From an uncultured Chthonomonas sp. (GTDB lineage: Bacteria; Armatimonadota; Chthonomonadetes; Chthonomonadales; CAJBBX01): a stretch of DNA of 33,947 nucleotides. The DNA lies in assembly GCA_903885605.1 (NCBI GenBank), contig CAISJD010000034.1, positions 1 to 33,947 on the forward strand. The letters are read 5' to 3'. A program made the translations under genes and the position numbers. The notes beneath the pieces are model-generated. The model had not been told where the DNA came from and searched no databases. It saw only the letters and a program-made list of their open reading frames with translations. Numbering within the stretch: the stretch's first letter is position 1; each line of letters starts with the position of its first letter. Positions 1 to 33,947 of this stretch are shown here, piece by piece.

Positions 1-152
1 CGCAGGCATCCAGCGCCTCGCGGCCTTGGTGAGAGCTGCCCCGGGTCGGGCAGGGGCGCCGTGTCCGGACGTGAGTTCGGTGGACACGATCAGCCGTAGC
101 TGACGCGGGCTCGACGCCCCGATGCCGCGCCGTCACGCCGGAAGGAGCAACC

Positions 153-1871
153 ATGGTCATGTTGGCATTGGGTGTCATCGCGGCATCGATGGCGGCGCCC
201 CCGGCCGCCCGCCCCGCGCTGTCGCGGTCCGACGTGGTCTTCATGTACCAGGCCGACCGGCCGACCTACGAGGCCTACGGCGCCGGCGTGCTGGCCTGGG
301 GCGGCAAGCCCGACGCCAGGGCGCTGGCCGAGGCGAAGGGCGTTCGGTGGCTTGGCAGCGTCGGGATGGTCACCGAGTTCAGCCGGTACCATGATCGCTT
401 CCCGGAGACCTACGCCGAGGCGCTCTGCCGGGACATCGACGGCAAGCCCGTCAAGGTGCCGTGGCTCACCGACCAGCAGCACAAGGGCATCCCCTACTGG
501 TGGTGCTGCACCAACCAGCCGCAGTTCCGCGCCTACCTGCGCGAGCGCGTCACCGAGACCCTCAAGGCCGGCGCCGAGGGCCTGCATGTGGACGACCACA
601 TGGGCACGTCCGGCGGGCTCTGGCTGGGCGTCTGCTTCTGCGATCGATGCGTGGAGGGCTTCCGGGGCTACCTGGCCGCGCAGCCGCCCGACCGCCGGGG
701 CGTCCTGGCCAGGGCCGACGCCGCAACGTTCGACTTCCGAGTCGAGATGAAGGCCTGGCTCGCCGGAGCGCCCGGCAGGAAGCCCACGCAGCATCCCGCC
801 TGGCCGGTCTGGACCGCCTACCAGTGCAAGGCCGCCGCCGCCTTCATGTCCGAGCTGCGCCGGGCCGCCGAGGCGGCTGCGGGCAGGCCGGTCCCTGTCG
901 GCGCCAACGCGGGCCTCCTCTGGCCGCTCCACCTGGCCGACTACAAGGTGCTCGACCTCTTCAGCGCCGAGACCGACCACCACGCCGCCTCCGGCAAGCC
1001 CAGCGACGCGCCCATGCTCGCCTACCGCCTGGCCGACGCCGTGGGGCGGCCCTACGCTGCCACGGCCGGCGGGTGGGACTGGGCCACCATCCAGGAGAAG
1101 CAGAACCACGGGCTCGTGCGGCACTGGATCGCGCTGGGCTACGCCGCCGGGCACCGGCTCATGGCGCCCCACTACCAGTGGTGCTATACGGCCGAGAAGG
1201 GCACCCACTGGTACCGCGGACCCGGGGAGCGTTTCGCCCCGCTCTACCGCTTCGTGCGCGAGAACGCCGGGCTGTTCGACGGCTACGAAGCGCCGGCCGA
1301 CGTGGACCTGCTGATGCCGCACCGGTCCTTCCGCAACGGCCCGCAACCATGGATCGACGCGGCGTCCAGGCTGACCGCGGCCAACGTCTCCTTCCGCCTC
1401 GTGCTGGCCGGTGATGAGATCGTGGAGAAGCCGCTCGTCTCCGCCGACCTCGCGCCTCGACGACCCCTCATCGCGCTGGACCGTGACAAGCTCGACCCGG
1501 CCGACGCCCGCCTGCTGGAGCGCCGGGCCGGCCGCGGAGGCGTCTACGACAGCGTCGATGCCGCACTGGCCGCTCGGCATCCTTCGGTCAAGGTCGACGC
1601 GCCCGGCCCGGTGCGCGCCCTCCCGAGGGTCAAGCGCGGCTCTGCGGTGGTACACGTTCTGAACTACGCCTACGACGCCAAGGCCGACGACGTGACGCCG
1701 CAGGCCGGCGTGGTCCTCACGCTCGACCTGAAGGCCCTGGGAACGCCCGCCGCCCGCGAGGCCCGCCTCCACACGCCCGACGGCGAGGCCGTGACGCTGC
1801 CGATACGCGACGGCCGCCTGGAGCTGCCCAGGCTCGGGCTCTGGTCCCTGATCGTCCTGGGCAAGCCCTGA
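153..1871 (+). CDS. Exported glycoside-hydrolase-like TIM-barrel protein
   Basis: The start is the ATG at 153, preceded by GAAGGAG at 141-147. The 572-residue product opens with a short hydrophobic export signal (about residues 1-20, ending near AAPPAARP). The body resembles beta-galactosidase-like TIM-barrel proteins of unassigned specificity. An acidic pair, D147-D148 in GLHVDDHMG, lies at the end of a predicted strand, where such barrels keep catalytic or substrate-binding acids. Several Trp/Cys-rich stretches (WWCCTNQ, CFCDRC) are typical of sugar-binding pockets. The C-terminal 100 residues look like a beta-sandwich appendage. It lies 35 bases upstream of another exported sugar-active protein, so the two probably form an operon. 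The fold and export are fairly secure; the substrate is unknown. Confidence 0.7.
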   Translation: MVMLALGVIAASMAAPPAARPALSRSDVVFMYQADRPTYEAYGAGVLAWGGKPDARALAEAKGVRWLGSVGMVTEFSRYHDRFPETYAEALCRDIDGKPVKVPWLTDQQHKGIPYWWCCTNQPQFRAYLRERVTETLKAGAEGLHVDDHMGTSGGLWLGVCFCDRCVEGFRGYLAAQPPDRRGVLARADAATFDFRVEMKAWLAGAPGRKPTQHPAWPVWTAYQCKAAAAFMSELRRAAEAAAGRPVPVGANAGLLWPLHLADYKVLDLFSAETDHHAASGKPSDAPMLAYRLADAVGRPYAATAGGWDWATIQEKQNHGLVRHWIALGYAAGHRLMAPHYQWCYTAEKGTHWYRGPGERFAPLYRFVRENAGLFDGYEAPADVDLLMPHRSFRNGPQPWIDAASRLTAANVSFRLVLAGDEIVEKPLVSADLAPRRPLIALDRDKLDPADARLLERRAGRGGVYDSVDAALAARHPSVKVDAPGPVRALPRVKRGSAVVHVLNYAYDAKADDVTPQAGVVLTLDLKALGTPAAREARLHTPDGEAVTLPIRDGRLELPRLGLWSLIVLGKP

Positions 1872-1906
1872 ACCGCACGTCCATCTCCACGCAAGGAGCC
1901 CGCCCC

Positions 1907-3289
1907 ATGGACCACGAACTCACCCGCCGCGAACTGGCGGCCTCGGCTGTGGCGGCGGCCGCGGGCCTCGCCGGAGGGGCCGCCGGGCTCGGCGCGGGAC
2001 CCGTCGTCCTCGGGGCCGGGCCGCACCTGCTGCTGGATGACGCGCTGATCGAGAGCTCGCAGGGCCTGGAGCGCGTGGTGACGCCGCCGGATCGGCTGCC
2101 CGAACCCGTGGTCACGGGGCCGGTGGACAAGTGCTTCCAGCCCTACGTCAGCGTGCTGCGCGAGGCCGGCGGCCGCTTCCGCATCTGGTACGGCGTGCCG
2201 GAGAGCGCGTCGCAGTCGCATGTGGCGACGATGACCTCCGCCGACGGCATCCGATGGGAGCGGCCCCACCGCGTGCTCGCCGATCCGGGGCACATCCAGT
2301 TCGGCGTCAGCATCCTCGACGACGGCGCCCGCGAGCGCGACCCGGTGCGGCGCTTCAAGTACGGCTACTGGGACGACGGCGGGCTGCAGATCGCCACGTC
2401 GCCGGACGGCCTCGCCTGGACGCGCATGGCCGGCGGACCCGTGATCCGGCACGACCACGATATCAACAGCATCCACTGGGACCCCATCCGCAAGCGGTAC
2501 ATCGCCCTCGTCTCCAGCTACACCACCGGGCCCACCTGGGCCGGGCAGCGGCGCATCCCCATGCAGAGCGTGAGCGACGACCTGGTCCATTGGCGTGAGC
2601 CGTGGCGGATCATCACGCCGGACGATGAGGACCCCGGCGAGACGCAGTTCTACTGCATGTCCGGGTTGCTGGCGCGTGGCGGGCTGCTGATCGGGCTGGT
2701 GAAGGTGCTGCGCGACGACCTGAAGGTGGACAACGCCCCGCCCGGCGGCTACGGCCTCGGCTACACCACGCTGGCCTGGAGCCGCGACGGCGAGCGCTGG
2801 ACCCGCGACCGGACGCCCTTCATGGACCGCAACGCGCGCGTCGGCGCCTGGGACCACGCCATGACGTGGGGCGACTGCCAGCTACTCGTGGGCGACCGTG
2901 CATACATCTATTATGGGGGCTACGCGCGCGGCCACAAGGTCGAGCGCTTCACCGAGCGGCAGATCGGCCTCGCCCGAATGCCGCGCGACCGCTATGTAGC
3001 CCGGCAGGCAGGCGAGGCCGCAGGAACGCTCCGCACCCCGCTGCTGCTCCCGTCAGGCGCATCCCTGACCGTGAACGCGGCAGTCGACGGCGAACTCACC
3101 GCGTGCCTGCTGGACGCGGCGGGCAAGCCACTCCCCGGCTACACCCACGCGGAGTGCGTCCCGGTGCGCGGCGACGGCGTAGCCCTGCCGCTCCGCTGGC
3201 GCCGCCACACCCGCCTCCCGGCCGGCAAGCCGATGCGGCTTGAGCTGCGCCTGCGCCGCGGCAAGCTCTGGGCGCTGGACATGGCCTGA
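1907..3289 (+). CDS. Tat-exported beta-propeller glycosidase-like protein (GH32/GH43-type fold)
   Basis: The 460-residue protein starts at the ATG at 1907 after an AAGGAG box. The N-terminus carries a twin-arginine-like signal (TRRELAAS followed by a long Ala/Gly hydrophobic stretch to about residue 35). The body has repeated propeller-blade motifs: FRIWYGV, TSADGIRWERP, a DPVRRFKYGYW segment, IATSPDGLAWTR and YIYYGGY. These are characteristic of five-bladed propeller hydrolases related to invertases and many uncharacterised proteins. A beta-sandwich forms the C-terminal 110 residues, as in GH32. The substrate cannot be assigned. The last 22 bases of the coding sequence form part of a 38-bp direct repeat whose second copy lies at 5391-5428, so a cassette has inserted exactly at this gene's end while keeping the stop codon. 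Confidence 0.7.
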   Translation: MDHELTRRELAASAVAAAAGLAGGAAGLGAGPVVLGAGPHLLLDDALIESSQGLERVVTPPDRLPEPVVTGPVDKCFQPYVSVLREAGGRFRIWYGVPESASQSHVATMTSADGIRWERPHRVLADPGHIQFGVSILDDGARERDPVRRFKYGYWDDGGLQIATSPDGLAWTRMAGGPVIRHDHDINSIHWDPIRKRYIALVSSYTTGPTWAGQRRIPMQSVSDDLVHWREPWRIITPDDEDPGETQFYCMSGLLARGGLLIGLVKVLRDDLKVDNAPPGGYGLGYTTLAWSRDGERWTRDRTPFMDRNARVGAWDHAMTWGDCQLLVGDRAYIYYGGYARGHKVERFTERQIGLARMPRDRYVARQAGEAAGTLRTPLLLPSGASLTVNAAVDGELTACLLDAAGKPLPGYTHAECVPVRGDGVALPLRWRRHTRLPAGKPMRLELRLRRGKLWALDMA

Positions 3290-3305
3290 GGCGCGACGCA
3301 GCGCC
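3268..3305 (+). repeat. 38-bp direct repeat, left copy (att-like)
   Basis: This segment matches 5391-5428 at 37 of 38 positions; the mismatch is G at 3290 against A at 5413. It begins CTGGGCGCTGGACATGG and ends CGACGCAGCGCC. It contains the last seven sense codons and the stop of the upstream glycosidase gene. The similarity stops sharply on both sides. The two copies bracket the ATPase/nuclease cassette. Confidence 0.9.
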
Positions 3306-3314
3306 ATTGGTTGT

Positions 3315-3337
3315 CGCCCGTCGCATACCAACGGGCG
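3315..3337 (-). terminator. Hairpin downstream of the nuclease gene
   Basis: CGCCCGT at 3315-3321 pairs with ACGGGCG at 3331-3337 across a 9-base loop. It lies just past the end of the leftward cassette genes. There is no T-run, so it may be only a weak or bidirectional terminator between the cassette and the upstream operon. Confidence 0.35.
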
Positions 3338-3349
3338 GGAGGAGCACCG

Positions 3350-3922
3350 TCAGCCGAGAAGCCTGACGATAGCTATTTCAGTGCCGTCTTGCACTGTCAG
3401 TGTCCGGAGTTCATCTCCAGTGTACGCGGTTGGGGAAACAGAGGTCGGGCGCTTGGACAGCGACCGGGCCTTCTTGAGCACCACGCATCGTGTGATGAAC
3501 TCAGGCGGCTGTTTGTCGCGGGCCCGCTGGATGATCTCGTCCAGGTAGGCTAAGAAGCACTCCGCCCCGAGTATCTGGCGTGATGCGCCCTTTGAGTTGC
3601 CGGATTTCAGTTCGATGTAGATGCGGTAGACGTGGTTCCGGTAACGGCAATGGATCACTGCATCACAGCCCTGATTCCACACGTGACGGGCCTCTTGCCG
3701 GAACAGGTGGGAGTACCGCCCGTGCCCTGCCAGTCCTCTGTCCGGCAGGACGGCAAAGGAGTCCTTACCCAGATGGGTAACTGCAATACTGCGAAGCGTG
3801 GCGTTGGCGCCGTGCTCCTTCAGCGTGATGGACTGGCGATCATCGGCTGATCGAACCAGGACGTTGGCAGTCAGCATCTCGGCCACCATGGCCGCGTACT
3901 CGACGAGGTCAGTCTGCTGCAT
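3350..3922 (-). CDS. PD-(D/E)XK nuclease-like effector paired with an AAA ATPase
   Basis: This 190-residue soluble protein is not assignable to a named family by eye. A PD-(D/E)XK-like core can be read: E77 in a helix (RQEARHVWN), D87 in GCDAVIHC, then a strand ending in YIELKSG with E104 and K106, followed by Q116 in a helix (SRQILGAECFLAYL), the position of the conserved Gln in RecB-like members. This suggests a small metal-dependent DNase. The gene overlaps the 3' end of the upstream ATPase by 14 bases, so the two are co-translated. The layout resembles two-gene ATPase-plus-nuclease antiphage systems such as Septu, but the nuclease here is not HNH. The alternative is a non-catalytic accessory protein with the same fold. 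Confidence 0.6.
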   Translation of the reverse strand: MQQTDLVEYAAMVAEMLTANVLVRSADDRQSITLKEHGANATLRSIAVTHLGKDSFAVLPDRGLAGHGRYSHLFRQEARHVWNQGCDAVIHCRYRNHVYRIYIELKSGNSKGASRQILGAECFLAYLDEIIQRARDKQPPEFITRCVVLKKARSLSKRPTSVSPTAYTGDELRTLTVQDGTEIAIVRLLG

Positions 3923-5318
3923 CGTCGAGGTGGTCCAGTATCTGGTCCTGTCTTGCGTTCATCTCGTTGATTGTTTCATCAAAGCTGAGGAACTCAAAGC
4001 TGGCATCGGGTAAGGGCTGGACTGCCGACAGCACCAGATGCCGACTTCGGCGCTTGGCTTCGGCGTTCCTCTTTACGGACTGCTCACCGGCGACGTACAC
4101 GCGCGCTCTGCCCGCATCGAGCCTCTCATCGGACTTGTAGCCCAGGCGCTCGGCCACCTCGACCTCGGTGCTGCCGAGGAGCAGCATGGTGTTGAGTTCC
4201 TTGGCTATATAGTCGCTGTGTGTGGTGACCAGCACCTTCAGTCCGGCGTTCACCAAGCGGGCCAGCAGACGGGCCATCAGCACCTGGCTAGCCGGATGGA
4301 GGTTCAGCTCCGGCTCATCGATCATCAGGAGGTCGCCGGTTCTCGCTTGGTGGCGCAGGTAGAGCCCGAGGCCGAGAAGGCTCCGCACAGAGCTGGAACT
4401 CTCGTTCAGCGCAAGCTTGGGGCTTCTGCCCGCCGGCTGGAAGTACACCGATCCCCTTGACACGTGGTAGCGGCCGCCAAGCAACTCCTCAAAACCTGTG
4501 AGGAGTTCCAGCATGGCCGTGATCAGCTCTCCCTGAGAGCCCTGCACGGCATCAACCTGATTCATCCGGTCCACTTCGTCGCGGACCGGCAACGGGTACC
4601 TCGGGCTGAACTCAGGAATCAGGATGGAGAGGAGTTGCTTGGGTTCTAGCCGCTTCGAGGTTTCCACGCTGGAGAGGGCCTCGATCAGCCGCGTCCTCGT
4701 GAAGTTCAGCTCGTTCCGGAACGTAGCCGCACCCGTGCGCTCGGTGCTGATCATGACGACCCTAGGCACGACGCCGCTGAATGCAAGCGACTGCACGGCC
4801 GGCAGCAGCATATCGCGCAGGACAGGCTGTGGAATGGCCTTTGGGTCGCCGTCCACAAGGCTGGCCACCAGACTCATCGAACTATGGGCCTTGGTGACAC
4901 TGACCATGGGCGTCGCGTCGGGACGCTGATAGGTGTGGGCAAACTCCCTGCTGACCAAGCCGCCCGGTGGCGGTGCGGCGATGGTTAACTCGGTGGCGTC
5001 AAATCTGCCTTCCTCCGCGGCCAGCACGCCGGCAAGCGCCTTTCGGTACTCCGTAGCGATTCGCGCAAGGTTGTCCTGCCAGGGCGCCAGAATCCGCTCG
5101 CCCAGGTCAATCTCAACACTTCCGGTGTCGGCCAAGCGTGCCGTATCCGCGTCGTCGATCAGCCACGTGGATAGGGCCGGCCACAGTTTTAGAAGACCAT
5201 AGATTGAATAGGCGACGTATGTCTTTCCGGTGTTATTACGTCCACATATAAGTGTAAGATCGCCAATAGCGATGCATGCATCGGTCAACGCGCCCAGATG
5301 GCGGAACTTCAATTCCAT
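3909..5318 (-). CDS. AAA family ATPase (OLD/SMC-like), sensor of a putative defence cassette
   Basis: The 469-residue protein is an ABC/SMC-class ATPase of the kind found in OLD, Septu and related defence systems. It starts MELKFRHLG. Walker A is GRNNTGKT at residues 26-33. A serine-rich signature loop (NESSSSVRSL, about 305-314) precedes Walker B, LLMIDEPELNLHP (330-342), and the H-loop TTHSD (365-369). The central 200 residues between Walker A and the signature are the usual insertion that forms a coiled arm. The 100-residue tail has no TOPRIM motif, so nuclease activity must come from the adjacent PD-(D/E)XK-like protein. A TGGAG box lies 9 bases before the ATG. The gene lies inside the repeat-bounded insertion, immediately upstream of and overlapping its partner. 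Confidence 0.8.
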   Translation of the reverse strand: MELKFRHLGALTDACIAIGDLTLICGRNNTGKTYVAYSIYGLLKLWPALSTWLIDDADTARLADTGSVEIDLGERILAPWQDNLARIATEYRKALAGVLAAEEGRFDATELTIAAPPPGGLVSREFAHTYQRPDATPMVSVTKAHSSMSLVASLVDGDPKAIPQPVLRDMLLPAVQSLAFSGVVPRVVMISTERTGAATFRNELNFTRTRLIEALSSVETSKRLEPKQLLSILIPEFSPRYPLPVRDEVDRMNQVDAVQGSQGELITAMLELLTGFEELLGGRYHVSRGSVYFQPAGRSPKLALNESSSSVRSLLGLGLYLRHQARTGDLLMIDEPELNLHPASQVLMARLLARLVNAGLKVLVTTHSDYIAKELNTMLLLGSTEVEVAERLGYKSDERLDAGRARVYVAGEQSVKRNAEAKRRSRHLVLSAVQPLPDASFEFLSFDETINEMNARQDQILDHLDDAAD

Positions 5319-5390
5319 GCTTGTACGCTCCAGGCCACGGTGGCAGCGTCAGCGTGCCGCCGGTCATGCCAAGGTATACCCCAACTGCAC

Positions 5391-5428
5391 CTGGGCGCTG
5401 GACATGGCCTGAAGCGCGACGCAGCGCC
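5391..5428 (+). repeat. 38-bp direct repeat, right copy (att-like)
   Basis: This is the second copy of the repeat at 3268-3305. It is followed directly by CGACCGCTGGGG and the 3' end of a degraded glycosidase reading the other way. It lies 73 bases upstream of the ATPase start, so the ATPase promoter, if any, is within 5319-5390 or inside the repeat itself. Confidence 0.9.
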
Positions 5429-5440
5429 CGACCGCTGGGG

Positions 5441-5707
5441 CTACGGCACGGTGACGCGGACGCTGACCGGGCCGATCAGCCCCGATGGGCGGAGGTCGCC
5501 GTAGCTGTTGTTGGCCAGGTTGGCCACGCGGACCTCCAGCACGTTGGCGCCGGGGCGGGCCGCGTCGGTGATGTCGACGGTGTGCGGGGCCCAGATGCGG
5601 GCGCCGCAGGGCTTGCCGCCGCGCCTCCTCGGCCCTCCTGGAGCCGCACCACAGGGCGCCGCCGCGAGGACGCAGAGCAGGGCCCCGAGCAGCAGGAGCG
5701 GCCTCAC
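5441..5707 (-). pseudogene. Remnant of an exported glycoside hydrolase (signal peptide joined to C-terminal domain end)
   Basis: Reading leftward from a GTG at 5707, an 88-codon frame opens with a clear export signal (RPLLLLGALLCVLAAAPCGAA). After about 15 low-complexity residues it passes directly into the terminal part of a galactose-binding-like beta-sandwich: WAPHTVDITDAARPGANVLEV, then NLANNSYGDLR and a normal stop. That end is common in GH2-like and rhamnosidase-type enzymes of 700-1,000 residues. The catalytic part is absent, so this looks like a gene that lost its middle by deletion while staying in frame. A genuine small exported carbohydrate-binding protein is possible but the domain is too short to fold fully. 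Confidence 0.5.
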
Positions 5708-5788
5708 CCCTCGGCCTCGCGCCCGGCAGCCTCGGAGCAGAGAGCTCGCCGCGGCCGGGGGTTTCACCGCTGACCTGCGCGCGAGCCC

Positions 5789-5817
5789 TTGACATCCGTG
5801 GCCACCGTCGCTACAAT
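5789..5817 (+). promoter_or_regulatory. Sigma70-type promoter of the LacI gene
   Basis: TTGACA at 5789-5794 and TACAAT at 5812-5817 are separated by 17 bases, a near-perfect housekeeping promoter. Transcription would begin near 5824, only about two bases before the ATG at 5826, which implies a leaderless message or use of a later GTG at 5859. The -10 box touches the operator at 5817-5830. Confidence 0.75.
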
Positions 5818-5830
5818 GCAATCGTATGCA
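5817..5830. promoter_or_regulatory. LacI-family operator, autoregulatory copy
   Basis: TGCAATCGTATGCA is an imperfect palindrome with a central CG, the general form of LacI/GalR-family operators (TGnAAnCGnTTnCA type). It overlaps the transcription start region and start codon of the LacI gene. The same 14 bases occur in reverse orientation at 6873-6886. Binding by the local regulator is inferred. Confidence 0.7.
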
Positions 5831-6833
5831 CTCACACGAACAGCCGCAGAAGAGGCGCGTGACCGCGCGGGATATCGCACAGAAGCTGGGGCTCTCGCAG
5901 TCCACGGTGTCGCGCGTGCTCAGCGGCGCCAAGGACTACCAGTACTCCGAGGAGACACGCAAGCGTATCCGGGCCAGGGCCGAGCAGATGGGCTACAGGC
6001 CCCACGCCGTGGCCCAGTCGCTGCGGCAACAGCGGACGCGGGTCATCGGTTTCTGCAGCCGCCACGGCCACCTGGACGCGCGCAACACCTTCCTGGCGGA
6101 GATCATCGGCAGCCTGCAGCGCTCCTGCTCCGAGCATGGAGAGTTTCTGATGCTCCATAGCTTCGCCCCGGGCACACCGGACGACGTGGCCTATGGCGAG
6201 TTGGTCTCCGGCCGCATTGACGGGCTTATCCTGCACGGCAACGATGCCGACCCGCTGGCGCGCCGCCTGGCTGCCGGGCCTCTGCCGGTCGTGGCTGTGG
6301 TGGACCGGATTACCGGCGTTCCGGCCGTGCTGTGCGATGATCGCGGCGGCATGGCGCTGGCCGTGCGGCATCTGTCCGAGCGAGGGCATCGGCGCATCGG
6401 GTTCGTCCACGCGGGCCGAGGGTTGGCGTCGGTCTGCGCCCGGATCGAGGGATACCTCACGGCCATGGCCGAACTGGGGCTGGAGCCGCACCTTATCGAG
6501 GTCGATTATGAGGAGGCCGGGCCTGCGCTGGCGGCCATTCGATCTGCCGGCACGCCGCCCACGGCCGTCTGTTGCTGGAACGACGTGACTGCCCTGGTGC
6601 TGCTGGAGGCCTGTGCCGCCGCCGGTCTGCGCGTTCCGGCCGACCTCGCGGTGATGGGCTTCGATGGGCTACTGGACACGCGGTTGGCCGGGCAGCACCT
6701 GACCACGGTCTCGGCCCACTGGCCTGAAGTGACCCGGCGGGCGCTCGAAGTACTACGAGCGCGGCTTGGGGGAGGGGATGCACCTGAGGAGACGGTCATC
6801 GACGTCTCAGTGCGCTTGGGGAGGACCACCTAG
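5826..6833 (+). CDS. LacI-family transcriptional regulator
   Basis: A 335-residue repressor of normal family length. Residues 12-34 (VTARDIAQKLGLSQSTVSRV) form the LacI helix-turn-helix followed by the hinge helix. About residues 65-330 form the periplasmic-binding-protein-like sugar sensor (VIGFCSRHGHL, LVSGRIDGLILHG, HRRIGFVHAGRG, DLAVMGFDGL, TTVSAHWPEV). The ATG at 5826 has no ribosome binding site and lies about two bases after the predicted transcription start. The alternative start is GTG at 5859, with AGAAGAGG 3 bases upstream, which gives a protein beginning at the helix-turn-helix. Identical operators at its own start and upstream of the pseudopilin gene suggest it represses itself and that pair. 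The effector is probably a sugar released by the neighbouring hydrolases; its identity is unknown. Confidence 0.9.
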   Translation: MHSHEQPQKRRVTARDIAQKLGLSQSTVSRVLSGAKDYQYSEETRKRIRARAEQMGYRPHAVAQSLRQQRTRVIGFCSRHGHLDARNTFLAEIIGSLQRSCSEHGEFLMLHSFAPGTPDDVAYGELVSGRIDGLILHGNDADPLARRLAAGPLPVVAVVDRITGVPAVLCDDRGGMALAVRHLSERGHRRIGFVHAGRGLASVCARIEGYLTAMAELGLEPHLIEVDYEEAGPALAAIRSAGTPPTAVCCWNDVTALVLLEACAAAGLRVPADLAVMGFDGLLDTRLAGQHLTTVSAHWPEVTRRALEVLRARLGGGDAPEETVIDVSVRLGRTT

Positions 6834-6872
6834 GTAGGGCTCGCGCCGGGCGGGCAGGTCGTCGCGTCAGAA

Positions 6873-6886
6873 TGCATACGATTGCA
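6873..6886. promoter_or_regulatory. LacI-family operator upstream of the pseudopilin gene
   Basis: TGCATACGATTGCA is the exact reverse complement of the operator at 5817-5830. It lies 58 bases before the pseudopilin start. An exact 14-base match in this position is strong evidence that both sites serve the LacI protein encoded between them. Confidence 0.75.
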
Positions 6887-6944
6887 CCGCCCATGGTTCG
6901 TCAATGGCGCCGGTAGGCGCCACATCACAAGGAGGTGTAAGGCA

Positions 6945-7787
6945 ATGGGAAAGACACGATCAGGCTTCACACTGATCGAACTGCTAGTGGTGATCGCCAT
7001 CATCGCGATCCTGGCTGCCATCCTGTTCCCGGTCTTCGCGCAGGCGCGTGAGAAGGCCAGGGCCATCTCGTGCCTGTCCAACATGAAGCAGCTGGGCCCG
7101 GCCGCTATGATGTACGTTCAGGACTACGACGAGCTCTACTGCTACGCGACGACGCTCAACTCCAACGGCACGCGCACCGACTGGCGCATTACGCTGTTGC
7201 CGTACATCAAGAACGGCACGCTGGGCGCGGCGTCAGTGGGTGACGGCACCGTGGTCGGCGGCCTCTTCGGGTGCCCCAGCAAGACCAACGCCAAGCGGGT
7301 GTACGGCGCCCATTCGCCCATCATTCACTATCCCACCATGTCCAACAATGCCTTCTGGTCGCCGGTGGGCCTGGCCGGCCTGAACCGTCCCGCCGAGATC
7401 ATCCTCGTGACCGAGGTCGGCGTCGGAGACGACGGCAACGGGAGCCTTGAGGGCCTCACGGAGGACTTCTGGTGGCATGGCGGCGCGACCTGGCCGCCGG
7501 TCTTTTCCGGCCCCAACTCGGCTGAGAAGTTTGACGGGGACGGCACCAACGCCAACTGCAGCGCCGCCGGCTGGTCGGCCTGCAACACCTACCTGCCGCG
7601 CTACCGCCATACCAGCTCGGCCAACATGGTCTTCACCGACGGCCACGCCAAGGCCATGATGAAGGGGCGCCTCAACTATTGCAAGAACGTCCTCTTCCCA
7701 GGAATGATCAAGTGGTACGACAGCGGCCCGCAGGACTGGCTCTACGACCCGAACTGGGATTCGCCGTGCCGCGGCCAGCAGCCGTAA
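6945..7787 (+). CDS. DUF1559-type pseudopilin with H-X9-DG motif
   Basis: The start is the ATG at 6945, chosen because a full AAGGAGGTG box at 6929-6937 sits 7 bases upstream; an in-frame ATG at 6882 has none. The 280-residue product has a type IV prepilin leader, [12 protein letters not shown], with cleavage after G7 and E12 at the +5 position. A single transmembrane helix ([15 protein letters not shown]) and the [21 protein letters not shown] segment follow. The C-terminus carries H222-X9-D232-G233 ([13 protein letters not shown]), the prepilin-processing-associated motif of DUF1559 proteins. Such proteins are anchored by the type II secretion/type IV pilus machinery; their roles are largely unknown. 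The gene is preceded by a LacI operator and overlaps a lipoprotein gene, which suggests sugar-dependent expression of a surface structure. Confidence 0.9.
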
Positions 7788-8026
7788 TGCGGTCCAAGCC
7801 CTGGTTCAGGGGTCTCACCTTCCTGGCAGCGGCCATCTCCTGCTGTTCGCTGGCGGCCTGCCGGCGCGAGCCAGAGGTGAAGACCAAGTCGCCCGAACAG
7901 GTCCGAGCTGAGATCGCCAAGGTCGAGAGTGACTCCCAGATGCCCGCAAACGTTAAGGGCATGGTACTGGGCCTCCTCCGCAAGCAGCTGCAAGAGGCCG
8001 AGAGGGGCGGCAAGCAGGGCAAGTAG
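7787..8026 (+). CDS. Small lipoprotein coupled to the pseudopilin
   Basis: The ATG at 7787 shares one base with the pseudopilin stop (TAATG), so translation is probably coupled; no separate ribosome binding site is evident. The 79-residue product has a positively charged start (MRSKPWFR), a hydrophobic stretch and a lipobox L22-A-A-C25, which predicts lipid attachment at C25. The mature part is a charged, probably helical segment (EQVRAEIAKVESDSQM, LLRKQLQEAERG). A strong hairpin terminator follows. No family name is recognised. Co-expression suggests it works at the membrane with the pseudopilin, perhaps as a chaperone or anchor; that is inference. Confidence 0.75.
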   Translation: MRSKPWFRGLTFLAAAISCCSLAACRREPEVKTKSPEQVRAEIAKVESDSQMPANVKGMVLGLLRKQLQEAERGGKQGK

Positions 8027-8034
8027 GCCGATAG

Positions 8035-8069
8035 GGGTCCGCGAGCGGCAGGCCTCCGCTTGCGGACCC
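8035..8069 (+). terminator. Strong hairpin terminator after the lipoprotein gene
   Basis: GGGTCCGCGAGCGG at 8035-8048 pairs with CCGCTTGCGGACCC at 8056-8069 across a 7-base loop, with a single G-T pair in 14. A short CCCTTT follows nearby. It ends the LacI-controlled transcription unit 8 bases after the lipoprotein stop. Confidence 0.65.
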
Positions 8070-8151
8070 ATCCGGCCCTTTACCTCGACGCGCGATGCGG
8101 CGGCCGGCAGGCTCGCGCACGAGCCGGCGGCGGCTGGGGAACGGGGTTACG

Positions 8152-9030
8152 ATGCTGATCGACGTACACGCCCATATTGGACGGGTCGTGCCCGACCGCC
8201 GCGAGTTCATGGATGCTGCCAGCCTGATAGTCAGAATGGATGCGTGGGGCATCGACATCGCCTGCGTGCTGCCCCTGAGCGAGCAGCCCGAGGGAGCCTA
8301 CCTTGAGTGCGACACCGAGGACGTCCTCGCGGCGTGTGGCCGCTATCCCGAGCGTCTGGTCCCGTTCTGCCTCATTGACCCGCGCTACGGCAACCGGCCC
8401 GATGCCGACTTCCGGCCGCTCCTCAATGAGTACAAGGAGCGCGGATGCAGGGGCGTCGGCGAGGTGCTTCCCAAACTCGACTTTGACGATCCGCGCGCAC
8501 TGAACCTCTACCGCCAGGCGGGCGAGTTCGAGATGCCCGTGCTGTTCGACATGCACGACGGCGAGTGGGGTTACGGCCTTTGCGACGACTTCGGACTGCC
8601 GAAGCTGGAGCATGCCCTGCGCGCTTGTCCGGACACCATCTTCATCGGGCATGGGCCTACGTTTTGGGCCGAGATCTCTGCCGATGTCCCTCCAGCACAG
8701 CGTTCGGGCTATCCGTCGGGCCCGGTGCGCGAGGGAGGAGCCGTGCCGCGCCTCATGCGCCGGTACGTGAACCTCTGGGCTGACACCTCGGCCGGTAGCG
8801 GGAACAACGCGCTTACCAGGGATCCCGAGTTCGGCATCGCGTTCTTGGACGAGTTCCAGGATCGCCTCATGTTCGGCACCGACTCCTGCAGGCGTAGCGA
8901 TGTGGCAAGCCCCTATCCGAATGTCTCGTTCTTCCGCGACGTGCGCGAGAACCGGCGGATATCCGGCGAAGCCGCCGACAAGGTCGCCTGGCGGAATGCC
9001 GCGCGGCTCCTGCGGATACCTGGCCGATAG
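8152..9030 (+). CDS. Amidohydrolase-family (COG2159-like) metal-dependent hydrolase
   Basis: The start is placed at the ATG at 8152 so that the protein (292 residues) begins MLIDVHAHIG, the usual start of this family; upstream in-frame codons encode only low-complexity Arg/Gly sequence. H6 and H8 form the first metal pair. H135 (FDMHDGE), H167 (FIGHGPTFW) and D244 (MFGTDS) match the remaining positions of the amidohydrolase TIM-barrel metal site. Members include decarboxylases and lactonases acting on small carboxylated compounds; the substrate is not predictable here. No signal peptide is seen, so it is cytoplasmic. It stands alone between two hairpins. The SD is weak, which is the main uncertainty in the start. 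Confidence 0.8.
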   Translation: MLIDVHAHIGRVVPDRREFMDAASLIVRMDAWGIDIACVLPLSEQPEGAYLECDTEDVLAACGRYPERLVPFCLIDPRYGNRPDADFRPLLNEYKERGCRGVGEVLPKLDFDDPRALNLYRQAGEFEMPVLFDMHDGEWGYGLCDDFGLPKLEHALRACPDTIFIGHGPTFWAEISADVPPAQRSGYPSGPVREGGAVPRLMRRYVNLWADTSAGSGNNALTRDPEFGIAFLDEFQDRLMFGTDSCRRSDVASPYPNVSFFRDVRENRRISGEAADKVAWRNAARLLRIPGR

Positions 9031-9062
9031 GGGTTCCTAATCTCCCTGCCAGGGGGAACCTT
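9031..9062 (+). terminator. Nested hairpin after the amidohydrolase
   Basis: GGTTCC at 9032-9037 pairs with GGAACC at 9055-9060, and CCCT/AGGG pair inside it. The structure begins at the gene's stop codon and is followed by TT. It is a likely intrinsic terminator. Confidence 0.5.
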
Positions 9063-9102
9063 CAGCCTGCGGCGCCCGTGGCCCGGTACGGTTGCCGGGA
9101 CC

Positions 9103-9132
9103 TTGACGCGGGCAGCGGCGGCTGGCTAGACT
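9103..9132 (+). promoter_or_regulatory. Promoter of the GH130-like gene
   Basis: TTGACG at 9103-9108 and TAGACT at 9127-9132 have an 18-base spacer. The predicted start of transcription is about 30 bases before the ATG at 9168, which leaves room for the AAGGA box at 9153-9157. Confidence 0.55.
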
Positions 9133-9167
9133 GGAGGCGATATCTGCCGCCCAAGGAAGCCCCCGCC

Positions 9168-10286
9168 ATGACCTCGGACCCCACGCCCGCCGCCGCCAAG
9201 CCCGCCTTCTCCTGGGAGCGCGACATCGCTCCGGAGGAGGGGCCGCCCATCACGTTCACCGAGGAGGTGCGCTGGGACCGCTGGGACCGCGACTTCGACG
9301 AGGCCGCCTACACGCCGCCGCCGTGGGCCATCGGGCCCTTCGCCAAGTACGCCGGCAATCCGGTCCTGGCCCCCACCGCGGGCGGCTGGGACTGCGGGCG
9401 CTTCGGCGGGGGCGTCCACAACGGCTCCATCCTGCAGGTCGACGGACGTTTCGCCTACGTCTACCGCGGTGAGCGCGAGATGGAGCCCGGAGCCGTGCCC
9501 GGCATGGCCGGCGGCTACATGTGCGACATCGGCCTGGCCCTCAGCGACGACGGCGTGGCCTTCACCAGGGACGAGGAGGCCAGCCCCTTCTTCCGCCTGG
9601 GCCGCGACTCCAAGTACAGCTTCGAGGACGTGAGCTGCGTCCGCTACGGCGGGCTCTACTACCTCTTCTGCAACCGTTGGTTCTGGCCCGATATGGATAA
9701 CCCCGCCACCAGCGGCGCCTTCCTGGCCACGTCGCCGGACCTGCGGACCTGGACCAAGCACGGCCTCTGCTTCCCCGACGCCAAGCGCATCCACCGCAAC
9801 CCGGTCATCGTCCAGACACCCGAGAACGAAGCGGCGAGGCTGGGTTGCGGCTTCGTGATGTACCTGAACGACGGGCTCATCGCCACCAGCGACGACCTGA
9901 TCCACTGGCACTCCCGCGAGGTGGCCGACCCCTGGCCCGGCGGCGAGAACTGCTTCGCCGTGGTCGACTGGGATGAGCGTTACCCCGACAACATCCTCGT
10001 CTTCACCGGCGGTCCCCATTCGGGCCACTTCTACGCCGTGGGCGAGGTGCTGGTAGACCGGAACGAGCCTGACCGCGCAGTGGAGTGGCTACCGAGGCCC
10101 GTGCTGACCGCCGACCCCGCGATCCCGTGGGAGAACGGCCTCACCGCCGAGGAACCCCACAAGCCCATCTCGCGCATGCTCGACTGCATCTTCTTCAACG
10201 GCCTGACGCGCCGCGACGGCAAGTGGTGGGCCTACTACGGCGGTAGCGAGGTCTATACTTGCCTGGCCACCGCGCCGGCGAGGTAA
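9168..10286 (+). CDS. GH130/GH43-like five-bladed beta-propeller protein
   Basis: The start is the ATG at 9168 (MTSDPTPAAAKPAFSWERD), with AAGGA 10 bases upstream and a plausible promoter before that. The 372-residue product lacks a signal peptide. Propeller motifs include FAKYAGNPVLAPTAGGWD near the N-terminus (the opening blade typical of GH130 phosphorylases and GH43-like enzymes), GRFAYVYRGE, DIGLALSDDGVAFTR, FEDVSCVRYGGLYYLFCNR, FLATSPDLRTWTKHG, and a final RRDGKWWAYYGGSEVYTCLA blade. GH130 enzymes phosphorolyse or hydrolyse beta-mannosidic bonds. The overall resemblance supports that clan, but the specificity is unconfirmed. The cytoplasmic location would fit intracellular processing of imported oligosaccharides. 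Confidence 0.7.
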   Translation: MTSDPTPAAAKPAFSWERDIAPEEGPPITFTEEVRWDRWDRDFDEAAYTPPPWAIGPFAKYAGNPVLAPTAGGWDCGRFGGGVHNGSILQVDGRFAYVYRGEREMEPGAVPGMAGGYMCDIGLALSDDGVAFTRDEEASPFFRLGRDSKYSFEDVSCVRYGGLYYLFCNRWFWPDMDNPATSGAFLATSPDLRTWTKHGLCFPDAKRIHRNPVIVQTPENEAARLGCGFVMYLNDGLIATSDDLIHWHSREVADPWPGGENCFAVVDWDERYPDNILVFTGGPHSGHFYAVGEVLVDRNEPDRAVEWLPRPVLTADPAIPWENGLTAEEPHKPISRMLDCIFFNGLTRRDGKWWAYYGGSEVYTCLATAPAR

Positions 10287-10323
10287 CCCGCAGACCGAAC
10301 CTGCACCGGGGGGCTTGGCGACC

Positions 10324-10344
10324 GAGGGGCAGGACTGCCCCCTC
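10324..10344 (+). terminator. Hairpin between the GH130-like and Rpn genes
   Basis: GAGGGGCAG pairs with CTGCCCCCTC across a 2-base spacer (one bulged C), followed by TGTG. It is positioned to end the propeller gene. A -10-like TAGACT for the next gene lies downstream at 10367-10372. Confidence 0.4.
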
Positions 10345-10412
10345 TGTGAGACGCCGCGCGCGCGGGTAGACTGGCCGCATCGTGTCAGCCTGTTACTGCC
10401 GTGGAGGTTCCG

Positions 10413-11453
10413 ATGCCCCATGACCAGTTGTGGAAGCAGTTGCTGGAGACCTTCTTCCGGGAGTTCATGGAGCTCTTCCTCCCGGATGTAGCCGAGCACA
10501 TCGATTTCGACAGCGTCGAGCCGCTCGGAGCCGAGCTCTTCACCGACCTGCCGAAGGGCAGGTTGCGGCGGCCCGACTTCCTGGTGCAGGTCCGCACCCG
10601 CGAAGGCGCCACTGAGATCGTGCTGATCCACGTCGAGGTTCAGGCGCGGCGCCGCAAGGACGTGCCCGCGCGCATGTTCGACTACTACTGCCTGCTGCGG
10701 TTGCGTCGCGAAGTGCCGGTGCTGCCGGTGGTAGTCTATCTGCAACCGGGCGCCGGCGGCATCACGCGGGAGCGCTTCGCGGCGGGCCTCTGGGGCCGCG
10801 AGACATTGCGGTTCGAGTACGACGCGCTCGGATTGCCGGACCTGTCGGCCGAGGAGTACCTGGCGAACCCGTCAGCCCTTGCGCCCGCCCTGAGCGCCCT
10901 CATGCGGGCGCCCGGCATGGACCGCGTGGCTCGCGCCTTCCGCGCCCTGGAGCGCGTAGCCAGGACCGACGTGGACGAGGCCCGGCGCTTCCTGTTGGCC
11001 TACGTGGTAGACCACTACATGAAGCTAACCGACGATGAGGCGGAGGAACTCAAGGCCCTCAGCCAGTCGTCTACAGCAACAGAGGTGAAGCAGATGTTCC
11101 TTTCATTCCAGTCCCGCGCCCACGAGCAGGGCTTGAGCCAGGGCATGCAGCAAGGCTTGAGCCAGGGTATGCAGCAGGGTCTGAGCCAGGGCCTGCAGCA
11201 AGGTCTGAGCCAGGGCCTGCAGCAGGGCTTGAGCCAGGGCATGCAGCAGGGCCTGAGCCAGGGCCTGAGCGCCGGCCGGGCGCATGGAGAGCAGGCCGTG
11301 CTGCTGAGGCTGATGCGGCGCCGCTTCGGTGCGCTGGCCCCGGAGGTCGTTGCCCGCGTCGAGGCCATCCAGGATACCAACCAGCTCGAGGCCCTGGCCG
11401 ATCGCATCCTGGACGCCCGCACCCTCGACGAACTGGGCCTGCCGACGGCTTAG
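10413..11453 (+). CDS. rpn: Rpn-family PD-(D/E)XK nuclease with variable-repeat C-terminus
   Basis: The start is taken as the ATG at 10413, with GTGGAGG at 10401-10407 placed 5 bases upstream; a GTG at 10401 lies inside that box. The 346-residue protein belongs to the recombination-promoting nuclease / PDDEXK transposase-like family. The core D55 (RRPDFLVQV), H73-V-E75-V-Q77 (LIHVEVQ) and a following Tyr-rich helix (MFDYYCLL) are the family's catalytic pattern, in which Gln replaces the usual Lys. Residues 239-286 are a four-residue repeat array (QGLS/QGMQ). A helical tail (LLRLMRRRFGALAPEVVARV and onward) completes it. Known Rpn proteins are toxic DNases involved in phage defence, with an antitoxin made from an internal start; one such start is present here at 11094. 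Confidence 0.85.
   Translation: MPHDQLWKQLLETFFREFMELFLPDVAEHIDFDSVEPLGAELFTDLPKGRLRRPDFLVQVRTREGATEIVLIHVEVQARRRKDVPARMFDYYCLLRLRREVPVLPVVVYLQPGAGGITRERFAAGLWGRETLRFEYDALGLPDLSAEEYLANPSALAPALSALMRAPGMDRVARAFRALERVARTDVDEARRFLLAYVVDHYMKLTDDEAEELKALSQSSTATEVKQMFLSFQSRAHEQGLSQGMQQGLSQGMQQGLSQGLQQGLSQGLQQGLSQGMQQGLSQGLSAGRAHGEQAVLLRLMRRRFGALAPEVVARVEAIQDTNQLEALADRILDARTLDELGLPTA
11081..11096 (+). promoter_or_regulatory. Internal ribosome binding site and start codon within rpn
   Basis: AGAGGTG at 11081-11087 lies 6 bases before an in-frame ATG (11094-11096, Met228 of the full protein). Sequence and spacing match a functional Shine-Dalgarno. The site sits just upstream of the repeat array, where an internal antitoxin start would be expected. 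Confidence 0.55.
11094..11453 (+). CDS. Putative intragenic antitoxin (RpnS-like) from internal start
   Basis: Translation from the internal ATG would give a 119-residue protein identical to the C-terminus of the Rpn nuclease. It would contain the four-residue repeats and the terminal helical segment but none of the catalytic residues. In characterised Rpn loci, small C-terminal products made from internal starts bind and block the full-length nuclease, and their dimer helix contains four-residue repeats of variable number. The arrangement here reproduces that pattern in a distant phylum. The start context is seen in the sequence; expression and antitoxin function are inference. Confidence 0.45.
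   Translation: MFLSFQSRAHEQGLSQGMQQGLSQGMQQGLSQGLQQGLSQGLQQGLSQGMQQGLSQGLSAGRAHGEQAVLLRLMRRRFGALAPEVVARVEAIQDTNQLEALADRILDARTLDELGLPTA
11127..11270 (+). repeat. Six 24-bp tandem repeats in rpn
   Basis: Six consecutive 24-base units encode QGLSQG(M/L)(Q/S), that is twelve four-residue steps. The units differ mainly at silent positions (CAG/CAA, GGC/GGT, TTG/CTG) and at ATG/CTG. Both the nuclease and the internal product contain them. Such arrays are prone to gain or loss of units by slippage. Confidence 0.95.
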
Positions 11454-11457
11454 ACCG

Positions 11458-11480
11458 CGGGCGCCCGCGAACGGCGCCCG
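11458..11480. terminator. Bidirectional hairpin between rpn and the fucosidase
   Basis: CGGGCGCC at 11458-11465 pairs with GGCGCCCG at 11473-11480 around a 7-base loop. It lies 4 bases past the rpn stop and 24 bases past the convergent fucosidase stop. There is no T-run. Confidence 0.5.
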
Positions 11481-11504
11481 TCGGTGCGTGGCAGGCCAAA
11501 CCGG

Positions 11505-12974
11505 CTACGGAGCCTGCGGCTCCAGGAAGAGCCCCATCTCTGAGAGGCAAGGGCAGACGGGCGACTTGGTGACCCGTAGCCGCACCTTCGTGGTGGTGAC
11601 GGGCTTGGCGCGCACCAGCCGGCAGGAGCCGATGGCCGTGCCCTTGGCCAGTTCGACCCAGTCAGAGCCGTCCCAGGTATCGACGGCCCAGTCATCCACC
11701 CGCTGGCCCAGCGGCAGGTACTCGCGCAGGCGCACCACGTTGAAGGTGACCGGCGCCCTGAACTCCAGCACGACGCTGGGCGTCGTTTGATCGTCTTCGG
11801 TTGCCCAGTAGGTGCCGGCCTTGCCGTCCACCAGCTTGTCGGGCCCGAACGCCGAGCCCCGGCTCGGGCCGGTCGCCTTCGCCCGACGCGCCAGGTCCTC
11901 GGCGAAGATGGCCTTCAACCGCTTACCCAGGTCCTCCAGCGAGGCCCGGTCCGTTTCGTGGACGCGGCCGCGCCGGTCCGGCGGCACGTTGAGCAGCATG
12001 ACCGAACCGTGGCCCGCGGAGCCGAAGTAGTGCGACACCAGCTCGGGGCCCGTCTTCACCTTGCCGTCCTCCGAGGCGTGGTAGAACCAGCCGGGGCGGA
12101 TGGAGAAGTCGGTCTCGGCGGGCATCCACCGCTCGCCGTTGCGGGTGCCGTGCCAGAGGTCCTTGATGCCGACGCCCGGCGAGGGCTTGCGGCCCGCCTC
12201 CTCGGCCACGGGGGTGATGGTGGACCAGCAGGGGTCGCCCGTCCAGCCCGACTCGGTGCCCACCCAGCGGATGTCGGGGCCCACATCGCTGAAGATCACG
12301 ATGTTCGGGTCCAACTGGCGGATCAGCGCCCAGGTCGTGGGCCAGTCGTAGTAGCTGGTCGGATCAATCTTCCGCGCCTCGCGGGCGCCGCCGTAGAAGC
12401 CGTCGCCTCCGTTGGCCCCGTCGTGCCACACTTCGCTCACCGGACCATAGGTGGTGATCAGCTCGCGGAGCTGGTTGCGGTAGTACTCGACGTAGCTTGG
12501 GGAGCCGTAGTCGGCCCGGTTGCGGTCCCAGGGCGAGAGGTAGATGCCGAACTTCAGCTTATGGCGCCGGCAGGCGTCACTGATCTCGCGAACGACGTCG
12601 CCCTTGCCGCCCTTCCATGGGCTCTGCTCCACGGAGTGGTCGGTGAACTTGCTGGGCCAGAGGCAGAAGCCGTCATGGTGCTTGCAGACGAGCACGATCT
12701 GCTTCATGCCCGCCACCGCGAACGAACTGACGATCTGCTCGGCGTCGAAGTCGGTGGGGTTGAAGACGCTCGGGCTCTCGTCGCCGAAGCCCCACTCCTT
12801 GTCGGTGAAGGTGTTGGTGGTGAAGTGGATGAAGCCGATGAACTCCATCTGCTGCCAGCGCACCTGCGCGGGGCTGGGCAGGGCGCCATAGGGCGCGGGC
12901 GCGGACGACGGGCCTTCGGCGGCGAGGGTCAGCATAGGTAGCATGGCGGCGATCACTCCCAGTGCGTAGATCAC
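11505..12974 (-). CDS. Exported alpha-L-fucosidase (GH29) with C-terminal discoidin-type domain
   Basis: The start is a GTG at 12974, with AGGAG 7 bases upstream; the protein is 489 residues. Residues 1-19 are a signal peptide (MIYALGVIAAMLPMLTLAA). The GH29 barrel follows, with KHHDGFCLWPS (98-108) and YGPVSEVWHDGANGG (176-190), in which D185 is the expected catalytic nucleophile of this retaining family. From about residue 355 a galactose-binding/F5-8-type-C domain is visible (KLVDGKAGTYWATEDDQTTP, VVRLREYLPLGQRVDDW, VRLRVTKSP). It removes terminal alpha-L-fucose, probably in the periplasm or at the cell surface. It is the second gene of an operon whose first gene, 64 bases upstream, is a sulfatase, which suggests sulfated fucan or fucosylated glycan breakdown. 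Confidence 0.9.
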   Translation of the reverse strand: MIYALGVIAAMLPMLTLAAEGPSSAPAPYGALPSPAQVRWQQMEFIGFIHFTTNTFTDKEWGFGDESPSVFNPTDFDAEQIVSSFAVAGMKQIVLVCKHHDGFCLWPSKFTDHSVEQSPWKGGKGDVVREISDACRRHKLKFGIYLSPWDRNRADYGSPSYVEYYRNQLRELITTYGPVSEVWHDGANGGDGFYGGAREARKIDPTSYYDWPTTWALIRQLDPNIVIFSDVGPDIRWVGTESGWTGDPCWSTITPVAEEAGRKPSPGVGIKDLWHGTRNGERWMPAETDFSIRPGWFYHASEDGKVKTGPELVSHYFGSAGHGSVMLLNVPPDRRGRVHETDRASLEDLGKRLKAIFAEDLARRAKATGPSRGSAFGPDKLVDGKAGTYWATEDDQTTPSVVLEFRAPVTFNVVRLREYLPLGQRVDDWAVDTWDGSDWVELAKGTAIGSCRLVRAKPVTTTKVRLRVTKSPVCPCLSEMGLFLEPQAP

Positions 12975-13038
12975 GATCGGTCTCCTGCGGGCGGCTCGCC
13001 GATCACCGGCGACCGGTCCATACGGTACTCCATCCCGG

Positions 13039-14574
13039 CTAGGCCCGTCCGCCCGGCAGGGGCACGGGCCGGCCGTCGGAGCGCCGGACGGACATCTGCG
13101 CCCCGGTCCGCTCCAGTTCGTGGCGCAGCAGCTCGGCCATGCGGCGCGTCCGGCGCGGGTCCGCCGCCGATAGGTCGCGGCTCTCGCCGATGTCCTCGGC
13201 CAGGTTGAAGAGCTCGCAGCGCGGCTCGGCGTGGAAGTACACGAGCTTCCAGTCGCCCGAGCGCACCGCGCTGTAGGGGTGGATGCCCGGTCCCGCCACG
13301 CCCCAGACATGCGGATAGTGCCAGAGCAACGGCCTCGAGGCGGGCAGGGAGCCCGTGCCGCGCAGTAGCGGCGCCATGTCCCTGCCGTCGCCTGCACGCA
13401 CGGCGTCGGAAGACCCGCGCGCGCCGGCCGCCCGCAGGAACGTGGCGAACAGGTCCTGGGTGATGACGGGCGTGTGGCACCGCTTCCCCGCCGCCACTTT
13501 GCCGGGCCAGCGCGCCAGCATGGGCACGCGAACACCGCCCTCGTAGGCCGATCCCTTGCCGCTGTTGAGTGGGGTGTTGTGTGTGTGGGGCCTGCCGCCG
13601 CGCCCGTGCGCCGAGAGGCCGCCGTTGTCCGACGCGAAGACCACCAGCGTGTTGTCGGCGATGCCCCGCCGGTCCAGCAGGTCGAGCAGGTCGCAGAGGC
13701 TCTTGTCCATGCCCTCCAGCAGCGAAGCGTACATGGCCTCGGTGCGGTTGACGCCCGCACGGGTGTAGCGGCCCATGAACCGCTCGTCCGGCGCAAAGGG
13801 GACATGCACCGCGTAGTGGGCCATGTTCAGGAAGAAGGGCTTGCCGTCGGCGATGGCCCCGTCCACGGCGGCGATGGCCTCCTGGGTGAGCGCCTCGGTG
13901 AGGAACGTGCCGGCGCCGATGTGCTTCTCCAGGCCCGGCACGTCCCAGGCCCTGTCCTTGCCGGCGAGGGCCCTGCCGTAGGCCTCTTGTGCCAGGTAGC
14001 TTCCGGGCGCGCCGGCGGCGTGGCCGGCGATGTTCACGTCGAACCCCAGGTTCCTGGGCTCGGCGCCGGGGGTGCCGATGGCTCCGAAGTGGGCCTTGCC
14101 GACATGGATGGTCCGGTACCCCGCGCCACGCAGGAGGGCCGGCAGGGCGGCAGCCGCACACGCACCAGGGGTCTCGGCGCTGTTGCTGAGCCCGCCCAGG
14201 TTCCAGGCGGGCGGGAGCAGGCCGGGATGCTTGCCGGAGGTGTCGGCGTCGGGCCGCAAGGTCCAGTTGGTGACGTGGGTGCGCGCCGGGCACCAGCCCG
14301 TCATCATGCTCACGCGGGTGGGTGTGCAGACGGGGCCTGCGGCGTAGGCGTTGGTGAACGCCATGCCTCCGGATGCCAGCCGCTCCATGCCCGGTGTGCG
14401 GTAGAGGCCGTTGAAAGGGGTCTCGCGCTCCCAGAGCGGCACCGAGGTGTCTTGCCAGCCCATGTCATCCACCATGAAGAGGATGATGTTGGGCCGCCGC
14501 GGCGGCGCGGCGGCGGCGGATGCCGCTCCGCCCAGGGCGGCGGCGCCCGCCAGGATGAGTTCCCTTCGGTTCAT
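13039..14574 (-). CDS. Exported type I sulfatase
   Basis: The start is the ATG at 14574 (MNRRELILAG), because the TGGAGG box abuts an earlier ATG at 14580 with no spacing but is 6 bases from this one. The 511-residue protein has a twin-arginine-like signal (NRREL plus an Ala-rich stretch), then RPNIILFMVDDMGW with the metal-binding DD pair. C83-T-P-T-R is the C-x-P-x-R signature in which Cys is converted to formylglycine. FASDNGG, KGSAYEGGVRVP and WKLVYF complete the family set. The enzyme hydrolyses sulfate esters on sugars; activity requires a formylglycine-generating or anaerobic maturase encoded elsewhere. It leads the fucosidase operon, and the likely joint task is desulfation before fucose release. 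Confidence 0.9.
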   Translation of the reverse strand: MNRRELILAGAAALGGAASAAAAPPRRPNIILFMVDDMGWQDTSVPLWERETPFNGLYRTPGMERLASGGMAFTNAYAAGPVCTPTRVSMMTGWCPARTHVTNWTLRPDADTSGKHPGLLPPAWNLGGLSNSAETPGACAAAALPALLRGAGYRTIHVGKAHFGAIGTPGAEPRNLGFDVNIAGHAAGAPGSYLAQEAYGRALAGKDRAWDVPGLEKHIGAGTFLTEALTQEAIAAVDGAIADGKPFFLNMAHYAVHVPFAPDERFMGRYTRAGVNRTEAMYASLLEGMDKSLCDLLDLLDRRGIADNTLVVFASDNGGLSAHGRGGRPHTHNTPLNSGKGSAYEGGVRVPMLARWPGKVAAGKRCHTPVITQDLFATFLRAAGARGSSDAVRAGDGRDMAPLLRGTGSLPASRPLLWHYPHVWGVAGPGIHPYSAVRSGDWKLVYFHAEPRCELFNLAEDIGESRDLSAADPRRTRRMAELLRHELERTGAQMSVRRSDGRPVPLPGGRA

Positions 14575-14748
14575 CGGCATCCTCCAGGTGTCCGCGCGTG
14601 GCGCGGCTACAACGGGATGGTACCTCGGACCTCCCGCCAGTGCGTGCCCGGCGCCATCCCGCGCTATCCCGACTTGGGTACACTTCGGCTGGGATAGCCC
14701 GGCTTCGACGCTTCCCGACGCGGCCCGTGTCAGTGGCTGAGGACCGAT

Positions 14749-17331
14749 ATGCCTACGCTACACACCCCAACAGTCATGGTGGTTGGCCTGTTGCTTACGG
14801 CGCTCTGCTTCGCGGTCACCGTGCAGCTATGGCGCCGAAGCATCGGTCGCCTGCGCGGCATAGGCCAGGGCGCCCTTGCCATCGGCCTCATGCTTGCGGC
14901 CCAGGCGCTGCTGATGCTCCGCGGCGTGGCGCCTGACTGGCTGAGCATCGTCCTGGCCAATACGCTGCTGGTCCAGGCCACGTGGATGAGCTACCGCGGC
15001 GTGCAGAGGTACGCCGGCCTGGATTCCCCGCAATGGCCGAACTACCTCGTGATCACGGCTGTGGCCGCCGGCCTCACCTACTACCTTTACGTCAGCCCGA
15101 GCATGACGGCCCGCTTCACCACGTTCTCGGCGGGGCTGTTCGTCATGGCGGTCCAGGGCGCCTACATGACGCTGGCCTGCGCCGAGCCCCGCGTCCGCCG
15201 GCTAACCCGTCCGCTCGGCTGGGCGTACGCGGGATACGCCATGGTGGCGTTGCTCCGGATCACCGACGGCCTGGTCTCCAACCCGCCGGGCCGCGAGCTC
15301 TTCACCGCTGGTCCGGCCATGGCAGTGAGCGTCCTGGTTTACCTCGTCATGTTCCTTGCACTGACGTTCTTCCTTCAGCTAGCGGTGAACGCCGGCCTGA
15401 TGGAGCAGGCGGTATCCAGCGAGGAGCGGTTCCGGAAGGCGTTCCTGGCTGCGCCTTACGGCATCGGCCTCATCCGACGCGGTGACGGCGTCCTGCTGGA
15501 CCTGAACGAGAGCGCGGCGCGGCTACTCGGCACGGATCGGGACAGCCTTGTCGGCGCCCGTGTCAGCGACCTGAACTGGGTTGTGGACCCGTCGCGCAAG
15601 GCCGGCCCGCCGGCTTCCGTCATCGCGGGTGACCGCGTGGAGCCCTTCGAGACGCGCTTGCGGCGCGATGACGGTACCGCAGTCGACGTGCTCGTCTCCA
15701 CCGAGGCACTCGATCTCGCCGACGAGCCGCACACGATGTTCGGCTTCGTCGACGTGACCGACCTGAGGCGTTCCGAAGACGCTCTACGCCTCTCAGAGGA
15801 GACCTACCGCCTGCTGGCCGAGATGACCCGCGACGCCATTGTGCTGCATGACCTGGACGGCGTCATCCGTTACGCCAATCCCGCCGGCCTGGCCCTGGTG
15901 GGAGCCACCGAGGGCGACCTGGGCTCACTGCGCCTGGACACCCTCCTCTTGCCGGAGCGCGCGTCAGACATGGCCGTCAGGCGCGACCTGCGGTTGACGG
16001 GCGACCTGAGCGCCATGCATTACGAGGTGGAAATCGCCGGAGCGGCAGGCCGGCGCATCTACCTCAGCGTGAGCTCGATGCCGGTGATGCGGGACGGGCA
16101 GATGGACGGCATACTCCTGGTCGCTCGCGATATCACTGAGATGAAGCAGGCCGAGCTGCAGCACCAGGAGGTCCAGGCGCAGCTGGCCCAGGCCGAGCGG
16201 ATGGAAACCGTCGGGCTGCTGGCCGGAGGCGTGGCGCACGACCTCAACAACCTGCTGACCGGCATCCTGAACTTCGTCGAGATGGCCCGCTCGAACCTGG
16301 AGGCGGACCATCCGGTGATGGCCCACCTCGACGCGATCACGCAGGACGCCAAGGGCTCCGTCCAGATGGCGGGCCACCTCCTGGCCTTCGCTAGGAGGCA
16401 CCACGCGAGCCCGCAGGTCTTCGACCTCAATGTGCGGATCGCCGGGCTCATGGCCACGCTCAGCCGCATCGTGGGCTACGACGTGCGGACGGTCTGGTCC
16501 CTCACGCCGCTCAACACCATGGTGCGCATGGACCCGACCCAGCTGGACCAGGTGCTCCTGAACCTCGTGGCCAACGCCCGCAGCGCCATGCCCGACGGAG
16601 GCACATTGACGATCGAGACGGGCGTCACCGACAACCCCTGGGGCCAGAGCCTGTGGGGCCAGGAGCCGGCGCTGGGCGGCTTCGTCGTACTCAAGGTCTC
16701 GGACACGGGCGCCGGCATGACCAAGGAGGTCCAGAGCCGCCTGTTCGAGCCGTTCTTCACCACCCGGTCCGTCGGCGAGGGCGCCGGCCTGGGCCTCGCC
16801 ACCGTCTACGGCATTGTGAAGCAGAGCGGCGGCTCCGTAACTGTGGAGAGTGAGCCCGGCCACGGCGCCGTATTCCGGGTCTTCCTGCCCATCTGCAACG
16901 AGGTCCCGCAGGCTGAGCCGGTCACGCCCGCGCCGCCGGCTCCCGCGGCCGGCGAACGGGCGGATGGTGGCGCGCGCATCCTGGTCGTCGATGATGACCG
17001 TGTCATACGCAGGTCGATCTCGCTCTTCCTCAGGGGAGCGGGCTACTCGGTGCAGGAAGCTGATCGGCCCGAGGAGGCGCTGGCCATCGCGGCCGCGGAC
17101 CCCGGCTCGGCCGATCTCCTGGTCACCGATATCAACATGCCCGTGATGACGGGCCCCGAGCTGGCGCGCAAAGTGCTGATCCACAGGCCTCAGATGCGGT
17201 GTATCCTCGTCTCCGGCTACGGCGCCGATGAGGTGGCCGGCGATCCCGGGACGGCAGGCATGGGGTTCCTGATGAAGCCGTTCTCGAAGGCCCAGCTGCT
17301 CGCCGCCGTCCGCGCACAACTGGAAGGCTAG
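14749..17331 (+). CDS. Hybrid sensor histidine kinase (7TM-PAS-PAS-HisKA-HATPase-REC)
   Basis: The 860-residue protein starts at the ATG at 14749 with TGAGGA 5 bases upstream; a TACACT -10-like box lies at 14679-14684. About seven transmembrane helices occupy residues 5-215. Two PAS domains follow (about 225-340 and 350-465). HisKA contains the phosphorylation site H497 (AGGVAHDLNNLLTGIL). The HATPase domain shows the N-box near N609 (VLLNLVANARSAM), the G1 box SDTGAGM, the F-box FEPFFTT and the G2 box GAGLGLA. A C-terminal receiver domain (about 740-860) has D794 (LVTDINMP) and K844 of LMKPFSK. The phosphorelay would continue to a partner not present here. No response regulator is adjacent; the next gene is a GH5-like enzyme. 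Confidence 0.9.
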   Translation: MPTLHTPTVMVVGLLLTALCFAVTVQLWRRSIGRLRGIGQGALAIGLMLAAQALLMLRGVAPDWLSIVLANTLLVQATWMSYRGVQRYAGLDSPQWPNYLVITAVAAGLTYYLYVSPSMTARFTTFSAGLFVMAVQGAYMTLACAEPRVRRLTRPLGWAYAGYAMVALLRITDGLVSNPPGRELFTAGPAMAVSVLVYLVMFLALTFFLQLAVNAGLMEQAVSSEERFRKAFLAAPYGIGLIRRGDGVLLDLNESAARLLGTDRDSLVGARVSDLNWVVDPSRKAGPPASVIAGDRVEPFETRLRRDDGTAVDVLVSTEALDLADEPHTMFGFVDVTDLRRSEDALRLSEETYRLLAEMTRDAIVLHDLDGVIRYANPAGLALVGATEGDLGSLRLDTLLLPERASDMAVRRDLRLTGDLSAMHYEVEIAGAAGRRIYLSVSSMPVMRDGQMDGILLVARDITEMKQAELQHQEVQAQLAQAERMETVGLLAGGVAHDLNNLLTGILNFVEMARSNLEADHPVMAHLDAITQDAKGSVQMAGHLLAFARRHHASPQVFDLNVRIAGLMATLSRIVGYDVRTVWSLTPLNTMVRMDPTQLDQVLLNLVANARSAMPDGGTLTIETGVTDNPWGQSLWGQEPALGGFVVLKVSDTGAGMTKEVQSRLFEPFFTTRSVGEGAGLGLATVYGIVKQSGGSVTVESEPGHGAVFRVFLPICNEVPQAEPVTPAPPAPAAGERADGGARILVVDDDRVIRRSISLFLRGAGYSVQEADRPEEALAIAAADPGSADLLVTDINMPVMTGPELARKVLIHRPQMRCILVSGYGADEVAGDPGTAGMGFLMKPFSKAQLLAAVRAQLEG

Positions 17332-17385
17332 AGGCCCGACGTGCAGCGTCCGGGACGCCTGAGACCCATCCACAGGAGATATGCC

Positions 17386-18459
17386 ATGTTGGTTGCCCTC
17401 TGCTGTATGGCCTGCAGTGTCGCGGGTGGATCCGCGCCGCCGCCTGACAACCGCCCGCCCGCGGAGCGCTGGCCGCCGGAGCAGGCCCGGCGCTGGCAGG
17501 CCCGCGCCGGACGCATGGTGGGATGCAACTACGTGCCGTCGACCGCCGTGAACGACATCGAGATGTGGCAGAAGGCCACCTTCGACCCCGCCACCATTGA
17601 CCGGGAGCTTGCGTGGGCGCACGACCTCGGGCTCAACTCGGTCCGCGTCTTCCTCAACTTCGTGGTCTGGCGCGAGGACGCGGCGGGCCTCAAGAGCCGT
17701 TTCCGGCGGTTCCTGGGCATGGCTGCCAGGCACGGCGTGTCCGTGATGCCGATCCTCTTAGATGACTGCAACTTCGCCGGCCGCGTTGCCGCCGCGGGTC
17801 CGCAGCCGGGCCCTGTGCCGGGCGTGCACAACAGCCAGTGGGTCTCCAGCCCGCCGCTCACGATGGTGACTGACCAGGCCGCCTGGCCCGACCTGCAGCG
17901 CTACGTCGCCGATGTGGTGGGCGCTTTCGCCGGGGACCGCCGCATCGTGGCCTGGGACCTCTACAACGAGCCGGGCAACTCAGGCATGGGAGAGCGGAGC
18001 CTGCCGCTTGCCGAGGCCGTCTTCGGTTGGGCTCGGCAGGCCCGGCCGACGCAACCCCTCACCATGGGCCTCTGGGCGGACTTCAACGACCCGATGTCGC
18101 GCCGCCTGATGGACCTATCCGATGTCGTCTCGTTCCATGGCTACGACGCGCCGTCCGGGTTTGAGGCGAAGATCGACCTCTGCGAGGCCGCCGGCCGTCC
18201 CGTGCTCTGCACCGAGTGGCTGCACCGGCAGGGCGGCAACAGCTTCCAGTCTGTGCTGCCGATCCTCCTGCGCCGAAACGTGGGAGCCTGGCACTGGGGT
18301 CTGGTGGCGGGGAGAACGCAGACCTACTGCCACTGGGGCTCGCTGCCCGGGTCGCCGATGCCGGCGCAGTGGCAACACGACGTGCTGCACGCCGACGGCA
18401 AGCCCTACGATGCCGAGGAGGCCGAGTTCATCCGCCGCACGCTGGGGTCGTCGAAGTAG
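17386..18459 (+). CDS. Exported GH5-like (cellulase-clan) glycoside hydrolase
   Basis: The ATG at 17386 has AGGAGA 6 bases upstream and yields 357 residues; an in-frame GTG at 17341 lacks a site. A short hydrophobic export signal (MLVALCCMACSVAGG) starts the protein; it has no N-terminal positive charge and only a poor lipobox. The barrel shows LGLNSVRVFLNFVVW, then IVAWDLYNEPGN with acid/base E195, and VLCTEWLHR with nucleophile E277, the paired glutamates of clan GH-A. FHGYDAP and WHWGLVAGRTQT are further active-site strands. Related proteins are annotated as cellulases, mannanases or xylanases; the exact polymer is uncertain. It lies 54 bases after the kinase gene in the same direction. 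Confidence 0.8.
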   Translation: MLVALCCMACSVAGGSAPPPDNRPPAERWPPEQARRWQARAGRMVGCNYVPSTAVNDIEMWQKATFDPATIDRELAWAHDLGLNSVRVFLNFVVWREDAAGLKSRFRRFLGMAARHGVSVMPILLDDCNFAGRVAAAGPQPGPVPGVHNSQWVSSPPLTMVTDQAAWPDLQRYVADVVGAFAGDRRIVAWDLYNEPGNSGMGERSLPLAEAVFGWARQARPTQPLTMGLWADFNDPMSRRLMDLSDVVSFHGYDAPSGFEAKIDLCEAAGRPVLCTEWLHRQGGNSFQSVLPILLRRNVGAWHWGLVAGRTQTYCHWGSLPGSPMPAQWQHDVLHADGKPYDAEEAEFIRRTLGSSK

Positions 18460-18513
18460 AGGGATCCGGGCCGGCAAGCGCGCCGGCGGGTCCCGATCGC
18501 CGCCGCGCAACGG

Positions 18514-18540
18514 GCTGCATCCGGCCGGCCCGAATGCATC
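18514..18540. terminator. Imperfect inverted repeat between convergent genes
   Basis: GCTGCATCCGGCC at 18514-18526 faces GGCCCGAATGCATC at 18527-18540, an imperfect dyad that can fold after opening the central bases. It lies between the GH5-like gene and the convergent exporter ATPase. It may end transcription from either side; no T-run is present. Confidence 0.35.
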
Positions 18541-18610
18541 CAGAGTACACCGGCTACGTGAATGATTCATGAAGGAGCGGCAATGCAGGCGATTCCCGCC
18601 CGAATCTCAC

Positions 18611-19321
18611 TCACTCCTCGGCGCGGGTGTGCTCGTGGGCGCGGCCCAGCTCCACATGGATCACGCGGTCGGCCGCCTGCGCCAGCCGGTCGTCGTGGGT
18701 GACCATGACGAAGGCGACGCCTGTCTCGCGGGTCATCTCGCGCATCAGGTCGAAGACCTCCTGTCCCGACCGGGCGTCCAGATTGCCCGTGGGTTCGTCG
18801 GCAAGCACCAGCCGCGGGCTGTTGGCCAGTGCGCGGATGAGGGCCGCGCGCTGCTGCTGGCCGCCGGACATCTGCCCCGGGCGCTTGTGCATCTGGTCGG
18901 CCAGGCCTACGCGATCCAGTAACCCCCGGACGCGCTCGGTGTCGGCCCGACCGGCGCTACCGTGGCGAATCGCAAGGGGCATCAGCGCGTTCTCCAGGCA
19001 GGTGAACTCGGGCAGAAGGTAGTGGAACTGGAAGACGAAGCCCACGACGCGGTTCCGCAGGTCGGCAAGGCCGTTGTCATCCAGATCGGCTGTGTCGGCG
19101 CCGGACAGGACGATGCGGCCCTCGGTGGGTCGGTCGAGCGCCCCGAGCAGGTTGAGAAGCGTCGTCTTGCCTGATCCGCTCTGGCCGATGATGGCCACGA
19201 ACTCGCCCTGGCGGATGCGGACGTCGACGCCCTGCAGCACCTCCACCGGGTAGGACGTATCGAGCCCGTAGACCTTGCGCAGGCCGAAACCCTCAACGGC
19301 CACGGCCGCCTCAGTTGCCAT
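18611..19321 (-). CDS. ABC exporter ATP-binding protein (LolD/MacB/DevA-type)
   Basis: A 236-residue ATPase with Walker A GQSGSGKT (46-53), the Q-loop region FVFQFHYLLPEF, signature MSGGQQQR (151-158), Walker B LVLADEPTGNLD with catalytic E176, and the H-loop VMVTHDD. The PEFT segment and NLD extension are typical of the LolD/MacB/DevA class that powers type VII ABC transporters (mechanotransmission rather than transmembrane transport). Its start overlaps the upstream permease by 11 bases, making it the third gene of a fusion protein-permease-ATPase operon. The cargo is unknown. Confidence 0.9.
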   Translation of the reverse strand: MATEAAVAVEGFGLRKVYGLDTSYPVEVLQGVDVRIRQGEFVAIIGQSGSGKTTLLNLLGALDRPTEGRIVLSGADTADLDDNGLADLRNRVVGFVFQFHYLLPEFTCLENALMPLAIRHGSAGRADTERVRGLLDRVGLADQMHKRPGQMSGGQQQRAALIRALANSPRLVLADEPTGNLDARSGQEVFDLMREMTRETGVAFVMVTHDDRLAQAADRVIHVELGRAHEHTRAEE

Positions 19322-20549
19322 GGATGATCTCCACAGGGTCCATCCGGGCGGCCCTGCGGGCGGGAAGCACGGCGGCGACCATCGTGGCCGCCACCGCCGC
19401 GGCCGCTGCGCCGAGGAAGATGGCCGGGTCGAACGAGACCGGGAAGAGCTGGTCGGTTCGGCCGAAGCGCGCCACCTGGCGGACGCCCTGCAGCATGCGG
19501 AGGAAGAGGTAGCCCGCGCCGCAGCCGGCCAGCGCGCCGACCAGCGCGATACCCAGCCCCTCCATGCCGAATATGAGCAGGATCTGCCTGTCCCGAGCGC
19601 CCATGCTCTTCAGGATGCCGATCTCCTTGCTCTTCTGGATCACGGAGACGATGAGCACCGCGGCGATGCTGAACGCCGAGGCGAGCAGGGCGAAGACCGA
19701 GATCATGGCGCTCGACGAGCTCTGGGCCCGCAACCCGTTGACAAACGACGCCTGCTCACGCATCCAGCTCTCGGTCTTGTGGCGCAGCGATCCGCTGACG
19801 GCGTCGGCGACCTGGTTGGCTGTGAAGGGATCGTCGAGCTTCAGCAGCACCGAGGAGACCGCGCCCTGGAGCCGGAACAGGCGCTGGGCCGTTCGGAGCG
19901 TGGTGAAGACGGAGCCCAGGTCGGCGGCGTTCTGCCCCGTATCGAAGATGCCCGCCACGGTGAATACGCCGTCGACGCCCTCCGACGAGAGCAAGCGCAC
20001 GCGGTCGCCGAGCCGCACGCCCGCTTCGTCGGCCAGGCGGAAGCCGATGACGATCTCGTCGGACCCGAGGCTGAGCCACCGTCCGGAGATCATGTCGTCT
20101 TGCAGCGCGTTGATGCGCTCCTGCTTGGCCGGGTCTGCGCCGGAGACCGACACTCCGAACCGCCTGGCGCCGTGGACCAGGAAGGCCTGCCCCCGGATCG
20201 CGGGCACCACGGCCGTCACGCCGGAGAACTGAGCCAGCTGCTGCGTGAGCTTCTCCACGTCGTCGAACGAGTCGCGACGCTGCACGGTCTCCTGCACCGC
20301 CGTGCCTGCCATGCCCTCCACGCGGGCGCCTGTGGCGGCCAGGGGCCGTGGCCGGCGCTCGGCGGGCTTCACGGTGACATGCGGAAGCGAGCCGATGAAG
20401 TCGTTCACCAGCCGTGTCTGCAGGCCCTGGATGAGGCTGGTGATGAAGATGATCACCGTCACCGCCACAGCCACGGCGGCCACGGTCAGCACGGTCTGCC
20501 CCTTGCCCGCCACCAGGTGACGGGTGGCAACGGCAACCTCGAACCTCAT
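19311..20549 (-). CDS. ABC exporter permease (FtsX/LolC/DevC-type)
   Basis: The start is the ATG at 20549, inside an ATGA overlap with the stop of the fusion protein gene; further upstream codons belong to that gene's shadow. The 412-residue permease has one transmembrane helix near the N-terminus (TVLTVAAVAVAVTVIIFI), a large extracytoplasmic domain of about 220 residues, and three C-terminal helices (SVFALLASAFSIAAVLIVS, MEGLGIALVGALAGCGAGYL, FLGAAAAAVAATMVAAVLP). This is the four-helix FtsX/MacB layout without MacB's fused ATPase. The KSKEIGILKSMGARDRQI coupling segment contacts the ATPase. It probably works with the adjacent ATPase and fusion protein. Confidence 0.9.
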   Translation of the reverse strand: MRFEVAVATRHLVAGKGQTVLTVAAVAVAVTVIIFITSLIQGLQTRLVNDFIGSLPHVTVKPAERRPRPLAATGARVEGMAGTAVQETVQRRDSFDDVEKLTQQLAQFSGVTAVVPAIRGQAFLVHGARRFGVSVSGADPAKQERINALQDDMISGRWLSLGSDEIVIGFRLADEAGVRLGDRVRLLSSEGVDGVFTVAGIFDTGQNAADLGSVFTTLRTAQRLFRLQGAVSSVLLKLDDPFTANQVADAVSGSLRHKTESWMREQASFVNGLRAQSSSSAMISVFALLASAFSIAAVLIVSVIQKSKEIGILKSMGARDRQILLIFGMEGLGIALVGALAGCGAGYLFLRMLQGVRQVARFGRTDQLFPVSFDPAIFLGAAAAAVAATMVAAVLPARRAARMDPVEIIHGN

Positions 20550-22129
20550 CGGGCCGGGGCGGCGGCGGCTCGGGCGCCGGGCTTGGCCGAGGCGGCGTCT
20601 GCCAGCACCTGTGAGGACCGCGTCAGGCCCTGCAGCACCGGTATGCGGCTGACACCTGGAGCGCCGGTGCGAACGTCGGCCGCGCGCACGACGCCGTTGG
20701 CCAGGAGCATCACCTGCGACCGGTCTCCGGCAGAGATCACAGCGGCCAGCGGCACGGTGAGCATGGGCCTGGCCCGGGCCACGATCAGGTTCACGGAGAC
20801 GGTCTGGCCGGGCATGAGCCATGGAACGCGGCCGTTGGGGTAGACGCGCACGTCGATCGAACCCCTGTCGGCGTCCACCTGTGCGCCCAGCCGGCCCACA
20901 TGGGCATGCGCCGTGCGGCCGGGGTAGGCGTCGCTGGTGATCAGGGCATCCTGGCCCGGCCGGAGCTTACCCAGGTAGTTCTCATCCACCTGTACCAGCA
21001 CCTCGAGCGGCTGGGCGGGCACGATGCGCACCAGCGCGGCCGATCCGGAGACCGAGGCGCCGGGATAGGCCAGCACGCGGGAGACGAGGCCCGCTACGGG
21101 CGCCCTCACGACCCCCTGCGCGAGCCGCGACCGGGCCGCGTCCAGGGAGCGTTGCGCTTCGGCCTCGGTGGCGCGGGCCACTTCCACCTCCTCGCGTCGC
21201 GAGGCTTCCGCTACGCTGCGCACCTGGGCGGCGCCGCTCCGCGTGGCGCCCTGCAGCGTGGCGCGTACGGCCGAGACGTCGGCGCGAGCCTGCGCCAGCG
21301 CTTCGGGGCGGGTCCCGGCCCTCATGTCGCGCAGGCGGGCGTCGGCTTCGCGCTGGGCCTGGTCGGCGGCTCGCAGGCTCTCGTCGGCGGCCTCAAGCGC
21401 GGCGGCGGCCTCGTCGCGTCCGCTCTGGGCGCGGTCGGCATCGGCCTGCGATACCGCGCCGTCGGCGGCCAGCCCGGCCTGGCGCTTCAGGTCGCGTTCG
21501 GCCTGCTGCAGCCGCGCGCGGGCCTGCCGAACGGCGGCCGAGGCGGCGGAGGCACGGAAGCCCGCGCCCTGCGCCGCGGCCTCCAGGGCCTGCAACTGCT
21601 CGCGTGTGGCCCCGCGCTCCAGCTCGGCCAGGCGCTGCTCGGCTCCGCGGAGGCGCTCCCGGGCCACGTCCGCCGCCTGCGAGGTGTCGGCCCTCACCCG
21701 GGCCATGGCCCACGTCCGCGCCGGCGCGGCCACCAGGGCCAGCCGGGCGCGCGCGGTGCGCAACGACGCCTCGGCCAGCCGCACATCGGCTGAGGGCAGT
21801 GCATCGTCCAGGCGGGCCAGCGGCTGACCTGCCGCCACATGTTCACCCTCGCGCACCAGGAGTTGGGCCACGCGGCCGGCGGCGGTGGCTGTGACGTCGG
21901 TCTCCTCGGCGCCCTGGACCCGCCCCGAGACGGCCACGCTCTCCGTGACCAGCTCCTCGGTGGGCCGCACCACGACCACCGAGGCGGGCTTTGATCGGAA
22001 CCAGGCTCCGCCGCCCAGCGCTGCCGCCGACAGGATGAGCCAGACGGCGCTCCGTGCCGCGCCCATCCGGCGGCGCGTCGTGCGGGCGTCCGACTTGCGA
22101 CGTGGTGGCTCTGTTGTCGTCTGGCTCAT
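20546..22129 (-). CDS. HlyD/MacA/DevB-type membrane fusion protein
   Basis: The 527-residue protein has a basic cytoplasmic tail, one transmembrane helix (about 26-43, AVWLILSAAALGGGAWF) and a periplasmic part. The biotinyl-lipoyl-like halves are visible: VTATAAGRVAQLLVREGEHV near residue 80-100 and GVVRAPVAGLVSRVLAYPG near 345. Between them lies a very long Ala/Arg/Glu-rich coiled-coil hairpin (about 120-340). A beta-barrel/membrane-proximal region follows (VDENYLGKLRPGQDALI). It is the first gene of the exporter operon. The long hairpin would reach an outer-membrane TolC-like partner, which is not in the window. The gene order matches DevBCA-type glycolipid/peptide exporters as well as MacAB; the cargo is unassigned. 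Confidence 0.85.
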   Translation of the reverse strand: MSQTTTEPPRRKSDARTTRRRMGAARSAVWLILSAAALGGGAWFRSKPASVVVVRPTEELVTESVAVSGRVQGAEETDVTATAAGRVAQLLVREGEHVAAGQPLARLDDALPSADVRLAEASLRTARARLALVAAPARTWAMARVRADTSQAADVARERLRGAEQRLAELERGATREQLQALEAAAQGAGFRASAASAAVRQARARLQQAERDLKRQAGLAADGAVSQADADRAQSGRDEAAAALEAADESLRAADQAQREADARLRDMRAGTRPEALAQARADVSAVRATLQGATRSGAAQVRSVAEASRREEVEVARATEAEAQRSLDAARSRLAQGVVRAPVAGLVSRVLAYPGASVSGSAALVRIVPAQPLEVLVQVDENYLGKLRPGQDALITSDAYPGRTAHAHVGRLGAQVDADRGSIDVRVYPNGRVPWLMPGQTVSVNLIVARARPMLTVPLAAVISAGDRSQVMLLANGVVRAADVRTGAPGVSRIPVLQGLTRSSQVLADAASAKPGARAAAAPAR

Positions 22130-22245
22130 GCGGGTGTCGGCTCCTTCCGGCCGGCGGTCAAGGCCCTGCCGGAGTTATCTACGTGTACCGCAGCGGCACA
22201 ATGCCCGACCTGTCGAGCTTCTGTCGAAGTTCCAGGCCACTGTCG

Positions 22246-23664
22246 CTAGCCCCGGAAGCGCACCACGAGCGTGCGGCCCGTGGCGGCGCGGCGCACCGTC
22301 TGGACCTTGCCGCCGGGCCAGAGCACCTCCAGCGACACCGGGCCCACATGGTCGCCCAGGCCGAAGTGGAGCGTCAGGTCGTTCTGGTTGCCCTCGCCCG
22401 TGCCGGCCTCCACCTGCCGCGTGAAGACGCGGTCCTTGGTCCGCACCCGCACCTGCGCGCCGATGGCCGACCGGTTCACGCGATTGCCGTCGCCCTCCAG
22501 CCGGACGCGCAGCCAGCTGCCCGCCGCGGCCTGGTTGCCGAAGAGCTTGCCGCCGCAGACCAGGTCCAGCTTGCCGTCCTGGTCGAAGTCGGCCCACGCG
22601 GCCTGATAGGTGGGAGGCAGCTGGGCCACGCCGGCGGCTGTGGTGACATCGGTGAAGGCGAAGGCGCCGCCGTTGCGGTATAGCACCGGGTAGTTGGGTA
22701 CGCCGAAGGATGCCACGCCGTAGACCGCGGTGAAGATGAGGTCCAGCCGGCCGTCGTTGTCGAAGTCGCCCGCCGCGGGGCTGGCGTAGGACTCCTGGTA
22801 GAAGACGCCGCAAGTCCCCTTGTCGTCGAACCGGAACCCGGCGGCCGGCCCCGTGTTTCGCAGGAAACGGCTCTTCGGCTGGTCGCCCCGGCTGTCGCGG
22901 TGCGCGAAGTTCCCCGCGAAGAGGTCCATCCAGCCGTCGTTGTCGAAGTCGCCCCAGGCCGCCCCGATGGAGTGTCCGCCGTCGAAGCCCTCCGACGTAG
23001 CCAGCGCATTGAGCCCGGCGGCCCGGTTGGTGAAGGAGCCGAAGCCGTCGCCGACCATGAGGCAGTTGGGCTGGAGCCGGTAGTTGGATGCATAGACGGC
23101 CGGCGTGCCGGTCCGCATGAAGTCGCAGGCCGTGACGCCCCGGGTCCGGTAGGTGGCGTCGGACCAGGTGATCGTGAACGACTTGCCGCCGTTGTTCACG
23201 ATCACGTACCTGGGGTAGGTGACCTGCCGGTCCCAGTCCTCGAAGCCACCCACGTAGAGGTCCACGAAGCCGTCGTTGTTCCAGTCTCCCCAGCAGGCGC
23301 CCCGGCAGTTGGTCGCCATCGGGGGCATCGCGACCTCGCGGAAGGCCTTGCCCGCCTCGTTGCGGTAGAGCTTCAGTCCGCTCCAGCAGAAGAGGTCGGT
23401 CCAGCCGTCGTTGTCGAAGTCGGCGGCCACGCAGGCGCCCATGTCGGCGAGCTTCTCGAACCCCTTGCCCGCCTTGTTGCGCCAGACGGCCCCGCCGGAG
23501 ATCAGGTCGGTCCAGCCGTCGTTGTCGACATCGACGCAGCAGGCGGCATCATTGCCCAGGCCGATCCCCAGTTCGGCGGTTCGATCCCGAAACGCGGGCG
23601 CGGCCCCGGCCGAAAGGCAGGCAATCCAGCAGCAGACGGCCGGCAGAACGGCTAGACGCTTCAT
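22246..23664 (-). CDS. Exported FG-GAP/VCBS-repeat protein with ASPIC/UnbV C-terminal domain
   Basis: The start is the ATG at 23664 (MKRLAVLPAV), 5 bases after AGGAG; an upstream ATG at 23679 is poorer. The 472-residue protein has a signal peptide (about 1-22) and at least six calcium-binding propeller motifs of the DxDxDG type: DVDNDGWTDL, DFDNDGWTDL, DWNNDGFVDL, DFDNDGWMDL, DFDNDGRLDL and DFDQDGKLDL. The last 85 residues (IGAQVRVRTKDRVFTRQVEAG, LHFGLGD, LEVLWPGGKVQTV) are an ASPIC/UnbV domain. Such proteins are integrin-like seven-bladed propellers found at bacterial surfaces, with roles in adhesion or glycan binding that are poorly defined. The calcium motifs also create short near-identical DNA repeats inside the gene. 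It is divergent from the next gene. Confidence 0.85.
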   Translation of the reverse strand: MKRLAVLPAVCCWIACLSAGAAPAFRDRTAELGIGLGNDAACCVDVDNDGWTDLISGGAVWRNKAGKGFEKLADMGACVAADFDNDGWTDLFCWSGLKLYRNEAGKAFREVAMPPMATNCRGACWGDWNNDGFVDLYVGGFEDWDRQVTYPRYVIVNNGGKSFTITWSDATYRTRGVTACDFMRTGTPAVYASNYRLQPNCLMVGDGFGSFTNRAAGLNALATSEGFDGGHSIGAAWGDFDNDGWMDLFAGNFAHRDSRGDQPKSRFLRNTGPAAGFRFDDKGTCGVFYQESYASPAAGDFDNDGRLDLIFTAVYGVASFGVPNYPVLYRNGGAFAFTDVTTAAGVAQLPPTYQAAWADFDQDGKLDLVCGGKLFGNQAAAGSWLRVRLEGDGNRVNRSAIGAQVRVRTKDRVFTRQVEAGTGEGNQNDLTLHFGLGDHVGPVSLEVLWPGGKVQTVRRAATGRTLVVRFRG

Positions 23665-23843
23665 AGTGGCTCCTCGCACCGGGATGGTTCAGAGAGCATG
23701 GGCCCGTCGGAGGGTTGTTGTCAAGCGGCGGCAGCGGGCTCGCGGCGATGCCCACGGCCCGCGGGCCCGATTTCGGCGTCGGCGGCAGAAGGAAACCGCG
23801 GCATGCGGCGCGAACCTCAGCACGACACCTGGGAGGTATCACC

Positions 23844-26261
23844 ATGCAAGGTCACCAGCCTGCGCTGTTCGCCCTGGTCGCTCTGGCGTTCATGCTCTCC
23901 GCCGCGGCCGTGGGCGCCGCGCCGGATGCTCGGATCGGCAACCGCGCGCTCTCGCTCGGGTTTAACCGGGCCACGGGCGCCCTCACCAGCGCCCGCAACC
24001 TGGCCACCGGCGACGAGTACCTGAAGGGCCCCGGCGGCCCGGGCAACCCCTTCCTCATCCACGTGGACCCCACCGTGGTCCCGCAGGCGGCCTCCAACCC
24101 CGGCTGGTGGTCGGGCGCCGTCGAGGAGGACCTGGGCGGACTGGTGGTCACCCCCGCCGCCTGCGCGATAACCTCGCTGGAGCGGAAGGCCACTGCGGCC
24201 AACGACGCGCTGACGCTGGTCTCGGAACACCGCGGCACGGGCCTCCGCATGCGGCTGACCATGAAGGCGCCGGCCGGAGCCTCCTACGCCGACCTGACGC
24301 TGACGGTCACCAACACGGGCCGCGCGCCGCACACGGTCGTCACGGCCTTCCCGCACCTCAACGGCCTGAGCCTTGGGCCCGACCGCGAGAGCAACGTGGG
24401 CCTCATGCAGGCGAGCTACGGCACGCCCGACGTGAAGGGCTGGGGCAACTTCGGCGGATGGTACGGGCGCGAGGTGAGCATGCAGTGGCAGGCCGCCTAC
24501 GAGCCGAAGCTGAACGAGGGCGTGGGCCTCATCGTCATGGACGCGGAGACTTGCCCCAAGCTGATCCGGCGGGCCCCCGGCGGCGTGCTCTCGACGCTCT
24601 ACTACCCCGGCACGCCGCTGGCGCCGGGCGCGTCGCACACCTACCCCACGGCCCGGCTGGTGATCCACCGCGGCGACTGGCGCGTCACGGCGCAGCTCTA
24701 CCGTGCCTGGTTCGGCAGCGCCTTCAAGCCCCACCCGGCGCCGTCGTGGCTGCGGCAGGTGGACATGTACTGCGGGACCTGGATCCCTGCCGCCGAGGCC
24801 GTGGCGAAGAACAAGGCCGAGGACCCGACCAACGCCTTCACCTCCTACGAGCGGATGCCCCTGCTCTACCGCGACAGCACCTATGACCTCTGCGAATGGG
24901 CCATGTACAACCAGGGCGTGCAGGACGACCCGGCCAGCTACGGCCCCTACATGGGCGACGGGACCTACTACTTCCGGTCGGACCTGGGAGGCCCGACGGC
25001 CATGCGCGAGGGCGTCCGCAGGCTCCACGCCATGGGCCGGCGCATCATGTTCTATGTGGCGGGAAACTCCATCCTGCGCAACAGCGCCGTGCTGAAGGGG
25101 CAGAACGCCGACGACTGGATGCTCATGGACCGGCCCGGCAAGGGGTACGACATCGGCTACCCCAACGGCTTCTCCGTCTGCCCCGGCTACGGGCCGTGGC
25201 AGGAGCAGATGGCCCGCACCGCCCGGCGCATCCTGGCCGAGAGCGGAGCCGACGGCATCCGGCTGGACGAGATGGCCTCCTTCGTGCCCTGCTTCAACCC
25301 GGCCCACAAGCACGCCAACCCCTACGACTCCGTGCGCTGGATGCGGGAGCTGACCCGCAAGGTCCGTGCCGCCATGGACGAGGTGAACCGCGACGCCATC
25401 CTCCTCACCGAGGGGCCGCTGGACGCCGTGCACGAGTCCTGCAACGGTGCGCTGCAGATGTTCCAGCCCGGCTACGGCATCGACTCCATGCGCGTGGCCG
25501 TGCCGTCGCTGATCGGCATGGCGTACCACCCCGGAGCCGTGGAGGGCGCGCTGAACGGCTGGATCGGCGGCAAGACGCAGGCCCGGCGCCAGACCTGGCC
25601 CTGGGAGCATCGCGGCCTCGGCGGCAAGCCCGCCTGGTACGCCGAGGGCGGCGGCCCGGAGACGCGCTGGCACGAGCTGCGGGCGAGCTTCGTCGAGGCC
25701 ATCGTGGACGGCTTGCCCGGTGCGGAGGATGCCGTGGCGGCAGGCGAGCCGCGCTGGATCGGGCGCATCTGGAAGGGCAAGCAGTACTGGCTCGTGGTGG
25801 GCGCGACGCTGGACGCCTCTCCGCTGAAGGCGCCGATCACCGTGCGCGTCCCCGGACTGCAAGCGTCGGTGAAGCAGGGCATGGAGATCGACGCCGTCAC
25901 GCTGGAGGCGCGTCCGGTGACGGTCCAGCGCGTGGCGGGCGTGGCGGAGGTGACGCTGCAGTCGGCCTTCTCGGCGCTCTGGCTGCCCCATCCCGGCTGC
26001 CCGCCCATGGCGCAGGCCTCCCTATCGAAGGCATCGGTGAAGCGCGGTGAGACGCTGGAGGTCGAGATCACCCCGAGCCGCCGCGTGGGCGCCGCCGCGA
26101 TCACGGTCACCTGCCCGGGCCTGGCCGCCGCGCCCATGGCCGCCACGCTGCCCGGCCGAGTGACGCTGCGCATCCCGGCAGACGCGCTGCCGGGCCTCTA
26201 CGCGCTGCGGGTGGAGGGCGAGTGCCTTCCCGCCAAGCGCTGGGTGCGCGTGCTGCCGTAG
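23844..26261 (+). CDS. Exported DUF6259-like glycoside hydrolase
   Basis: The start is the ATG at 23844, 6 bases after GGGAGGT. The 805-residue protein has a signal peptide (ALFALVALAFMLSAAAVGAA). An N-terminal beta-supersandwich (about 25-290) is seen, with RIGNRALSLGFNRATGALTS. A central TIM-barrel (about 300-640) has GRRIMFYVAGN, ADGIRLDEMASF with D475 and E476, and ILLTEGPLDAVHE as likely catalytic strands. C-terminal beta-domains follow. The architecture matches uncharacterised glycosidases related to GH36/GH97-like sandwich-plus-barrel enzymes, often labelled DUF6259. The substrate is unknown. It probably forms an operon with the following propeller gene, 23 bases downstream. Confidence 0.7.
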   Translation: MQGHQPALFALVALAFMLSAAAVGAAPDARIGNRALSLGFNRATGALTSARNLATGDEYLKGPGGPGNPFLIHVDPTVVPQAASNPGWWSGAVEEDLGGLVVTPAACAITSLERKATAANDALTLVSEHRGTGLRMRLTMKAPAGASYADLTLTVTNTGRAPHTVVTAFPHLNGLSLGPDRESNVGLMQASYGTPDVKGWGNFGGWYGREVSMQWQAAYEPKLNEGVGLIVMDAETCPKLIRRAPGGVLSTLYYPGTPLAPGASHTYPTARLVIHRGDWRVTAQLYRAWFGSAFKPHPAPSWLRQVDMYCGTWIPAAEAVAKNKAEDPTNAFTSYERMPLLYRDSTYDLCEWAMYNQGVQDDPASYGPYMGDGTYYFRSDLGGPTAMREGVRRLHAMGRRIMFYVAGNSILRNSAVLKGQNADDWMLMDRPGKGYDIGYPNGFSVCPGYGPWQEQMARTARRILAESGADGIRLDEMASFVPCFNPAHKHANPYDSVRWMRELTRKVRAAMDEVNRDAILLTEGPLDAVHESCNGALQMFQPGYGIDSMRVAVPSLIGMAYHPGAVEGALNGWIGGKTQARRQTWPWEHRGLGGKPAWYAEGGGPETRWHELRASFVEAIVDGLPGAEDAVAAGEPRWIGRIWKGKQYWLVVGATLDASPLKAPITVRVPGLQASVKQGMEIDAVTLEARPVTVQRVAGVAEVTLQSAFSALWLPHPGCPPMAQASLSKASVKRGETLEVEITPSRRVGAAAITVTCPGLAAAPMAATLPGRVTLRIPADALPGLYALRVEGECLPAKRWVRVLP

Positions 26262-26284
26262 GAGCGGGAGCGAGGGGGAGCAGG

Positions 26285-27247
26285 ATGCCGACGGACAACC
26301 TGCCGGGCCGGGGCGCCGCCGCCCTGGCCTGGTTTGAGGCGAACAGGGGCTGCTTCGATACCTGGCAGGTGGTGGCGAACCCGGACCATGACGAAGCCGA
26401 GTGGTGGGCCGGGGCGCCCTCGGTGGCTCGGGACGCCCAGGGCGTCTTCTGGCTTGCCTGCCGCATGCGCACGGCCAACGACCGGCTCGGCAGGCGCGGC
26501 TATGAGGTACGCATCTTCCGCAGCGAGGAGGGCGAGGAGTGGACGCACGTCCACTCCATCCGCCGCGAGGAGGCGCCCATCGCCGGGTTTGAGCGGCCCG
26601 CGCTGCTCCTCGACCCGGCCACGGGGCGCTTCAGCCTCTACGCCTGCGGCCCGGTGGACGAGGTCTGGTGCATCCTGCGGTTCGACGACGCCGACCGGCC
26701 CGACCGGTTCGTGCCGAGTAGCTGCCGCACGGTCATCGCCCCGCTGGGCCCCGGCCTGCCCACAGGCTACAAGGACCCCTTCGTGCTGTCGGCCGGCGAC
26801 CGGCGGCGGCTCTTCACCATCGGCATCCACGAGTTTGAGCAGGTCTACGCCTTCGCAAGCGACGACGGCGAGGCGTGGCAGCCCGTCGGCAACCCGGCGG
26901 CGTCGATCCTGCCCCTGGCGGGCTGGCACACCCACGCCGTGCGGCCCGCCTGCGCGCTGCCGGCCTTCGGGGGCCATCTCTTCATCTATGAGGGATCCGA
27001 CGCCGCTTGGCCGGACCCCAGCTACAACATCTCCACGGGCCTGGCCTGGACACCCGACCTGCAGACGCTCACCGACCTGACGCCCGACGCCCCCGCCCTC
27101 CGAAGCCCAACGCCGGGGCGGCTCCACGCCTGGCGCTACTCGCACTGGCTGCGCGTGGGCGGCGAGGTATGGGTCTTCGCCGAGGTCAGCAAGCCCAACT
27201 CCGCGCACGAGACCCGCCTCTTCAAGCTGCCCGCGCCGCCGGGGTAG
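26285..27247 (+). CDS. Beta-propeller protein related to GH32/43/130 clans
   Basis: The ATG at 26285 follows a purine-rich GAGGGGGAGCAGG stretch and gives a 320-residue protein without a signal peptide. The blades read as WWAGAPSVARDAQGVFWLAC, YEVRIFRSEEGEEWTHV, ERPALLLDPATGRFSLYACG, GYKDPFVLSAG, QVYAFASDDGEAWQPVG, GHLFIYEGSDAAWPDP and a closing VGGEVWVFAEVSKPN. The repeated aromatic blade edges and a KDP motif are typical of five-bladed propeller hydrolases. Catalytic acids cannot be placed securely. Its cytoplasmic location beside an exported hydrolase suggests it handles the imported product, but a non-catalytic role is possible. Confidence 0.65.
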   Translation: MPTDNLPGRGAAALAWFEANRGCFDTWQVVANPDHDEAEWWAGAPSVARDAQGVFWLACRMRTANDRLGRRGYEVRIFRSEEGEEWTHVHSIRREEAPIAGFERPALLLDPATGRFSLYACGPVDEVWCILRFDDADRPDRFVPSSCRTVIAPLGPGLPTGYKDPFVLSAGDRRRLFTIGIHEFEQVYAFASDDGEAWQPVGNPAASILPLAGWHTHAVRPACALPAFGGHLFIYEGSDAAWPDPSYNISTGLAWTPDLQTLTDLTPDAPALRSPTPGRLHAWRYSHWLRVGGEVWVFAEVSKPNSAHETRLFKLPAPPG

Positions 27248-27281
27248 CCGGGCGGAGGGTGGCGGGAAGCGGCCGCAAAGG

Positions 27282-27287
27282 TACAAT
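27282..27287 (+). promoter_or_regulatory. -10 element of the ATPase/TOPRIM cassette
   Basis: GGTACAAT ends 6 bases before the ATG at 27294. Transcription would start at or within a base of the start codon, so the message is probably leaderless; no Shine-Dalgarno is present and no clear -35 is seen. Confidence 0.45.
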
Positions 27288-27293
27288 CCCACC

Positions 27294-28442
27294 ATGATCC
27301 GACGCCTGTACATACACAACTACCGGTGCCTCGTGAACCTGGAGGCGCCCCTGGCGGACCGGCAGAGCCTCCTGCTCGTGGGCCGAAACGGCTCGGGCAA
27401 GACGGCCCTGATTGACGCCGTCTCGACCTTGCGCAGCATCGGACGCGGGGTGAACCGGGTCGGCGACCTGGTAAGGGTCAGCGACCTCGTCCGATTCGGC
27501 GCGGGGGAGGATGCAGAGGCGCAGAGGCGCATGCGGCTTGAGATAGAGGCTGCCCTCCCGACTGGTGTTGTTGCCACCTACTCGCTGGCATTGGAGTTGC
27601 CGCCGGGGTTCCGTGAGCTCCGCGTGGCCGACGAGGCACTGACCGTCGATGGCTCCGAGGTGTTCCGACGCCAGTCATCTGATGTCACATTCGAGCGAAG
27701 ACCGGGGCATCAGGCGTCATTCCCCATCGACTGGCATCAGGTCGCCTTGCCGATCATGCAGGCGCAGGGAGCCGACCACCCGCTGGACCAGTTCCGTCAC
27801 TGGATGCGGTCCATCCTTGTACTGCATCCGGTACCCTCGCTCATGGGCAGTGAGTCGACGGCCGGAACGCTTGACCCGGATAGCTCTTGCGCCAACTTCG
27901 CGGCCTGGTTCCGTGAGGTGATCTCCCAGTTTCCGGCCGCCTACGCCCCCTTCGTCGAGTACCTGCGCGAGGTGTTACCAGACCTGGAGTCTGTCCAGAA
28001 CCGCGCCGTGGGCGCTGATGCCCGCAGCCTTGAGTTCGTGTTTGGCGCCGATAGGGGTGAGCGGTTATCGATCCCGCTGGGCGAGCTTTCGGACGGGGAG
28101 AAGTGCCTCGCCGTTGCCGCGCTGGTGGTTGCCCTGAGCAAGGCGGTGAGCCCGCGTGTATGCCTGTGGGACGAGCCGGATAACTTCATCGGCATTGCCG
28201 AGGTCGGCCACCTCGTCATGTCGCTGCGCCGCAACCTCCGCAACGGCGGGCAGTTCATCGCAACCTCGCACAACCCTGAGGCGATCCGCCGCTTCTCGGA
28301 CGAGAACACGCGGCTCATGACGCGCACCGGGCACCTGGAGCCGGCACGCCTGCGACCGGTGTCGGAGCTCGGCCTGAAAGGCGACCTGGCGGACTGCCTC
28401 GCCCGCGGCGGCGAAGTCGAGGCCCGGGGCGAGGCATCGTGA
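27294..28442 (+). CDS. AAA family ATPase (OLD/SMC-like) of a second putative defence pair
   Basis: The 382-residue ATPase starts MIRRLYIHNYRCLVNLE, the common RecF/OLD-type opening. Walker A is GRNGSGKT (30-37); the signature is L265-SDGEK-270; Walker B is VCLWDEPD with D293 and E294; the H-loop is ATSHNPE with H326. The insertion between Walker A and signature is short, and there is no fused nuclease. It overlaps its partner by 4 bases (GTGA). The arrangement resembles systems in which an ATPase is paired with a separate TOPRIM-type protein (AriA/AriB of PARIS, AbiL). It is unrelated in detail to the ATPase at 3909-5318. Chromosomal housekeeping is possible but less likely given the partner. 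Confidence 0.8.
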   Translation: MIRRLYIHNYRCLVNLEAPLADRQSLLLVGRNGSGKTALIDAVSTLRSIGRGVNRVGDLVRVSDLVRFGAGEDAEAQRRMRLEIEAALPTGVVATYSLALELPPGFRELRVADEALTVDGSEVFRRQSSDVTFERRPGHQASFPIDWHQVALPIMQAQGADHPLDQFRHWMRSILVLHPVPSLMGSESTAGTLDPDSSCANFAAWFREVISQFPAAYAPFVEYLREVLPDLESVQNRAVGADARSLEFVFGADRGERLSIPLGELSDGEKCLAVAALVVALSKAVSPRVCLWDEPDNFIGIAEVGHLVMSLRRNLRNGGQFIATSHNPEAIRRFSDENTRLMTRTGHLEPARLRPVSELGLKGDLADCLARGGEVEARGEAS

Positions 28443-28942
28443 ACCGCGAGCGTCCCCATGTGCTGATCCTGCCGGAGGACGCGGCGAACCGCGACATCGC
28501 CAACGGCTTCGCGCTCGACGTCGATCATGAACGGGCGCTGCAGGTTCTGCCCGTGCAACGGGGCTGGACGAACGTTCGTGATGCGCTGCAACAGACCTTT
28601 GTGCCCGAGCTTCGTCGATATCGGTGCGCCCACCTGGTGGCCCTGATCGACTTCGACAGCCGGCCCGACAGGCGTATGTTGTTCACCGACGAACTGGCAT
28701 TGCCCGCCGACATCGCGGAGCGGGTCTTCATTGCCGGCGCACTCACAGAGGTCGAGGACCTGCGGCGTAGCCTCGTGAGCCGCCATCTGATAAGCCCGAA
28801 CACGCTTGAGGGCATCGGAGAGGCCCTCGCCGAGGAGTGCCGGACGGGCAGCTCCCTTGTGTGGGGCGACGAGTTGCTCACCCACAATGCCGTTAAGGTC
28901 GCCCGAATGCGCACGGCCCTCCGGCCGATCCTCTTCAACTAG
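28439..28942 (+). CDS. Small TOPRIM-like protein paired with an AAA ATPase
   Basis: The GTG start at 28439 lies in the overlap with the ATPase stop, so translation is coupled. The 167-residue product shows a strand-acid pattern like a TOPRIM fold: HVLILPEDAANRDIANGF with E13, then a strand LVALIDFDSRPDRR with D71-x-D73, then RVFIAGALTEVEDLRR. The C-terminal LLTHNAVKVARMRTALRPILF is predicted helical. TOPRIM domains in OLD-type systems cut or nick DNA or RNA using one Glu and a DxD pair. Here these residues are present in the right order and spacing. I recall this as a widespread but unnamed partner of AAA ATPases; the nuclease role is inferred. Confidence 0.65.
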   Translation: MNRERPHVLILPEDAANRDIANGFALDVDHERALQVLPVQRGWTNVRDALQQTFVPELRRYRCAHLVALIDFDSRPDRRMLFTDELALPADIAERVFIAGALTEVEDLRRSLVSRHLISPNTLEGIGEALAEECRTGSSLVWGDELLTHNAVKVARMRTALRPILFN

Positions 28943-28954
28943 CCGATTTGTCCC

Positions 28955-28968
28955 CCCGGCGCGCCGGG
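28955..28968. terminator. GC palindrome between convergent genes
   Basis: CCCGGCGCGCCGGG is a perfect 14-base palindrome, able to form a 5-bp hairpin with a 4-base loop. It lies 12 bases past the TOPRIM-like gene and 8 bases past the convergent cstA stop. It is too short and lacks a T-run, so the termination role is uncertain. Confidence 0.3.
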
Positions 28969-28976
28969 CTACGTCC

Positions 28977-30680
28977 TCAACCGGCAGTGCCTTCGCGAGC
29001 CTCCGGCGTAGCGCAGCGCAACGTCGAGGCCACCCGGATCGCCTCGATCACCAGCCAGACAGCCAGCGCCAGCAGGAGGATGCCCACCACGCCGGAAACG
29101 ATGACGTCCGGCTTGACCGCGCCCAGATTTCCGAGCCCCTGCGCGAACGGCAGGATCAGCAGCGCCAGCGACCAGAAGGTGACCACCAGCATGAAGAGCA
29201 TGGGGATCAGCGCCATCAGCGGGTTCCGGCCCGTCCGCGCCAGCCACATGGTGATCGCCAGGAGCGTAAGGCAGGCGAGGAGCTGGTTCGTGGTGCCGAA
29301 GACGGGCCAGGCCACGAGGTAGCCCTTCTCCTTGGTCAGCATGAGGAAGATGAGCGGCAGCACCAGCGTCGCCGCCGTGGCCGCCACACTGGCCGCCTTG
29401 GACCGGAGGCCCAGCAGCTCCTCCAGCACGTAGCGCCCCAGGCGGGTGCAGACGTCCAGCGTGTCATACACGAAGGTGGAGAAGGCCACCAGCGCGAACG
29501 AGAGTGCCAGGGTGTAGTCCACCCCAACCAGCCCCAGGTAGCGCGCCAGTCCGTTGGCATAGATGACGTTGGGATCCTTGCCCAGGGCCGGGTCGCCATG
29601 CTTGAGCATCATCACGGTGGCCAGCGCCAGAACCGCCACGCCGCCCTCCAGCACCATGGCTCCGTAGCCCACGGGCCGTGCGTCGCACTCGCGGTCCAGC
29701 TGCCTCGAAGTCGTGCCGGCGCTGACGATGCCGTGGAAGCCCGAGCAGGCCCCACAGGCCACTGTGATGAAGAGCGCCGGGATGACCAGCTTGCCCGTGT
29801 CCAGCCCCTTGAGCCCCTCCAGGTTAAACGCGGGGTAGTGCACCGCGAAGCCGCCGAAGAGCGCGCCCAGGAGCGCCACGGCCATGGTGAGGTAGAGGAA
29901 CCAGCCGCCGAGGTAGCCGCGAGGCTGCAGCAGGATCCACATCGGCATGAGCGCTGCCACGAAGCAGTAGGCCAGCAGGCCCACCTCCCACTGCTTCACG
30001 GTGATCGCCTGCATGCGCTGCGTCAGCTCCGCCGGCAGGGTCGTGCCCGCCCAGATCGCCACGAAGACGAGCGGAAGGCAGACCGCCGTGGCGAGCCAGA
30101 GCTTCACGCGGAAGCGGAACAGCGCCACACCCATGGCCACGCCGATCAGCAGGTAGAGGCCCGAGCTCACCGCCACGCCCGGACCCAGGGCGGTCTCGTT
30201 GGCGACCGTCTTGAAGGTCTGCGCCGTCACGTCCGTGAAGGCGATGATCACGTAGGTCAGCGTCAGCCAGACAAAGAGCAGGAAGAGCGTGCGCGAAGTG
30301 GGAGACATGTAGCGGCGCACGATCTCACCGATGGAGCTGGCGCGATGCCGGACCGAGGCCAGTAGAGCCGCGAAGTCGTGGACGCCGCCCACGAAGATGC
30401 AGCCCAAGACGATCCAGAGCAGCGCCGGAACCCAGCCGAACCAGATGCCCGCCAGGATCGGCCCGACGATGGGCCCCGCCGCCGCGATGGCCGAGAAGTG
30501 CTGCGCCATCAGCATGGAGGGCCCCGCGGGCACGAAGTCGACGCCGTCGCCCATGGTATGGGCGGGCGTGTTGCGCTCCTGCGAGAGGCCCATGCGGCCG
30601 CAGACCCACCGTCCGTAGGTCACGTAGCCCACGCCGAGCGCCAACAGCGAGAGAACGACCACCACGCTGACCAAGCTCAA
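28977..30680 (-). CDS. cstA: Carbon starvation protein CstA-family transporter
   Basis: A 567-residue membrane protein with about 16 hydrophobic helices. The family signature region is clear: RNTPAHTMGDGVDFVPAG, QHFSAIAAAGPIVGPILAG, FGWVPALLWIVLGCIFVGGV HDF, then GACSGFHGIVSAGTTSRQL and PVFGTTNQLLA. CstA proteins import pyruvate or peptides, often under carbon limitation. The length is below the about 700 residues of the E. coli protein and matches the shorter CstA form. The start is uncertain: TTG at 30680 follows a run of G and the protein then reads SLVSVVVVLSLLALGVGY. It is monocistronic and divergent from the HEPN gene; uptake of small carbon compounds fits the saprotrophic context. Confidence 0.9.
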   Translation of the reverse strand: MSLVSVVVVLSLLALGVGYVTYGRWVCGRMGLSQERNTPAHTMGDGVDFVPAGPSMLMAQHFSAIAAAGPIVGPILAGIWFGWVPALLWIVLGCIFVGGVHDFAALLASVRHRASSIGEIVRRYMSPTSRTLFLLFVWLTLTYVIIAFTDVTAQTFKTVANETALGPGVAVSSGLYLLIGVAMGVALFRFRVKLWLATAVCLPLVFVAIWAGTTLPAELTQRMQAITVKQWEVGLLAYCFVAALMPMWILLQPRGYLGGWFLYLTMAVALLGALFGGFAVHYPAFNLEGLKGLDTGKLVIPALFITVACGACSGFHGIVSAGTTSRQLDRECDARPVGYGAMVLEGGVAVLALATVMMLKHGDPALGKDPNVIYANGLARYLGLVGVDYTLALSFALVAFSTFVYDTLDVCTRLGRYVLEELLGLRSKAASVAATAATLVLPLIFLMLTKEKGYLVAWPVFGTTNQLLACLTLLAITMWLARTGRNPLMALIPMLFMLVVTFWSLALLILPFAQGLGNLGAVKPDVIVSGVVGILLLALAVWLVIEAIRVASTLRCATPEAREGTAG

Positions 30681-30785
30681 GCCCCCCTGCCCCCAGGATT
30701 CCCGCCGCCCGATGCCCAGAGCCGAGTACGTACTGTACCCAATGCGACCCCGTCGAGGGATAGGCGGCGCCGGCTGAGCAAAAGG

Positions 30786-30791
30786 TATAGT
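30786..30791 (+). promoter_or_regulatory. -10 element of the HEPN pair
   Basis: GGTATAGT ends 5 bases before the ATG at 30797, with no Shine-Dalgarno and no obvious -35. This again implies a leaderless message, as for the ATPase/TOPRIM pair and the LacI gene. Confidence 0.45.
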
Positions 30792-30796
30792 GACGT

Positions 30797-31213
30797 ATGG
30801 ACAATGTTGATCGCCAATCGGTGAGTGATGCTTGGAGCGAAGCCGCCCAGGATGCCCTCAATGCTGCCCGGGAACTCAAGGAACGCGCGCACTATCGAAG
30901 CAGCGTGAGCCGGGCCTACTATGCCGCGTATGCGTTCCTGGCGGCGGCCATGGTCGCCAAGCCCGGGGTCTCATTCGCTGACGGGCGTGACGGGCCACAA
31001 CATGGATCGCTCCCCGATCTTGTCAAGAGCCATTTGGCCGGCGATCTGGGCAGGCGGATCCTTTGGAACGTGCGCACGAGCATTACAGCGCTCTATGAGG
31101 CCAGGCTCGTAGCAGACTACAGGCCCAGGGTGTTCGTGAACAGGGATGTAGCCACCGATGCGCTCAGGCGCGCCGGCGCGATCGCCAACGCGGTGAAGAG
31201 GGACTCGCCATGA
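30797..31213 (+). CDS. HEPN-domain protein (UPF0332/COG1895-like)
   Basis: The 138-residue helical protein has the HEPN core HYRSSVSRAYYAAYAFLAA (residues 32-50), a central HGSLPDLVKSHL segment (69-80) and the closing LYEARLVADYRP motif (99-110), which is diagnostic for the UPF0332 branch. These proteins usually pair with a minimal nucleotidyltransferase in toxin-antitoxin modules. Here the partner, overlapping by 4 bases (ATGA), is a different 175-residue protein. The canonical RNase motif R-x4-6-H is only loosely matched by R64-x4-H69, in a probable loop, so RNase activity is uncertain. The start ATG directly follows a -10-like element. It is a possible toxin or a substrate-binding helper. 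Confidence 0.75.
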   Translation: MDNVDRQSVSDAWSEAAQDALNAARELKERAHYRSSVSRAYYAAYAFLAAAMVAKPGVSFADGRDGPQHGSLPDLVKSHLAGDLGRRILWNVRTSITALYEARLVADYRPRVFVNRDVATDALRRAGAIANAVKRDSP

Positions 31214-31737
31214 CATCCGCTACCCATACAGACCTGACGACCGAGCAGATGGAGAGGCTGACCGCTGCCATCAACTCGACGCTGACCGGCGACCTTGCCG
31301 CTGAGGTCGTGCCTGATGCGGTGGTGCGGCGCAATGGCGACCTGCTGGTGCCCGTGAGGCCCCTCGCATACCCCGAGCGGATGTTCCCGTTCCTGGAGGG
31401 CCTCGCCGTAGCCGAAATCAGCCTGCGCGACGCCGGAATTGCCGTCCAGCTCCAACCGGACTTCCGGCAGCGCGAGTTGGTGATCGCCTGGAAGGAGGCC
31501 AACGGCGTCTGCAGCTACTGGCCTGCTTACCTCTCCGAGGACCGTGCCGAACTGCGCGACCTGGCGGAGACGATGCCTGATGCGTCGGCGGACCTCGAAT
31601 CGGCAAGGTACAAGACATACGCCTACGATGACGCCGAGGACCTCCTCGATGCGCTGAAGCGCGCCAGGGAGCGTTACCCGGAGGTCGACTTCAGCCGCAT
31701 CGGTGTGCCGGAGGCCACGACACCGGCCGCCGCGTAG
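31210..31737 (+). CDS. Unrecognised partner of the HEPN protein
   Basis: I do not recognise this 175-residue protein. It is soluble and acidic, with no signal peptide or membrane segment. The middle (PERMFPFLEGLAVAEISLRD, IAVQLQPDF, LVIAWKEANGVCSYWPAYL) looks alpha/beta, and the C-terminal third (AYDDAEDLLDALKRARERYP) is helical, followed by an Ala/Thr/Pro tail. It lacks the GS-x-DxD motif of nucleotidyltransferase antitoxins. The 4-base overlap with the HEPN gene indicates co-translation in a fixed ratio, as in toxin-antitoxin pairs. An antitoxin or regulatory subunit role is an inference from arrangement only. Confidence 0.65.
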   Translation: MTSATHTDLTTEQMERLTAAINSTLTGDLAAEVVPDAVVRRNGDLLVPVRPLAYPERMFPFLEGLAVAEISLRDAGIAVQLQPDFRQRELVIAWKEANGVCSYWPAYLSEDRAELRDLAETMPDASADLESARYKTYAYDDAEDLLDALKRARERYPEVDFSRIGVPEATTPAAA

Positions 31738-31754
31738 CCCGCGACAGGGCCGCC

Positions 31755-31774
31755 ACCCAGGTAGCAGCCTGGGT
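31755..31774 (+). terminator. Hairpin after the HEPN pair
   Basis: ACCCAGG at 31755-31761 pairs with CCTGGGT at 31768-31774 across a 6-base loop, 18 bases after the stop codon. It is followed by CTGGTG rather than a T-run. Confidence 0.4.
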
Positions 31775-31871
31775 CTGGTGACGCTGACAACCGCTACTCG
31801 CCCGCGCCACAGCAGGAATGCCCGCCCTCTGCGCCGAAGGTTGCCCCATCAGCCCCGCCACGGAGGCAACC

Positions 31872-33947
31872 ATGCGTTACATCCTGCTCGTACTGGCCGC
31901 ACTTGTCGCTCTTGCCGCGCCCTCGTTGGCGCAGTCGCCGCAGTCGCCCCTGTCTCCCTTCACGCCCGATCCGCACACGCTGCTGCTCTACCACTTCGAC
32001 GAGGGCGCCGGCAAGGTCGCGGCCGATGCGTCGGGCAATGGCGCCGACGGCACGCTGCAGGGCGCCGCCTGGGCCCGCGGCAAGTTCGGCGGCGGCGTGC
32101 AGCTCGACGGCGTGGGCGCCAGCGTCTTCCGCAAGGCGACCCCGGCGCTCATGGGCCTCAAGCGCTTCACGGTGGAGTGCTGGTACCGGCAGGACAACCC
32201 CTCGGGCCGGCAGTTCCTGGTGGGCAAGGATGTCACCTTCCACTGGGACCTGAGCGAGGGCAACGCCTCCACGCTGTCGCTCTACAACCTGGGCGGGCAG
32301 GTGCTCAACTCCGAGGGCAAGCCGCACATGCAGGCGGGCGCCTTCCTGGGAGCCCACAGTGGCATCCGATGGAACCACCTGGCAGCCTGCTACGACGGCT
32401 CGCAGGTGAGCCTCTTCATGAACGGACGCCTCGCCTGGCGCGGCGTCGGCCCGAAGGACTTCACGCTCGGCTCCGACAGCCGCGGCCTCTGGATCGGCTG
32501 CTACGTGGGCATGGACTACTGGTTCAGCGGCATCATCGACGAGGTGCGCATCTCGGATGTGGTCCGCTACGACCCCGAGGGGCGGCTGGCCGTGGGCGGC
32601 GTGGCCGTGGAGATGCCCGGCCCCAAGCCCGTGGTGAAGGAGATTCGCAGGCCCGCCGCCACGGGCCGGACCACGCTGGAGGTGACGCTGCAGAAGCTGC
32701 GGGGCAAGGATGCCGCGGGCTGGGTCTACCTGAAGCCGCCCGGCAAGCCCGCCGCCATCGTGGGGCGGTACGAGATGAAGGGCCTGGCCGCCGGCAAGAC
32801 GGCCAACGTGCGGTGCGATGTCTCCGATGAGGCCGCCGGACCCGGAACCTACATCCTGGCGCTGGAGCCCACCGACGCCGGCGCCGTCATCGCGGCCACG
32901 GGCGCCCACCTGATGCGCGGCGGCAAGGTCGCGGGCTCCTGGGCGGGGCGCGTCGAGTCGCGCCTCACCTTCAGCCCGGTGATGGCGCTTGCGGTCACCA
33001 TCCCCGGCGCGGCGGCCGCGCAGCCGGGCGTCATCGACCTGACGCCGCAGGGCGTGGACCGCCTGGGCGGCACGCTGGCCGCTACCGAGGGCGAAGCGCC
33101 GGGCGTCCAGTTCCTCTCCGGCGACGGGTATGCCGAGTGGTGGCTTCACCTGCCCGGGTCCCAGGCCTACCGCGTGAGCCTGCGCTACGCCTGCGCCGGG
33201 CGGCGGCCCTGCGACATCGTCATCGACGGCCGCGACCTGACCGAGTACACCATGTGCGCCATGAACCCCACCGGCGGCTCCGGCGAGCGCGACGCCTTCT
33301 GGGAGCGGCAGGGCTGGGTCCGCCTGGAGCCCGGCGTCCACTGGCTCCGGCTGCAGGACATGCCGCCCAACGTCTTCGGCATCCGGCTGGAGCCCATCGC
33401 CGCCATGCCCGCGCGCAGGACGCCTTTCGCGTCCTACCCCGTCCCGGCGGCGGGACGCATCATGGGCGGCGGCTGGCAGGGCGCGGCTCTCTTCGATCGG
33501 GCCACGGCGCAACCGACGGCTCGGCCCGACGGCGCGGTGGCGTTTCGCGCGCAACTGCCCGCGGGCGGCGCGGCGCGCGTCGGCCGCCCCGTCAAGTGGA
33601 ACCTGGAGCCCTTCGGAGCCCTCCGCTTCACGTTCACCGGCGAGGGCTCGCGCCACGTCGCCTCCCTCCGGCTGGTGGACGCCAAGGGCGACGAGAAGCT
33701 GCTCTGGCGCGGCCGCGACCTGAAGAAGGGACCGGTGGAGGTGACCGCCCCGCTCCTCTTCGAGGGCATGGACGTCTTCGACGGACGCCACGTGGCGCAG
33801 GTCTGCCTCGACCTGCACGAGGGCAACGTGGGCTCGGCTCCGACCATGGCGGGCCTGCTTGCGGGGCTGACGCTGGTGCGGCGCGACGCCCTGGCCCGGC
33901 CGACGCCGGCGCCTCCGGCTCGGGCCGCGGCCGCTCGACCGGCCGCG
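31872..33947 (+). CDS. Exported LamG-domain protein, 3' end outside the window
   Basis: The ATG at 31872 follows GGAGG by 5 bases. The frame stays open for 692 codons to the window edge, so the gene is incomplete. Residues 1-21 are a signal peptide (MRYILLVLAALVALAAPSLA). A LamG/concanavalin-like jellyroll spans about 35-233 (LLLYHFDEGAGKVAADASGN, FTVECWYRQ, WNHLAACYDGSQVSLFMNG, FSGIIDEVRIS). A second beta-sandwich follows, and at about 394-510 there is a CBM-like domain (GYAEWWLHLP, YRVSLRYACAG, GVHWLRLQDM). The visible end (about 675-692) is a Pro/Ala/Arg linker, which suggests another domain beyond. It is probably a surface glycan-binding protein or hydrolase; no catalytic domain is visible yet. 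Confidence 0.8.
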   Translation, partial: MRYILLVLAALVALAAPSLAQSPQSPLSPFTPDPHTLLLYHFDEGAGKVAADASGNGADGTLQGAAWARGKFGGGVQLDGVGASVFRKATPALMGLKRFTVECWYRQDNPSGRQFLVGKDVTFHWDLSEGNASTLSLYNLGGQVLNSEGKPHMQAGAFLGAHSGIRWNHLAACYDGSQVSLFMNGRLAWRGVGPKDFTLGSDSRGLWIGCYVGMDYWFSGIIDEVRISDVVRYDPEGRLAVGGVAVEMPGPKPVVKEIRRPAATGRTTLEVTLQKLRGKDAAGWVYLKPPGKPAAIVGRYEMKGLAAGKTANVRCDVSDEAAGPGTYILALEPTDAGAVIAATGAHLMRGGKVAGSWAGRVESRLTFSPVMALAVTIPGAAAAQPGVIDLTPQGVDRLGGTLAATEGEAPGVQFLSGDGYAEWWLHLPGSQAYRVSLRYACAGRRPCDIVIDGRDLTEYTMCAMNPTGGSGERDAFWERQGWVRLEPGVHWLRLQDMPPNVFGIRLEPIAAMPARRTPFASYPVPAAGRIMGGGWQGAALFDRATAQPTARPDGAVAFRAQLPAGGAARVGRPVKWNLEPFGALRFTFTGEGSRHVASLRLVDAKGDEKLLWRGRDLKKGPVEVTAPLLFEGMDVFDGRHVAQVCLDLHEGNVGSAPTMAGLLAGLTLVRRDALARPTPAPPARAAAARPAA

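Follow-up and report, generated by a model that had tools for sequence, protein, structure and literature searches.

The window, that is, the whole 33,947-nucleotide stretch of DNA analyzed here, corresponds to contig C34 in a genome of 5.6 Mb, and the near relatives of this genome are MAGs of the Armatimonadota. It carries a predicted rpn gene, the parts of which are listed in Table 1. The Shine-Dalgarno (SD) energy is -13.3 kcal/mol at ATG 10413, as compared with -2.2 at the alternative GTG 10401. Two open reading frames in a mechanical list (11015-11422 and 11071-11550) overlap the gene in antisense. Just upstream, a gene on the plus strand (9078-10286) matches beta-1,2-mannobiose phosphorylase and mannosidase models far below their cut-offs, and an alpha-L-fucosidase gene lies downstream on the minus strand (11505-13805). 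Further away, two overlapping genes on the minus strand (3350-5318) correspond to parts A (E 4.5e-124) and B (E 1.7e-15) of the anti-phage system PD-T4-4 / PDC-M47. About 5 kb separate this PD-T4-4-like pair from the rpn gene, and its bearing on an anti-phage role is circumstantial only.

Table 1. Features of the rpn gene, in window positions.
Feature	Position	Strand	Basis
rpnL, predicted Rpn-like nuclease of 346 aa (full length, from ATG)	10413..11453	+	TIGR01784, DUF4351, hhalign to E. coli Rpn
GGAGGT, ribosome binding site for full-length RpnL	10403..10408	+	SD energy
N-terminal PD-(D/E)XK nuclease domain (predicted), about residues 1-142	10413..10838	+	AF2 model and VIA-align
Codon of catalytic D55, aligned with RpnA D63	10575..10577	+	Alignment
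Codons of E75-V-Q77, active-site E-x-Q, aligned with RpnA E82/Q84	10635..10643	+	Alignment
Internal Shine-Dalgarno AGAGGTG, encoded by T-E-V-K; core GAGGTGA at 11082-11088	11081..11087	+	Strongest in gene; conserved
Internal start codon ATG, M228 (predicted)	11094..11096	+	SD energy, conservation, equivalent start of stand-alone copies
rpnS, predicted C-terminal antitoxin, 119 aa, 12.8 kDa	11094..11453	+	ORF translation, AF2
Twelve 12-base (four-residue) repeats, 24-base higher unit	11130..11273	+	Sequence; C137 copy has ten
DUF4351 domain (PF14261), residues 288-341	11274..11435	+	hmmscan E 1e-11

To the Rpn models the window protein matches below cut-off: TIGR01784 aligns with its N-terminal part at E 7e-6 (26 bits, below the curated cut-off of 52.1), and PF04754 is sub-threshold (17.5 bits, cut-off 21). 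TIGR01784 matches 39 of 42 homologues, with a best E of 6.5e-14. When a profile of the window family was compared by hhalign with an alignment of the four E. coli K-12 Rpn proteins, the match had a probability of 95.9% (E 5.8e-9), and D55, E75 and Q77 of the window protein were paired with D63, E82 and Q84 of RpnA. D55 and E75 are invariant across the 42 homologues, and Q77 is common. The AlphaFold2 model (mean pLDDT 89.8) consists of a nuclease domain, a helical linker, the repeat helix and three short helices. By VIA-align, the modeled N-terminal domain resembles 2vld, a repair endonuclease of P. abyssi (Z 8.6), EndoMS (8.3) and McrC (7.5). Judged by profile and model, the N-terminal domain is an Rpn-type PD-(D/E)XK nuclease with its catalytic residues intact, in agreement with the identification made in an earlier, sequence-only reading of this DNA. 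No Rpn relative came up when the PDB was searched by sequence with the window protein and with each of the two profiles; matches to FliH and rhoptry proteins in these searches were rejected, because they arise from the Gln/Gly-rich repeat helix. The C-terminal domain aligned weakly with E. coli RpnS (fold 7TH0; 64% over 33 columns by hhalign), and Foldseek with the C-terminal model or the short product gave no significant PDB fold match.

The sequence-only reading had also proposed that AGAGGTG, 6 bases and an in-frame ATG at 11094 would start a 119-residue protein, and this reading of the DNA was confirmed. ATG 11094 is codon 228, in frame, with a 6-nt spacer after AGAGGTG, and the GAGGUGA core can pair over 7 nt with the canonical 16S tail. 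SD scores were calculated as nearest-neighbour energies against the canonical anti-SD within a fixed spacing range; the canonical sequence was assumed because the genome's own 16S tail, searched for as a pattern in the assembly, was not found. Among the 32 in-frame ATG, GTG and TTG codons of the gene, ATG 11094 scored -14.5 kcal/mol, which is stronger than the true start, and the next-best internal codon reached -7.8. Across the whole window, 0.9% of ATGs score -14.5 kcal/mol or stronger. A consensus search found no internal sigma-70 promoter in the gene, and this candidate was dropped; in E. coli, transcription does start inside rpn genes, but the promoters of this genome may be of another type.

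Downstream of the internal start, the repeats number twelve four-residue steps, as the sequence-only reading had counted, but they do not form a pure Q-G-L-S repeat: GLSQ mainly alternates with GMQQ or GLQQ, so that the higher repeat unit is 24 bases. M228 precedes the first repeat (G240) by 12 residues; the published RpnS start lies 8-20 residues before the repeats (PMC10327210). In the AlphaFold2 model, a single long helix (residues 223-305) contains all the repeats, and M228 marks its N-terminal end. As a positive control, the SD score ranked the published M244 top among the internal starts of E. coli rpnA (PMC10327210), and the equivalent internal site ranked top in rpnB, rpnC and rpnE. 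The score also picks the start of ypaA, the stand-alone rpnES, which begins with the same SD.

Conservation of the internal start was analyzed in homologues from 39 of 291 Armatimonadota genomes. For a peptide-based test, genes with E-V-x-x-start before the repeats were picked by peptide and start codon, not by SD strength. At this start, 18 of 20 nucleotide clusters had an SD energy of -14 or below, compared with 2 of the 341 remaining in-frame starts of these genes. The E-V-x-x-M motif and the Glu-rich segment favour SD-like DNA, so that part of this effect is peptide-driven. The SD-like string might even be nothing but a by-product of a conserved x-E-V-K/R-x-M peptide and GAG/GTG-rich codons, in a gene that makes the full-length protein only. 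Indeed, Glu-Val in common codons often yields GAGGTG, and synonymous resampling with each gene's own codon usage already gave a mean of -12.8 for the 20 clusters; the observed value, however, was -16.6 (z -4.1, p 5e-4). In single-gene synonymous shuffles, individual genes are rarely significant; the per-gene shuffle is underpowered, since most of the SD is already fixed by E-V, and pooling is needed. An earlier pooled version, in which some motifs had been mis-picked, gave a weaker result (Wilcoxon p 0.002; Fisher's combination not significant). The pooled excess over the synonymous null is limited to the stretch before the repeats (z -4.4) and absent from control stretches, which argues against a by-product of peptide and codon usage.

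The same alternative is weakened by the SD peptide itself, which differs by subfamily (E-V-K/R-x-M, Q-E-A/D-x-x-M or E-E-E-x-E-M), while its location is the same or near. In a peptide-free test, the strongest internal SD-start lay no more than 30 codons before the repeats in 31 of 36 clusters outside the f16 lineage, against a chance expectation of 5.6 (binomial p about 1e-20), a count whose clusters are not fully independent events, since the homologues are related. The internal start in homologues mostly lies 8-25 residues before the repeats. In the clade of L061, L063, L065 and L066 (G031, G032), Trp replaces the internal start Met, and a strong SD-ATG of the E-E-E-x-E-M type lies upstream of this position, at a distance of about 13-15 residues, as though the internal start had moved.

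The sequence-only reading had named homologues lacking a ribosome binding site at this position as evidence against internal initiation. Most homologues have the site, but the f16 lineage (G158-G175), with long QGLQQ repeats, lacks it: such a site near the repeats was present in 2 of 17 cases, where 1.8 were expected. The main rpn starts of this lineage have weak SDs too (median -5.4). The f16 lineage may initiate otherwise or lack RpnS. Leaderless internal transcription, with a -10 box near an in-frame start, was considered for f16 and rejected, as no consistent signal was found. In two f16 genes only (L054 and L116, of G164 and G171), TATAAT stands a few nucleotides before the main rpn ATG, without an SD, in a leaderless-like arrangement.

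Downstream of three homologues lies a stand-alone copy that comprises the C-terminal unit alone, and two of these copies retain the SD. Behind the C28 paralogue, which belongs to the window's own genome, the copy lies directly 3' and starts 33 nt before the internal ATG; it retains GAGGTGAAGCACATG, and 6 positions differ over its 87 residues. The copy at G047:C189, about 100 nt downstream, retains AAGGAGCAGCCAGAAATG and has two extra four-residue steps (dN/dS 0.30). The third, at G047:C304, is more diverged; it begins with the equivalent Met and has no clear SD (dN/dS 0.15, with dS saturated). A dN/dS below 0.5 is hard to reach if one of two copies evolves neutrally. In their arrangement, these copies show the predicted unit from the internal start onward behaving like an independent gene, similar to the E. 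coli pair rpnE-ypaA. Two of them also retain the SD in a setting in which the peptide is not required by a long upstream frame, and we consider it improbable that the SD-like string is only a by-product of the protein sequence.

Repeat number varies between copies. The C137 copy has 10 four-residue steps as compared with 12 in the window, that is, one 24-base unit fewer; the protein around its internal start and its DUF4351 part are identical to those of the window gene, its downstream flank differs, and the contig ends within the copy. At the end of contig C89, the 5' end of a copy is 99% identical to the window gene. Many contigs of the window's own assembly (G000) end within rpn paralogues, namely C9, C89, C97, C127, C137, C180 and C189 (L004, L006-L009, L014-L016 and L020). 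DNA homology between the rpn copies L002, L016 and L019 starts and stops near ORF borders, suggesting that rpn copies in G000 arise by gene-sized duplication, with no visible terminal repeats.

Taken together, the phylum-wide conservation, the excess at synonymous sites and the natural stand-alone duplicates support a functional internal start. The toxin/antitoxin logic that the sequence-only reading had transferred from characterized Rpn proteins held at the level of sequence, given that the SD-ATG is conserved beyond what peptide and codon usage explain and that stand-alone copies start there. We consider it likely that the window gene encodes an RpnL toxin together with an in-gene RpnS antitoxin, as described by Zhong et al. 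2023 (PMC10327210), in a new phylum. One frame would give rise to two proteins, RpnL (346 aa) and RpnS (119 aa). RpnL would combine an N-terminal PD-(D/E)XK DNA nuclease with the long repeat helix and the DUF4351 domain, and GAGGTGA with ATG 11094 would initiate RpnS, consisting of the repeat helix plus DUF4351 only. RpnS would most likely pair with the matching helix of RpnL and keep the nuclease inactive until release, for example upon phage infection. The repeat count would decide the fit between RpnS and RpnL, and copies one unit apart would constitute separate toxin/antitoxin pairs. We infer translation, inhibition, repeat-register specificity and phage defence from the work of Zhong et al. 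2023 (PMC10327210), in which RpnS was demonstrated in E. coli and for one C. difficile gene, and in which one added repeat in E. coli RpnC altered which RpnS inhibits which RpnL.

Alternatively, the internal start might be used to make a structural subunit or oligomer modulator, as Cas11d is made within Cas10d. The predicted product, in which a long helix is joined to a small bundle of helices, would suit such a part, and there is a precedent for small subunits that are made in-gene and play a complementary role (Cas11d, cited in PMC10327210). In the closest characterized relatives, the E. coli Rpn proteins, however, the short product blocks the nuclease (PMC10327210), and the autonomous copies downstream, which resemble the rpnE-ypaA arrangement of E. 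coli, would be consistent with an extra dose of antitoxin; a subunit role is thus unlikely. That the gene is a decaying transposase-like element with repeats formed by neutral slippage is very improbable indeed: many paralogue fragments lie at contig ends and several copies in relatives are broken, but the window copy and its active site are intact, diverged stand-alone copies are under purifying selection (dN/dS 0.30 and 0.15), DNA homology between copies stops near ORF borders, and rpn genes showed no transposition features in the work of Zhong et al. (PMC10327210).

The reading as RpnL with an in-gene RpnS extends the Rpn gene-within-gene toxin/antitoxin arrangement to a largely uncultured phylum; it is a known system rather than a new one. 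The sequence-only reading, which had placed it in a far-removed lineage, overstated the novelty, as Zhong et al. 2023 (PMC10327210) had already recorded rpn genes from 34 bacterial phyla. In the literature library searched, no later paper describing an in-gene Rpn antitoxin in Armatimonadota was found. More tentatively, and with somewhat more doubt than confidence, we propose that in Armatimonadota selection acts at the nucleotide level on the internal start, which different subfamilies have re-encoded with different peptides at the same position, and that repeat expansions then split near-identical copies in the same genome into several mutually insulated toxin/antitoxin pairs. If so, a single codon string would serve two functions. 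A genome with near-identical copies one repeat unit apart offers a natural test of whether antitoxin specificity is decided by repeat register, and the SD-start score is a simple sequence test applicable to any rpn gene.

Like E. coli RpnA-E and RpnP2 (RpnL/RpnS), the window gene encodes an N-terminal PD-(D/E)XK nuclease (residues H-D-x-x-x-K, D and E-x-Q) and a helix that contains four-residue repeats, and it has an SD and ATG just upstream of the repeats; the downstream stand-alone rpnS copies correspond to E. coli ypaA. Unlike the E. coli proteins, the window family has a C-terminal DUF4351 domain and a much longer repeat helix, and it encodes E-V-K-x-M at the SD (GAGGTGA), where the E. coli genes encode K-E-x-x-M (AAGGAG); it belongs to the Armatimonadota, where the system is predicted from sequence. 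Small DUF4351 (PF14261) proteins, as which stand-alone RpnS genes are annotated in some species (Zhong et al., PMC10327210), have the same C-terminal domain, whereas in the window gene this domain is fused to a nuclease and has a predicted separate in-gene start. Cas10d/Cas11d of the Synechocystis type I-D system likewise uses an internal in-frame start to make a small protein from the C-terminal part of the gene; activity depends on Cas11d, however, whereas RpnS inhibits.

Follow-up and report, generated by a model that had tools for sequence, protein, structure and literature searches.

The gene at positions 10413–11453 (plus strand) of the window, by which we mean the whole 33,947-nucleotide stretch of DNA analysed, is probably an Rpn-type L/S toxin–antitoxin locus, whose repeat array would act as a length-variable pairing helix changed mainly by recombination. 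The antitoxin is very probably carried inside the tail of the gene. This kind of system is already known from E. coli, where the Rpn L/S genes contain 4-aa repeats that vary among strains (Zhong et al. 2023; PMC10327210, bioRxiv version), as the first-pass annotation of this DNA had noted. What is new here is a natural pair of copies (A in the window and B elsewhere in the same genome), the reshuffling of the repeat units between them and the difference in array length within one genome. Among the papers listed in literature searches on Rpn repeat variation, none looked closer than PMC10327210, and that study left open how the repeats expand or contract and what drives the process. The A/B pair, together with similar pairs elsewhere in the order, provides natural material on this question.

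Contig C34, which makes up the window, belongs to a 5.6-Mb genome (G000), and two more genomes of the genus (G001 and G002) were used for comparison. The predicted full-length product (RpnL, 346 aa) consists of an Rpn/Transposase_31-like part and a DUF4351 tail. The DUF4351 domain (PF14261) was matched at 11274–11435 (E 1e-11; 45.2 bits, cut-off 25). The N-terminal part weakly resembles Transposase_31/YhgA and TIGR01784, with scores (17.5 and 26 bits, respectively) that lie under the curated cut-offs of 21 and 52.1. In an alignment of 17 sequences that includes the window gene (A1), TIGR01784, the Rpn family, was matched by 15 members (E up to 1e-3, best 6.5e-14), and DUF4351 by 13. The DUF4351 tail and the TIGR01784 matches among the aligned members support the Rpn-like assignment that had been made from the sequence at first reading. 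The same alignment has a candidate PD-(D/E)XK core at 10575–10643 (D55, E75 and then Q77, an ExQ motif). D55 and E75, which we take to be the catalytic residues of this core, are invariant in 17/17 sequences. K-12 RpnE could be aligned with the family over 105 columns, in which its D and ExQ fall on those of the family, and the hhalign values (E 0.0018, probability 15%) make this a weak alignment. A sequence search of solved structures reached no Rpn structure; its one match (E 0.027) was repeat-like and is considered a chance hit. The model of the full-length protein (pLDDT 47) is too poor to display the nuclease fold. The Rpn reading was left unchanged by the single PADLOC match, to C3a178, ‘putative invertase’ (E 1.9e-9, residues 197–264), and by matches to a PHROGs ‘transposase’ family (E 5.7e-8) and one unknown family.

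Matches with an E of 1e-20 or lower occur in 12 of the 26 genomes of the order that are at least 80% complete, and the number of matching stretches in a positive genome ranges from 1 to 13. A search of viral contigs with alignment A1 gave 335 pattern matches and no relative. The plasmid search, performed with the protein of locus L085 and not with that of the window, returned 28 records, each below 60% identity, from genera that we take to be cyanobacterial. By eye, the neighbours of the gene between 8095 and 17331 of the window are amidohydrolase-, glycosidase-, fucosidase-, sulfatase- and sensor-kinase-like, and the region does not have the look of a defence island.

At 11127–11270 (plus strand), the gene contains six in-frame 24-mers coding QGLSQG(M/L)(Q/S). 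These units had been described in the first-pass annotation, and both a direct reading and TRF (array 11125–11264, period 24, 5.8 copies, 88% matches, score 210) confirmed them. TRF also called a period of 12 across 11127–11270. Each 24-mer consists of two alternating 12-mers, and the elementary step, and hence the working unit, is 12 bp: the array is 12 × 12 bp (6 × 24 bp) long, its units are of 4 aa and a glycine occupies each fourth residue. Differences among related arrays amount to 12, 24, 36 or 72 bp. Variation between the units of the window array is mostly synonymous (CAA/CAG, GGC/GGT and TTG/CTG), with an M/L change in addition; the earlier wording ‘third-position drift’ is slightly inexact, TTG/CTG being a first-position change. 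The glycine pattern also gives a match to the FliH glycine repeats of NCBIfam over the stretch with Gly at every fourth residue, but the best score, 45.5 against a curated cut-off of 293, makes this a compositional resemblance.

Because the units are of 12 or 24 bp, they can be gained or lost without a frame shift. A phase-variable ON/OFF switch, which a tandem repeat within a coding gene might bring to mind, is contradicted by this unit size, and we regard it as extremely improbable. The ‘switch’ of the first-pass annotation, taken as a reversible change within one clone, was likewise not supported.

The array begins 33 bp past an internal ATG at 11094 (codon 228), which has a strong ribosome-binding signal, the Shine-Dalgarno (SD)-like GAGGTGA at 11082–11088 (plus strand; spacing 8 to the ATG). 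This ATG opens a predicted intragenic antitoxin of 119 aa (RpnS-like; 11094–11453, plus strand), and the array, lying downstream of it, is therefore common to the full protein and the predicted C-terminal antitoxin. The position of the array in the gene thus bears out the earlier proposal that in-frame gain or loss of units touches both predicted products. As judged from the sequence signal, the ATG lies 12 codons upstream of the first repeat glycine, within the range in E. coli Rpn, where the repeats are 8–20 residues past the internal start (PMC10327210). A scan of 10250–11520 for promoters and terminators found none.

Internal start signals ahead of the array were observed in many of the related genes, although these genes are related by descent and the counts that follow are hence not independent. 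Among 22 genes, 14 carry a start codon with an SD of six or more bases 7–23 codons ahead of the array, and no start with such an SD occurs anywhere else past the first 30 codons. Four of the 14 (L088–L091, in which the usual Met is Trp) rely on another start. The other eight have either nothing ahead of the array (L012, L030, L036, L037, L038 and L084) or an SD of 5 bases (L005 and L029). In 12 held-out genes, the array was found by pattern in 10; five of these have an SD start 8–21 codons upstream and five have none. Held-out L135 has two additional SD start sites away from the array, and the single SD site of held-out L118 could not be placed, since the pattern found no array there. At the aligned position, an SD of at least 6 precedes 10/16 Met codons, as compared with 7/181 other internal Met codons.

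Codon shuffling was rejected as a way to prove that the internal SD is under selection. With synonymous-codon shuffles of each of 20 genes, P ranged from 0.055 to 1.0, the window gene giving 0.41, and was below 0.05 in none of them. The SD is not surprising under shuffling because the conserved Glu-Val codons yield it almost for free. This set leaves out L012 and L037, in which GTA occupies the aligned position, as well as the partial or interrupted L026, L087, L094 and L095; L092, L093 and L096, with no usable frame, are also absent from it.

A single-sequence model of the 119-aa protein (mean pLDDT 84, pTM 0.53) has a helix at residues 7–78 followed by three short helices. The predicted antitoxin would thus hold the array within one long helix, in agreement with the interaction helix proposed in the first-pass annotation. 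In the Rpn system the short form is a three-helix bundle that has a long first helix. A Foldseek search with the short form gave nothing at E up to 0.001, and 7TH0 was absent among the 21 matches listed.

The window gene resembles the E. coli Rpn L/S system in several respects: a predicted nuclease whose C-terminal domain follows an internal start signal, 4-aa repeats that vary between relatives and would lie in the first helix of the short form, standalone short-form copies, a patchy distribution and no terminal inverted repeats seen. It differs in coming from another phylum, in being distant in sequence, in having a function predicted from sequence, and in being one of two near-identical copies of the same genome that are one 24-bp unit apart and have readable segment edges. 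The TAEL spacer of EcoR124I/II (described in PMC10327210) is likewise a 4-aa repeat whose number changes specificity; there, however, the repeat number sets the spacing of the DNA target and not a toxin–antitoxin interface.

By analogy with the published E. coli work, the full-length product would be a toxic PD-(D/E)XK-like nuclease, and translation from the internal start just ahead of the array would make a 119-aa C-terminal antitoxin with the same array that neutralises it. The array would form a 4-aa-repeat helix that pairs the long and short forms in a length-specific manner, and phage defence may be the role of the whole. A change in the number of units would alter both products at once and keep them matched, because both are read from the same DNA. 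In E. coli, addition of one repeat to RpnC abolished its neutralisation by the unchanged short form (PMC10327210), and it is on this experiment that the allele-specific matching of toxin and antitoxin, as proposed in the first-pass annotation, would rest for the window gene.

The number of units varies among relatives. When eight related between-genome gene pairs were aligned, the array differed in six, by 4, 4, 8, 8, 12 and 24 aa, and outside the arrays there was one internal indel of 1 aa, in addition to differences at the gene ends; the flanks indicate a shared position well for five of these pairs, partly for L085/L086 and L088/L091, and over 64 bp only for L089/L090. The variability anticipated at first reading was thus found in place of a constant unit number.

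Copy B is located where contigs C89 and C137 end. In G002 the flanks of these two ends are found on one contig, 1.76 kb from each other, so that they probably border a single place. The segment common to A and B extends over 10352–11461 (plus strand), that is, the whole gene with a further 61 bp before it and 8 bp after it, and outside it the flanks diverge sharply. The assembly breaks within copy B, and the part that corresponds to window positions 10479–11036 is missing from the assembled ends. In G000, contig ends fall within such genes ten times, which is what near-identical copies that interrupt an assembly would produce. The array of copy B has five units as against six in the window, and is 24 bp shorter. 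All of its 12-mers (10/10) are present in the A array, in a different order. Outside the array, A and B differ at 2 of the 408 comparable bases; inside it there are at least 6 mismatches in 120 (Fisher P 0.002, with 407 as the test input). In simulation, six random synonymous changes all gave A units with a frequency of 5e-5, or 9.5e-4 with transitions only, figures to be read with the caveat that one of the six real A/B changes is not synonymous.

Recombination or conversion among repeat variants fits the A/B difference in sequence better than slippage alone, because copy B combines the loss of a unit with a reordering of existing 12-mer variants. For this reason the slippage named in the first-pass annotation does not appear to be the best reading. 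Plain replication slippage would be neutral, the length drifting without matching of anything. A 12–24 bp repeat of high identity that changes by whole units is what it would act upon, but removing units from A does not by itself produce B, as at least six further bases differ and each resulting 12-mer is an A unit; we consider slippage of this kind rather unlikely as the whole account. Under the recombination reading, the unit number would shift in 12-bp steps by unequal exchange or conversion among the repeats and between copies, with slippage as a possible contributor.

It could also be argued that the five-unit array is chimeric and that the arrays of A and B are truly identical. At 144 bp, the array comes close to the assembly word length; elsewhere in G000, two contig ends share an overlap of exactly 127 bp, and the break in copy B falls within the gene. 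Against an assembly artefact, other genomes show the same kind of variation at shared positions in genes that are not broken, as do E. coli records of complete-genome level, and we therefore hold an artefact to be very unlikely.

The site of the window copy is empty in G001, where 51 bp separate the flanking matches, compared with 1,223 bp for the window; in G002 the site spans 1,254 bp with no match listed by the protein search. On these grounds, the window copy probably represents the gain of a gene at this site. The empty site in G001 is too diverged for a target-site duplication to be judged. Terminal inverted repeats, as expected of an insertion sequence or transposon, were looked for, and no inverted pair linked the two edges of 10352–11461. 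At another place, common to all three species of the genus (L058/L039), the Rpn gene on contig C115 of G002 has an in-frame stop near its start and the G000 copy is without its 5′ part.

Array lengths were also compared by a script over loci from 12 genomes (1 to 18 loci each; 68 rows, chance GxxxG matches included), taking pairs with at least 85% flank identity. Arrays differ in 6/6 within-genome pairs of separate genes (A/B, C70/C32, G001 C84/C138 and three from one G005 trio) and in 5/10 complete between-genome pairs; an eleventh between-genome row was dropped, L047 being cut by a contig end. This contrast is suggestive only (one-sided Fisher P 0.058; P 0.041 for 7/7 with a linked standalone copy counted, and 0.084 for 5/5), as the pairs are not independent, contig ends truncate several members and an assembler would more readily collapse identical arrays, which biases toward difference. 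Arrays also differ in two extra within-genome pairs, both cut by contig ends and outside the list of the script: C91/C131 in G005 (by 12 bp) and F/C in G000 (by 36 bp). A BLAST-listed pair in G006 (C21/C3) was dropped; its matching stretch lies outside the Rpn matches.

These data raise the possibility that array length acts as an address, co-resident near-identical Rpn toxins being held at unequal lengths so that each answers to its own antitoxin. Unequal lengths would be kept because equal lengths would permit cross-neutralisation between the copies. We put this forward tentatively, as an idea that is more probably wrong than right. The within-genome pairs, all six of which differ as against half of those between genomes, speak for it, as do the two pairs cut by contig ends, which differ too, and the escape of RpnC with one added repeat from the unchanged short form (PMC10327210). 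Speaking against it are the Fisher P value, the contribution of half of the pairs by one trio, the contig-end cuts, the assembly bias described above and the linked standalone copies, which are equal in length on contig C28 of G000 and unequal in G020. A further part of the idea, that new copies become safe independent modules through one or two 12-bp recombination steps, is similarly doubtful. If true in finished genomes, unequal co-resident lengths would explain how many self-neutralising toxin copies exist without cross-talk.

The standalone C-terminal copies bear on matching as well. On C28 (L052, about 3260–4517), a full-length Rpn gene has behind it a standalone copy of its C-terminal part that shares its SD, ATG and array length, a copy that also speaks for the internal start. 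In G020 (L129) the full-length gene has 11 units and the standalone copy behind it 13, so that the array length differs from that of the neighbour in one of the two linked cases in these genomes. In E. coli, a standalone short-form copy follows rpnE (PMC10327210), and we observed that the two arrays are unequal, in both directions, in 13/13 genomes (L097–L109: K-12 and 12 among the 60 records listed of 5371 with a match, chosen for having a standalone copy and covering 7 distinct length pairs, with RpnE of K-12 annotated as inactive). Equal length of linked standalone antitoxins was thus rejected as support for allele matching, and such antitoxins are therefore not simply length-matched spares. 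The inequality in E. coli suggests either that a naive matching rule does not hold or that the standalone copies serve another partner.

Concerted evolution is possible at the places designated D and E, whose flanks match between species. Over 143 mid-gene bases, contigs C50 and C3 of G001 differ at 1 position, and contig C9 of G000 differs from them at 13 and 14; concerted evolution at D and E remains a lead, as the available G000 sequence is short. Conversion of the toxin part is possible at two Rpn places whose flanks match in two species, represented by L053–L056 (G001 C50, C3, C138 and C84) and by L043 and L044 (G000 C97 and C71). At these places in G001, the 5′ parts of the genes are near-identical and the 3′ differences fall mostly in the last ∼85 bp, with some just past the array.

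Follow-up and report, generated by a model that had tools for sequence, protein, structure and literature searches.

The DNA analysed here, a stretch of 33,947 nucleotides from an uncultured Chthonomonas species (referred to as the window), contains two overlapping genes that code for an ABC/RecF-type ATPase and a 167-residue TOPRIM-like partner protein. The coordinates of these genes, and of other features discussed below, are given in Table 1. The ATPase contains a Walker A motif (GRNGSGKT, residues 30–37), a signature motif (LSDGEK, residues 265–270), a Walker B motif (LWDEPD, residues 291–296, including D293-E294) and an H-loop (TSH, residues 324–326), which is the full complement expected for the ABC/RecF-type member of split OLD-like pairs. 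The positions of the first three motifs had been given in an initial annotation of this DNA, and all of them are exact in the 382 aa open reading frame. The GTGA overlap linking this gene to that for the 167-residue protein was likewise confirmed from the sequence, and E13 and D71-x-D73 of the latter protein were found exactly where they had been reported. The overlap probably serves to couple the translation of the two genes.

Table 1. Positions of the gene pair, its associated elements and related loci
Feature	Position	Strand	Remarks
ABC/RecF-type ATPase, 382 aa	27294..28442	+	Start ATG; open reading frame and motif reading
TOPRIM-like partner, 167 aa	28439..28942	+	Start GTG; family alignment and profile chain
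GTGA stop/start overlap of ATPase and partner	28439..28442	+	Sequence
TACAAT, -10-like hexamer	27282..27287	+	Starts exactly 12 nt upstream of the start codon of the ATPase
Segment with only the pair	27241..29016	.	Replaced by 27 bp in same-genus genome G028 (blastn against G028:C152)
Other ATPase cassette	3350-5318	-	469 aa AAA_15/AAA_21 ATPase and 190 aa partner, the latter with no Pfam match
HEPN-domain gene	30797-31213		PF05168, 4e-10; beyond cstA; overlaps 175 aa gene (31210-31737)
Further ATPase and small-partner loci	L003 (C72), L004 (C68), L005 (C154), L046 (C178)		Genome of the window (G000); L-type or DUF4276-like partners

In searches with Pfam models the ATPase matched AAA_21 (1.2e-17) and SMC_N (7.8e-13), and among the PADLOC models its best match was to mad3 (5.6e-23), followed by HEC-01A (5e-22) and AriA (2e-19). 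Its matches in the PDB were weak and included the OLD-family nuclease 6p74. Across 11 ATPases of this kind, no variation is seen at residues G30, N32, G33, G35, K36, L265-S266, G268-K270, W292-D296, and T324-H326. The first 75 codons of the gene (27294-27518, the P-loop region) show a nucleotide identity of 0.87 to the copy in genome G029, compared to 0.97 for the remainder, as if this part had recombined or been under different selection.

The partner protein itself showed no significant match to Pfam, NCBIfam, or PADLOC models. Members of its family, which are 158–169 aa long and are mostly 29–60% identical to the protein from the window, share the invariant residues P12, E13, D14, G42, D71, D73, R95, G100, E106, G127, C134, W142, L147, and H149, with E13, D14, D71, and D73 remaining unchanged down to about 29% identity. 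The dN/dS value of the partner between two genomes of the same genus is about 0.5–0.6, which indicates only mild constraint and counts against the interpretation that we favour below.

Distribution, inheritance, and mobility of the pair

Relatives of the partner were detected by protein searches in 12 of the 291 Armatimonadota genomes and were absent from the other 279, and a profile search of the 291 genomes recovered the identical 12. Beyond the Armatimonadota, where plasmid, phage, and viral collections were covered together with a single scan of genome contigs, a thirteenth copy was identified in the cyanobacterium Kovacikia minuta, where it is carried by a plasmid. The viral and phage collections contained no relatives of the partner, and relatives of the L-type partners (see below) were not found in viral contigs. 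One of the loci (L001) is apparently the G029 copy, with which it shares the same proteins. Each intact partner gene is located directly behind a relative of the window's ATPase. The two genes overlap by 4 nt in the majority of loci and by 10 nt in one, and in three loci they are separated by gaps of 6–12 nt. The pairing is not due to chance: relatives of the partner occur in 11 other genomes or plasmids, each intact one immediately behind an ATPase of this type, and the partner, whose assignment to TOPRIM proteins is based upon the profile chain described below, is kept as an adjacent, separate gene in all intact members.

In a phylogenetic tree based upon 43 ATPase sequences, the ATPases with partners of the window's type (A-type) formed a single clade (99/100), which was joined to the ATPases with L-type partners (100/100) and was distinct from those associated with DUF4276 proteins (100/100). 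The groupings of the ATPases and of the partner families are therefore in agreement, as would be the case for co-inherited subunits. The ATPase from the Kovacikia plasmid nests within those from the armatimonadotes, and this branching suggests that the pair has been transferred between phyla.

In the same-genus genome G028, a GH43-like gene and cstA, between which the pair is situated in the window, are just 22 bp apart, and the two genomes are 88.6–92.2% identical on either side of the replaced segment. G028 also contains a pair on another contig, which is only 72% (ATPase) and 62% (partner) identical to that of the window, as compared with 95% for CstA; this low identity and the different location point to separate acquisition of the two pairs. 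With three genomes compared, the empty site may represent either a gain or a loss. Except in the window and G029, the loci have no neighbour in common that would suggest a larger cluster, and only the two genes travel together. The neighbours of the window's pair are mostly non-defence genes, and neither terminal repeats nor a recognisable transposase is evident on its flanks. A conserved housekeeping neighbourhood, which the initial annotation had named as counting against its proposal, was not observed, as the neighbours vary and the site in G028 is empty.

The -10-like hexamer upstream of the ATPase also recurs at other loci. A TANNNT hexamer is present at exactly -12 in 7 of the 11 family members, the DNA of which differs further upstream, and it reads TACAAT in the window, L001, L008, L010, and L011. 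As a background, TANNAT was found anywhere in the region from -18 to -7 at 5 of the 439 ATGs in the window, and TANNNT at -12 was not seen for the L-type or DUF4276-type ATPases that were examined. The shared hexamer suggests that the pair probably brings its own promoter, giving rise to a leaderless mRNA. Further along in the window, the region 30676-31892, which contains the HEPN-domain and 175 aa genes, is replaced by about 185 bp in both G028 and G029 and is therefore a second small insertion, private to the window's genome, near the first; a TATAGT sequence is likewise present 11 nt upstream of its start.

Some of the copies have decayed, with 3 of the 12 chromosomal copies being fragmentary or interrupted. 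Only fragments are left in G034 and G040, and the partner from G145 (L013/L120) has an in-frame TGA at the position of W43 in its relatives; the latter may indicate a pseudogene, an assembly error, or recoding. The G145 pair has hsdM on one side and hsdR on the other, both belonging to a type I restriction system. Near the copy on the Kovacikia plasmid are a gene for a DUF5615 protein and a transposase-like gene, and on a conjugative Dolichospermum plasmid an ATPase related to those of the A-type adjoins vapC with no readable partner. At 6107-6538 of this last locus (L144), a short open reading frame after the ATPase has a start that somewhat resembles that of the partner (MSIN...) and stops after 12 residues. 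The dispensability of the pair, its transfer and the company of genes in which it is found fit defence or selfish modules better than housekeeping functions.

The 5.6 Mb genome from which the window derives harbours at least five split ATPase/TOPRIM-like pairs (Table 1), with a DUF4276-like partner at L005; a weak match to DUF4276 was also observed on its contig C37. The split-pair design is thus common and not exceptional to the pair studied here. As at least five such pairs occur in a single armatimonadote genome, systems of this kind are probably undercounted in current defence catalogues; those partners in the order that are DUF4276 proteins already have an entry in PADLOC, as HEC-01B. The other ATPase cassette of the window, located 22 kb away, had been considered unrelated to the pair, and in agreement with this the two showed no sequence similarity beyond the P-loop.

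Relationship of the partner to TOPRIM proteins

The evidence that the partner is related to TOPRIM proteins comes mainly from profiles compared in a chain. A second partner family, which we refer to as L-type, comprises the relatives of the L004 partner and is characterised by the motif VVLCED...IDAD...RNIETW. Using hhalign, the A-type profile matched the L-type profile at 96.5% (P 8e-10), and the L-type profile matched DUF4276 at 94.9% (86.6% with another alignment). DUF4276 in turn matched DUF4435, the AriB family, at 89.8% and an OLD-like TOPRIM profile at 67%. The direct comparison of the A-type profile with DUF4276 was weak (8%) and the link therefore runs through the L-type partners; a merged profile of the A- and L-types matched DUF4276 at 91.4% (P 9e-7). 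Control comparisons with reversed profiles, and with a response-regulator receiver profile from the same genome, gave values of 6% or less. In the residue alignments, E13/D14 corresponds to the E of "VEG" in DUF4276, D71 to the D following strand 3 of DUF4276, and E106 to the E of "HEFEAW" in DUF4276 and of "IETW" in the L-type partners.

The motifs of TOPRIM domains occur in the order E, G, D-x-D (Aravind et al. 1998, as cited in PMC12796447). The invariant residues of the partner family follow the same arrangement, with E13 after strand 1, G42 after strand 2, and D71 and D73 forming the D-x-D after strand 3. An AlphaFold2 model of the partner from two sequences only had a pLDDT of 39.7, with low-confidence strands at residues 7–10, 35–38, and 65–70. 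As the ATPase, whose P-loop fold is undoubted, scored 37.2 when modelled from two sequences, the low value reflects the depth of the alignment and is not counter-evidence on the fold. The AlphaFold2 results being uninformative, the fold of the partner is assigned from the profile chains and the order of the motifs, and it is predicted to be TOPRIM by way of two intermediate families.

When the partner sequence, its own profile, and both bridge profiles were used as queries against PDB sequences, nothing convincing emerged. The DUF4276 model matched none of the 10 partner members tested, the HEC-01B model matched a single member weakly (0.007), and for DUF4435 the partner members showed no match to the model, a profile comparison of 2.9% and no match to AriB of PADLOC. 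Two other candidate relatives were rejected: DUF3226 had no significant link to the A-type family, and a response-regulator receiver, considered because "VLILPED..." resembles "VLIVDDD...", gave a profile comparison of only 0.3%. No fold other than TOPRIM, which the initial annotation had held would speak against it, was indicated. Its proposal of a split OLD-like pair stands in so far as the profile chain, the acidic-motif order and the matches of the ATPase to mad3, HEC-01A, and AriA are concerned, although the support for the TOPRIM fold itself is indirect. Its description of the partner as a minimal TOPRIM holds only in degree, since similar stand-alone partners of about 175–250 aa are common in the order.

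Possible function of the pair

We consider it likely that these genes constitute a self-contained, horizontally moving pair of the split-OLD kind, in which an ATPase sensor and holder is combined with a minimal nuclease effector of the TOPRIM type. By analogy with known systems, the upstream ATPase would act as the sensor and holder, and the downstream partner would be a two-metal nuclease with E13, D71, D73, and probably E106 as its ligands. As in PARIS, a multimer of the ATPase may keep the nuclease inactive until a trigger from a phage or plasmid causes its release or activation; cleavage of DNA or tRNA by the nuclease would then halt the infected cell. The role of the pair is probably anti-phage or anti-plasmid; the signs that bear on defence, viz. 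mobility, patchiness, decay, and the copy between hsdM and hsdR, are all indirect.

The same mobility, along with the overlap of the stop and start codons, is also a feature of toxin–antitoxin modules, and the pair could be one in which a TOPRIM-like toxin is neutralised by the ATPase and which serves mainly to perpetuate itself or its plasmid and not to respond to phages. The location of the cyanobacterial plasmid copies beside genes of the toxin–antitoxin type, the one orphan ATPase and the fragments found elsewhere are in accordance with this. However, in its gene order and in the large size of its ATPase the pair corresponds better to AriA/AriB, mad3/mad4, and HEC-01 than to classical toxin–antitoxin pairs, and the full set of catalytic motifs in the ATPase exceeds the needs of a neutraliser. 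We therefore regard this explanation as unlikely, although in mechanism it overlaps with that of a sensor and effector.

It appears somewhat more improbable still that the partner, with a fold that is TOPRIM-like or otherwise Rossmann-like, is a subunit for regulation or binding and not a nuclease. The lack of a match to Pfam or to any solved structure and the uninformative AlphaFold2 models are compatible with such a role, and the Toprim domain of YbjD from E. coli is reported to be dispensable for the phenotype (PMC13261556). Nevertheless, the invariant residues E13, D14, D71, D73, and E106 occupy the acidic sites of related TOPRIM families, and the profile of the receiver domain does not match.

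RecR, too, has a TOPRIM domain, and the ATPase N-terminus matches RecF/SMC models, as would suit a RecF/RecR-like DNA maintenance or repair pair without a role in defence. This last explanation, for which a new class of archaeal OLD proteins with a role in the cell cycle (PMC12796447) may also be cited, is very improbable, as the pair is missing from 279 of the 291 genomes of the phylum, is broken in three genomes, occupies a variable site within one genus, and has no conserved repair genes as neighbours.

Returning to the sensor and effector pair, we tentatively suggest that the partners, at 160–170 aa, represent a distinct, unnamed family of effectors. They would be the smallest TOPRIM nucleases to stand alone in any split-OLD system and would have an invariant C-terminal set of their own (C134, W142, and H149), a promoter that is fixed and leaderless, and possibly a mode of activation or a substrate unlike that of AriB or GajA. 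PARIS provides the precedent of a stand-alone TOPRIM protein which an ABC ATPase holds and which, once triggered, can act as a tRNA nuclease. With a partner family that lies outside Pfam, NCBIfam, and PADLOC and has about the size of a bare catalytic core, and with a sister genome in which the site is naturally empty, the pair offers a compact test case for the ATPase's own contribution and for the nucleic acid that minimal TOPRIMs cut.

Comparison with known systems

The OLD proteins of classes 1–3 (P2 Old, GajA, and the retron-associated proteins) also combine an ABC ATPase with a TOPRIM domain. However, in these proteins, including those of Gabija, the two are fused in one chain, whereas in every member of the present family they are encoded by separate open reading frames and the partner is roughly as large as the catalytic domain by itself. 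A split of the ATPase and TOPRIM parts is by definition the characteristic of class 4 (PMC12796447, PMC10568477), to which PARIS belongs. In PARIS, a hexamer of AriA holds AriB until a phage protein triggers its release, and AriB, a two-metal TOPRIM protein, then cuts tRNA (PMC12409363). The pair resembles PARIS in that the genes for the ABC ATPase and the TOPRIM protein are separate and side by side, in the match of its ATPase to AriA and in the similarity of the bridging DUF4276 family to DUF4435, but it differs in the short length of the partner, which does not match DUF4435.

With HEC-01, a PADLOC candidate system consisting of the ATPase HEC-01A and the DUF4276 protein HEC-01B, the pair shares the gene order and the overlap, the match of the ATPase to HEC-01A and the link of the A-type partners to DUF4276 through the L-type, besides the weak match of one member to HEC-01B. 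The DUF4276 relatives in the order likewise follow an ATPase and match HEC-01B and, in one case, mad4 (8e-5). In contrast to these proteins, the A-type partners are shorter and are not recognised as HEC-01B, and their ATPases form a separate clade. For MADS, the likeness lies in mad3 being the top PADLOC match of the ATPase and in the mad4 match of the DUF4276 relative; however, the score with the NCBIfam model MADS3 was 57 against a cut-off of 420, and the mad1–mad8 set with its methyltransferase is not present, the loci having no conserved neighbours. As the pair does not conform to PARIS, HEC-01, or MADS, it is best interpreted from these sequence comparisons as a putative new subfamily of the PARIS, HEC-01, and MADS3-4 kind, and most likely counts among the little-known relatives of PARIS and similar anti-virus defence pairs.
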